DNA of 47,032 bases from Gammaproteobacteria bacterium (lineage in GTDB: Bacteria; Pseudomonadota; Gammaproteobacteria; GCA-001735895): positions 1 through 47,032 of the forward strand of contig JAAESG010000100.1 of assembly GCA_024229615.1 (NCBI GenBank), given 5' to 3'. The translations under genes were made by a program, and so were the position numbers. Every line of letters starts with the position of its first letter. Positions within the stretch are counted from its first letter, which is position 1. Shown here piece by piece: positions 1 through 47,032 of the stretch. Below the pieces are notes generated by a model, which saw only the letters and a list, made by a program, of their open reading frames with translations, was not told the DNA's origin and ran no database searches.

Positions 1-1
1 A

Positions 2-973
2 ATGGAGAAGATGAGGCTCTTTCTGCTTATATTTCTTTGTTTTTCCATAATCATCACGATCTATTTTGGCAATTTAATAAATCGGAAATATCACAGGGTT
101 CGAGAGGACCTTAATACACGGGATGCCCTGGTTGATCAAAATGTTTTAATGGCCAGATACGATAAAGATGGTGTTGTTATCGCTATTAGTAATGCTCTTT
201 GTCGCAAGCTGGGAGGAGTAAAGCATGACTTTGTCGGGAGGAATTGTAACTTTTTTGTGCTACACAATGAGAGAGAAGAGCTTCTTTCTGAAATATCAAA
301 ATCAATTTTGACGGGCATGTCCTGGAAAGGAGAGTTTCGAAGGTATACCGAGAAAGGAGAGGTACTCTGGCTAGCCTCTACGATTTTTCCTGTCACAAAT
401 GGTAGGACGGACCAAGGAAATGAATATCACAATATTCTTGAAGACATAACTCACCATAAACTTCTCGAAGAAGTTTCCGTAACCGATACCCTTACTTCAC
501 TCTACAATCGTAGAAAATTTGATGAGATATTAGATCATGAATTCAAGTTGGCCAGGAGAAGGAATGTATCTCTTGCCCTTGCCATTATTGATGTAGATTA
601 TTTTAAGAAATACAACGACCATTATGGTCACCCTGGCGGGGATAAGGTGCTTGAGCAGACAGCTTTATCTATTCGGTCTAGCCTTTCCAGGCCGGATGAC
701 TATGCCTTTCGCTTGGGAGGTGAGGAATTCGCAATTATATTTAGTGATCTGGGAAAGGAAGCCGCGCTGGAAATGTTAGATAAAATCCGTATTAATATTG
801 AACAACTGAGAATCGAACACAGCCCGGACTGTGTGTCTAAATATCTAACTATTTCTATCGGAGCTAAGGTAAGTATTCCAGATGAGCTAAGCGATAAAAA
901 TGCCTGGTATAGTGAGGCGGACAACTTGCTATATAACGCTAAACAAAAAAGAAATGCTGTGATCGTAGGTTGA
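2..973 (+). CDS. PAS-GGDEF diguanylate cyclase, possibly 5'-partial
   Basis: Predicted membrane-anchored diguanylate cyclase that would make c-di-GMP from two GTP. One hydrophobic segment lies at residues 5-23, a PAS-like sensory domain at about 43-155 and a GGDEF domain at about 158-320. The catalytic signature is GGEEF at 239-243. RPDD at 230-233, five residues upstream, fits the RxxD inhibitory I-site, so product feedback is likely. The first ATG sits at base 2 and the frame may continue left of the window, so a longer periplasmic sensor part cannot be excluded. The DNA is visibly richer in A+T than the following genes, suggesting different ancestry. It is followed at once by a hairpin array. 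Confidence 0.9.
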   Translation: MEKMRLFLLIFLCFSIIITIYFGNLINRKYHRVREDLNTRDALVDQNVLMARYDKDGVVIAISNALCRKLGGVKHDFVGRNCNFFVLHNEREELLSEISKSILTGMSWKGEFRRYTEKGEVLWLASTIFPVTNGRTDQGNEYHNILEDITHHKLLEEVSVTDTLTSLYNRRKFDEILDHEFKLARRRNVSLALAIIDVDYFKKYNDHYGHPGGDKVLEQTALSIRSSLSRPDDYAFRLGGEEFAIIFSDLGKEAALEMLDKIRINIEQLRIEHSPDCVSKYLTISIGAKVSIPDELSDKNAWYSEADNLLYNAKQKRNAVIVG

Positions 974-979
974 ACATTG

Positions 980-1181
980 GAGTTTCCCATGGGGAACTCT
1001 GAACAACCACCGGCTAGAGCCGGTGGCTTCCGGTTACGGCTAAAAGCCGGATCGATCGGCCATTCGGCCGATTATCCTGATCGAGTGCACTGGCGCGCGT
1101 CATCACGCGCCTGCCACCCCGCCTAACACGCCTGTCATCCGTCGCCTAAAGGCGAGGGGCTTACGGATCCCCGATCAGGGA
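980..1181. repeat. Array of back-to-back hairpins, possible mobile-element remnant or structured RNA
   Basis: Six perfect or near-perfect inverted repeats follow each other: 980-999, 1007-1026 (9 bp, CCACCGGCT/AGCCGGTGG), 1037-1049 (CGGCT/AGCCG), 1055-1072 (ATCGGCC/GGCCGAT), 1095-1110 (GCGCGT/ACGCGC) and 1142-1155 (TCGCCT/AGGCGA). In addition CCTGATCG at 1076-1083 pairs with CGATCAGG at 1172-1179, enclosing the last two hairpins in a multibranch fold. No ORF is seen. The right edge abuts a truncated LysR gene. Such GC-rich palindromes are typical of IS200/IS605-type ends and REP/MITE-like elements, but no transposase is present, so the class is an inference. Confidence 0.6.
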
Positions 1182-1193
1182 CTCTAAAAGGGG

Positions 1194-1487
1194 AATTTTC
1201 GCCGTTTTAACAATTATGTGGTTGCGTTGCAGGCCGCCGAGGAGAACCCGGGGATTGTGTTGGGATGGCATTCACAGGTCGAAGCCCTGATTAGAAGCGG
1301 TAAACTGGTCTGTATCAGCGATATGGAAATCCCGGTACCGGGATCATTTTATCTGAGCTGGGACGAAAGCCGACCCCTTTCGGAAGCCGCTCGGTGCCTG
1401 CGTGACTGGTTGATCTCGGTCGGCAGGGAATTTACCGGGCCGCGGGCTGGTGATTCCGCTTTGCCAGGTGAGTCAGCGCGTTGCTGA
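1194..1487 (+). pseudogene. LysR-family regulator, C-terminal fragment only
   Basis: The reading frame from about 1194 matches the last third of a GcvA-like LysR effector-binding domain: RFNNYVVALQAAEENPG, then GIVLGWHSQVEALIRSGKL and a closing LRDWLIS helix. The N-terminal HTH and most of the effector domain are absent, and homology starts within about 15 bases of the hairpin array's right edge. A GTG at 1218 could nominally start an 89-aa ORF, but there is no reason to think it is translated. The tail overlaps the convergent HDOD gene. Read as a 5'-truncated remnant left by an insertion or deletion. Confidence 0.75.
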
Positions 1488-2868
1488 CTAGCATGATGGC
1501 GGATTTGAACTTGATATAACTGATTTTGTCGAGCCCCGTGACCGCCTGGGCACGGTCACAAAAAATCATTCCAACCGGTTTGCCCGCGACATGTAGCGAC
1601 ATCAGGAAAAAACTCTCGTGCAGGAAGCTGGCCTTGAACTTAGCTGGCAGCGAGGCTTCGTACTTGTGGTAGTCGTCGGGTTCAATCCACAGGGCCCGAG
1701 GTTTGCCGATCAGTGATTTGAGCAGGCTCGCGTTGCTGATATCGATAGTCAGGTTTCTGATCGGTGAGAGCTCGCTGATCCCTTTGCCCGCGCGAGTGCC
1801 GAGTTTGCTTTTATCCGCTGACAACAGCATCAAGACAACCCGGGTCAGATGTAAATCGTCGTGCAGGTGACGTAATAGTAAGTCCAGTATCTGTGCCTGG
1901 GTCGGTTGCGCTGTTTCTAACAGGGTTTTGATACGGTTTTCGAATTCCTGTCCATCGGGTTGCTGTTTATCGGGTTCTGGCACAACCGGTTTTGCTATTG
2001 CTCGGTCGGGCATTATGATCAGGCGGGCGGCGGCAGGCAATACGTCATCGAAAGGACAATGACGCGCCGACTTGATGGCCACGGCTTGTAAATGCTTGTA
2101 GAAACCATTGAGCGATTGATTCAGGTAAGCCGCGCATACTTCCTCGGTCGCCTTCATCGCGCTGTGATACCAACCGACCTCGGCCTGGTGAGAAATGTCT
2201 GCGGCGAGCTGTATCAGGCGGGCCTTGCGTCCAGTCAGAATGTTCTGCTCGAGCGACTCGGTCACTAGTGCGGGCAAATACGATTTTTCCGCATAGACAC
2301 GTCCGAGTTCATGAAAATCGAATCCGAAAACGGGCTTTGCGCTATTCGCTTCGCTACCCAGATCAAGAAATCTCGCCTGGTATTGACGGTAATTGTCCTG
2401 GTCGAACAGGCAGGCACAGAATTCACCCACATTGTGCAACAAGGCGGCACTGCGGATTTCGTGGATGGCGCGAATTCCCTGGGAACCAATAAAGTGGTCG
2501 AGTTGTGCCAACAGGTGATAAGTACGGCTCATCAATTGATGGTAAGCCTGGCGTCCAGGCGCATACAGATGGGATTCATTGAGTACCTTGTGCTGCATAA
2601 CCAGATCGGCAATTGCGCTGTCGCCAAGAAGGCTGAGCGCGGCATGGACAGAATCGACTCCATTTTTACCGCTATGTAGCAGTTTACTGTTCACATCGTG
2701 AAACAGGGACAGGCTCATGCCTGGATCGAGGGCGATGATATCAGCCAGGTCGCCTACCGTTTTGCTGTGGTCTTCGATGGTCTCCAGCGCTTTGCTGTGA
2801 GATATACCTAGCGCAGGTATCAATTCATGATGTGTCGACAACCAGGATCGGGCCGCTTTTTCGCTCAT
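1432..2868 (-). CDS. HDOD-domain signalling protein with C-terminal GAF-like region
   Basis: 478 aa, cytoplasmic, no signal peptide. Residues about 10-210 form an HDOD domain (for example IALDPGMSLSLFHDVNS near 45 and SAALLHNVGEF near 142), a non-catalytic relative of HD phosphohydrolases common in chemotaxis and c-di-GMP pathways. Residues about 300-470 resemble a GAF-type fold, a weaker call. It is the last gene of a four-gene minus-strand operon and starts 6 bases after the PilZ gene stop, so it probably works with the stator and PilZ proteins in motility control. Its 3' end overlaps the LysR remnant in the opposite direction. The exact biochemical role is unknown. Confidence 0.85.
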   Translation of the reverse strand: MSEKAARSWLSTHHELIPALGISHSKALETIEDHSKTVGDLADIIALDPGMSLSLFHDVNSKLLHSGKNGVDSVHAALSLLGDSAIADLVMQHKVLNESHLYAPGRQAYHQLMSRTYHLLAQLDHFIGSQGIRAIHEIRSAALLHNVGEFCACLFDQDNYRQYQARFLDLGSEANSAKPVFGFDFHELGRVYAEKSYLPALVTESLEQNILTGRKARLIQLAADISHQAEVGWYHSAMKATEEVCAAYLNQSLNGFYKHLQAVAIKSARHCPFDDVLPAAARLIIMPDRAIAKPVVPEPDKQQPDGQEFENRIKTLLETAQPTQAQILDLLLRHLHDDLHLTRVVLMLLSADKSKLGTRAGKGISELSPIRNLTIDISNASLLKSLIGKPRALWIEPDDYHKYEASLPAKFKASFLHESFFLMSLHVAGKPVGMIFCDRAQAVTGLDKISYIKFKSAIMLVSNALTHLAKRNHQPAAR

Positions 2869-2874
2869 TGTCGT

Positions 2875-3438
2875 TCAGGATTCCTGTGCATTGCCCAATG
2901 ATTCGATTTGTTTGCCGTGTATGTGTTTGATCAGGATTTCACGATCCGCTTCGTGCAAGTGCTCGAAATCGAAACTAACTCTAAATCCAGTCTGCTCGTC
3001 ATCCTCTTCGATCAGCACGACCCGAGCGATAGTGACAAGTCTCAAGCCCGTGGGTAAGAGCTTCAGCTTTAATTCGACCAGCTCGTCTTGTTGTGACGCC
3101 TGGTCAGCATGAAAGGCAATACCCTGTGCGCTCAGATTGACTGACTTACGCATCATCGAGTGCTCATCTTCGTCCACTATGATTTTGTCGGTGATGCGGT
3201 CGATCTGTTTTTCCAGCACGTTCAGGTAACGTCCCAGTTCGGGCATTTTGCTTTCGATTTTGTGGCGATCTGCGATGTGCTGCTCGATTTGAAAATTGTA
3301 GTTGTTACGAATCGAAAAAGCGTGCTCGTTGGCCCAGAAATCTTCCAGGCACTCGTCTATTTGTGCCTCGGTAATAACTCGGCTGAAGATCAATACTTCA
3401 TCGTCGATGCGATAGTAACGCCGTCTTTCATCTGTCAT
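2875..3438 (-). CDS. PilZ-domain protein with helical insert
   Basis: 187 aa. The N-terminal arginine motif RRRYYRIDD (5-13) and NLSAQG (101-106, the D/NxSxxG motif) together form a c-di-GMP site in PilZ proteins. Here they are separated by about 90 residues of charged, mostly helical sequence (about 22-92) instead of the usual short spacing. This recalls PilZ proteins such as Xanthomonas XC_6012, which oligomerise through added helices. The gene lies 9 bases after pomB and 6 bases before the HDOD gene. A plausible role is coupling c-di-GMP level to stator function, as YcgR-type proteins do; that link is inferred from context. Confidence 0.85.
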   Translation of the reverse strand: MTDERRRYYRIDDEVLIFSRVITEAQIDECLEDFWANEHAFSIRNNYNFQIEQHIADRHKIESKMPELGRYLNVLEKQIDRITDKIIVDEDEHSMMRKSVNLSAQGIAFHADQASQQDELVELKLKLLPTGLRLVTIARVVLIEEDDEQTGFRVSFDFEHLHEADREILIKHIHGKQIESLGNAQES

Positions 3439-3447
3439 TTTCTGATC

Positions 3448-4359
3448 CTAGCCGTCGGGTTGTTCGACGTAATCGACATTTTCCGCAGGTGACTTCCCTT
3501 CGATCGAGTAGCGATTGCCATGCAGCACGCTAATTTCGACGCGACGGTTCTTGGCTCGATTTTCCCAGCTGTCGTTCGGGACGATGGGCTCGTTGTCGGC
3601 TAGAGCCCTGATCTCCATGCGTTCCGGATCAATATCGCCCTGGCGGATGAAAAAGTGGACCACACTGGCTGCACGCGCCGCGGATAAATCCCAGTTGGAA
3701 CGGAAGCGGCTGGTTTCTATCGGAATATCGTCGGTATGCCCGGCGATAACAAAGTGCCCGTCGCGTTGATTGAGGACCTCGGCGATCAGTTTCAGAATCG
3801 GCAGAAAATCCTGCTTCAGTTTGGCGTGGCCTGAACCGAAGGAGCCGCGTTCGCGGATACGGATCAGTACGCGGTCATTGTAGGCTTCAACTTCGAGCAG
3901 GCCGTCACCGATAGCCGCAGCCAGTTCGTCCTGCAATTCCTCGGCTTCTTCCTGGGCCTCTCGCTGGGCTTTCTGCTGCGCTATCGCTTCGGCCTCGGCT
4001 TCACCTACGCCACCGTCGTTGCGTGACTTCGAATCGTTGTAGTCGAGATTGGTTTTGGTGTCGTCGATGGTTTGTTCGCGCATAATTTCGAGCGGGGTCA
4101 CCTCGGTCGGGGTTCCCGGGCTGTATTGCTTGGCGATAACACTGGTGCCTTTGGGAATTTCAGTTGCTTTGACGATGCGTTGCACGCCAAAGGCCAGTTT
4201 CATCGCACCGGCGACCTGCTTGTACTTGAGTACATCCATTTCCGCAAATGACAGTAACAATACGAAAAAGCACATCAACAGAGCCATCATATCGGCAAAG
4301 GTTGCGAGCCAGGGAGGTAATCCCTCCTCGCAGGGAGGGCAATCGCATTCTTCACTCAT
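3448..4359 (-). CDS. pomB: Flagellar stator protein PomB/MotB
   Basis: 303 aa. A single transmembrane helix lies at about 20-42 and carries the ion-binding aspartate D23 in TFADMMALLMCFF. A low-complexity E/A/Q-rich linker (about 120-150) follows, then an OmpA-like peptidoglycan-binding domain (about 160-285) with GHTDDIPI and the NWDLSAARA motif. The short Cys-rich N-terminus (CDCPPCEEGLPPW) and the ADMMALLMCFF segment resemble sodium-type PomB more than proton-type MotB. It pairs with pomA, which starts upstream on the same strand with a 66-base gap. Sodium specificity is inferred from sequence resemblance only. Confidence 0.9.
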   Translation of the reverse strand: MSEECDCPPCEEGLPPWLATFADMMALLMCFFVLLLSFAEMDVLKYKQVAGAMKLAFGVQRIVKATEIPKGTSVIAKQYSPGTPTEVTPLEIMREQTIDDTKTNLDYNDSKSRNDGGVGEAEAEAIAQQKAQREAQEEAEELQDELAAAIGDGLLEVEAYNDRVLIRIRERGSFGSGHAKLKQDFLPILKLIAEVLNQRDGHFVIAGHTDDIPIETSRFRSNWDLSAARAASVVHFFIRQGDIDPERMEIRALADNEPIVPNDSWENRAKNRRVEISVLHGNRYSIEGKSPAENVDYVEQPDG

Positions 4360-4425
4360 CTCGGCCCGACCTGGTGCTAAACGTCACACTGTCGATGAAT
4401 CCAGGTACAGTGGGTTGCGACAACA

Positions 4426-5181
4426 CTATTCTTCTTCCTGGCGTTTGCTTTCCGGTAAATAGGCGTTCAGCAATTGCTTCAATACGCGTGGATTAGTGCC
4501 TTCCTGTATACCGCCGATTGACTCCAGGATCAAGTCCTTGTTGAGCTTTTCGTAGCCGCTGATCAAGATTAACTTTTCCGACAGCGGCGAGGCGAAGGCA
4601 TTGGCGATAACCGCACCGTAGAGCGTGGTCAGCAACGCGACCGCCATGGCCGGGCCGATTGCGGCAGGGTCGGACATGTTCGCCAGCATCTGCACCAGGC
4701 CGATCAGGGTTCCAATCATTCCCATAGCCGGTGCGTAGGTCGCCATCGCCTTGAACATATCGGCACCGACGGTGTGTCGTTCGATCGACATGTTGATGTC
4801 TTTGCTGAGCAAGCCCTTGACCACATCGGGCGCATGGCCATCGATGCACAGGCCGATACCACGCTCGAGGAAGTCATTGCTGATTTCCCGCCCTTCGAGT
4901 GCCAGAATACCTTCCTTGCGAGCAACATTTGCGAGTTCGACCGATTCGTCGATCAGTTTTTGCGGTGCATCGAGTTTATAGAAAAATCCTTTCAGACCTA
5001 TCTTGAAGGAGCCCAGGAAGTTGCCCAGGGTGACCCGCATCAGCGTTACCGCAAAGGTGCCACCGACCACGATTAGCAACGACGGGGGGTTGACGAACAG
5101 GTGGAAAGGACCACCCAGCATGATCGCCGCAGAGATAATGATGTATGCCAGTATGAATCCAACAATGGTTGCGATGTCCAC
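4426..5181 (-). CDS. pomA: Flagellar stator protein PomA/MotA
   Basis: 251 aa inner-membrane protein with four predicted helices (about 5-22, 34-50, 150-172, 182-204) and a large cytoplasmic loop between helices 2 and 3 that would contact the rotor. Conserved pieces include the PSLLIVVGGT region and APAMGMIGTLIGLVQML in helix 3. The start is GTG at 5181 with AGGAG 9 bases upstream. It is the first gene of the pomA-pomB-PilZ-HDOD operon. The 162 bases upstream (5182-5343) contain no gene; no flagellar-type promoter was recognised there. Confidence 0.92.
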   Translation of the reverse strand: MDIATIVGFILAYIIISAAIMLGGPFHLFVNPPSLLIVVGGTFAVTLMRVTLGNFLGSFKIGLKGFFYKLDAPQKLIDESVELANVARKEGILALEGREISNDFLERGIGLCIDGHAPDVVKGLLSKDINMSIERHTVGADMFKAMATYAPAMGMIGTLIGLVQMLANMSDPAAIGPAMAVALLTTLYGAVIANAFASPLSEKLILISGYEKLNKDLILESIGGIQEGTNPRVLKQLLNAYLPESKRQEEE

Positions 5182-5343
5182 CCAGTTGCTCCTGTCTTCC
5201 TATGAACGAGTAAATTGGAGTCTCGAGCATTGTTACAACGCGACTCGTATAGGTTATCGGTCGAGTGGGTGGAATCTTTAGCTGCAGGGCTCGAAAATTG
5301 AGAGGTAGCCAGGGGCTGAATTCACGCATTACTGCCGTCGATT

Positions 5344-5847
5344 TCAAGCTTGGCGCAGTTTCCATAGAGGCCGCTGTTGCACATCGACTAACTGGTGAAA
5401 AATCAGCCACTTAAGCGCATCTTCGGCATCATCCTCAAACCACGCTTTAGTGGATCCCAGGCGGAAGCTGTAACCCCAGCTATCCATGTCGGCGAATATG
5501 CGTTCGCGTCCAAGGCAGGTGAGTTCGTCAGCGAGTAGTATCTGCAGGTAACAGACGGCATTTTCCTCGGCCTCGTCGCTCGCGGCATCGGTATCGAGCC
5601 TGCTGCGCCGCGCCGGATCAAGGCACAGGTAATGGCAAGCTTCGTGGAGTATGGAGTGCAGCGGGGTGTCCACGCGGGCGTGGAGGAGGTCCGCTTGCAA
5701 ACCCGCTTCGTCGTCACCCCAATAACTGCCGGGTATTGGTTCGTGCTGGACACCAACTATGAGGGTCAATCCGAACCGCGTCAGTAGCGCTGTCAATTCC
5801 GTGCTGTCTATCTCGCCGAGACGCAGAACATCGGAATTAGTCGGCAT
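5344..5847 (-). CDS. Small HExxH metallopeptidase-like protein of unknown function
   Basis: 167 aa, no signal peptide. The motif HSILHEACHYLC (about 65-76) contains HExxH (HEACH), the zinc-binding and catalytic signature of zincin proteases. The following DEAEENAVCYLQ segment could supply a downstream glutamate ligand. The rest is not recognised. The start overlaps the end of the tetR gene by 11 bases, so the two are probably translationally coupled, in the order mazG-tetR-this gene. The substrate is unknown; protease activity is inferred only from the motif. Confidence 0.7.
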   Translation of the reverse strand: MPTNSDVLRLGEIDSTELTALLTRFGLTLIVGVQHEPIPGSYWGDDEAGLQADLLHARVDTPLHSILHEACHYLCLDPARRSRLDTDAASDEAEENAVCYLQILLADELTCLGRERIFADMDSWGYSFRLGSTKAWFEDDAEDALKWLIFHQLVDVQQRPLWKLRQA

Positions 5848-6424
5848 AAGCCTGTAGCAGTTTGGCGATGGTTTGCTGTAACCGCCACCATTCTTCGGCC
5901 TTGTATTGTTGGGTTTGCTTGCGAGTGCGTATCACGAGGTAGTTTATCGCGGCCCCGAAAACCCCGAGGATGCCACCGATGTCGATGTTCGGCTGCTGAT
6001 AGTAGGCACGGATGCGTTTTACCAGCTCCATACCGCGCTCCCCTCGGATACGTGCAAGGCTATTGGTCAGGTTGTTTTGCTCCGACATTTCCCAGGCCAT
6101 GATCTCGAGCGCCAGAGGGCGTGATTCGAGTGCCTTGACGTAGCGGCCGAGCAAGGTCTGCAGGTAGTCAGGCAGTGCGATGGAGGCACAGTCGATGGCC
6201 GATTCGGTAATAATCTCATCCACTCGCCACCACAGCGTGGTGGTGTCGGCAAAGGCCAGTAATAATTCGTCAAAACCACCAAAATATCTATAAATCAGGA
6301 CTTTATCGCAACCAGCCTGGCGTGCGATTGCGTTAATGCCGACTGCGGGGTAACCCTGTTCGAGTAAAATTGAGCCCACCGCGTTAATAATTCGTTGTTC
6401 GGTATTTTTTCTGCTTCTACTCAT
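5837..6424 (-). CDS. TetR/AcrR-family transcriptional regulator
   Basis: 195 aa when started at ATG 6424 (MSRSRKNTEQRIINAVG). The frame is open upstream to 6511, but that part overlaps mazG and reads as non-coding. The N-terminal HTH spans about 10-55, with AVGINAIARQAGCDKVLIYR and YRYFGGFDELL typical of TetR proteins. The C-terminal ligand domain (about 75-195) is divergent, so the inducer cannot be predicted. It starts 7 bases after the mazG stop and overlaps the HExxH gene downstream. It may control this operon; no operator was identified. Confidence 0.88.
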   Translation of the reverse strand: MSRSRKNTEQRIINAVGSILLEQGYPAVGINAIARQAGCDKVLIYRYFGGFDELLLAFADTTTLWWRVDEIITESAIDCASIALPDYLQTLLGRYVKALESRPLALEIMAWEMSEQNNLTNSLARIRGERGMELVKRIRAYYQQPNIDIGGILGVFGAAINYLVIRTRKQTQQYKAEEWWRLQQTIAKLLQAYAD

Positions 6425-6431
6425 GCCTGAT

Positions 6432-7214
6432 TCATCCCACCGTGGCCTTGGATTCCTGCCAGAAGACTTCCATTTGTTCGAGTTGCTGTTGATCCATTTC
6501 GATGCCGGCAAGAGTCATTTGTTGTTGGACATAGGCGAAGCGGCGCAGGAATTTAAGATTGGTATTACGTAACGACATTTCAGCGTTAACCCTGGCGTGG
6601 CGCGCGAGATTGACGCAGACGAACATCAGATCACCGAGTTCATCGCTGATCGCCCTGGCGTCGCTGTTGTCAAAAGCATGCCTGAGTTCGGCCAGCTCTT
6701 CTTCGAGCTTGTCAAAAACCGGGTTTATATCAGGCCAGTCGAAACCGAATCTTGCGGCTTCCTGCTGAATTTGACGAGCTCGGTAAATGGCCGAGTTTGA
6801 ACCAGACTCCTGACTCAGGCCTGTATTGTCTGGCACTGATTTTTCCTGTTGCTTGAGCGCCTGCCATTGCTGTGACAGGTCTTCATCACTCAATTGTTGA
6901 TCGCGCTGACCACCGAATACATGTGGATGACGGCGTCGCATTTTGTCGGTGATGCCCTGGGCGACGTCATCGAAGTTAAACTGTCCCTGCTCTTCGGCGA
7001 TACAGGCGTGAAACACGATGTTGAACAACAGGTCGCCGAGCTCCTCCTTCAGATTCTCGGTATCGTTGCGTTCGATCGCGTCCAGCACTTCATGGGTTTC
7101 GTCCAGTGTATAGCCCGCAATCGAAGCACTGGTCTGGCGTATATCCCAGGGACAACCGCTTTCCGGGTTACGCAGATCCTTCATTACCTGCCGCAGGTTT
7201 TCTATTGCGCTCAT
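6432..7214 (-). CDS. mazG: Nucleoside triphosphate pyrophosphohydrolase MazG
   Basis: 260 aa, close to the 263 aa of E. coli MazG. It hydrolyses (d)NTPs to NMP and pyrophosphate, which cleans damaged nucleotides and affects (p)ppGpp pools. Two MazG repeats are visible: CPWDIRQTSASIAGYTLDET with EELGDLLFNIVFHA in the first half, and EEELAELRHAF with DELGDLMFVCVN in the second. The start is ATG 7214; the upstream in-frame extension to 7310 runs into the divergent amgK region and has no family homology. First gene of a minus-strand operon with tetR and the HExxH gene. Confidence 0.93.
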   Translation of the reverse strand: MSAIENLRQVMKDLRNPESGCPWDIRQTSASIAGYTLDETHEVLDAIERNDTENLKEELGDLLFNIVFHACIAEEQGQFNFDDVAQGITDKMRRRHPHVFGGQRDQQLSDEDLSQQWQALKQQEKSVPDNTGLSQESGSNSAIYRARQIQQEAARFGFDWPDINPVFDKLEEELAELRHAFDNSDARAISDELGDLMFVCVNLARHARVNAEMSLRNTNLKFLRRFAYVQQQMTLAGIEMDQQQLEQMEVFWQESKATVG

Positions 7215-7289
7215 AAGTTCTATTGCGTTTGAATCATTAAAAACCCGATAATACCGGCCTTTTAACAGATTCGCAGCTGTAACTGCCAG

Positions 7290-8285
7290 ATGAAAGACAG
7301 ATCGACACAATTAAACCATTGGCTTGATCAACTTGGCTACCATGACTATGGCTTGAGTAAGGCCTCTGAAGACGCCAGTTTCCGATCCTATCTGAGGCTG
7401 AAAACGTCGACCGACTCTCTGATCGTGATGGATGCACCACCGGGCATGGAGTCCTGCGATGAGTTCATCCAGGTGGCGCAAAAACTGCGCGAAGCCGGCT
7501 TAAACGCACCCGAGATTATTGCTCGCAACCTGGACAATGGATTCCTCGTGTTGACAGATTTTGGTGCTAGCGATTATCTGTCTCAACTCAATGCGCAAAC
7601 CGAGGGGCCGCTCTACGCGGATGCGCTGGGGGCATTGTTGCTGATGCAGACCCGCATTGACACAAATGATTTACCCGCCTATGACGAAGCATTGTTGCAG
7701 CGCGAGATGGATCTATTTCACGACTGGTTCCTCGGCCAGATGTTGGGAATAACGCTCGAGCCGCACCAGCAGGCGGTCTGGCAAGCGGCTAAACAGGCCC
7801 TGGTGGATAACGCGCTAGCGCAACCCCAGGTGTTTGTGCATCGAGATTACCATTCGCGCAACCTGATGAAACTCGAACATCACAATCCGGGGATTCTCGA
7901 TTTTCAGGATGCGGTCAAGGGACCAATCACCTATGACCTGGTCTCGCTGTTGCGTGATTGCTACGTGGCCTGGCCGCCGTCGCGGGTCGATGAATTGGCG
8001 AAGGGCTATTATGAATTAGCGTGCGCGCAGGAATTGGTCGACATCGAGGCTGCACAATTCATGCGCTGGTTCGACCTGATGGGTGTGCAACGCCACCTCA
8101 AGGCGGTCGGAATTTTCTCGCGCCTCAACATGCGTGACGGCAAACCCGGTTACCTGAAAGATATTCCGCGTACCCTCGAATACATTCGCCAGGTCGCTGC
8201 TAAAGACAAGTCCATGGAGAGCCTGCTATCGCTGTTCGACAAATTGCACTTGAACTCACGAGTCGGAGCGCTAGAAACGCGATGA
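7290..8285 (+). CDS. amgK: N-acetylmuramate/N-acetylglucosamine kinase AmgK
   Basis: 331 aa, aminoglycoside-phosphotransferase-like kinase fold. The catalytic loop HRDYHSRNLM (about 188-197) and the metal-binding ILDFQDAVKGP (about 205-215) are intact. AmgK phosphorylates cell-wall-derived MurNAc (and GlcNAc) at C1. The murU gene follows after 7 bases, which supports this function over a generic aminoglycoside kinase. Together they form the Pseudomonas-type shortcut that regenerates UDP-MurNAc and bypasses MurA, the fosfomycin target. It diverges from mazG across a 75-base intergenic region. Confidence 0.9.
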   Translation: MKDRSTQLNHWLDQLGYHDYGLSKASEDASFRSYLRLKTSTDSLIVMDAPPGMESCDEFIQVAQKLREAGLNAPEIIARNLDNGFLVLTDFGASDYLSQLNAQTEGPLYADALGALLLMQTRIDTNDLPAYDEALLQREMDLFHDWFLGQMLGITLEPHQQAVWQAAKQALVDNALAQPQVFVHRDYHSRNLMKLEHHNPGILDFQDAVKGPITYDLVSLLRDCYVAWPPSRVDELAKGYYELACAQELVDIEAAQFMRWFDLMGVQRHLKAVGIFSRLNMRDGKPGYLKDIPRTLEYIRQVAAKDKSMESLLSLFDKLHLNSRVGALETR

Positions 8286-8292
8286 GCAAGCT

Positions 8293-8934
8293 ATGAAAGC
8301 CATGATCCTGGCCGCCGGGCGCGGTGAACGCTTGCGTCCGCTGACAGACACTACCCCGAAGCCGCTACTGGAAGTGCGCGGCAAACCGCTTATCGTACGT
8401 CATCTCGAGGCCCTGGCTCGGGGGGGATTCGAGGAAGTTGTCGTCAATCTCAATTGGCTGGGAGAGCAGATACGAAACCGTCTGGGGGACGGTTCGGCGC
8501 TTAATCTCACTATCGAATACAGTGTCGAAGCCGACGCGCTTGAGACCGCGGGTGGCATAGTGCAGGCATTGCCGTTACTCGGAGAGCGGTTTGTCGTTAT
8601 CAATGCCGACATCTTTACCAATTATGACTTTGCTCGCTTGAGACAGGCTGAGAGCAAAGCGCATCTGGTGCTGGTGGAAAATCCATCGCATCACCCGCAA
8701 GGGGATTTCACTCTGACGCAATCGACCATTGGCGCCGGAGATTCTGCGCGTTATACCTTCAGCGGCATATCGATGTTTCGGCGGCGATTCTTCGATGGAT
8801 TGAAACCGGGTAAGCAGGCGCTGGCGCCATTGCTGTATGCGGCTGCGGCTGCGGAACAGGTCACCGGAGAACTTTTCCAGGGCAAATGGACCGACATCGG
8901 GACAGTTGAGCGTCTGCGGTCCCTGAACGACTAA
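8293..8934 (+). CDS. murU: N-acetylmuramate alpha-1-phosphate uridylyltransferase MurU
   Basis: 213 aa nucleotidyltransferase. The N-terminal signature AAGRGERLRPLTDTTPKPLL (7-26) binds the nucleotide; INADIFTNYDF (about 105-115) supplies the metal-binding aspartate. It converts MurNAc-1-P and UTP to UDP-MurNAc, the product that re-enters peptidoglycan synthesis. It sits 7 bases after amgK in a two-gene operon. It ends 6 bases before the end of a convergent gene; no clear terminator hairpin is seen between them. Confidence 0.92.
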   Translation: MKAMILAAGRGERLRPLTDTTPKPLLEVRGKPLIVRHLEALARGGFEEVVVNLNWLGEQIRNRLGDGSALNLTIEYSVEADALETAGGIVQALPLLGERFVVINADIFTNYDFARLRQAESKAHLVLVENPSHHPQGDFTLTQSTIGAGDSARYTFSGISMFRRRFFDGLKPGKQALAPLLYAAAAAEQVTGELFQGKWTDIGTVERLRSLND

Positions 8935-8940
8935 AGCTAC

Positions 8941-9408
8941 CTACTTGAATGGGGTGAAGCTGATTTCAATGTCCTTGAGCCAGACCTTTCCCGCACCTTC
9001 GAGCGTCAAGTTCAGCCTTAACAGATCCGGATTCTGTTCCTTTTTCAGGTAAAATGGAATTTCGTAGCTGGCCCAGTCATTGTCGCCCTTGATCGGATTG
9101 TTTAATCCCTTTGAAAAAAATTCACCCAGTCCTGGAAATCGGCACCACATTTCCAGGTATCCCTGTGTCCGAATCTGTTCGGATTTAATCGACGCCCGAT
9201 AACACAGCATGCCGTTATCGATATCACCCGGATCGATTTCGAACAGTTGTACGGTCATCGCTTCACTGCTGTCGATGTGCCATCCGTCAGTGTCGGAGAC
9301 CATGACATCGCTGCTAATGGTAGCCTGCGAACCATCAAACCGCTTGATCAAACGAGCGGGACCCGCCACTTGTGGCCCAGAGAACAATCTTTTCAGCCAG
9401 CTCATCAT
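8941..9408 (-). CDS. Conserved protein of unknown function, predicted beta-sandwich
   Basis: About 155 aa from MMSWLKRLFSG (ATG 9408 or 9405); the frame is open to 9441 but that part overlaps the upstream gene. The C-terminal half is strand-rich (LEMWCRFPGLGEFFS, KVWLKDIEIS), with a pattern like galactose-binding or CIA30-type beta-sandwich domains, so a ligand-binding role is possible. No catalytic motif or signal peptide is visible. It follows the DUF4019 gene with a few bases between them, which implies co-transcription. The function is unknown. Confidence 0.65.
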   Translation of the reverse strand: MMSWLKRLFSGPQVAGPARLIKRFDGSQATISSDVMVSDTDGWHIDSSEAMTVQLFEIDPGDIDNGMLCYRASIKSEQIRTQGYLEMWCRFPGLGEFFSKGLNNPIKGDNDWASYEIPFYLKKEQNPDLLRLNLTLEGAGKVWLKDIEISFTPFK

Positions 9409-9415
9409 TGTCAGG

Positions 9416-9835
9416 TCAGCGCACGTAGTAACCCGCGACACGCCAGCGCTTGCCGTCGAGCATCGGGGTCACAGTTTCGACCGCATTTTTCTTGTTGGTG
9501 AATTCGGTCTTGAACTGGAAAACGACGTATTCGCCATCCGGTGCACCCGGCAGGCTGGTGGAGTAGGCGGCATTCATTTGCACACGGTTAGTGACGTTGC
9601 CCAGTGGTTTGCGTGCCCCGCTTAACTGTTGTGACCAGACCGCGGCATCGACCTGTTGCCTGAACAGTGACGCGGCCTGATTCCACGACTCCTGGTACTG
9701 CTGCTGGTCGACCAGGGCCAGCCATTCGGTGACAGCCTTACGCGCGGCGCGAATTTTTGCTTCAGATGCCTGACCTGCCAGGGGCAGCAACAGCATCAGC
9801 AGACAGAGTATGGTTTTGTGGCAAACTAGAAGCAT
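9416..9835 (-). CDS. Secreted DUF4019-family protein
   Basis: 139 aa. A signal peptide covers about residues 1-23 (hydrophobic CLLMLLLPLAG, then QAS). The mature part has the pattern of DUF4019 proteins: an early ARKAVTEWLALVDQQQYQESW segment, SGARKPLGNVTNR in the middle, and a final GKRWRVAGYYVR strand. Such proteins are periplasmic and of unknown function. A 12-bp hairpin (9863-9889) lies just upstream of the start. It is probably in an operon with the following beta-sandwich gene. Confidence 0.78.
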   Translation of the reverse strand: MLLVCHKTILCLLMLLLPLAGQASEAKIRAARKAVTEWLALVDQQQYQESWNQAASLFRQQVDAAVWSQQLSGARKPLGNVTNRVQMNAAYSTSLPGAPDGEYVVFQFKTEFTNKKNAVETVTPMLDGKRWRVAGYYVR

Positions 9836-9862
9836 ATTCTTCTCTATAGCAGATTTATCTGA

Positions 9863-9889
9863 GGAATCCCTGCAAAATGCAGGGGTTCC
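9863..9889. other. Strong hairpin upstream of the DUF4019 gene
   Basis: GGAATCCCTGCA (9863-9874) pairs with TGCAGGGGTTCC (9878-9889) over 12 bp with one G-T pair and an AAA loop. On the minus strand it lies 28 bases before the DUF4019 start and about 210 bases after the Na/Pi symporter stop. No T-tract follows on either strand, so it is not a classic terminator. It may be an mRNA leader structure or an attenuator. The rest of the 265-base gap (9836-10100) shows nothing recognisable. Confidence 0.5.
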
Positions 9890-10100
9890 CTAATCCTTGG
9901 CATGGCTGTAGGCCAGCTTTACCAAATCAACCAACTGGGCACAATCGTACGCAAACGAATTACCAGCATTGACCGTCAAACTGTAACTTGTTAATGGCGA
10001 GCTGTGCAGTCAGATGGTCCGGTACCTGGTTATTTTTGCTATTGCGCAAGTGTGCAGGGAACGGTTGAGTCATGAGCGCAGGTAGCGGAGGAGTCTTGCC

Positions 10101-11810
10101 TCAGCCAGTGGGCGTGGGATTGGCCTTTTCGTCGAAACGGGCCAGGGTGACATCGGTGGATTTGCTACGACGCAGACGACTGCGTAACTGTCCGGCTTCA
10201 TCCAGGATTGGATAGGCGACCGAGGTCAGGTGTGAATTGATTCGTTTCAGGTCGCGTAGCACGTCCAGTTGCATGGCGCTCAGGCGCGAATCGTAACTCA
10301 GGTCATCGCGAATTTTTTGCAGGTGATTCAGGACTGCCTTCTTTTCACGTTTAACAAATTTGTATTTGCGCGCGACAAGTTGACGTGACATGGCGATATC
10401 GCCTGAGGTGAAGACGTTTAGTGAAAGCTGGAAGGTGGATAGCACCGGTTGGTACAAATTATTGATATCCTCTCGGTCCTGTAAAGTCATCTTGTTTCGA
10501 GTCACCAGCTTTTTGCGTAGGATGTTGTGAATCAGGTCTCCCGAAATGATATCGCCGATGTGTTCCATATTGGTCGCAAAACTCAGAATCTCGGTGCAGC
10601 GCTTGCTCTCCTTTTCTCCCAGTGTTTCGCGTGCCAGAGCAGTCAGGTAGGCTTTGACCCCATCGTAAAACTCGTTCACCAGTTTATCCATTTCGCGGGT
10701 TCGTTGCGCCAGCTCATGGTCGTTTTTCTTGAGCGCGATAAAAGCGTTACGCAACATGCGCTCGACCACTTCCCCCATGCGCAGGACTTCGCGTTCGGCG
10801 TTGACCAGTGCCACCAGGGGAGTTTCGAAGGCGCCTTTGTCGAGCTCCCTGGGTTCCATCTCGTCACTGGCCTCTTCGTCATCGGGGAGCAGTTTTTCGG
10901 TGAGTGCGACCATGCGATTAATCAGCGGAAAGAAAACCACCGCGAGGCCTATATTAAATGCCATGTGAAAGTTCGCGATCTGGCGCGCACCGCTGACTTC
11001 GAGCGGTGACAGTTGATGAGCAATCATGCCGATAAAGGGCAAAATGACGATAACACCGCAAATACGAAACAGCAGATTACCCAACGGCGGTTGTCGTGCG
11101 GCACGATTGGCGCCGAGGGTCGCGATAAACGGTGGGATTGCGCTGCCGATATTGGCGCCGAGTACAAACGTGAATGCGACCGTGATATCGAGCGAGTTAG
11201 TGCTGGCGAGAGTAATGATCAGCAACACGGTCGCCAGGCTGGAGTGCGAAGCCCAGGCGATAATTGCGCCGAAAATAACCGCCAGTACCAGATCTTCCCC
11301 GAGAGCCACAAAAATTTGCTGGATAATCAATGATTCGCGCATCGGTAACGATGCAGCGACGATCAGTTTTAGTGACAGCAGCATCATGCCGATGCCAAGC
11401 AGCAGTCGGCCGATATCGCGCGTGCGACCTCCGGGGGAATAGGTAAACAAAGCCACCCCGAGCGCAATCAGGGCAGGTGAGAGAGCCGATAAATCGAAGG
11501 TTAGAATTTGGGCGACGAGAGTGGTGCCGACATCGGCACCGAGCAGAATGGCGAGTGCTGTCGCTGTGGTCAGGATGCCCTGTCCACTAAACGATGAGGT
11601 CAGCAGGGCCGTAGCGCTGCTGCTTTGCAGCAACATGGTGACCCCTAAACCGGATAGAAATGCTTTCAAACGATTGCTCAGGCTTGCCCCAAGCGCACCC
11701 CGAATTTCGCTGCCCCAGCTTTCGGAAATTCCTATGCGCACCATGCGCAAGCCCCAAAGTAAGAGGGCGACACCTCCAATCAGGTTGATCAGTATAATAC
11801 TGCCGTTTAT
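10101..11810 (-). CDS. Na+/phosphate symporter (NptA/PhoU-domain type), probable ATA start
   Basis: About 569 aa if started at ATA 11810. Two Na/Pi-cotransporter repeats are seen (LLQSSSATALLTSSF with GADVGTT, later LGANIGSAIPPFIATLGAN), with about eight hydrophobic segments. A PhoU-like helical domain fills roughly the last 230 residues (EREVLRMGEVVERML onwards). The usual family N-terminus (NGSIILINLIGGVALLLWG) is encoded upstream of the first ATG/GTG/TTG. It can only be reached from ATA 11808-11810, which has AGGAGT 6 bases upstream; an in-frame TAG precedes it. Starting at TTG 11750 or ATG 11744 would delete the first helix. Confidence 0.88.
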   Translation of the reverse strand: MNGSIILINLIGGVALLLWGLRMVRIGISESWGSEIRGALGASLSNRLKAFLSGLGVTMLLQSSSATALLTSSFSGQGILTTATALAILLGADVGTTLVAQILTFDLSALSPALIALGVALFTYSPGGRTRDIGRLLLGIGMMLLSLKLIVAASLPMRESLIIQQIFVALGEDLVLAVIFGAIIAWASHSSLATVLLIITLASTNSLDITVAFTFVLGANIGSAIPPFIATLGANRAARQPPLGNLLFRICGVIVILPFIGMIAHQLSPLEVSGARQIANFHMAFNIGLAVVFFPLINRMVALTEKLLPDDEEASDEMEPRELDKGAFETPLVALVNAEREVLRMGEVVERMLRNAFIALKKNDHELAQRTREMDKLVNEFYDGVKAYLTALARETLGEKESKRCTEILSFATNMEHIGDIISGDLIHNILRKKLVTRNKMTLQDREDINNLYQPVLSTFQLSLNVFTSGDIAMSRQLVARKYKFVKREKKAVLNHLQKIRDDLSYDSRLSAMQLDVLRDLKRINSHLTSVAYPILDEAGQLRSRLRRSKSTDVTLARFDEKANPTPTG

Positions 11811-12002
11811 GCCTTGACTCCTGCCATAGACCGTTAACTTAACGACCTATGTATTTGTTAAGTAAGGGATTATAGCAGACGAATGCAAATCCCTCCATGT
11901 TAATGTAATAACTACAAACTATTTCCCTTGTCGGACATTACGTCAGCTGTCGGCACCAGGGAAATTGATTTCATCAACCTCTACTATAGATTTTGCGAAT
12001 AG

Positions 12003-12941
12003 TCAGGCTTCCGGTGGGTACATCGCTTTACGCAATTTACGCTTGTGGATGCGCGCCAGGAGATACTCCCTGTGGGTGATATAGACACCACTACCGATCA
12101 CCAGCGCAGCGCCAATCAAGGTCGAGATTTCGAGTATTTCGCCATAAAAGCTGTAGCCGATCAACATCGCCCAAACCAGAATAAAATAATTAAACGGCTG
12201 CAGGATCACCGCGGGAGCAAGCTCTAGCGACTTGATCAGGAGCAGGTGACTGAGTATCGATATCATACTGATCACCAACAACCACAGTATCTGATTGTTG
12301 GTCATGGCTTGCCAGAAAAATGGAATGACCAGCAGTGTCACGACAAATCCGACTACACCAAAGTAGATCAGTGAAGTTTCGAGGCTGTCCTGGCGTGATA
12401 CCTTGCGCGTAATGATGTTGTAAATCGCGAACATCAGGGCACAGGTAAGCGCCGTCATCGCGAACGGAGAAAATACTCCACTGCCCGGTTGGATAATGAT
12501 AAGCGTACCGACAAACCCCACTGATACCGCAAGCCAGCGCCGCCAGCCTACCTGTTCGCCGAGTATGGGAATGGATAACACTGTGATGATCAGTGGAAAA
12601 CATGCAAATATGGTATGCATCTCGGCGATGCCGAGATACTTCAGGCAATACGCAAACAAGGCCATTTCGCTGACGATCAGCAAGCCCCGCAGTATCTGTA
12701 ATTTTGGCCAGTGTGACTGGAATACGTTACGTAACCTGGTCTTGCGTGATGCGTAAAACAATGCGAACAAGGCAAAGAAGAAATAGCGTACGAACATCAG
12801 CTGAGCGACCGGCATGCTGGAAGTCAGGTGCTTGGTGATCGCGTCCTGCGAGGCGAACAGCAATGTCGCGAAAATGAGTGCGAGAATGCCTTTAACTGTC
12901 CGCTCTTGCTGTTCCTCAAACGGCCTTGTGCTGTCGCTCAA
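12003..12941 (-). CDS. EamA/DMT-family transporter
   Basis: 312 aa inner-membrane protein with about ten hydrophobic helices in two EamA repeats (first from GILALIFATLLFASQDAITK, second from GVFSPFAMTALTCALMFAIY). This is the layout of drug/metabolite exporters of the RhaT/YdcZ superfamily. It ends with a basic cytoplasmic tail (RIHKRKLRKAMYP). It begins 14 bases after nadC stops. The substrate cannot be told. The 191 bases between it and the Na/Pi symporter start (11811-12002) hold no gene and probably the symporter promoter. Confidence 0.88.
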   Translation of the reverse strand: MSDSTRPFEEQQERTVKGILALIFATLLFASQDAITKHLTSSMPVAQLMFVRYFFFALFALFYASRKTRLRNVFQSHWPKLQILRGLLIVSEMALFAYCLKYLGIAEMHTIFACFPLIITVLSIPILGEQVGWRRWLAVSVGFVGTLIIIQPGSGVFSPFAMTALTCALMFAIYNIITRKVSRQDSLETSLIYFGVVGFVVTLLVIPFFWQAMTNNQILWLLVISMISILSHLLLIKSLELAPAVILQPFNYFILVWAMLIGYSFYGEILEISTLIGAALVIGSGVYITHREYLLARIHKRKLRKAMYPPEA

Positions 12942-12955
12942 TGAATTTCCTTAAA

Positions 12956-13783
12956 TCAACAATAGTGCAACGAAAAATCGATAGCGTGCACGTGTTTGGT
13001 TAGCGCACCGATGGAAATGTGGTCAATCCCGGTGTGGGCGATTTCCAGTATTCGATCCTGTTCGATATTACCCGAGGCTTCAAGTTCAACCTGGTGATGA
13101 TTGAGTTTGACGGCTTGTTTCAACGCCTCGAGAGTAAAGTTATCGAGCAAGACCCGATCGACCCCGGCGTCGATCGCCTGTTGCAATTGATCCAGATTTT
13201 CTACTTCAACTTCGAGCAGTTTTTGGGCGTGCATTTTGCGGGCGCTGGATACGGCGTTGGCTATACCACCACAGGCCGCGAGATGATTTTCCTTGATCAG
13301 GAACGCGTCGAACAGACCGATGCGATGATTGCTGCCACCCCCGCACAGAACCGCGTATTTTTGCGCGACGCGTAGCTGGGGGATGGTTTTGCGCGTATCC
13401 AGGATTTTACAGTTGGTGTGCTCGATCCGCTCTGCATAGCTTCGTGTTACGGTGGCAGTGCCGGAGAGTGTCTGCAGGAAATTCAATGCACTACGTTCGG
13501 CGGTGAGTACGCCGCGTGCAGGACCGGAAACCTCGCAGACAATGCTGTCTTCACTGATTTGCTCGCCATCTCCCGCACGCCAGCGGATGCTGATTCTTTC
13601 ATCGCATTGTCGAAAAACCTCGTCGAACCACTGGCACCCACAGAGTACTGCGTCCTCGCGCACGAGTAATTCGGTTTCGAGCCGGGTATCTTCGTCGATC
13701 AGGGCGGCACTGATGTCACCACTGCCGACGTCCTCATCGAGGGCGTTGGCGGCTTGATTGATAATGTGTTGATACAACTCCAT
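12956..13783 (-). CDS. nadC: Nicotinate-nucleotide pyrophosphorylase (carboxylating)
   Basis: 275 aa, normal family length. The quinolinate phosphoribosyltransferase hallmarks are present: TRKTIPQLR (canonical TRKTxPGLR), KYAVLCGGGSNHRIGLFDA, LIKENH, and the C-terminal SGNIEQDRILEIAHTGIDHIS. It makes nicotinate mononucleotide from quinolinate and PRPP, the committed step of de novo NAD synthesis. It starts 3 bases after the ClC gene stop and is followed by the EamA gene, so it sits inside a minus-strand operon of otherwise unrelated functions. Confidence 0.95.
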   Translation of the reverse strand: MELYQHIINQAANALDEDVGSGDISAALIDEDTRLETELLVREDAVLCGCQWFDEVFRQCDERISIRWRAGDGEQISEDSIVCEVSGPARGVLTAERSALNFLQTLSGTATVTRSYAERIEHTNCKILDTRKTIPQLRVAQKYAVLCGGGSNHRIGLFDAFLIKENHLAACGGIANAVSSARKMHAQKLLEVEVENLDQLQQAIDAGVDRVLLDNFTLEALKQAVKLNHHQVELEASGNIEQDRILEIAHTGIDHISIGALTKHVHAIDFSLHYC

Positions 13784-13786
13784 GGC

Positions 13787-15508
13787 TCAGACCTCGTACT
13801 CTTCGCGACGCAATTCCTGGGCGGCGTCGAGATAGGCGTTGATGACAACTGCTTCGGGGATGCTGCCCAGGTACCGCCCGTTTTCGGAATCGACGACCGC
13901 GATGGCTACGCCGATATAACCGCGCATGGTTTCCATCGCTTCCCAGATACTGGTGTACTGGTTGAATTCGATCCCTGTCTGCAGCTCGATGCTGCTCACC
14001 CCGATGTTATCATCCAGCTCGTACAACTGGTTTTGAAACACCAGGCCGAGAAAACGTCGGTCGCTATCGACTATGACTACCGATGCGGTCGAATGGGTGT
14101 TCATTTGCGCGCGTAGCTCGGCGAGACTGGCCGTATGCTGGACCACCGGCAGTGAATCGGTCACATGTTCCACCACTTTATGGTGCATCAGGTAGGCACG
14201 CTCGCGACCCATCGACAAATCGAAACCACTCTCGGCGAGTTGCCGATCGTACAGCGAGCGTCCGTACCAGTTGTGAGCCATCAGATTGGCGAACACGATC
14301 GCCAACATTGCAGCGACGGTGATTTCATAACTGCGAGTGAGTTCGAACACCAGTAACAATGCGGTCATCGGTGCCCCGATGACCGGACTCATAACTGCAA
14401 CCATGCCGCAGATGGCGTAAGCGGTTGCTCCCGAATAGTCGTCGAGGAGTAAATCGGGCACCAGCAACGCGAACAGGGCACCGAATAATACGCCAATCAG
14501 TAGTGCCGGGAAGATGACTCCTCCAGCAAAGCCGAAACCGATGCAAAGCACCGTCACCAGTAACTTGGCAATCAGAATTAACAGGAGTGAATCAGCACTG
14601 TAAATTCCTCCCAGAGTTGCCTGGCGAAACACTTCCTGCCCGGCCCCGAGCACTTCGGGTATCTGTAGTGCGACCAGCGAGACGAGGAAGCCGGCGATCA
14701 TCGGTTTCAATGCAGCCGGAATTCTTAGTCGCCGTGACAGCCTGGCGCTATGCTGCAATAGTTTCATGAACAACACCGCGAGCGCGCCACAGGCTATTCC
14801 TTCCAGCCCAAACAGGAAGAATTCGACACCGCGAAAGCTGCCTTCGAAATCGATCAGAAACAGGGGTGGATGTTCGAAGATGACGTTGGCGACGAGGTAA
14901 CCGCAGGCACTGGCAACGGTTACCGCGGAAAACATGCGCAACGAGTAATGACGCAGGATCACTTCGTGGGTAAAGATGAGTGCTGCGATCGGTGCATTGA
15001 ATGCGGTCGAAATGGCGGCCGCGACTCCGCAGGCAATGGCAATACTGCGCACGTCCGGAAGTCTGAATGAAAATCGATTAGCGAGCTGACCCACAAGTGT
15101 ACCGAGGTATACCAGGGGACCGTACTGCCCGACCGAGGCACCGCAACCCAGGGAAAGTATGGAGGCAATAGTCGAGCTAACGCCTGAAACGGGCGAGGGC
15201 AGGCGCTCGTGTAATTGAACCGCATAAATGGTTTCGGGTGGCCCGATGGGCTCGGTTTGCTCGACGCAATATTGCAGCGTCAGGCCGACTACCAGTCCTC
15301 CGATGCTTAACACCGCGATCGTGATTAGCCAGAGATGATCATTTTCTACCTGGGCGCGGCTCGCGGCGCTGATATAGAGGACGTCATTAAGATATCCAAC
15401 CAGCTCGACAAAGCCGATCGTTGCAAAGGCGGTGCTCAAGCCGACGACCAGTCCCAGCGTTGCAAGTACCGCTATGCTTTTGAGGGTTTGTTGTGGCCCG
15501 GATTTCAT
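13787..15508 (-). CDS. ClC-type chloride channel/transporter with CBS pair, lacking the gating glutamate
   Basis: 573 aa from ATG 15508 (MKSGPQQTLKSIAVLATLGL); the frame is open to 15646, but the extra 46 residues look non-coding and overlap another candidate ORF. The voltage-gated ClC fold is followed by a C-terminal CBS pair (last ~150 residues). The selectivity motif reads GCGASVGQYGPLVYLG, where typical members have GREGP. The gating glutamate (E148 of E. coli ClcA) is therefore tyrosine. The first motif is IGPPE rather than GSGIP. It is probably a divergent anion-conducting subfamily, with ion and coupling unknown. Confidence 0.87.
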   Translation of the reverse strand: MKSGPQQTLKSIAVLATLGLVVGLSTAFATIGFVELVGYLNDVLYISAASRAQVENDHLWLITIAVLSIGGLVVGLTLQYCVEQTEPIGPPETIYAVQLHERLPSPVSGVSSTIASILSLGCGASVGQYGPLVYLGTLVGQLANRFSFRLPDVRSIAIACGVAAAISTAFNAPIAALIFTHEVILRHYSLRMFSAVTVASACGYLVANVIFEHPPLFLIDFEGSFRGVEFFLFGLEGIACGALAVLFMKLLQHSARLSRRLRIPAALKPMIAGFLVSLVALQIPEVLGAGQEVFRQATLGGIYSADSLLLILIAKLLVTVLCIGFGFAGGVIFPALLIGVLFGALFALLVPDLLLDDYSGATAYAICGMVAVMSPVIGAPMTALLLVFELTRSYEITVAAMLAIVFANLMAHNWYGRSLYDRQLAESGFDLSMGRERAYLMHHKVVEHVTDSLPVVQHTASLAELRAQMNTHSTASVVIVDSDRRFLGLVFQNQLYELDDNIGVSSIELQTGIEFNQYTSIWEAMETMRGYIGVAIAVVDSENGRYLGSIPEAVVINAYLDAAQELRREEYEV

Positions 15509-15527
15509 TCGGTATGCAGAGCGTGTT

Positions 15528-15656
15528 TTAAAACCGCTGGGATATTTCGCGTGTGGTGCCTGGGCAAACGCACCTGTCCGGCAGAAAATCTCGCATCCAT
15601 TCCCAACTGGCAAGCTCACTCGATTTTCCTTGCAAGCGGTAAGCACTAATTTTCAT
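15528..15656 (-). CDS. Possible 42-aa small protein between the ThDP enzyme and ClC genes
   Basis: A short ORF starts at ATG 15656, 10 bases after the ThDP-enzyme stop, with GAGGATC (overlapping that stop codon) as a plausible ribosome-binding site. It begins MKISAYRLQGKS, contains WEWMRDFLPDRCVCPG and ends REISQRF. It stops 19 bases before the ClC ATG, filling the gap neatly. I recognise no family. It has two cysteines (CVC) and no hydrophobic helix. It could be a real small gene, a translated leader that couples ClC expression, or chance. Confidence 0.35.
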   Translation of the reverse strand: MKISAYRLQGKSSELASWEWMRDFLPDRCVCPGTTREISQRF

Positions 15657-15666
15657 GGTTTGATCC

Positions 15667-17271
15667 TCAGTTTAACCAGGCATCGAATTCCATGACTTCG
15701 ATCAGCGTCGGACGATCGGCCTTGAATGCCGCATTGACTGCATCGCTGAGACTTTGAGCGCTGTCGATGCGCAGTGCATGGCAACCACAGGCCTGGGCCA
15801 GAGCGAGGAAGTCAGGGTTTATCCCAGTGACGCCGACCAGGCCGATCCCGCGCAATTTCATATCGTCCTGAATTTGTTTCAAGCCCTCGTTATTCCACAG
15901 GATGATGGGCAAACCCAGTTTAAGCTCTGCCGCGGTTACCAGTTCCTGCACCGTGAACATGAAGCCACCATCTCCGGCGAAGCTGACCACGGGTGTATCC
16001 GGTAGCGCCAGTTTGGCGCCGATGGCGTCTGGTAAACCGCAACCGAGTGTGCAGTAGCCCGCGGGATAGTGCCAGAGTTTGGGTTTGGCAACATTGAAAG
16101 CGAAGGCGCCGGTATAGACTAGCTGACAAATGTCACCCATGACGATCGTATCGACGGGCAGGGCAGTCCGCAGTACGTCCAGAGTTTTGCAATGGCGAAC
16201 TTCGCTTTCGCTCAGGTTATCGAGTATTTCCGATCTGATGGCAGCTACTTCGGCAGCCGTTTCGGCGCGAGGATAAACGGTACCCAGATGCTTGAGAATG
16301 GCTTCGGTCGATGTTTTGGCGCCACCAATAATGGCGACCTCGGCCGAGTATAGATCATTCATTTTGCGTGGGTCGAGATCGATGCGAATAATCTTCCCAT
16401 TGATTTCGAGAGTTTCAATGAAACTGTCGACTTCTGAAAGTTCGGTTCCGACGGCGAGCACCACATCGGCATTTATAAGGTATTGCTGGACTTCGCCCCG
16501 CACGGTACCGGCGCTCAGGGAAAGCGGATGTGAATCATCGATGATGCCCTTGCCCGCGGTGCTGCCGATGACAGCGGCGCCGAGTTTTTCCGCGATCTCG
16601 GTAATCGCATCGCTGGCCATCCAGGCACCGCCACCGACACAGATCATCGGTTGTTTGGCCGAGCGCAAAAGTTCGCAAGCGCGTTCGATTTTCTTTTTCG
16701 TCGGTACCGGTCGAAGCGGCAGTTCGATCGCTTGCCAGTTGCTCCCCGCAGGCATTTCCAGTACATCGATCGGAATTGCGATATGTACGGGGCGCGGTCG
16801 TTCACTGGCAAAAACCGAAAATGCTCTGCTAATCAAGCCCGGGACTTCTTCCGGGTTCATGGCGGTGGCGGAAAAGGCGGTCAGCGGTGCCGTGGTATCG
16901 GTCAGGCTGGGGACCTCGTGCAGGCATCCCCACCCCTTGCCAAGGGTATAGCTGGCCGTCTCGCTGGATAGCATCAACACGGGGATACTGTCGGCATAGG
17001 CCTGGCCGATCGCGGTGAGTGTGTTGGTAACACCGGGTCCCGATATAACCAGTGCAACTCCGGGTTTACCCGAGGCACGTGCGTAACCGTCGGCCATAAA
17101 GCCGGCCCCTTGCTCGTTACGTGCCTGCACATGGCGGATATCGCTTTTGTTCAGGCCCCGGCAAAACTCCAGGGTGTGTACGCCGGGGATACCGAACACC
17201 GTATCGACGCCGTATTGCTCGAGCAATTTTATGGTCGCCTCACCTACGTTTAATTCATCTTTACTATTCAT
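15667..17271 (-). CDS. ThDP-dependent acetolactate-synthase-family enzyme, probably AruI-like 2-ketoacid decarboxylase
   Basis: 534 aa. The three-domain ThDP fold is complete: an N-terminal PYR domain with the catalytic glutamate in ARNEQGAGFMADGYARASG, a central domain, and a C-terminal PP domain with GDGGFMFTVQEL and NNEG (the GDG...NN Mg-ThDP motif). GIPGVHTLEFCRGL and the RNEQGAGFMADG block resemble 5-guanidino-2-oxopentanoate decarboxylase (AruI, arginine transaminase pathway) more than biosynthetic IlvB, and no IlvN-type small subunit gene is near. Its ATG overlaps the stop of a 43-codon dehydrogenase fragment (ATGA), indicating coupling. The substrate assignment is tentative. Confidence 0.8.
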   Translation of the reverse strand: MNSKDELNVGEATIKLLEQYGVDTVFGIPGVHTLEFCRGLNKSDIRHVQARNEQGAGFMADGYARASGKPGVALVISGPGVTNTLTAIGQAYADSIPVLMLSSETASYTLGKGWGCLHEVPSLTDTTAPLTAFSATAMNPEEVPGLISRAFSVFASERPRPVHIAIPIDVLEMPAGSNWQAIELPLRPVPTKKKIERACELLRSAKQPMICVGGGAWMASDAITEIAEKLGAAVIGSTAGKGIIDDSHPLSLSAGTVRGEVQQYLINADVVLAVGTELSEVDSFIETLEINGKIIRIDLDPRKMNDLYSAEVAIIGGAKTSTEAILKHLGTVYPRAETAAEVAAIRSEILDNLSESEVRHCKTLDVLRTALPVDTIVMGDICQLVYTGAFAFNVAKPKLWHYPAGYCTLGCGLPDAIGAKLALPDTPVVSFAGDGGFMFTVQELVTAAELKLGLPIILWNNEGLKQIQDDMKLRGIGLVGVTGINPDFLALAQACGCHALRIDSAQSLSDAVNAAFKADRPTLIEVMEFDAWLN

Positions 17272-17399
17272 CTTAGCCCCTTAACATATTCGATTAACCC
17301 TAACTGGCATTGTTTTTCAAACAAGCGCAAGGCGATCGGTACTACCTCGGAACCGATACCGTCCCCGGATATTACAGGTAAATTGGATGGGTCTGCCAT
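17268..17399 (-). pseudogene. 43-codon N-terminal stub of an isocitrate/isopropylmalate-dehydrogenase-family gene
   Basis: ATG 17399 begins MADPSNLPVISGDGIGSEVV, which matches the N-terminal strand and GDGIGxEV motif of beta-decarboxylating dehydrogenases (LeuB, Icd, tartrate dehydrogenase). It ends EYVKGLR at a TGA that overlaps the ATG of the ThDP enzyme. A normal member has about 340-420 residues, so some 90 percent is missing. The frame is intact and joined to the next gene by an ATGA overlap. It may be a deletion remnant that kept translational coupling, or a short peptide reused as a leader. Confidence 0.6.
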
Positions 17400-17463
17400 C
17401 GCATCATTGCAATCAGTCGGGCCGCTAGCTTATAGTTGATCCGGCGTCAGGTAAATCCGCTTC

Positions 17464-17880
17464 TTACAACTTTCTCAGGCATTCGAGATAAGCAGCTTCG
17501 TCAGGTGTCTGGTTGTTGCGCTGGGCGATCCAGAGCGACTGGCCGAGGCATTCCATCATCGCGTGTTCCGCTTTGTGCTGGCCCTTGCCCGAGACCAGGT
17601 TTTGATAAACTGCGGCTATGCCAAGAGGCAGGTCGGCAGCTGCCTGCTCGCGCAGCGCTATATGCATTCCCATGTGCAGAAATGGATTGGTTTGACCCTG
17701 TTCCGGAGTGAAGTCCTGTTGCTTGAGATCCGCTTCATTGTCGAATAGTGCGTGGTATTCGGGATGAATCTGGATGATATCCGCAATGATGGCTTCCATG
17801 GGCTCGAGCAACTGCTTCAGTTGAATTTTTTGCCAGACCTTGAGATACACCTGGCGTACTTCGTCACGCGACTGAAACAT
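17464..17880 (-). CDS. DUF1841 family protein
   Basis: 138 aa, soluble, mainly helical. It matches the DUF1841 pattern known from proteobacteria: the opening MFQSRDEVRQVYLKVWQK, the central NPFLHMGMHIALREQ and the C-terminal AEHAMMECLGQSLWIAQRN segment, all with conserved His/Glu positions that could bind metal. The function is unknown. It starts 10 bases after nth stops and is the last gene of the rnf-nth operon. I have seen the same neighbour next to nth in other gammaproteobacteria. Confidence 0.85.
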   Translation of the reverse strand: MFQSRDEVRQVYLKVWQKIQLKQLLEPMEAIIADIIQIHPEYHALFDNEADLKQQDFTPEQGQTNPFLHMGMHIALREQAAADLPLGIAAVYQNLVSGKGQHKAEHAMMECLGQSLWIAQRNNQTPDEAAYLECLRKL

Positions 17881-17890
17881 TCAGATTTAT

Positions 17891-18526
17891 TTACTCGATG
17901 TTCTTTTGTTTGAATTCGCAAAGATCTTCGATGACACAGCTGCCGCAGCGCGGTTTGCGCGCGATGCAGGTATAACGACCGTGCAGGATTAACCAGTGAT
18001 GCGCATCGAGTTTGAACTCTTCGGGGACAAACTTGAGGAGTTTCTTTTCCACCACCAGAACGTCTTTACCCGGTGCAATAGCGGTGCGATTGGATACCCG
18101 GAATATATGGGTATCGACCGCAATCGTGGGATGTCCAAAGGCAACGTTCAAGACGACATTTGCGGTTTTACGTCCAACTCCGGGTAAGGCTTCGAGTGCT
18201 GCCCTGTCTTCGGGCACCTCGGAGTTATGTTGTTCGATAAGAATCTTGCAGCTGGCGATGAGGTTTTTGGCTTTGGAATTGAACAGCCCGATGGTCTTGA
18301 TGTATTGCTTCACTCCGTCTTCGCCCAGGGCGAGCATTTGTTCGGGCGTATTTGCGAGCGGATACAGTTTTGCAGTGGCTTTGTTGACACTGATGTCGGT
18401 GGCCTGTGCGGATAGCAAGACCGCGATCAGTAGCTCGAAATTAGACTGGTATTCGAGATCGGAGCGCGGCTCTTTGATGTGTTCGCGCAGGCGCGAAAAA
18501 ATCTCATGTCGCTTTTCCCGATTCAC
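17891..18526 (-). CDS. nth: Endonuclease III (DNA glycosylase/AP lyase)
   Basis: 211 aa, as in E. coli Nth. It removes oxidised pyrimidines in base-excision repair. The helix-hairpin-helix [14 protein letters not shown] (with the catalytic Lys, about 109-122) and the downstream catalytic Asp in [13 protein letters not shown] are present. The C-terminal cluster motif [17 protein letters not shown] has four cysteines in C-x6-C-x2-C-x5-C spacing for a [4Fe-4S] cluster. The start overlaps the rnfE stop by 4 bases (ATGA). This rnf-nth linkage is widespread in gammaproteobacteria. Confidence 0.96.
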
Positions 18527-19197
18527 AGGCTTTCGGCGGCTGGATCAATGGCTTGTGCTTTTTCCTGTGGGCGCAGATCTAGCCAGTTCTTCGCGACGAT
18601 TAGAATTGCCAGGCCGAAAAAGGCGCCGGGTGGTAATACCGCCAGCAGGAAACCGGGGTAGTCCGGATTTATTTCGAGGGTCATCGCCCGGGCACCCTCG
18701 CCAAACATGAGTTCTGCCTGGGCGAATAGCGTGCCAAATCCAATGATTTCACGCAACGCTCCGAGCAGGGCCAGAACCCCGAGAAAACCGAGGCCCATCA
18801 TCAGGCCATCGAGTGCGGCCGGGCCGATTGGGTTGCGTGATGCAAAACCCTCGGCGCGCCCAATGATCGCACAGTTGGTGACGATCAACGGAATGAAGAT
18901 CCCGAGTACCAGATAGAGATCGTAGAATAGCGCCTTCATTGACAGTTCAATGATTGTAACCACCGAAGCGATAATCAGCACAAACACCGGTAGGCGTACC
19001 TCCTTGCGCACAAAGCCGCGGATTGCCGAGACTATCGTGTTTGACAATATCAGCGTGATCAGTGTGGCGAGCCCGAGCCCGATCCCGTTAACCACTGTGT
19101 TGGTCACTGCGAGCAAGGGGCACAAGCCGAGTAATTGTACCAGCGCAACGTTGTTGCTCCAGAGGCCGTTATGTGTGATTTCGCGCCTGCTCGTCAT
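18523..19197 (-). CDS. rnfE: Rnf electron-transport complex subunit E
   Basis: 224 aa, six predicted transmembrane helices. The typical RnfE opening [20 protein letters not shown] and the helical motif [19 protein letters not shown] are present; the Cys in VTNC and that in LGLC are conserved in the A/E pair, which binds a membrane-embedded iron centre. The complex passes electrons between NADH and ferredoxin in exchange with Na+ or H+ movement, or in its RsxABCDGE role keeps SoxR reduced. It sits 14 bases after rnfG and overlaps nth by 4 bases. Confidence 0.95.
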
Positions 19198-19211
19198 AGA
19201 AAATCTTTCGA

Positions 19212-19829
19212 TTAAAAAATAGTGTTCAGGTTTTGCTGATAATACAACAGCGTATTGTGTACCGCTGCTACTACCGCCCGTGGCGTGATGGTTGCACCGG
19301 TAAACTGGTCGAATTCACCCCCGTCACGTTTTACCTGCCAGCCGCGCTGTCGTGGATTGGACAGTGATTTGCCGTCGAAGCCCTTAATCCACGACGACTT
19401 TCTGATTTCGATCGCATCTCCGAGCCCGGGAGTTTCGGCATGCTTGACCACGCGCACTCCGGCCAGGCTGCCATCGACAAAAACACCGACCAGCAGATGA
19501 ATCTTGCCGTTATATCCATTGGGCGCAACACTATTGAAAATAGCTGCAACCGGCTTACCGCCAAATCGCGCCCGGTAGATGGTTGAAGTTCTGTCGGTGC
19601 CGAGCAGTGTAGAGGCGGGCAACTCGAGGGTGTCAGTCGCGATATCGTTGTCGAGCTTGTCAACGGGAAGTAATGCGTAGAGATTGCGCAATAGCAGTTG
19701 CCTTTCGTTTTCTATGATCCTGTCGCCGGTAGTGTACTCGGTGACTGCAACCAGGGTCGTACCCGCGACCGCGAATAGCCACAGGAAGATGCCCGACAAT
19801 AGAATCTGGCGACGATTAGTCAGGCTCAT
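19212..19829 (-). CDS. rnfG: Rnf electron-transport complex subunit G
   Basis: 205 aa from ATG 19829 ([17 protein letters not shown]); the frame runs on to 20216 only as a shadow of rnfD. One N-terminal membrane helix (about 9-30) is followed by a periplasmic FMN-binding domain. The flavinylation site [11 protein letters not shown] carries the acceptor threonine of the (S/T)GAT(x)T motif, to which ApbE attaches FMN. No apbE gene is in the window. It overlaps the end of rnfD by 4 bases. Confidence 0.95.
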
Positions 19830-20848
19830 TTCTCGCCATATACTCGGGGTTGGGAGTAGTAGTCGATCAGGGGTACGCACATGTTCGCCAACAAAACCGC
19901 GAAGGCGACGCCATCGGGGAATCCGCCCCAGACCCGGATCACGTAAATGAGCAAGCCGATGAGCAAGCCGTAAATAATCCGTCCTTTGTCGGTGGTGGCC
20001 GCTGTAACCGGATCGGTGGCGATGAAAAAGGCACCGATTACCGCAGCGCCCGAAAGCAGGTGAAACAGTGGCGAAGCGTAGATATCGGGATCGATCAGGT
20101 AAAAGGCCGAAGAGATGACTAACATACCGCCGAGCAATGCGACCGGGATATGCCAACGAATGGTGCGTGTCACCAGTAACCACAGTCCACCGACGACCCA
20201 CCAGAACGCAATCCACTCCCAGCCTTTGCCGCCAAATTCGCCGAACAGGGGTGCCTGGCGAATTTCATCGATGGCGATGTTCAGGCCGATCCCGGTTTTC
20301 AGTTGATCGAGCGGAGTTGCCGAAGTCAATGCATCCCACTGCTGGATATCGGCGCCACCGAAAGTGTAGCTGAAGGCATCTGCGAGGCCGAGGGTTTCAC
20401 CGCTGATCGAGCCCGGCAAATACCAGGTCGTCATTTCTCGTGGAAATGAAATCAATAACGCGACATAACCCACCATCGCAGGATTGAAAGGGTTGAATCC
20501 GAGTCCACCATAGAGGTGTTTTCCGGCGACCATTGCAAAGCCGATACCGACCAGTACCAGCCACCAGGGTGCGTGCATGGGCAGGCACAGAGCGAATAGC
20601 CATGCGGCCACAACCGCGCTGAAGTCGGTCAAGTGTGGCATCACCGGTTTGGCGCGTAGTTTGAGGATGCCGGCCTCGAATCCGAGAGCAAACAGGATCG
20701 CGAGACAAATGTTGATCAGCACGCCTGGTCCGAACTGCCAGGCATAGGCCAGGGTGCCGGGTAGCAGTGCGACGATGACCTGAATCATCAGACGCTTGAG
20801 CGAATTGACCGGTGCCACGTAGGGCGAGGACACGATGACGCTGGTCAT
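19826..20848 (-). CDS. rnfD: Rnf electron-transport complex subunit D
   Basis: 340 aa multispanning membrane protein of the RnfD/NqrB family. It shows the opening SPYVAPVNSLKRLMIQVIVA and GGLGFNPFNPAMVGYVALLI. The second covalent-FMN site region reads ATDPVTAATTDKGR, close to the usual SGAT-type motif. Both ends overlap neighbours by 4 bases (rnfC upstream, rnfG downstream), so expression of the operon is tightly coupled. It probably forms the ion path with RnfA and RnfE. Confidence 0.95.
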   Translation of the reverse strand: MTSVIVSSPYVAPVNSLKRLMIQVIVALLPGTLAYAWQFGPGVLINICLAILFALGFEAGILKLRAKPVMPHLTDFSAVVAAWLFALCLPMHAPWWLVLVGIGFAMVAGKHLYGGLGFNPFNPAMVGYVALLISFPREMTTWYLPGSISGETLGLADAFSYTFGGADIQQWDALTSATPLDQLKTGIGLNIAIDEIRQAPLFGEFGGKGWEWIAFWWVVGGLWLLVTRTIRWHIPVALLGGMLVISSAFYLIDPDIYASPLFHLLSGAAVIGAFFIATDPVTAATTDKGRIIYGLLIGLLIYVIRVWGGFPDGVAFAVLLANMCVPLIDYYSQPRVYGEK

Positions 20849-22398
20849 GTCGATTCTTCCTGGATCGCCTTCTTGCGCGCCTTGACTCTCTCCAGCGCTG
20901 CCTGTACCGGATCGGTAGCAGAGTCTGTCTCGTCGCTTGTGGCACGCTTCTTGTTCAGCGCCTCACGTTTCAGGCGTCGCCGTTCCTCGTCCTGCTGTTT
21001 TTTCAGGAGTAGACGCTTTTCACGGAACTCGAACCTGATGCGCGCTCGATCCGATTTAAACTGAGCCTTTTGCGTGGCGCGGATTTCGCTCTTGGCGGCG
21101 CGATAGTACTGCACCAGTGGGATCTGGCTCGGGCATACCGCGGAGCAGCAACCGCATTCAATACAGTTAAACAGGTGAAATTCCTCTGTGCGATCGTAGG
21201 CTTTGGCGCGAGTATGCCAATAGAGTTGCTGCGGCAGTAACTGCGCCGGACAGACTTCGGTACATTTACTGCAGCGAATGCATTCATCGTGATAACCCGG
21301 TGTGCGCGCAATCGTTTCTTCGCGGGTAACCATGATATTGTTGCTGGCTTTGACGATGGGTACCTGGCTTCCGGAAAGTGCGAAGCCCATCATCGGGCCA
21401 CCCATAATCAGATGGCCGCGGTCACCTTGCCTGTAACCGCCGGCGAGTTCTATCAGGTGGCTAATCGGCGTACCCAGACGAGTCTCCCAGTTACCCGGCC
21501 GGGCAATATTGTCCCCGCTAATTGTAACAATGCGGGAAATCAGCGGTTGGTCCTGTTCCAGAGCCCGCGTGATTGCGACACAGGTGCCGACATTCTGACA
21601 AAAAAAGCCAATGTCGAATGCCAACTGGCCATGTGGTACTTCTTTTCCGGTTAGCACCTGGATCAACTGTTTTTCGCCTCCCGAGGGATATATCGTCGGG
21701 ATCGATACAAGCTCCGTATTGGCGAGGCTGTTATCTTTCAGTGCTTTGGACATTGATGAGATCGCTTCGGGCTTGTTGTCTTCGATAGCGATTAATGTGG
21801 TCTTCGGGGAGAGGATTTGTTGCAGGTAGCCGCTACCGCGAACCACTTCATCCGCGTAGCTGCGCATCAGTATATCGTCGCAGGTTATATAAGGCTCGCA
21901 TTCAACGCCGTTGATGATCAGGGTATCGATCCCATTCGTTTTTCCGCGCGCAATTTTCGGCGAAGCCGGGAAGGCCGCACCCCCGAGCCCGACTATACCT
22001 GCGCGACATATCAGCTCGATCAATTCCGGTGGACTCAGTTGCGTGAGGTCTTTGATGTGCGGATCGGCAGCCTCATCCTTGCCGTCGATATCGATCACGA
22101 TGCAATCATCCGATTGCCCTGAGGGATGTGCGATCGGATACTTTCCGATCGCACTGACTGTGCCTGAGCTCGGTGCATGTACCGCAGCGCGAATTAGCGA
22201 AGAATTGGCGGCTACCACGTGACCTTTCAGTACTTTGTTGCCCACATCGACCAGCGGTTTGTTGTACTGGCCTATGTGCTGTCTCAACGGCAGGTACAGG
22301 CGCTCTGGCAGGGTCGCCTGCTGTAATCCCTGGGTTAGTGATTCGGCCTTGTGACCATCCAGATGCAGACCACCATGGAAGTGATGTAGTTTAGGCAT
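20845..22398 (-). CDS. rnfC: Rnf electron-transport complex subunit C
   Basis: 517 aa. It has the opening [14 protein letters not shown] typical of the family, an NADH/FMN-binding central part ([25 protein letters not shown]) and two [4Fe-4S] motifs, [12 protein letters not shown] (about 371-382) and [12 protein letters not shown] (about 410-421). The C-terminal tail (about 430-517) is a short Arg/Lys/Glu-rich helix, much shorter than the long Ala-rich repeat tail of E. coli RsxC. It accepts electrons from NADH on the cytoplasmic face. It overlaps rnfB by 8 bases and rnfD by 4. Confidence 0.96.
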
Positions 22399-22951
22399 CC
22401 TTCAATAGTTCCAGTTGATCCCGCGGTGTCGACCATTTCCAGTCGTCGATAGTTTGCACTGATGGGATCATCTCGATGCAATCAACCGGGCAAGGCGGCA
22501 AGCAGAGCTTACAGCCGGTACATTCGTCTTCAATCACAGTATGCATGTGTTTGGCTGCGCCCAGGATGGCGTCTACCGGGCAGGCCTGTATGCAAAGCGT
22601 GCAACCGATACAGGTTTGTTCGTCAATGATTGCGACCAGTGGAACCTCGAGATGCTCCCCGTGTTCGGCGTTGAGCTCGAGTACTTCGGTGCCAAGCAGA
22701 TCAGCGAGTGCAACGATGGTCGACTGCCCGCCTGGCGGACATTGATTGATCGGAGCCTCGCCGTTGGCGATGGCCTCGGCGTAGGGTCGGCAGCCTGCGT
22801 AAGTGCATTGCCCACACTGGGTTTGTGGTAAAAGTGAATCAATCTGATCGACGACCGGATTGCCTTCGACCTTGAAACGGATCGCTGCGTAGCCAAGAAT
22901 CAGGCCGAACAATCCGGCCATCAGGCTGATGGTGAGAATGGCGAGAATCAC
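22391..22951 (-). CDS. rnfB: Rnf electron-transport complex subunit B
   Basis: 186 aa. A single N-terminal membrane helix (about 3-24) is followed by a four-Cys cluster motif ([19 protein letters not shown]) and a ferredoxin-like domain with two CxxCxxCxxxCP motifs, [12 protein letters not shown] and [12 protein letters not shown]. It carries electrons between ferredoxin, RnfC and the membrane subunits. It starts 3 bases after rnfA stops and overlaps rnfC by 8 bases. Confidence 0.96.
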
Positions 22952-22954
22952 GGC

Positions 22955-23536
22955 TTATACCTTGACCAACCCGCCCAGACCCATGAAGGCCAGTGACATG
23001 AGTCCCGCGGTAACCAGACCGATTGCCGATCCTTTGAAAGGTGTGGGGACGTCGGCAACATTGATACGTTCGCGCATCGCAGCGAACAGTATCAGTACCA
23101 GGGAAAATCCCAGGGCCGCGCCAAAACCATAAATGACCGATTCGAAGAATCCGTTCTGTTCCTGAACATTGATCAATGCAACTCCGAGCACAGCGCAATT
23201 GGTTGTGATCAGAGGTAAAAATATTCCAAGCACGTTGTACAGCAGAGGGCTGGTCTTGTGTACCACCATTTCGGTGAAATTGACGACTGCGGCGATGGCG
23301 ATGATGAACGCGATAGTACGCAAGTATTCAAGATCCAGTGGAGACAGAATCCAGTTATTGATCAGATAACTCAGAACTGCCGACAGGGTTAGCACAAATG
23401 TGGTCGCTGCGCTCATGCCGATCGCGGTTTCGACTTTGCGTGAGACGCCCATGAAAGGACACAGCCCGAGAAATTTCACCAACACGATGTTGTTCACGAA
23501 GACGGTGCCAATCAAGAGTAACAGATATTCTGACAT
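22955..23536 (-). CDS. rnfA: Rnf electron-transport complex subunit A
   Basis: 193 aa from ATG 23536 ([20 protein letters not shown]); the frame extends to 23563 but the shorter start fits family length. It has six predicted helices; [12 protein letters not shown] and [13 protein letters not shown] are the mirror motifs of RnfE with the two conserved cysteines. It is the first gene of the rnfABCDGE-nth operon. A TATAAT lies only about 10 bases upstream of the ATG on the minus strand (within 23537-23550), but no convincing -35 accompanies it, so the promoter is left unassigned. Confidence 0.95.
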
Positions 23537-23635
23537 GGCCGGATTATAAGGCCTGACCCCCATGAAAAATACCGAATTTATGTGAGGTCTTTATTAAATC
23601 TCCTAATAGATCAATTGCCTAAAAGATATGTGCGT

Positions 23636-24592
23636 TTAGTCGGCGAACTCGCCTGGTTCTAGTTCTCCAGCCTGTTTGATGAAAGCTTCGACGGTCACGG
23701 TGTCTTTCAAGTGCCAGTTCCATGCGCTGAGATTATTCTGGTACTTGGCGGACGACGTGAAATCGTCGAGCAGGGAACGCAATTCGGAACTCTGCAGAAG
23801 GGAAGGTACCACGATCGGGCTGGCGATCAGAATAGCCAACAATATACTGCGACCCCGTTTCAGGTGAGAAATATGGATCAGGTAAAGGGCAATCGCAGCG
23901 GGTAGTAGTACCAGGTACCAGGCGAGGTGAAATAGTGTTGCCGGCCAGTTTGCCGAGAACAGGTAGCTCAGCTCCTTGGAAAACAGCGTGGTGACGTAGT
24001 AAAGAAGATAAACGAGGCATATCGAAGTGACCAGTTGCCTGATCTCCCAGCGGTTTACCAGCAGCCGCTCGAGTACCGCCAGGGCAAGCACGAAAAAGCC
24101 GATGGTTAATATGGTTTCACGCAACACGAACTTGAACAGATTGCTCCATTTGACACTGTTGTAGGCGTTGAAAAAAAACTCGAGGCCGCCAATACAAAGG
24201 CAGACCAGTACCAGCAGGACCGCCCAGTAATTGTGTCCGAAGAGGAGGCTGATACCGCCGTGTCCGGCGAGGGGCCTGGTAGCAGGAACGTCATGATCTC
24301 GCCTTAGCAACTGTGCGCGGACTCGCCCGATTTCGAGATTCACGGGCAGATTTTCGCCGACCAGTGTGTCCAGTTGCTGGTTCTCTATACGCACCGGGTT
24401 TACGTCGGTCAGGTTGACCAGTTCGTAAGAACTATCGCCGTAACGTATGATTTTCAGGTGGTGAGGTGCTACCGTTGGATCGGAAAGAATAATGTCATTG
24501 TCGAGGGCGCGGCCCAGTGTCGTGATTTCCTGATCGATGCAATGATATCGATGCAGGCCGCGAGTGTTGATTTCGAGTATCAGGGCTTCCAC
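23636..24592 (-). CDS. FHA-domain protein with five transmembrane helices
   Basis: 318 aa. Residues about 1-98 form a cytoplasmic FHA domain (TLGRALDNDIILSDPTVAPHH, with G27, R28 and H44). The Ser-Arg of the phosphothreonine-binding SRxH motif is replaced by Ala-Pro (VAPHH), so classical phospho-binding is doubtful. Five hydrophobic helices follow (about 122-142, 155-176, 186-203, 219-239, 249-266) and an acidic tail. The start is GTG 24592, inside the last codons of the periplasmic protease gene (13-base overlap), so the two are translationally coupled. The function is not known. Confidence 0.8.
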   Translation of the reverse strand: MEALILEINTRGLHRYHCIDQEITTLGRALDNDIILSDPTVAPHHLKIIRYGDSSYELVNLTDVNPVRIENQQLDTLVGENLPVNLEIGRVRAQLLRRDHDVPATRPLAGHGGISLLFGHNYWAVLLVLVCLCIGGLEFFFNAYNSVKWSNLFKFVLRETILTIGFFVLALAVLERLLVNRWEIRQLVTSICLVYLLYYVTTLFSKELSYLFSANWPATLFHLAWYLVLLPAAIALYLIHISHLKRGRSILLAILIASPIVVPSLLQSSELRSLLDDFTSSAKYQNNLSAWNWHLKDTVTVEAFIKQAGELEPGEFAD

Positions 24593-25842
24593 TCGGTTTG
24601 CTCCAGAAATCTTTGAATGAGAGGTAGCGTCGACGAGTAATCGATACCGGTCATAATCACGGTAATAAAGAAGCCCTGTTTCTTGTGCCCGGTCAGCGCT
24701 GCGGTAAACAGGACGTCGCTCAAACCTTCATATTCGACGTACTCGCGTCGGCACAAGTTGCCTTTCAGCTCCTGCTGCGAGACCTCCACAAACCAGGTTT
24801 TACAATTAAAATTACTGACCATATCCCGGTCCATTTTCGATTCAATCTGATCCTTGTTCAGATTCTCGTAAAGGTTGTAAAACTGGATCGTATTGAGGTC
24901 CTCCGATTCGAGCCAGAAGTATTCATAGATCAATCTGCCGACGAACTTATTGTCTTCGTCGAGATAGACGTGGTTCTGGTTGGTGCAGCGAATCTGGTAG
25001 CGCTTATAGCGTGCAACCGCGCTGAGTTTGGTGCTGTTGTCCCAGCAGCGAACTGTTGGAGAAATGACCCCCGGTAATTTGAATTGGCGCAGGTCCAGTT
25101 CCGGCCAGTCAGTTTCGAGCAACTGTTCGATATAGCTGGTTTCATAGGCGAGAACCTGGCGCGCAACCTCGACCTTGAGGTCCTGCTCGTCCTCGAAAGC
25201 AGCGTTGGCGGCTTGATCGATCAGATTCTTTAAAAAACGAGACGGCACGATAAAGCTGATAGCGTTACGTGCGGTCGCGACGTTGATGCCGATGGCTTCT
25301 CCCCGCTCGTTAAAGGTCGGGCCACCACTCATACCCGGGTTGAGGCTGCCGGAGAACAGTATACGGCTGTCGTCGGTCTGATTTAGGATGCCACCGTTGG
25401 TACCGACTGCGATACTAAGCCCCAGGTCGAGCGGGTTTCCCATAGCGAAAATAGGTGCTCCGCGCGGCGGTAGTGGACTCATCTTTATGGCTTCGCCAAT
25501 CGGTTTTTCTGCACCGAGCAAGGCCAGATCACGTGCCACGTCGAGACCCAGCAATTTTAACTCACCTTCCTGCCCGTCCTTACTGATGAACGAAATATAA
25601 AACAACTCGGGTTCGAGAATGACCTGTCCGATGACGTGGTAGTTGGTCGCAACCTGGCTGCCGTCGCCAACGATAAATCCCGATCCAATGCTGGACTTTT
25701 TACCGGTTTCACGATTGAGCACGCGCACCTGAAAGACGCGTTGCTCATTCTGTTGATAGATTTGTTTCGAGTCCATAGCTGCCTGGGTCGGAGCAAACAG
25801 GCTCGCGAACAAAAGGCCGAAAGCGATCAGGCGTAACAACAA
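24580..25842 (-). CDS. Secreted trypsin-like serine protease
   Basis: 420 aa. A signal peptide covers about 1-22 (LIAFGLLFASLFAPTQA). The S1/HtrA-like protease domain spans about 30-215, with an intact triad: H69 in ATNYHVIG, D105 in DVARDLALLG and S172 in NPGMSGGP. There is no PDZ domain; the C-terminal 200 residues are unrecognised and contain several cysteines (VRCWDN, QIRCTNQN, NFNCKTW, NLCRREY) that could form periplasmic disulfides. The start is TTG 25842, directly after the metG stop. Coupled to the FHA membrane gene downstream. Confidence 0.85.
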   Translation of the reverse strand: MLLRLIAFGLLFASLFAPTQAAMDSKQIYQQNEQRVFQVRVLNRETGKKSSIGSGFIVGDGSQVATNYHVIGQVILEPELFYISFISKDGQEGELKLLGLDVARDLALLGAEKPIGEAIKMSPLPPRGAPIFAMGNPLDLGLSIAVGTNGGILNQTDDSRILFSGSLNPGMSGGPTFNERGEAIGINVATARNAISFIVPSRFLKNLIDQAANAAFEDEQDLKVEVARQVLAYETSYIEQLLETDWPELDLRQFKLPGVISPTVRCWDNSTKLSAVARYKRYQIRCTNQNHVYLDEDNKFVGRLIYEYFWLESEDLNTIQFYNLYENLNKDQIESKMDRDMVSNFNCKTWFVEVSQQELKGNLCRREYVEYEGLSDVLFTAALTGHKKQGFFITVIMTGIDYSSTLPLIQRFLEQTEWKP

Positions 25843-27876
25843 TTAACTAACTCGCATTCCCGGTTTGGCGCCCGATTCCGGACTCAGAATGTACAACTCG
25901 GTTTCCCCGGAGCCGGCGGCCAGTACCATGCCCTCGGATATGCCGAAGCGCATTTTACGCGGTGCCAGGTTGGCGACCATGACGGTCAGCTTTCCTTCCA
26001 GGTCTTCCGGTTGATAGGCATTGCTGAGTCCGGCCAAAACGTTGCGGGTTTCACTGCCAATATCCAGTGTCAGTTGCAATAGTCTGTCCGATTTGTCGAC
26101 ACGTTTGGCGGTGACAATTCTCGCGATACGGAAATCCAGCTTTGCGAAATCGTCATAGTTGATTTCCGCTGCAATCGGCTCGATCGATGAGTCGCCCGAG
26201 CCCTGTTGTATTTTCTGTTCCGCGACGAGATCCTCTTTGGTGGCCTCGATCATGCGCTCGATAAAGACAGGCTCGATCCGGGTCATCAGGGGTTTGAAGC
26301 GATCGATGCTGTGGTCTAGCAGATTGTCGCCAAGGTCGGCCCAGCTCAAAGCTTCCACCTTGAGAAATGCTTCGGCTTGCAGTGCAAGTCTGGGTAATAC
26401 CGGTTTCAGCAAAATGATGAGCTGGCGGAAGCCATTCAGGCCGATAGTGCAGACGTCCTGTACTTCGCTAAAGCGCACTTCATCCTTGATCGTCACCCAG
26501 GGCTGTTGTTCGTCGATGTATTGATTGACCTTGTCGGCCAGAGCCATGATGTCGCGCATCGCCTTGCCAAACTCGCGCTTGTCGTAATACTCGGCGATGG
26601 TTTCGGAGGCTGCCAGAAACTGCTGGCTGAGGCTATCGTCGGAGAGCTTGCTCGAGAGCTTGCTGTCAAAGCGCTTGTTGATGAAACCGGCGCAGCGGCT
26701 GGCGATGTTGACCAGTTTACCGACCAGGTCCGAATTGACGCGGGTCGTAAAATCCTCCAGATTGAGGTCGATATCATCGATGCCGGGACCGAGTTTGGCG
26801 GCAAAGTAATAGCGCAGATATTCTGGATTCAGGTGCTCCAGGTAGGTACGCGCCATAATAAATGTGCCGCGCGATTTGGACATTTTCTGACCATCGACGG
26901 TCAGGAAACCATGGCAGTAGACGGCGCTCGGCTTGCGAAACCCGGCACCGTGCAGCATGGCTGGCCAGAACATGGTGTGAAACCGAGCGATGTCCTTACC
27001 GATAAAATGGTAAAGCTCGTGTTTGCTATCCGCACTCCAGTATTCGTTAAAGTCAGTTCCATTGGCTTCACACCAGTTTTTAAAGCTGGCCATGTAACCG
27101 ATTGGTGCTTCCATCCAGACATAAAAATACTTGCCCGGCGCATCCGGAATTTCGAAACCCCAGTAGGGTGCGTTGCGCGAAATATCCCAATCCTTGAGGC
27201 CTTCGTCGAGCCATTCGTTCATCTTGTTGGCGATTTCGGTTTGCACGTGCCCATCATCAAACCAGGCTTTAAGCATGTCTTCGAAATCTTCCAGTTTGAA
27301 GAAATACTGTTCAGAATCTTTTTCTATCGGCGCTTCACCACTGACTATCGAAACCGGGTTCTTCAGATCCGTCGGGGCATAAGTCGCGCCGCAATTCTCG
27401 CAGTTGTCGCCATATTGGTCGGCCATGCCACAGTTGGGGCATTCACCCTTGACGAATCGATCCGGCAAAAACATTTCCGCCTTGGGATCGTAGGCCTGCG
27501 AAATGACACGCGTCCGAATATGCCCGGCGTCTCGCAGCTGGGTATAAATGTATTCGGAAAAAAAACGATTCTCGTCGGAATGGGTGCTGTAGTAATTATC
27601 GAAGGCAACTCCGAAATCTGAAAAATCCTGCAGGTGCTCCGTGTACATGCGTTCGATTAGTGCCTCGGGTGCGATCCCTTCGGCCTGCGCACGCAGCATG
27701 ATCGGCGTACCGTGTGCGTCGTCCGCACAGACGTAAATGCATTTATGCCCGCGCAATTTCTGAAAGCGTACCCAGATATCGGTTTGCACATACTCGAGCA
27801 TGTGACCGATATGAATCGGGCCGTTGGCGTAAGGCAACGCGCTGGTAACCACTATCTGGCGGAGTTTGGAGCTCAT
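25843..27876 (-). CDS. metG: Methionyl-tRNA synthetase
   Basis: 677 aa, the long bacterial form. The HIGH motif is HIGHMLEYV (about 21-29); the zinc knuckle has two CxxC pairs ([18 protein letters not shown]); [11 protein letters not shown] is the KMSKS loop. A C-terminal tRNA-binding OB-fold domain (about 577-677) includes [15 protein letters not shown] at the end. It charges initiator and elongator tRNA-Met. It diverges from mrp across 145 bases, an order also seen in Pseudomonas. Confidence 0.97.
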
Positions 27877-27978
27877 TTAATAGGCTGGCGTGACAAAACA
27901 TCACATTTTAGGTCCTGTATCAGGCCCTGTATAGAACAATCACATAAAAACTAAGTGATATTTCTGAACCGGCTCGGG

Positions 27979-27984
27979 TAAAAT
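27979..27984 (+). promoter_or_regulatory. Possible -10 element for mrp
   Basis: GGGTAAAATGCGCCC upstream of mrp contains TAAAAT with a GC-rich discriminator, a common gammaproteobacterial -10 arrangement, 38 bases before the ATG. The best -35 (TGATAT near 27955) is poor, so this is a weak call. Confidence 0.3.
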
Positions 27985-28021
27985 GCGCCCTCATTCAGCA
28001 AACCCTGACATACAGATAACA

Positions 28022-29110
28022 ATGGCGATTGATAAATCACAGATAGAGATGAAATTGGGCCAGATCATCGATCCCAACATGGAAGCGGACTTGATCACCA
28101 GCAAGGCTGTCAAATCGGTCGAACAGGATGGAGACGCGTGGAATATTGAAATTCGACTGGGATATCCCGCTGCGGGGTATTTCGACGAGCTGGGGCAGGA
28201 AATCAAGGCCGTGTTGACCAGCATGGACGGAGTGGGTGAAGTCCAGGTAAACGTATCAAGCCAGGTGAAATCTCACACTGTACAGCAGAATCTGAAACCC
28301 CTCGAAGGGATCAAAAATATTATTGCGATCGCCTCCGGTAAAGGTGGGGTGGGTAAATCCACGACCGCCGTTAATCTGGCTCTGGCGCTGCAGGCTGAAG
28401 GTGCCACGGTCGGCATCCTCGACGCCGATATCTATGGACCCAGTATTCCGCGCATGCTCGGTTGCAAGGGGCAGCCTGAATCGAGTGACGGCAAGAGCCT
28501 CGAACCGATGATCGGGCATGGCGTTCAATCGATGTCGATCGGATATCTGGTCGAAGAAGATACGCCGATGATCTGGCGTGGGCCGATGGTTACGCAGGCG
28601 CTGGAGCAGTTACTCAACGATACACGCTGGAATGATGTCGACTACCTGGTTGTCGATTTGCCGCCTGGAACCGGCGACATTCAGTTAACCCTGGCGCAAC
28701 GTATTCCGGTCAGTGGGGCTGTTATCGTAACTACCCCGCAGGACATCGCTTTACTCGATGCTCGCAAGGGTCTGAAAATGTTCGAGAAGGTTGAGGTCCC
28801 GGTACTGGGTATCATCGAAAACATGAGCATTCATATCTGCAGCCAGTGTGGGCACAGCGAGCACATTTTCGGTGAAGGTGGCGGGGCACGCATGTCGGAA
28901 GATCACGCTGTCGATTTGCTCGGTGCCTTGCCTCTGGATATTCGCATTCGTGAACAGGCTGACAGCGGAAATCCGTCCGTGGTCGCGATGCAAGATGGTC
29001 AGATCAGTTCTATTTACCGTAGTATTGCACGTAAGACGGCGGCCAAGCTTGCCACCCGGGCGCGCGATCACTCCGCGGCTTTTCCCAACATTGTTATCCA
29101 GAATAATTGA
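28022..29110 (+). CDS. mrp: Iron-sulfur cluster carrier Mrp/ApbC
   Basis: 362 aa from ATG 28022 (MAIDKSQIEMKLGQI). An N-terminal MIP18/DUF59-like domain (about 1-95) precedes a P-loop ATPase with the deviant Walker A GKGGVGKST (about 106-114) and DLPPGTGDIQL. The CxxC pair in HICSQCGHSEH can hold a bridging [4Fe-4S] cluster. It delivers Fe-S clusters to target proteins, which fits a genome neighbourhood rich in Fe-S enzymes (Rnf, Nth, ErpA). A hairpin starts at its stop codon. Confidence 0.94.
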   Translation: MAIDKSQIEMKLGQIIDPNMEADLITSKAVKSVEQDGDAWNIEIRLGYPAAGYFDELGQEIKAVLTSMDGVGEVQVNVSSQVKSHTVQQNLKPLEGIKNIIAIASGKGGVGKSTTAVNLALALQAEGATVGILDADIYGPSIPRMLGCKGQPESSDGKSLEPMIGHGVQSMSIGYLVEEDTPMIWRGPMVTQALEQLLNDTRWNDVDYLVVDLPPGTGDIQLTLAQRIPVSGAVIVTTPQDIALLDARKGLKMFEKVEVPVLGIIENMSIHICSQCGHSEHIFGEGGGARMSEDHAVDLLGALPLDIRIREQADSGNPSVVAMQDGQISSIYRSIARKTAAKLATRARDHSAAFPNIVIQNN

Positions 29111-29130
29111 CCTGCATGCGCTTGCAGGTC
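29109..29130 (+). terminator. Hairpin at the mrp stop codon
   Basis: GACCTGCA (29109-29116) pairs with TGCAGGTC (29123-29130), 8 bp, loop of six. It overlaps the TGA stop of mrp. It lacks a T-tract, so it may stabilise the 3' end or belong to the repeat that follows rather than act as an intrinsic terminator. Confidence 0.4.
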
Positions 29131-29287
29131 ATCCCGATACGTCAACCCCGCGTACGCGGGGGTGTGCGAAAGCGGGGATCCAGTCTAAAACAGGCGGCCG
29201 CAGGCCGACTACATCTGTAAGCAATTAGCGCTTTATCAGTTTCTGGGTCCCGCCGGTCCGACGCATCGGGTCAAGCCGCGGGATGAC
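29129..29287. repeat. MITE-like intergenic repeat with GTCATCCCG ends
   Basis: About 159 bases are bounded by inverted ends, GTCATCCCG at 29129-29137 and GGGATGAC ending at 29287. They fill the gap between mrp and the pirin gene almost exactly. Inside, CCCCGCG/CGCGGGG (29146-29161) forms a perfect 7-bp hairpin. The block GATACGTCAACCCCGCG (29136-29152) recurs with one change at 37059-37075. No coding capacity. The pattern fits short non-autonomous repeats dispersed in proteobacterial intergenic DNA. Confidence 0.6.
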
Positions 29288-29290
29288 AGA

Positions 29291-30136
29291 TCAAAAATTA
29301 CCCCGCTGGTAGTCGCTGAAAGCCTGGCGTACCTCTTCATCGGTGTTCATGACAAATGGACCGCCACGTGCCACCGGTTCATTGAGTGGTTTTCCCGCCA
29401 CCAGTAACAAGCGGCTTGTCTGATCACCAGCCCTGAGTGTGAGGCTGTCGCCCCGCCCCAGGACCGCCAGCTGATCGCATTCTAAGTTCAGCTTTACCCC
29501 GTCCACATCTTTCAGCATTACCGTCCCGTTTATGACGTATACAAACGCATTGTGATCCGCAGCGAAGTTTTCGTTGAACTCGACGCCCGCCTGCAAAGAT
29601 ACGTCAAGATAGAGCGGGTTGGTCAGTGGTTGGCTTACCGGTCCAACAGTACCCTGTGAAGTTTCTCCGCTGATGACCCTGATCTCGGTCCCGGGCCGCA
29701 GTTCGGTTGGAATTTGTGTGGCGTCGTGTTCCTGGTAGGCAGGCGTGGTCATCTTGTACATGCTCGGCAGGTTAATCCAGAGCTGAAACCCCTCCAGCAA
29801 ACCGTTCTGCTGCTCTGGCATCTCTGAGTGAACTATGCCTTTGCCCGCAGTCATCCACTGGATTCCGCCCGCTTCGATGACACCTTCATTGCCGGCATTG
29901 TCCTGGTGACGCATTTTCCCGTTGAGCAGATAGGTCACGGTTTCAAAACCCCGGTGTGGATGCGGTGGAAATCCGGCGATGTAGTCGTCCGGGTTGTCGG
30001 AACGAAACGCATCCAGCAGCAAAAACGGATCGAGATCCATCAGTTCGGGTTGTCCGATGACCCGCACCAGTTCCACTCCGGCACCATCGGTGGTCGCCTG
30101 GCCGGTGACCACCTGCTTTACTTTGCGACTACTCAT
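29291..30136 (-). CDS. Pirin family protein
   Basis: 281 aa, two cupin domains. The metal-binding histidines lie in GFPPHPHRGFETVTYLLNG and in IVHSEMPEQ of the N-terminal cupin, as in YhhW-type pirins with quercetinase-like activity. The second cupin (about 170-281) is less conserved. It overlaps the azoR gene by 4 bases (ATGA), so it is the last gene of doxX-azoR-pirin. A role in handling quinones or aromatic electrophiles fits the partners; this is inferred. Confidence 0.9.
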   Translation of the reverse strand: MSSRKVKQVVTGQATTDGAGVELVRVIGQPELMDLDPFLLLDAFRSDNPDDYIAGFPPHPHRGFETVTYLLNGKMRHQDNAGNEGVIEAGGIQWMTAGKGIVHSEMPEQQNGLLEGFQLWINLPSMYKMTTPAYQEHDATQIPTELRPGTEIRVISGETSQGTVGPVSQPLTNPLYLDVSLQAGVEFNENFAADHNAFVYVINGTVMLKDVDGVKLNLECDQLAVLGRGDSLTLRAGDQTSRLLLVAGKPLNEPVARGGPFVMNTDEEVRQAFSDYQRGNF

Positions 30137-30756
30137 GTGAGCCTCCTGGCCTCGACGGCCGGATAGTGTTGATTGATTTGCTCCATTGCCCTGTTGAAGC
30201 TCGCATCCGAGTCAACATTCATCTGATCGGCGGCAACTATACTGACCTTGTTGATACCGATAAAGGTAAAAACCTGTCGCAAGTAACCACTGACAAAGTC
30301 CAGTGGGCTGTCCATGGGGACTCCCCCGGTGGTTACCACTATATCGACAGACTTGCCATCAAGCAGGCCCTCTGGGCCATTGTCGGTGTAGCGAAAAGTG
30401 ACACCGGCGCGGCATACCAGGTCGATCCAGGCCTTCAGGGTCGCTGGAATACTGAAGTTGTACATCGGTGTTGTCAGCACAATGTGATCGGACCATTTGA
30501 GTTCCTCGATCAGTTCGTCGGAAAATGCCAATCGATCCGTTTGCGCCGCTGCACGTGCTTCGCGGGTGGTAAAGTTGGCGGCGATCCAGTGACTATCGAT
30601 AAACGACAGGTTCCGGTTCAGATCGCGTTCGCGTGTTTCCACCGACGAATGGCTTTGCGTGATTTGCCTGTGCAGATGATCTCCGAGTTTTCGGCTGCTC
30701 GAGTCGGTGGGGTTTGCACTGGCGTCGAGACGCAGGATTCGTATCGTATCGTGCAT
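30133..30756 (-). CDS. azoR: FMN-dependent NADH-azoreductase
   Basis: 207 aa flavodoxin-like protein of the AzoR/AcpD family. It has the family features SSRKLGDHLHRQI (FMN phosphate loop), TTPMYNFSIPATLKAWIDLV and VTTGGVPMDS. It reduces quinones and azo compounds with NADH, and in bacteria often protects from thiol-reactive quinones. It starts 2 bases after doxX stops and overlaps the pirin gene. Confidence 0.9.
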   Translation of the reverse strand: MHDTIRILRLDASANPTDSSSRKLGDHLHRQITQSHSSVETRERDLNRNLSFIDSHWIAANFTTREARAAAQTDRLAFSDELIEELKWSDHIVLTTPMYNFSIPATLKAWIDLVCRAGVTFRYTDNGPEGLLDGKSVDIVVTTGGVPMDSPLDFVSGYLRQVFTFIGINKVSIVAADQMNVDSDASFNRAMEQINQHYPAVEARRLT

Positions 30757-30758
30757 GG

Positions 30759-31160
30759 TTATATCTCCTGTGTTTGCAATTGTGGATTAAAAGCCCATTG
30801 TCCGGGACCCTGCGAAAACAGCAGCAGGAACGCGCCGGCGATGCCGATATTTTTCATCAACAGGATTGCTTGCAACTGCTGGCTGAAATCGCTGTGAAAC
30901 AAAATTGCCGCGAGCAAAGTAAAGCCGCCCAGCAGGGCAGCTGTGATTTGAGTCTGAAAACCGATCAGTATCGATAAACCGCCTACTACTTCGAGTGCGA
31001 TGACAGCGGGCAATAGCAATCCAGGTACGCCGCTTGACTCCATGTAAGACTGGGTTGCGGCATAGCTGGTAATTTTGCTGAACCCCGCGGTGATAAAAAT
31101 GCTCGCCAGCATGGCCCGACCGAAAAGCGTAGAAACGTTGGATAGGGTGGTTGATTTCAT
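30759..31160 (-). CDS. DoxX-family membrane protein
   Basis: 133 aa from ATG 31160 (MKSTTLSNVSTLFGRAML), with AGAGG 9 bases upstream; the longer frame to 31238 begins in an Asn-rich shadow of an ATT repeat and is rejected. It has four predicted helices with the DoxX pattern FGRAMLASIFITAGFSKI and ALEVVGGLSILIGF. Together with azoR and pirin it forms an operon diverging from a LysR gene. DoxX proteins in such clusters accompany redox-stress functions, but the exact activity is unknown. Confidence 0.88.
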   Translation of the reverse strand: MKSTTLSNVSTLFGRAMLASIFITAGFSKITSYAATQSYMESSGVPGLLLPAVIALEVVGGLSILIGFQTQITAALLGGFTLLAAILFHSDFSQQLQAILLMKNIGIAGAFLLLFSQGPGQWAFNPQLQTQEI

Positions 31161-31240
31161 TCTGTTTGCCTCTTGATTGTTGATGTTGTTATTATTATTG
31201 TTCTGATAATTAGATAAATAACCTAACTGAGAAAACATAG

Positions 31241-31258
31241 TTGTTAAATCGAGAACAA
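31241..31258. promoter_or_regulatory. Candidate LysR operator in the divergent doxX/lysR region
   Basis: TTGTT (31241-31245) and AACAA (31254-31258) form an inverted repeat with an 8-base spacer that includes the T-N11-A pattern of LysR binding sites. It ends 1 base before the LysR ATG, which would suit autorepression and control of the divergent operon. Unproven. Confidence 0.35.
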
Positions 31259-31259
31259 T

Positions 31260-32153
31260 ATGAATCGCTTTGAAGAACTCGAAGCTTTTGTTGCGGTGGT
31301 TGATTTTCAGGGCTTCAGCAACGCCGGAGAAAAACTGGGTATCGCCAAGTCGATGCTAAGTCGTCGGGTCAGTGAGCTTGAGAAAAGGCTGGGGGTTCAG
31401 TTGTTGCAACGCACGACCCGGCGTCAGTCCCTGACTGAAACAGGGGCCGAGTTTTATCAGCGGGCTACCCAGCTACTTGCCGATTTGTATGAAGCTGAAC
31501 AGTTGGTTGGGGATTCCCAATGTGATCTTGCAGGCAAGATAAAGCTGGCTGTGCCCATGGGCCTCGGTGTCAGTCAATTGGCGGAGACGATTCATGATTT
31601 TCTGCGCGAGCACCCGGATATCCGCATCGAGGTAGATTTGAATGATCGGGAGGTCGATCTGATCGATGAAAATATAGACCTGGCGATTCGGGTCGGTGAT
31701 CTTTCGGACTCGAGTTTGATTGCAAGAAAACTCGCCGATGAGCAATTTGCAGTCTGTGCTAGCCCGGCTTATCTGGAGCAATTTGGTCATCCTCGACATC
31801 CGTCGGAGCTGGTGGAACATGAGGTACTGATTTACAGCAATATCGCAGTTGGACGGCAATGGTTCTACGAACTGGATGGCAAGAAAATCAGCCCGCGCAT
31901 GAAATATCGGTTATCTGCAAACAACGGTGAGTTTCTGGCGGCAGTCGCGAGTCGTGGTCAGGCGATTGTAGGCGGCCCCGTTGCAATGCTACAGAAGTAT
32001 ATCGATTCCGGTGAATTGACCGCAATCCTGACAGACTTTCCCCGAAGCGAGGTTGGCATGTACGCGGTTTATCCGCCGGGTCGATTGATATCAAGGCGGG
32101 TCAGGGTGTTTAGTGATGCGCTGTTTGCCCATTTTGCCAAGCAATCAGCCTAG
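31260..32153 (+). CDS. LysR-family transcriptional regulator
   Basis: 297 aa, full length. The winged HTH lies at 1-60 (NRFEELEAFVAVVDFQGFS, then KLGIAKSMLSRRVSELEKRL). The effector domain (about 88-295) is of the type seen in many regulators of quinone/aromatic stress genes. It is divergent from doxX-azoR-pirin with 99 bases between starts, the usual arrangement for a regulator and its target operon. The inducer is unknown. Confidence 0.93.
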   Translation: MNRFEELEAFVAVVDFQGFSNAGEKLGIAKSMLSRRVSELEKRLGVQLLQRTTRRQSLTETGAEFYQRATQLLADLYEAEQLVGDSQCDLAGKIKLAVPMGLGVSQLAETIHDFLREHPDIRIEVDLNDREVDLIDENIDLAIRVGDLSDSSLIARKLADEQFAVCASPAYLEQFGHPRHPSELVEHEVLIYSNIAVGRQWFYELDGKKISPRMKYRLSANNGEFLAAVASRGQAIVGGPVAMLQKYIDSGELTAILTDFPRSEVGMYAVYPPGRLISRRVRVFSDALFAHFAKQSA

Positions 32154-32154
32154 G

Positions 32155-32168
32155 GCCTGTTAACAGGC
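32155..32168. terminator. Bidirectional terminator-like palindrome
   Basis: The perfect 14-base palindrome GCCTGTTAACAGGC lies between the convergent ends of the LysR gene and the kinase remnant. There is no T-run, so termination strength is doubtful. Confidence 0.35.
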
Positions 32169-32169
32169 T

Positions 32170-32655
32170 CTAACTCGGCTTGCGCGTACTGATTTCAGTC
32201 GTGGGGAAATAACGTTGCAGTACTGCTGCGAGTTCCTTCTTAACGATTGGCTTGGCGATGTAATCATTCATGCCGGCTTCGATACAGGCGCTTCGATCAC
32301 TTTGCTGGGTATTCACGGTTATCGCCGCTATGGGCGTATTCCTGGTCTCGAGATCCATTTCGCAGATTATTCGAGTGGCTTCAAATCTATCCATTTCAGG
32401 CATCTGGATATCCTGGTTCTCATGGTCATGCGGGGTTAGCGATACGGATGCGGCGATGCGCGCCAATTCTCGATAGTTATCCAGTTGCGAGGTCTGATAG
32501 TTGTTGTAAGAAGGGAAAACGATAATCAGCTCGATCAGCACTATGGCGATGAAAACGACCAGGCACAAACGGCGTGCCAGGCGAAAGCGCAGCATCTGGC
32601 TCAGCATTTTAAGCCAGTCTGCAATGTTGCGACGGCGTTGAGATACAATGACCAT
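32170..32655 (-). pseudogene. Hybrid histidine kinase remnant: N-terminus joined in frame to half a receiver domain
   Basis: 161 aa. Residues 1-80 look like the start of a membrane sensor kinase (basic region, helix at about 29-48, periplasmic stub with YRELARIAASVSLT). From residue 81 the sequence is the second half of a response-regulator receiver domain: DIQMPEMDRFEATR with the phospho-acceptor D82, NTPIAAITVN and DYIAKPI with K135. HAMP, HisKA, HATPase and the first receiver half are all missing, and the junction (about 32410-32416) is seamless. Best explained by an in-frame deletion of some 1.5-2 kb. Confidence 0.7.
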
Positions 32656-32757
32656 TACTGTTGTATCGGCATGTTTGCCGAATGCCTTAAAACTGATTGT
32701 TGTTCAATTATAAGGACATAGATGGCTGCTATTGGGCTGCAAATAATCGAAACGCCA

Positions 32758-32787
32758 TCGACGACCGCGCCCGGGACCGGATATACT
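32758..32787 (+). promoter_or_regulatory. Candidate promoter of dcd
   Basis: TCGACG (32758-32763), an 18-base spacer and TATACT (32782-32787) lie 25 bases before the GTG start of dcd, followed by a GC-rich discriminator. The rest of the 156-base gap (32656-32811) holds no ORF I can support. Confidence 0.4.
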
Positions 32788-32811
32788 GCGCCTTTTTTCG
32801 AGGCGTAGGCT

Positions 32812-33378
32812 GTGAGTATTAAATCGGACCGGTGGATTCGTCGAATGGCGGCGGCGGAGGGCATGATCGAACCCTTCGAGTCAGGGCAGGTCCGTGAGTC
32901 GGAAAATGGCCGTATTATTTCCTACGGCACCTCCAGTTATGGCTACGATGTACGTTGTGCCGATGAATTCAAGATCTTCACCAATATTAACTCGGCAATC
33001 GTCGATCCGAAAAACTTCGATGATGAAAGTTTTGTCGATATTCAGTCAGATGTTTGCATCATACCGCCGAATTCCTTTGCCCTGGCGCGTACCGTCGAAT
33101 ACTTCAGGATACCGCGTAGCGTGCTGACTATTTGTCTCGGTAAGTCGACTTATGCTCGCTGCGGTATTATCGTCAATGTGACGCCACTCGAACCCGAGTG
33201 GGAGGGACATGTCACGCTCGAATTTTCAAACACGACACCTTTGCCGGCCAAAATTTACGCCAATGAAGGTGTTGCACAAATGCTGTTTTATGAGTCTGAC
33301 GAAGTCTGTGAAGTGTCCTACAAGGACCGCGGTGGCAAGTATCAGGGGCAGAAAGGCGTGACCTTGCCCAAGGCATAA
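32812..33378 (+). CDS. dcd: dCTP deaminase
   Basis: 188 aa, standard family length. It deaminates dCTP to dUTP for thymidylate synthesis. Conserved segments include [13 protein letters not shown], the catalytic-site [29 protein letters not shown] (glutamate in the PLEPEW...TLE strand) and the C-terminal [13 protein letters not shown]. The start is GTG 32812. In Pseudomonas dcd lies next to mrp and metG; here a short accessory stretch (29111-32800) separates them. Confidence 0.95.
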
Positions 33379-33390
33379 CTTTTATCAAAT

Positions 33391-34044
33391 CTATAGAAGG
33401 TCGATGATTTTCCAGTTTCGTGATTCGGCGATCGTCTTCAACTGGTCGTCAGGATTGACCGCGACTGGATGGTCGACCTGCTCCAGCAGTGACAGATCAT
33501 TCATCGAATCGCTGTAAAAATAACTACCGGCGATACTGTGACCGGTATTTTCCAGCCATTCCCTCAATGCAATAACCTTACCTTCCTGGTAGGTAGGAGT
33601 GCCCAGAAAGCGACCGGTGTAGCGCTGGTCTACTATTTCCGGCTCGGTCGCAAGAACCGTCGATACTCCCAGTAATTGTGCTATTGGTTCGGTAACAAAC
33701 AGATTGGTTGCACTGATAATGAGCAAATCGTGATTCAGCGCTCGATGCTTGTCCAGCAGGTTTCCGGCACCGGGTGCAATGAGCGGTTTTATCCACTTTT
33801 CCACGTAATCTGCACGCCAGGTATATAACTCTTCCAGGGTATAATGGGTTAGAGGTTCTAGCGCAAATGCGAGATAAACATCATTATCCAGTGTCCCGCG
33901 CTGGTAGTCCTGGTAAAAAATCTCGTTCCGCTTGCGAAATTTCAGCTCGTCGACAATGCCCGTTTCAACCATGTATTCGCCCCATAAATAGTCGCTATCG
34001 CCAGTTATCAGGGTGTGATCAAGATCAAAAATTGCGAGGGTCAT
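33391..34044 (-). CDS. HAD-superfamily phosphatase, subfamily IB
   Basis: 217 aa, phosphoserine-phosphatase-like. The nucleophile motif is [13 protein letters not shown] (D-x-D with Asp at about 7 and 9), the second motif is IISATN, and the metal site is [12 protein letters not shown]. This subfamily includes histidinol-phosphate and lipid-phosphate phosphatases, so the substrate is open. It is divergent from rppH, as in Pseudomonas, and convergent with dcd with 12 bases between stops. Confidence 0.9.
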
Positions 34045-34136
34045 GTTTTACTTCCACTGTTGTAGCTTGCTGGGTTCTGAGCGTCTATGTCAGAATGGGC
34101 GGCCCAGATTCTATACGATTTATCGTGACCAGAGAA

Positions 34137-34628
34137 ATGATTGATACTGACGGTTACCGCGCCAATGTCGGAATAATATTATGTAACAGCAACGGGCAGG
34201 TCATGTGGGCGCGGCGTGTTGGACAGGATGCCTGGCAGTTTCCGCAGGGTGGCATTAGTGCCAATGAAAGCTCCGAGGATGCGATGTATCGTGAACTGTG
34301 GGAGGAGACGGGGTTACAACCGGGCCATGTCTCAGTGCTGGGTGCAACCGATAGCTGGCTGCGTTACAAGTTACCAAAACGGCTCATGCGTCGTTCAGAG
34401 CCGCGATGTATCGGACAGAAACAGCTCTGGTATCTGTTACGGCTCGAATCGGACGAATCGAGTTTTGATCTGAGCGCTTCCAGGACACCGGAGTTTGATC
34501 ACTGGAAGTGGGTAGATTACTGGTACCCGGTAGACGAAGTAATCTTCTTTAAACGCCGTGTATACCAGTGTGCACTGGCACAATTGGAATCCAGGTTACC
34601 GTCGCCATCAGTAAGGGCTGGTGACTAA
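34137..34628 (+). CDS. rppH: RNA pyrophosphohydrolase RppH
   Basis: 163 aa from ATG 34137 ([17 protein letters not shown]); the frame is open far upstream but only over the HAD gene. The Nudix box [20 protein letters not shown] fits Gx5Ex7REUxEExGU. RppH removes pyrophosphate from 5'-triphosphate mRNA and triggers RNase E decay. It is 24 bases before ptsP, the same order as in Pseudomonas and many other gammaproteobacteria. Confidence 0.95.
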
Positions 34629-34652
34629 TTTGTTATTCAGGGGGTATAAATA

Positions 34653-36917
34653 GTGGCATCGATGATTCACAGGTTGCAGCGTATCGTTCAGGAGGTCAAT
34701 CGGGCTCCTGATATCGATCGTGCGCTTGTGTTAATTACCGAAAGCCTGACTCAGGACCTGAATACCGATGCCTGTTCCATATTTCTGGCACGCGAGGACG
34801 ACCCGGAGGCATTCGTGTTGCAGGCCTGCAGTGGATTAAATCCGGACATTATTGGCCGGGTAGAACGTCGCTTAGGCCAGGGTTTGATTGGTACCATTGC
34901 GGAACGCGCCGAGGCGATGAATCTGGTTGACGCACCTCGCCACAAGAAATTTTTACTGGTACCGGATTCAGGTGAAGTCGACTTTCCAATCATGCTCGGA
35001 GTACCGATCATTGCCCATCGTAATGTTCTTGGGGTTATCTCGGTACAGCGCGTCGAGAATGCTTTTAACGAGGATGAAGAGGCCTATTTAACCACGCTGG
35101 CTGCGCAACTGGCGACCTCGATAGAACGTGCTGAAAGCCAGGGTCGGTTTAGCACCAAACAGGCTACTACCCATATGATCAAGGGTGTAGCAGGTGCCCC
35201 GGGGATGGCGATCGGTGTGGCGATGGTGCTGAATCGCGGGGTTACTTTCGAATCGGTTCCAGACAAGAAAACCAGCGATATCGATGGTGAATTACAGAGC
35301 TTCAAGGAAGCCGTGCGCAAAGTTTGCGAAGAACTAATGTTGCAGGCGGACAAGATGCGTGATTCGCTACCCGAAGAAGAGTGCGCTCTGTTTCTGGCTT
35401 ATGCACAGATGTTGAGCAGCGGTTCGCTCATCGATGACACCGAGCAGGGAATCAAGCAAGGAAACTGGGCGCCATCCAGTTGGCGAGATACGGTCGAGCA
35501 GCACGCGTATGTTTTTGCACAGATGGAAGACCGTTATCTGGCAGAGCGCGCCAATGATATTCGTGATCTCGGTTTACGTGTGCTCCGAAAGCTGATGCTT
35601 GAACAAAGCGTTTATCTCGATTTTCCAGATCAGACCATTCTTGTCGGCGACGAGGTGACGGCGACTGATTTGGCCGATGTGCCGATCGATTGCCTCAGTG
35701 GCGTTGTCTCGGCTCACGGCAGCAGTTCCTCGCATGTGGCAATCCTCGCCCATGCGCTGGGCATTCCGGCGGTCATGGGTGTGCCCAACCTGCCGGTTAA
35801 GCAACTCGATGGCGTAGATCTGGTCATCGATGGCTACAACGGATCGGCATTTATCAATCCGAGCAAGTCTATTCTCGATGAATACCACCAATACCTGCGG
35901 GAAGAGGCTGCGATTGAAAAGGATTTACTCGTAATAAAGAACCAGGCTGCGGTTACCAGTGATGGTCTACAGGTTTCACTGCTGGTCAATTCCGGACTGA
36001 TGTCTGATTTTACGCCGTCACTGCGCAGCGGCGCCGAAGGGGTAGGCTTGTATCGTACCGAAATCCCTTTTCAAATTCGTGATCGTTTTCCAAGTGAGGA
36101 AGAGCAGTTTTTAATTTACAAAGATGTGTTGGAAACCTTTAGAGGGATGCCGGTGGTGCTGCGTACCCTGGATGTCGGCGGGGATAAGCCTCTGAGTTAT
36201 TTTCCGATTGCAGAAGCCAACCCGTTTCTGGGTTGGCGTGGCGTACGCATCACTCTGGATCATCCGGAAATTTTTGTGACCCAGGTGCGGGCGATGATTC
36301 GTGCCAATGTCGGCGTCGACAATCTGGAAATTCTGTTGCCGATGATCAGCGGCAAGGGTGAACTGGATGAATCGCTGGTCTTGATTCATCGCGTGCGCAA
36401 TGAAATAGAAGAGGAGCTGGGGCAGAAAATAGTTTTTCCGAAAATTGGTGCGATGATTGAAGTGCCATCTGCGGTGTACCAGATCGAAGATATCTGCGCA
36501 CTGGTAGATTTTGTATCGATTGGTTCTAACGATTTGACCCAGTATTTGCTCGCGGTTGACCGAAACAATGAAAATGTTGCCGATTTGTATTCGTCGTTAC
36601 ACCCGGCGGTCCTCAAAGCCATGCGCCAGGTGGTCGAAGGCGCCATGCGAAGTGATACCCCGGTCAGTGTTTGCGGTGAGTTGGCGGGCGATCCGTTGGG
36701 TGTTATGGCATTGTTGGGAATGGGTATCGATAGCCTGTCGATGAGTGTTGGCAGCCTGTTACGCGCCAAGAAGGTCATTATGTCATTCAGTTACGAGGAG
36801 TTAACCGAGTTGTTGCAGCTGGCACTGGCCATGTCGGATGCATCCATGATTCGCGATATGTACGCCGGTAAACTTGATCAGCGAGGATTGGGCGGTCTTA
36901 TCCGCGCTGGTAAGTGA
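34653..36917 (+). CDS. ptsP: Phosphoenolpyruvate-protein phosphotransferase PtsP (EI-Ntr)
   Basis: 754 aa, GTG start at 34653 (ATG 34662 is an alternative). The N-terminal GAF domain (about 8-160) senses metabolites such as glutamine in this family. The PEP-utiliser domain with the phospho-histidine motif SAHGSSSSHVAILAHALGIP lies at about 350-370, and the C-terminal PEP-binding TIM barrel has LRTLDVGGDKPL and the VSVCGELAGDP active-site Cys. It starts the nitrogen phosphotransferase relay to NPr and EIIA-Ntr, neither of which is in the window. Confidence 0.95.
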   Translation: MASMIHRLQRIVQEVNRAPDIDRALVLITESLTQDLNTDACSIFLAREDDPEAFVLQACSGLNPDIIGRVERRLGQGLIGTIAERAEAMNLVDAPRHKKFLLVPDSGEVDFPIMLGVPIIAHRNVLGVISVQRVENAFNEDEEAYLTTLAAQLATSIERAESQGRFSTKQATTHMIKGVAGAPGMAIGVAMVLNRGVTFESVPDKKTSDIDGELQSFKEAVRKVCEELMLQADKMRDSLPEEECALFLAYAQMLSSGSLIDDTEQGIKQGNWAPSSWRDTVEQHAYVFAQMEDRYLAERANDIRDLGLRVLRKLMLEQSVYLDFPDQTILVGDEVTATDLADVPIDCLSGVVSAHGSSSSHVAILAHALGIPAVMGVPNLPVKQLDGVDLVIDGYNGSAFINPSKSILDEYHQYLREEAAIEKDLLVIKNQAAVTSDGLQVSLLVNSGLMSDFTPSLRSGAEGVGLYRTEIPFQIRDRFPSEEEQFLIYKDVLETFRGMPVVLRTLDVGGDKPLSYFPIAEANPFLGWRGVRITLDHPEIFVTQVRAMIRANVGVDNLEILLPMISGKGELDESLVLIHRVRNEIEEELGQKIVFPKIGAMIEVPSAVYQIEDICALVDFVSIGSNDLTQYLLAVDRNNENVADLYSSLHPAVLKAMRQVVEGAMRSDTPVSVCGELAGDPLGVMALLGMGIDSLSMSVGSLLRAKKVIMSFSYEELTELLQLALAMSDASMIRDMYAGKLDQRGLGGLIRAGK

Positions 36918-36918
36918 C

Positions 36919-36935
36919 CGCCGCTCAAAGCGGCG
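36919..36935 (+). terminator. Hairpin just after the ptsP stop
   Basis: CGCCGCT (36919-36925) and AGCGGCG (36929-36935) form a 7-bp stem with a CAA loop, starting 2 bases after the ptsP stop. There is no T-tract; termination or 3'-end protection is possible. Confidence 0.45.
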
Positions 36936-37090
36936 CTCATCCCGGAAACGCCCTAGCGTTATCCGGGATCTCGTACCAGCCAATCGCTTCAAATTACACC
37001 GGTTACCCAAGGTCTACTCCTGCTGCGGCGGTCATCCCGGAAACGCGCCAGCGTTACCGATGCGTCAACCCCGCGCACGCCGGGGGATCT
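36931..37090. repeat. Cluster of short intergenic repeats
   Basis: Two copies of a unit reading (G/C)TCATCCCGGAAACGC lie at 36936-36951 and 37031-37046. The first extends into a near-perfect hairpin (TCCCGGA/TCCGGGA outer and AACGC/GCGTT inner, 36940-36968). At 37059-37088 a block (GATGCGTCAACCCCGCG onwards) matches that at 29136 in the mrp/pirin gap. The whole 216-base gap between ptsP and hemJ is filled by this material and contains no gene. It is probably decayed copies of one MITE-like family. Confidence 0.6.
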
Positions 37091-37133
37091 TGTAATGGCG
37101 CCGTGATTTCAGGCAATCCACTTCCATCTGCAC

Positions 37134-37556
37134 CTAAAACGGCTTAACCACGGCTAGAATCACCACGGTAAATAGCACTAGAACCGGTAGTTCGTTAAAC
37201 CAGCGAAACCAGATATGTGAACGCTGACAGCGATTTTCTGCAAAATCACGGATGATTTTTCCGCAGTAGAAATGGTAACCCACCAATACAGCTACGAGGA
37301 CCAGTTTCAGGTGTAACCACCACATCTGGGAATAGGCGGTCCATGCATAGTCGTACATCAGCCACAGTCCGAAGCCTAAGGTGAGTAACATCCACGGTGT
37401 GATGAAGCGATAGAGTTTCCTTTCCATCAGTGCCAGGCGAACTTTGACATCTTCTTCTTCGGCCATCGCGTGGTTGACGAACAGGCGCGGCAGGTAAAAT
37501 ATGCCCGCAAACCAGGCCACCATGAAAATTATGTGAAATGCTTTGATCCAAATCAT
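37134..37556 (-). CDS. hemJ: Protoporphyrinogen IX oxidase HemJ
   Basis: 140 aa, four predicted membrane helices. The family residues are visible: the histidine in KAFHIIFMVAWFAGIFYLPR (about 8) and the lysine in WLHLKLVLV (about 83). It oxidises protoporphyrinogen to protoporphyrin in haem synthesis and replaces HemG/HemY in many proteobacteria. It is divergent from argC, which is also the order in Pseudomonas. Confidence 0.92.
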   Translation of the reverse strand: MIWIKAFHIIFMVAWFAGIFYLPRLFVNHAMAEEEDVKVRLALMERKLYRFITPWMLLTLGFGLWLMYDYAWTAYSQMWWLHLKLVLVAVLVGYHFYCGKIIRDFAENRCQRSHIWFRWFNELPVLVLFTVVILAVVKPF

Positions 37557-37609
37557 TCAAGAATCCTTTAGATAGGTGTGCTAAACCACTGTAGAATAGT
37601 GTATTTTCG

Positions 37610-37637
37610 ATGTTCGCAAACATTGAGAATGTATAAT
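37610..37637 (+). promoter_or_regulatory. Candidate argC promoter -10 with upstream palindrome
   Basis: TATAAT (37632-37637) lies 37 bases before the argC ATG. The palindrome ATGTT-CGCA-AACAT (37610-37623) sits just upstream, where a -35 or an operator would be. No good ARG box was recognised, so regulation is open. Confidence 0.4.
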
Positions 37638-37674
37638 ACCGCGTCCATTTTAACGAGATGATTTGCACAATAAT

Positions 37675-38703
37675 ATGATAAAGGTAGGAATAGTGGGTGG
37701 TACCGGGTATACCGGCATCGAATTGATGCGTCTGTTGGCGAGTCATCCGCAGGCAAATCTGGAAGTGATCACTTCCCGCTCGCTGGCTGGTACTGCGGTC
37801 GACGAACTGTTCCCGAATCTGCGTAGCCTGGTTGATTTGAACTTTAGTGAGCCCTCTGTAAATGCCTACGGTGATTGCGATCTGGTGTTTTTCGCGACTC
37901 CCAATACCACGGCGATGGCCCAGGCGGCAGAATTACTGGATAATGGAATCAGGCTTATCGACCTGGCCGCCGATTTCAGAATCAAGCACGTGCCGACCTG
38001 GGAGCAATGGTATGGTGCGACCCATGCTTGCCCGGAATTAGTCGAAGAGGCGGTTTACGGCCTGCCCGAATTAAATCGTGAAGCGATTCGGGGAGCCCGC
38101 CTGGTGGCAAACCCGGGTTGCTATCCAACCGCGGTTATCCTCGCGCTGATACCATTGCTGAAAAACGGGATGGTTGATCCGGGATCGATTATCGCAGATT
38201 GTAAATCTGGCACCAGCGGCGCGGGGCGAAACGCCAATGTCGGCACCTCCTTTTGTGAAGTAACGGAGTCGGTAAAGGCCTATGCGGTGCCAGGACACCG
38301 CCATCTGCCGGAAATAAGAGAGGTCCTGCAGGGGCTCGATAGCGATGTCGAGCTCGTGTTTACACCGCATTTGATGCCGATCATTCGTGGTATCCACGCG
38401 ACCGTCTATGCGGATGCGCGTGGGGCCGCTGACCAGGTTCAGAATCTATACGAGGAATTATATCGCGATGAGCCCTTTGTGGATGTTATGCCGGCGGGTT
38501 CACACCCGGAAACCCGTAGCGTGCGAGGCGCCAATATGTGTCGGATTGCGATACACTATCTACCCGCAGCCAACAAATACGTCATCCTGTCGGTCGAGGA
38601 CAATCTGGTCAAGGGTGCCGCAGGGCAGGCAGTTCAAAATATGAATCTGATGTTTGGATTGGACGAAACCAGTGGTCTGAAAGCACCGGGGATGATGCCT
38701 TGA
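37675..38703 (+). CDS. argC: N-acetyl-gamma-glutamyl-phosphate reductase
   Basis: 342 aa from ATG 37675 ([18 protein letters not shown]); an in-frame TTG at 37663 is less likely. The NADP-binding GGTGYTG is at 8-14, the catalytic cysteine in [14 protein letters not shown], and the His in [11 protein letters not shown]. It catalyses the third step of arginine synthesis. It overlaps the next gene by 4 bases. In this region the order argC then erpA, anmK, M23 peptidase and tyrS matches Pseudomonas. Confidence 0.95.
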
Positions 38704-39425
38704 GTAATTTGCATCGTGGTTTTCAGGTCAGGCAGCACAAGCCATGGAAAATCTGGCTGGGTATCACCCTGTTGTTACTGTTGGTGGCGATGATCTTTTT
38801 TCTGGGCAGGGAGTATCAGTTTTACGAATTGGAGTATTTACAACTGGAACGCGAGACCTTGATTAATCGTATCAGCGAGTTGGAAAATCGCAATTACAAG
38901 CTGGTACAGAAAAATGCACATCTCGAGGGTAGCAGCAAGATTGAGCGTGATGCTTACGAACTCGCCAATCAGCAACTGGTTAAATTACAGGAGGAATTGC
39001 TCAAACAGAAAGAGGAGCTGGTTTTTTACCGCGGCATCGTGTCGCCCAAAGATGCGGCTTTAGCGGTTAACCTGCAATCGTTTGAATTTCGTAAGAAGAA
39101 CAGCCAGAATCAGTACAGTTACAAGTTGATTCTGACGAAGAGTGGCAAAAACAGCAAAAGAATTCGTGGAGGCGCCAAAGTCGTGATTCGCGGAGAGAGT
39201 GGTGGTGGCGTCAGCGAGTTGAAAATGTCCGATTTAGCACTTGAAAATTCAGATAAAGTCGCCAAGTTTGCATTTCGTTACTTCCAGGTTTTTGAGGGGG
39301 ATATCACTTTACCCGATGGTTTTATACCATTTGAGGTAGAAATTGCCGTTAAACCGACTACAAAGAAGGTAAAATCATTTACAGAAACAATTTCATGGAC
39401 GCGAGTATTGTCCGAGGGTGTATAA
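38700..39425 (+). CDS. DUF6776-like single-pass membrane protein
   Basis: About 241 aa from TTG 38700, which overlaps the argC stop (TTGA). One membrane helix lies at about 20-38 ([18 protein letters not shown]), then a coiled coil (about 45-105, [20 protein letters not shown]) and a strand-rich C-terminal domain ([15 protein letters not shown] onwards). This matches a conserved gammaproteobacterial family usually found beside a bactofilin gene. A role in envelope or bactofilin anchoring is inferred only from this pairing; bactofilin starts directly at the next base. Confidence 0.82.
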
Positions 39426-39872
39426 ATGTTTGGTAGAAAAAAAGGGTTTAGCGCAGCTCGTATCGATACGTTGGTGGGTCAGGGAACCGAAATTAGCGGC
39501 GATCTGGTTTTTTCTGGCGGCCTGCACGTCGACGGAACCGTAAAAGGTAACGTGATCGCCGAAGAGGGTAGTACGGCGCTGCTGATACTGAGTGAATTCG
39601 GACGTATCGAGGGTGAAGTCAAGGTGCCTAACATGGTGCTTAACGGTGAGATCGTCGGTGACGTATATGGTTCGACCCGGGTTGAGCTCGCGCCAAAATC
39701 GAGGGTCAAGGGAAGTGTTTATTACAATCTAATCGAAATGGCGATCGGTGCCGAGGTCAATGGCGGTCTTGTACACCAGCCCCAGGGCAGCCAGCTTCCG
39801 AAACGTCTCGAAGACAAGTCGAACAACGGTGGTAACGACAAGCATAATCATGAACCTGTTACCGAAAGTTGA
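39426..39872 (+). CDS. Bactofilin
   Basis: 148 aa. The central bactofilin (DUF583) beta-helix repeat spans about 15-115 (TLVGQGTEISGDLVFSGGLH, GTVKGNV, GRIEGEV, GEIVGDV at regular intervals), with a short basic N-terminus (MFGRKKGF) and a polar, disordered tail. Bactofilins polymerise without nucleotide and scaffold cell-shape or surface functions. It directly abuts the DUF6776 gene, with no gap. Confidence 0.93.
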   Translation: MFGRKKGFSAARIDTLVGQGTEISGDLVFSGGLHVDGTVKGNVIAEEGSTALLILSEFGRIEGEVKVPNMVLNGEIVGDVYGSTRVELAPKSRVKGSVYYNLIEMAIGAEVNGGLVHQPQGSQLPKRLEDKSNNGGNDKHNHEPVTES

Positions 39873-39924
39873 CTCAAATGATTATACTTAGGCGTGTTAC
39901 GCGCAAATCTACAGGGTTTTAGTA

Positions 39925-40308
39925 ATGGAAGTTGTCATCAATGCTGATTTTGGTATGGCGCTGGGGCCGAATACGAGTGAAACCTTGCTCGATTTCTCCG
40001 ACTCTGCGGCGAACAAACTGAAGGCGTTGCAAGACGAAGAATCAAACCCGAAGCTGATGCTTCGAGTCTCGGTCTACGGCGGTGGATGTTCGGGTTTCCA
40101 GTATACTTTTTCGCTCGACGAAGAAGTCAAGCCTACTGATAAGAAAGTGGAAAAGAACGGCGTAACCCTGCTCATCGATCAAATGAGCTATCAATACCTG
40201 GCTGGCTCCGAGGTTGATTATAGCGAGGGTCTCGAGGGTGCCATGTTTGTTGTCAATAATCCAAATGCAACCTCGACCTGCGGTTGTGGCGCTTCATTTT
40301 CGGTTTAG
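39925..40308 (+). CDS. erpA: Iron-sulfur cluster insertion protein ErpA
   Basis: 127 aa, A-type Fe-S carrier. The three ligand cysteines are in [11 protein letters not shown] and [11 protein letters not shown]-terminally extended by about 10 residues compared with E. coli ErpA. ErpA passes [4Fe-4S] clusters to essential targets such as IspG/H. Its stop overlaps by 3 bases the stop of the convergent HEAT-repeat gene. The 52-base gap upstream is too short to assign a promoter with confidence. Confidence 0.93.
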
Positions 40309-41080
40309 TAGATCGAAATCGAGGCAAGCTCCTCAACTATCGCTTCGGCATTCGCGCGTATCGTTTGATCGGGGTCATAGTGCGCCTGTAGCAGGTATGA
40401 AATAGCGTTTTCTCCACCGATTTCTGCCATCGCATTGACCGCATGGCGTCTGACTACGATATCCTGTTCTGATAGTAATCCGGCCAACAAGTGAACAGCC
40501 TGCTCCTGTTGTAACCTGGCAAGTGCTTCGATAGCTGCAATCCTGACCTCCCTTTCCCGGTCGAAGAGATAAGGCTCGATACTGTTAACCGCCAAAGGGC
40601 TCATAGCAGCCCCGAGTGCTTCAACAGCCGCGATTCTGATTTGCGCAACAGGATCGTCCAGAGCCGCATTCAGCACGGCCAGTCTTGCCTGGTGGCTCGT
40701 ATCTGCCAGAGCGGCCAGTCGAGTGACCGGGTCAGCGTCAAACAACAATAGTTGAAGCTGACCGATTGCCATCTCCGCTGGCAGATTTTCCAGCTGAATA
40801 ATTTCTTCGAGCGCCGGGTAGAGATCAAGGAGAACCCTGGCTGCGTTTACGGGTACGGGGTTCGCCTGGATGCGTGCCGTCTGTTGCGACTCGATGGGTG
40901 GCTCAACCACGCTCGCACCTGCCTGATTTTGGGTGTGCGTGGTTGTTTAAAAGCTGTCTGAGTGTTCGACGAATGGCTTTGTGTCTCGATGTCGAACTGG
41001 TGGGCGGCAGGCATCAATAGCAGTATCAGGCATAGCGCAAAGACGATAGACATGAACGTCGAAGTTTTTGTCAGATTCAT
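40305..41080 (-). pseudogene. Exported HEAT-repeat protein, apparent frameshift after the signal peptide
   Basis: ATG 41080 opens a signal peptide (MNLTKTSTFMSIVFALCLIL, then LLMPAAHQF) that runs into SSNTQTAFK and then nonsense. A different frame, entered by one extra base at the TTTTAAA run (40946-40952), continues as TTTHTQNQAGASVVEPP and leads into four or five HEAT-like repeats ending at 40305 (for example IRIAAVEALGAAMSPLA, VRIAAIEALARLQQEQA, VRRHAVNAMAEIGGENA). The HEAT part alone could start at GTG 40910 (201 aa), but then without export. A real one-base deletion or a sequencing error would both explain it. Confidence 0.65.
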
Positions 41081-41102
41081 AGCGTTAACCGTTTGATGGA
41101 AG

Positions 41103-41127
41103 GGAGCCTCTCACTCGGAGAGGTTCC
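41103..41127 (-). terminator. Hairpin between the TGA-split gene and the HEAT gene
   Basis: GGAGCCTCTC (41103-41112) pairs with GAGAGGTTCC (41118-41127) over 10 bp with one G-T pair and a 5-base loop. It lies 21 bases after the stop of the upstream gene on the minus strand. No T-tract follows, so terminator function is a guess from position. Confidence 0.45.
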
Positions 41128-41147
41128 GCGTTGGGACAATTATCCTG

Positions 41148-41618
41148 CTACTCGCCGTCATCGGCGGCGGGATGACCACCGGTTTGCACATTATCCGGAG
41201 CCGCTGGAATAACGTGGGACAGGTAAACCTCGCTTTCCCTTTCTTCACCGTTCAGGGTCATTCCCTCGATGTCATATTCCCCCTCCGGGAAACGTCTGAA
41301 AAATGTTTCTGGATCGAGTTCGTCGAAAGTAGGTTCCGCACTCTTGAAAAACAGTTCGGTCAATCCCTGGCGGCGCAGGCGGCCTCGAACCCATACATTC
41401 AGCATCTTGCGATCACGGGGATTCGCGGTTTCGAGGTATTTTCACTCGTCACCATCAATCTTGCCATGAATTCCGAGATCACCATCGGTGTCATTCAGCT
41501 CTAAGAACAGTCTGGCTTCATCAAATGGCACTTCGTTATTATCGTCATTGGCAAGCGCCAGCGCGGATGTACTCAGCACTGTTGCCAAAACGAGAATGGG
41601 TATCTTTAGGTATTTCAT
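41148..41618 (-). pseudogene. Secreted protein gene split by an in-frame TGA
   Basis: ATG 41618 gives a signal peptide (MKYLKIPILVLATVLSTSAL), then LELNDTDGDLGIHGKIDGDE up to codon 58. Codon 59 is TGA (41442-41444). The same frame then continues without break as KYLETANPRDRKMLNVWVR, RQGLTELFFKSAEPTFDEL and PETFFRRFPEGEYDIEGMTL to the stop at 41148. I recall related proteins with GDEWK at this place, so the TGA probably replaces TGG (Trp). ATG 41405 could restart translation for an 85-aa C-terminal piece, but without a signal peptide. Confidence 0.72.
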
Positions 41619-41648
41619 TTCAGTTTCTCCTCTGCGTTGCGGCAGTTA

Positions 41649-41666
41649 TCACAGGTTTTCCTGTGA
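41649..41666. other. Small hairpin in the leader of the TGA-split gene
   Basis: TCACAGG (41649-41655) and CCTGTGA (41660-41666) form a 7-bp stem; on the minus strand the loop reads AAAA. It lies 31 bases upstream of the ATG at 41618 on the minus strand and about 70 bases after the barrel gene stop, so it could end the barrel transcript or shape the next leader. Confidence 0.35.
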
Positions 41667-41688
41667 ACAAGAATCCTAGGCAGAGAGC

Positions 41689-41726
41689 CTGAAATTAAGC
41701 TGAGTTAAACTGAAAGTTTGCTGAAG
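41689..41726. promoter_or_regulatory. Four helically phased CTGA repeats, candidate response-regulator site
   Basis: CTGA occurs at 41689, 41700, 41710 and 41721, that is with 11-, 10- and 11-base steps, with TTAA between at 41695 and 41705. One-turn direct repeats of this kind are typical of OmpR/PhoB-family regulators (PmrA and QseB sites contain repeated CTTAA). The site is 71-108 bases upstream of the signal-peptide gene starting at 41618, a suitable promoter distance. No regulator gene is nearby. Confidence 0.45.
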
Positions 41727-41738
41727 ATTTAGGCGGGA

Positions 41739-42509
41739 TTAAAAGTTGTAATACCCGTTCAGATAGATACTGTCATATTCGAGTTCGGTATCAGTCTGGT
41801 CAATGTCGTCCAGGTCGAGTGAGAAATATTTGATTCCGCCTTCGACGCCGAGACCGTTTCCGGATTCATAGCCGAGCATGATGGCGGAATCCTGTGCGCT
41901 GCTTTTGCTCAGGCCCAGGTCGATAAAGTTGGAATTGATGTGGGCGCCGACGTAAAAGCCATCATACGGCAGGTCTACCCGGGCCGACAGGTAAAGCAGT
42001 GGTATGGTTTCATCAACCGAGACACGGCTGCTACTGTCACCGAGCGATATCTCGCCATCGAAGCGTTTCAGATCAACCCCAAGATCGAGATTCATCCTGC
42101 TGTTGCGCAGCTGATAATAAAGCACGAAATCATCCTGGGACAGTTCGAAGCTGGTAGCAGTCTCTGCGCTACCATGAGTTTCACCATTAACACTGTTATT
42201 CGAATTCACCGATGAGGACAGCGACGAGTCCAGTTCATAACCTTCGTAGCGGAAATTAGGCAGTGCAGATATGGGATGCTCCAGGATTAACACCATCGAT
42301 GACTGCTCAGGATTTTCCACATCGAGATCGTCGACCAGATCAATGCTTTCGAGGTCGGATTGGTATAAGGGACGCCAGAGTGGGGGGTTTAACTGGCTTT
42401 GACCAATATTGAGACCGATGAATTCCGCTGCATCGGCGGCGCCGATGGTCAGCCATAAAAAGGCTGATATTGCGAAAACACTCCTTGTGTTGCCCATCGA
42501 TCTTCTCAT
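41739..42509 (-). CDS. TIGR04219-family outer-membrane beta-barrel protein
   Basis: 256 aa. Start is ATG 42509, or ATG 42497 (MGNTRSVFAISAFLWLTIGA) which has AGAAG just before it. After the signal peptide, alternating strands follow: ISALPNFRYEGYELD, FELSQDDFVLYYQLRN, MNLDLGVDLKRFDGEI, TIPLLYLSARVDLPYDGFYV, and the end SIYLNGYYNF with the C-terminal Phe of outer-membrane barrels. It resembles the TIGR04219 family. The function is unknown. It stands alone between anmK and the TGA-split gene. Confidence 0.82.
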   Translation of the reverse strand: MRRSMGNTRSVFAISAFLWLTIGAADAAEFIGLNIGQSQLNPPLWRPLYQSDLESIDLVDDLDVENPEQSSMVLILEHPISALPNFRYEGYELDSSLSSSVNSNNSVNGETHGSAETATSFELSQDDFVLYYQLRNSRMNLDLGVDLKRFDGEISLGDSSSRVSVDETIPLLYLSARVDLPYDGFYVGAHINSNFIDLGLSKSSAQDSAIMLGYESGNGLGVEGGIKYFSLDLDDIDQTDTELEYDSIYLNGYYNF

Positions 42510-42613
42510 TGCAAATTTACACTGAAGTTTATCATCAAGTACTGATTATAGACATGCTGTTGAGGGTCCGGCACACCTCATATGTAAACAAAGTCACATT
42601 TACGCGATTTGTT

Positions 42614-43735
42614 TTAATCAGCCCGGTATACGCCGCCGAGGATGGCGGCGCGCTGTGCCCGCGTTACTTGTGGGATATTACCGCTGCGCAGACTAATGCG
42701 TTCGCGTGCGAGCCAGGCAAATGCAGCGGCTTCGACGTAGTCGGGATCCAGCCCCAGGACCGCGGTGGTCGAGACCGGGCAATCGGGCAGCGATGCATCG
42801 AGGCGCTCAAGCAAGTATTGGTTGTGGGCACCGCCGCCACAGACAAAGCAGTTGGCGGGTTCCGCCAGGACCGATATGGCTGTGGCTATCGTACTGGCAG
42901 TTAACTCGATCAGAGTAGCCTGCACATCCCTGGCATCATATTCGTCTTGCAGATAACTCGATAGCCATTCGGCGTTGAAATACTCGGTACCAGTCGATTT
43001 GGGTGGCGCCTGACAGAAGTAAGCTTCCCCTGAAATCATACGGGTGAGCAAATCATCGATGACCGTGCCGCCGCGTCCCCAGGCTCCGTCCTCGTCAAAA
43101 CTGGAGTTCCGGTGTTTTCGGTTCCAGTAATCGCACAAGGTGTTACCGGGTCCGGTATCGAAGCCGATAACAGGACATTCTGAGTTAGCCGGTAGCCAGG
43201 TAATGTTGGCAATACCTCCGATATTCACCAATATGCGATTTTCATCCTTCGAGTGAAACAGAAATTGGTGAAATGCAGGCGCCAAAGGTGCCGCCTGGCC
43301 CCCCAACGCGATATCCTTGCGCCTGAAGTCGGCAACGGTGGTAATGCCGGTAAGCACTGCCAGGCGATTGGGATCCCCTATCTGGGCACTGAAAGGACTG
43401 GTCGAGTCCGGGCTATGGCGTATCGTCTGTCCGTGGCAACCCAGCGCCACAATTTTGCTGCGATCCACCGACGCCATTGATAGTGCCGTGTTAACCGACT
43501 CCGCGTATACCTCACCCAGCCTGGCATCGAGGCTATAAAGTTCATCCAGGGTGGTCGATGACGACTGACACAAAGCCTCTAGCTGTTGTTTCATCGATGC
43601 TGCGTAGGGAGTGGTTGCGCTGTGGATCAAACGCGGTGGGAACTCTGCAAAATCGACAATTGCGACATCGACCCCGTCGAGACTGGTACCGGACATCAAG
43701 CCGATGTAGATTTCGTTGCCTGCTATCAGGCTCAC
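42614..43735 (-). CDS. anmK: Anhydro-N-acetylmuramic acid kinase
   Basis: 373 aa, ASKHA fold. The ATP-binding opening is YIGLMSGTSLDGVDVAIVDF (about 10-29), with GFDTGPGNTLCDYW and FVCGGGAHNQYLLERL further on. It opens the anhydro ring of anhMurNAc and phosphorylates it to MurNAc-6-P during murein recycling. The start is GTG, overlapping the M23 peptidase stop by 4 bases (GTGA), so both belong to one operon with a shared cell-wall theme. Confidence 0.95.
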   Translation of the reverse strand: MSLIAGNEIYIGLMSGTSLDGVDVAIVDFAEFPPRLIHSATTPYAASMKQQLEALCQSSSTTLDELYSLDARLGEVYAESVNTALSMASVDRSKIVALGCHGQTIRHSPDSTSPFSAQIGDPNRLAVLTGITTVADFRRKDIALGGQAAPLAPAFHQFLFHSKDENRILVNIGGIANITWLPANSECPVIGFDTGPGNTLCDYWNRKHRNSSFDEDGAWGRGGTVIDDLLTRMISGEAYFCQAPPKSTGTEYFNAEWLSSYLQDEYDARDVQATLIELTASTIATAISVLAEPANCFVCGGGAHNQYLLERLDASLPDCPVSTTAVLGLDPDYVEAAAFAWLARERISLRSGNIPQVTRAQRAAILGGVYRAD

Positions 43736-45120
43736 TGCGAATTATCGGCCAGGGTGCGATCCATCAGGCGTAACATCGACAGATAAACCTGGGTATTCTC
43801 CTTGAAGTGGGCTAGATATGCCGAATGTACCGGCTTGGCTTCAGGCAGCTTCACTGTGAGTGGGTTACGATGTACCCCGTTGACACGAAACTCGTAGTGC
43901 AGGTGAGGACCGGTCGCCAGTCCAGAGCTGCCGACATAACCGATAATCTGACCCTGTTTGACTTTCTTGCCGCTGCGAACACCGCGCGCATAACCGTTTA
44001 AATGACCGTAGGCGGTTGTATATCTACCACCGTGGCGAATCACCACCAGGCGACCATAACCACCTTTTTTACCGGCAAAAATCACCTTGCCGTCGCCAGA
44101 CGCACGTACAGGTGTGCCACGTTTTGCGGCATAGTCAACGCCCTTATGCGAACGCCACTTGGATAGCACAGGGTGCCAGCGTTTATTGCTGAAGCGAGAA
44201 CTGATGCGTCGAAAATCGACCGGGCTACGCAGGAAAGCCTTACGCATGCTTTTGCCGTCAGGGCTGAAATAGTCGGTTTCCCCTTTGGGGTCGGTGTAGT
44301 AAACAGCGCGATAGGTTTTGCCGTTGTTCATGAACTCGGCAGACAGGATGCGCCCATTGCGAATTTTGACATCGTCCTTGAAGAGCTCTTCGTAGACGAT
44401 TCCGAAACGGTCGCCCTTCCGAATATCCAGCGAGAAATCGACATCCCAGCCAAAGATCGAAACCAGATCCATGATCACGTCTTCGGGGATATCGGCGTTC
44501 GCAGCGGCCTCAAAAAGTGAAGTTTCGATAACCCCTTCGCGATAGATGGGGAAGGCATCCAGTTGATAATTGATTATCTGGCTGCTGAAAGACTGGTCTT
44601 CGGTACGCTGAATTAACAGAGTGCGCGTAATATCCGGGATATATTTCATTTGGCGCAGCTGGCCTTTCTCGTCGAGCAGTAATTTAATTTCCTGACCCGG
44701 TTTGATATATCGCAATTTCCTGGTCTGATCGTTCAAGCGCGATATCTGATGGGTGGTCGTCGAAGATATCCCCTGTTTGGCGAAAATAGATGCGAGGGTA
44801 TCACCAGTTTTGATGGTAACGCTCGCCCACGGGCCGTTATCGATTTCGCTGACCGTCTGCACGATATCCTGCTCCGCAGAAACCGCTGAATCCGGTAGCG
44901 GCAGTGAATAGTGTAATCGTGTCGACTTGGGGGTAGAATCCGCAGCTTTGGCCGAAGGCTGCCAGTTCGTCACGCTAAATCCCAATAACATGACAACGGT
45001 AGTTACAAGTAGTAATTTGACCATCAGACTGGGATGGAAAACAGGTTTTGGGGGCACAGTGTTTCCAGACCCTGTCAATAAGGCGCGGTCAGATTTGAAA
45101 TCAAGATCTTGAAAGCTCAT
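43732..45120 (-). CDS. LysM-M23 murein endopeptidase (MepM/YebA-like)
   Basis: 462 aa. An N-terminal membrane anchor (about 30-48, MVKLLLVTTVVMLLGFSV) is followed by a LysM-like/OapA domain (about 95-145, TIKTGDTLASIFAKQGIS), a linker domain and the M23 peptidase domain (about 325-430). Zinc ligands are seen in HKGVDYAAKRGTPV (H and D) and GPHLHYEF (HxH). It would cut murein cross-links to permit cell-wall growth. It is divergent from tyrS and coupled to anmK, as in Pseudomonas. Confidence 0.93.
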   Translation of the reverse strand: MSFQDLDFKSDRALLTGSGNTVPPKPVFHPSLMVKLLLVTTVVMLLGFSVTNWQPSAKAADSTPKSTRLHYSLPLPDSAVSAEQDIVQTVSEIDNGPWASVTIKTGDTLASIFAKQGISSTTTHQISRLNDQTRKLRYIKPGQEIKLLLDEKGQLRQMKYIPDITRTLLIQRTEDQSFSSQIINYQLDAFPIYREGVIETSLFEAAANADIPEDVIMDLVSIFGWDVDFSLDIRKGDRFGIVYEELFKDDVKIRNGRILSAEFMNNGKTYRAVYYTDPKGETDYFSPDGKSMRKAFLRSPVDFRRISSRFSNKRWHPVLSKWRSHKGVDYAAKRGTPVRASGDGKVIFAGKKGGYGRLVVIRHGGRYTTAYGHLNGYARGVRSGKKVKQGQIIGYVGSSGLATGPHLHYEFRVNGVHRNPLTVKLPEAKPVHSAYLAHFKENTQVYLSMLRLMDRTLADNSQ

Positions 45121-45194
45121 TAGGTAATTAGTCTAAGTTATTGGTTAAATTGAGATAACAGGCCCAGAATATTATCTCCAAACAGGTATATAGC

Positions 45195-46394
45195 ATGATT
45201 TCGGAAAAAGATGCAATGCAACAGTTAAATCGTGGGTGCGATGAAATCCTGCTTGAGGCTGAATTGCAAGCAAAATTAAAGCGGGGTGTGGCCTTGAGAA
45301 TCAAGGCGGGTTTTGATCCAACCGCGCCCGATTTGCACCTGGGTCACACTGTTTTAATCAATAAAATGCGCCAATTCCAGGAACTTGGGCACCACATCAT
45401 GTTTTTAATCGGCGATTTTACGGGTATGATCGGGGATCCCAGTGGTAAATCGGTGACGCGTCCTCCGCTTACAGCAGAGCAGATTCAGCAAAATGCGCTG
45501 ACCTATCAGAAGCAGGTGTTCAAGATACTCGACCCTGAGATGACCGAGATTTGCTTCAACTCGACCTGGCATGGACCACGTAATTCCGCCGACATGATCC
45601 GGCTTGCGTCCCGTCATACCGTGGCGCGTATGTTGGAGCGCGATGATTTCTCCAAACGTTATAAAAATAATCAACCGATCTCTATTCACGAGTTTCTCTA
45701 CCCGCTGGTGCAGGGCTGGGATTCGGTCGAAATGAAGGCAGATGTTGAATTGGGCGGTACCGATCAGAAGTTTAACCTGTTGGTAGGGCGTGAATTGATG
45801 AAGGCCGAAGGGATGGAGCCGCAGGTAATTCTAACCATGCCGATACTCGAAGGGCTCGATGGTGTGCAGAAGATGTCCAAGTCACTCGATAACTACATTG
45901 GGATCGAGGATTCACCGAATGAGATGTTCGGCAAGATCATGTCGGTGAGCGATGAGCTGATGTGGCGCTATTTCGAATTGTTGAGTTTTCGACCGATGTC
46001 CGAGATAGAACAATTCCAGAGTGATATCGCCGGCGGTGCTAACCCTCGCGACATCAAGTTTCTGCTGGCCGAGGAGATTATTACCCGGTTTCACGATGGT
46101 GCGGCCGCCGAAGCCGCCAAGCGGGATTTCATAGCGCGCTTTGCAAAGGGTGCAATGCCGGATGAAATGCCTGAGGTCAGCCTGACCCTTGAGCGGGATC
46201 GTATCGGCATTGCGGCACTATTAAAGCAGGCCGGGCTAACCAGCAGCACCTCTGAAAGCTTTCGCATGATTCAGCAGGGCGCGGTAAAACTGGATGGTGA
46301 AAAAGTCAGTGATCGAGGACTTGAACTGGACAGGGGCTCAGTCATTGTGGCCCAGGTTGGCAAGCGCAAATTCTCGCGAGTCAAGATTAACTGA
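45195..46394 (+). CDS. tyrS: Tyrosyl-tRNA synthetase
   Basis: 399 aa, the TyrRS subgroup common in Pseudomonas (about 400 aa). The HIGH-type motif is [11 protein letters not shown], the KMSKS loop is [12 protein letters not shown], and an S4 RNA-binding domain occupies the C-terminus (about 335-399, [17 protein letters not shown]). It charges tRNA-Tyr. The neighbouring rRNA operon directly downstream is also the Pseudomonas arrangement. No terminator is obvious between tyrS and the first rrn promoter, only 20 bases after the stop. Confidence 0.96.
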
Positions 46395-46413
46395 GAAATC
46401 CTCAAAATAGCGC

Positions 46414-46441
46414 TTGACGCGATATAATTACTGCCTATAAT
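46414..46441 (+). promoter_or_regulatory. rRNA operon promoter P1
   Basis: TTGACG (46414-46419), a 16-base spacer and TATAAT (46436-46441), followed by the GC-rich discriminator GCGCGCCTCG. Near-consensus elements with a GC-rich discriminator are the hallmark of stringently controlled rRNA promoters. It lies about 420 bases before 16S rRNA. Confidence 0.75.
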
Positions 46442-46575
46442 GCGCGCCTCGTCGAGACGAACCGGCCGGGTTTTTAAACCGCCATTTCGGATCTTCGAAG
46501 GGCATAAAATAGCCCCTGCAATTCAGGTGGATTTCGACCAATCAGAATTTATCCAAATAAATGCTGAGGAAGTCG

Positions 46576-46603
46576 TTGACGCCGTGAAAAAAGGGCTTAT
46601 AAT
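46576..46603 (+). promoter_or_regulatory. rRNA operon promoter P2
   Basis: TTGACG (46576-46581), a 16-base spacer and TATAAT (46598-46603), again followed by GCGCGCCTCG. The core hexamers, spacer length and ten-base discriminator are identical to P1, 162 bases upstream. It lies about 260 bases before 16S rRNA. Confidence 0.75.
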
Positions 46604-46682
46604 GCGCGCCTCGCTTTTAGAAACAGCCCGGTGATTTAGCGATTTCCGGTGCGGCGAGACGGCCTTGAAAAGGGCCACAAAA

Positions 46683-46717
46683 CACCAGGCGTTCCCTGGT
46701 GCAACGATCTTTAACAA
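46683..46717 (+). promoter_or_regulatory. rrn leader antitermination signals (boxB-like hairpin and boxA)
   Basis: CACCAGG/CCTGGTG (46683-46689 with 46695-46701) forms a 7-bp hairpin with a 5-base loop, followed by GATCTTTAACAA (46706-46717), close to the E. coli boxA TGCTCTTTAACAA. The following TTTGTGTGGGCACTC also matches the E. coli leader. Further on ATGATA/TATCAT makes a small hairpin near 46755. These recruit the Nus antitermination complex and lie in the pre-16S leader. The whole stretch 46395-46862 holds no protein gene. Confidence 0.7.
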
Positions 46718-46862
46718 TTGATTAGGTAATTTGTGTGGGCACTCATGTCAATGATGATACTCGTATCATTACGATTTGAGTGACCAAAACTTTAACTTAC
46801 GTTAAATAAGTCGAGGTTACTCTCTTCAAAAAAGTTACACGGAGCTATCCGTAAATAGTTTT

Positions 46863-47032
46863 AAACTGAAGAGTTTGATCCTGGCTCAGATTGAACGCTG
46901 GCGGTATGCTTAACACATGCAAGTCGAACGGTAGCAGCAGAGCTTGCTCTGGCTGACGAGTGGCGGACGGGTGCGTAACGCGTGGGAATTTACCTTGTAG
47001 TGGGGGATAGCCCGGAGAAATCCGGATTAATA
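46863..47032 (+). rRNA. 16S ribosomal RNA, 5' part
   Basis: The mature 5' end is placed at AAACTGAAGAGTTTGATC (E. coli begins AAATTGAAGAGTTTGATC). The universal CTGGCTCAGATTGAACGCTGG and AACACATGCAAGTCGAACGG follow, then the V1 stem and GTGGCGGACGGGTGCGTAACGCGTGGG. It runs off the right edge of the window after 170 bases. The TATGCTTAACACATGCAAG reading in place of the commoner CAGGCCTAACACATGCAAG may help placement by database search. Confidence 0.97.

Follow-up and report, generated by a model that had tools for sequence, protein, structure and literature searches.

Does an in-frame TGA in an otherwise coherent gene mark a recoded codon, an error in the sequence or a gene in decay? The question is raised by a 47,032-nucleotide stretch of a gammaproteobacterial contig (JAAESG010000100.1), hereafter the window, in which the minus strand at 41148–41618 reads as a single frame from a Met/ATG to a terminal TAG after 156 codons. 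In translation its sole internal stop is a TGA at codon 59 (41442–41444, read 41444–41442). An earlier note, made from the letters of the window, had held that this TGA stands where tryptophan is expected, that coherent, family-like protein lies on both sides of it, and that a TGG-to-TGA change is its simplest cause. We call the gene X, and we favour, with a probability of about 0.92, the reading that X and its HEAT-repeat neighbour, a dispensable pair of exported genes that is lost recurrently, have recently become pseudogenes.

Codon 59 of gene X

Homologues of X were gathered from the genomes of relatives, where 10 of 57 gave a match (the window's own counted), and from genome contigs, which contributed 27 loci. 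In alignment, relatives with up to 75% identity continue through the stop, matching from residue 1 as far as about residue 154. By this alignment, each half is coherent, and the match far exceeds what chance would give. Codon 59 is TGG at all 34 loci that cover it, the window's own excluded. Five of these are repeats in which the same genome was reached via two tools, which leaves 29 distinct homologous places, all with TGG. At two others among the 37 loci, L010 and L037, both from one genome, the match begins at residue 70, a deletion of their own having removed the region of codon 59. Since every covering locus carries TGG, tryptophan is the expected residue, and the alignment supports its being ancestral, a single TGG-to-TGA change sufficing to produce the stop. 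Among the genomes examined, the TGA itself is private to that of the window. The orthologue alignment that the earlier note had called for bears out both its observation and its inference of tryptophan.

Another possibility is that the short frame represents a pair of separate genes, or that it is the ancestral form and the long form of the relatives is derived. A downstream ATG does open a frame of 85 aa at 41148–41405. The orthologues examined contradict this, as the nearest relatives by sequence and the relatives with the gene at the same site have a long single frame. The downstream frame, moreover, is devoid of a signal peptide and starts within a conserved domain, and we give this reading next to no credence.

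A missing domain and a split neighbour

What is left of X (41148–41618, minus strand) comprises the signal peptide and N-terminal β-sandwich domain of a two-domain exported protein. Its 156 residues compare with 237–325 in the 26 frames of alignment A2, about half the length of the complete relatives. This alignment holds 26 of the 31 X frames; L004 (same genome as L016), L018 (near-identical to L017) and the broken L028, L035 and L037 were left out, and the frame of L011 leaves its contig end at 284 aa. From the start of X to the start of the HEAT gene, the window measures 538 bp against 959 bp in L012, 1015 bp in L022, 993 bp in L023 and 1029 bp in L007, making it shorter than these four relatives by 421–491 bp. 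In DNA alignment, the stretch of X between the interdomain linker and the 3′ end is mostly absent from the window. The shortfall in spacing and the missing C-terminal domain place the deletion junction approximately at 41148–41165 (minus strand), its exact point being ambiguous.

For the full-length relative L012, the AlphaFold2 model (mean pLDDT 88.0, pTM 0.82) has strands at residues 34–133 and then from 142 to the end, a pattern that we read as two predicted β-sandwich domains, of which the window retains the first only. By these comparisons, the C-terminal domain of X has been deleted. A whole-genome search of G000, the genome of the window, with a full-length relative returned the remnant only, and no second copy of X or of its missing half. 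The earlier reader, who took the short frame for a complete protein, had missed this deletion; the full protein has two domains, and the frame corresponds to the N-terminal one.

The adjoining HEAT gene, which the same reader had described as frameshifted, is indeed split. Its 5′ part, with the signal peptide, occupies 40847–41080 (minus strand) in one frame, and its 3′ part, with the HEAT repeats (Pfam HEAT_2, 3.4e-18), occupies 40305–40910 (minus strand) in another, placing the frameshift between about 40910 and 40950. In the ten relatives listed, the gene is one unbroken frame of at least 259 aa. A programmed frameshift was considered and rejected: the A-/T-rich stretch near 40950, viewed by eye, showed no in-phase slippery heptamer. 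Between X and the HEAT gene, a hairpin at 41107–41123 (minus strand) aligns with a G+C-rich hairpin of the relatives, as seen in the alignment. The genes flanking the pair are open and conserved in relatives; they include a TIGR04219 outer-membrane protein and, by names read from their sequences, a putative bactofilin, erpA, anmK, an M23 peptidase and tyrS. Elsewhere in the window, at 32170–32655 (minus strand), a 161-aa frame that may be a hybrid histidine kinase with an internal deletion fuses a membrane-segment-like start to the end of a receiver domain of the response-regulator type (positions 48–110 of 111 in Pfam).

Two adjacent exported proteins are thus broken, as had been claimed, X by a nonsense codon and a deletion and its neighbour by a frameshift. 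Local sequencing or assembly errors could in principle account for both breaks while the genes of the organism are intact. The assembly is in draft form (735 contigs), in which a substitution and an indel are possible errors, and the TGA taken singly may be a base error. However, sequence error is disfavoured as the chief cause: X also lacks 421–491 bp, and this deletion, which removes one domain, is no error of base calling. Elsewhere in the genome, the missing half of X was not found, and the pair is decayed or absent in many relatives. We therefore consider errors an improbable source of the two breaks, and the part of the earlier note that hinted at them finds no support as the main cause.

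UGA as a stop codon in this genome

UGA is an ordinary working stop in this genome. TGA terminates 23 of the 42 chosen window genes. These genes (13,101 codons) are free of internal stops, a point that counts against both recoding and sequence error, though weakly, as they were picked as open frames. The gene for RF2, prfB, is present (501 bits, the cut-off being 370) and retains its CTTTGA frameshift site; rpoB is stop-free inside. Among the matches listed in an anticodon-arm pattern search, the one tRNA-Trp found has the anticodon CCA and a 5-bp anticodon stem. For SelB and tRNA-Sec, nothing in the genome scored over the cut-off. There were nine sub-threshold tRNA-Sec matches; ARAGORN assigns the eight that have loci to Ser, Leu, Cys, Gly, Tyr or Trp tRNAs, the ninth being C64. 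A UGA-to-Trp code of the table 4 kind was rejected on the use of TGA, the presence of RF2 and the form of the tRNA-Trp found, and selenocysteine at the TGA was rejected on the SelB and tRNA-Sec searches. Because UGA works as a stop in the genome, recoding is unsupported, and RF2 and the tRNA-Trp found, looked at as the earlier note had proposed, speak against it.

A narrower form of the idea is that X is still functional, its UGA being read as Trp (or Sec) and the protein regulated, or shortened yet working. The frame is open to residue 156 and its distal part is well conserved, and precedents are reported in two studies, one on bacteria in which purifying selection acts on in-frame stops (Belinky et al. 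2021, PMC7918605) and one on a tRNA-Trp(CCA) with a 4-bp stem that is able to read UGA (PMC13092985). Yet the stop is absent from all 29 homologous places, the tRNA-Trp, SelB, tRNA-Sec and RF2 results above run counter to readthrough, and any product would still be without the second domain. We regard functional readthrough as very improbable. The apparent case of UGA read as tryptophan is better settled as gene decay than as recoding.

Probable repeated loss of the pair across the genus and its parallels

Intact orthologues of X and HEAT occur in sister genomes, several of them at the same chromosomal place. Pseudomaricurvus alcaniphilus also has an unbroken X, but no HEAT partner was found at its locus. 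In the genus, the two genes are found together in 12 of 31 genomes, broken copies counted (ten via a search with X, plus G016 and G020, in which a contig end truncates X), and X alone is found in none of the 31. This is consistent with the loss of a shared function, the other cause at which the earlier note had hinted. In seven carriers, the window's genome among them, the pair is flanked by the outer-membrane protein and erpA (G000, G002, G004, G009, G013, G020 and G030), with the arrangement spread over two contigs in G004, X truncated at the contig end in G020 and erpA past the contig end in G030; five carry it at other places (G015, G016, G024, G028 and G029). In 15 genomes, the outer-membrane protein gene and erpA are directly adjacent, with the pair absent between them. 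Three of these have weak HEAT matches elsewhere (28–36% identity), counted here as probable other HEAT proteins. One genome holds a remnant, and G007, G019 and G022 were placed in no class.

The remnant, in G005, is an eroded one of both X and HEAT at the site. At 1842–2509 of L092, short frames between erpA and the outer-membrane protein weakly resemble the N-terminal part of X and the C-terminal part of HEAT, and they would represent an advanced stage of decay at the window's site. In G015 (L037), X has suffered a separate frameshifting deletion, and the ELNDTDGDLGIHG conserved region is gone. Two further broken copies fall outside the 31-genome count: in L028, X has a TAA at codon 4 (4010–4012), in the signal peptide, with a later ATG frame of 303 aa, and in L035 a frameshift lies in the distal part. 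Outside the pair, matches to the TIGR04219-type outer-membrane protein fall in two frames each in L102 (G029) and L097 (G017), which suggests frameshifts in that gene in both genomes.

A four-marker tree, built for 28 of the 31 genomes, places the window with same-site carriers, and empty or remnant relatives lie among them. The clade of the window with G025, G020, G009, G030 and G002 has a support of 72, and that of G004 with G005 and G026 a support of 100. Repeated loss of the pair is the simplest reading of this pattern; that it was gained several times at a single site is less probable.

The sequence that remains of X counts against decay. Apart from Trp59, the window breaks one of 26 otherwise invariant columns (E92K), and it changes three of 45 near-invariant columns (F39L, E65A and E92K); the relatives nearest to it in sequence, L011 and L012, change none and one. 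In the X lineage test, the window has 17 synonymous to 13 nonsynonymous changes and the two relatives 36 to 14 (Fisher p = 0.22); the corresponding test for HEAT gave p = 1.0. Nonsynonymous changes are thus not significantly enriched in the window lineage for either gene. Since the remaining N-terminal domain looks still constrained and the enrichment is not significant, either the decay is recent or the data are too few to give the test power.

Under recent pseudogenisation, the ancestral X would have been an exported protein of two β-sandwich (Ig/FN3-like) domains beside an exported HEAT-repeat protein. A G-to-A transition (TGG to TGA) and a deletion, perhaps through recombination between short GA-rich direct repeats, would be enough to inactivate X. 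Its translation would halt after 58 residues and neither a functional X nor a functional HEAT protein would be made, the pair being presumably dispensable and on its way to loss as in other members of the genus. More tentatively, and at somewhat less than even odds, X and HEAT may belong together as a two-component exported unit that is so far undescribed. It would consist of a two-domain β-sandwich protein with a HEAT-repeat partner, in marine, often host-associated gammaproteobacteria, and would change chromosomal place and be repeatedly lost, with the window catching a loss in progress. With the pair gained, moved or lost across one genus, its intact, broken, eroded and missing states offer a natural series for the study of its function.

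The one mildly new point about the locus is that X is without a Pfam or NCBIfam family, the rest being ordinary in kind. For the window protein and three full-length relatives, no family in either collection scored over the cut-off, the sole family match, MhqD, being sub-threshold (14–16 bits against 325); X likewise gave no PDB sequence match and no match in a plasmid search. With the predicted full-length L012 as query, the best Foldseek match was Vibrio cholerae RbmA (4kkp), with a TM-score of 0.19 by query and 0.23 by target, and the other matches were tandem FN3 or Ig proteins, also with low TM-scores; a function drawn from these matches was rejected. X resembles RbmA, a tandem FnIII protein, in its two β-sandwich domains, but the low TM-score, 15% identity and lack of a PDB sequence match make this a likeness of domain arrangement, not of membership. 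By analogy, a surface or matrix role for X would be a guess.

The tRNA-Trp found here, with its 5-bp stem, differs from the UGA reader reported in PMC13092985, whose stem is of 4 bp. With the stops of Belinky et al. 2021, X shares a single in-frame stop with conserved coding on both sides, but that study (PMC7918605) focuses on stops common to at least two species, whereas the stop in X occurs in one genome and is accompanied by a domain deletion. The closest parallel is with bacterial pseudogenes that combine a nonsense codon and a deletion. As in these, there is a disabling change relative to functional orthologues (TGA at codon 59, TGG in 29 of 29) and more than one independent disabling change (the deleted C-terminal domain and the frameshifted neighbour), together with intact orthologues and a patchy presence in the genus. 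From this class the locus differs in nothing essential, relaxed selection being so far undetectable in the window.
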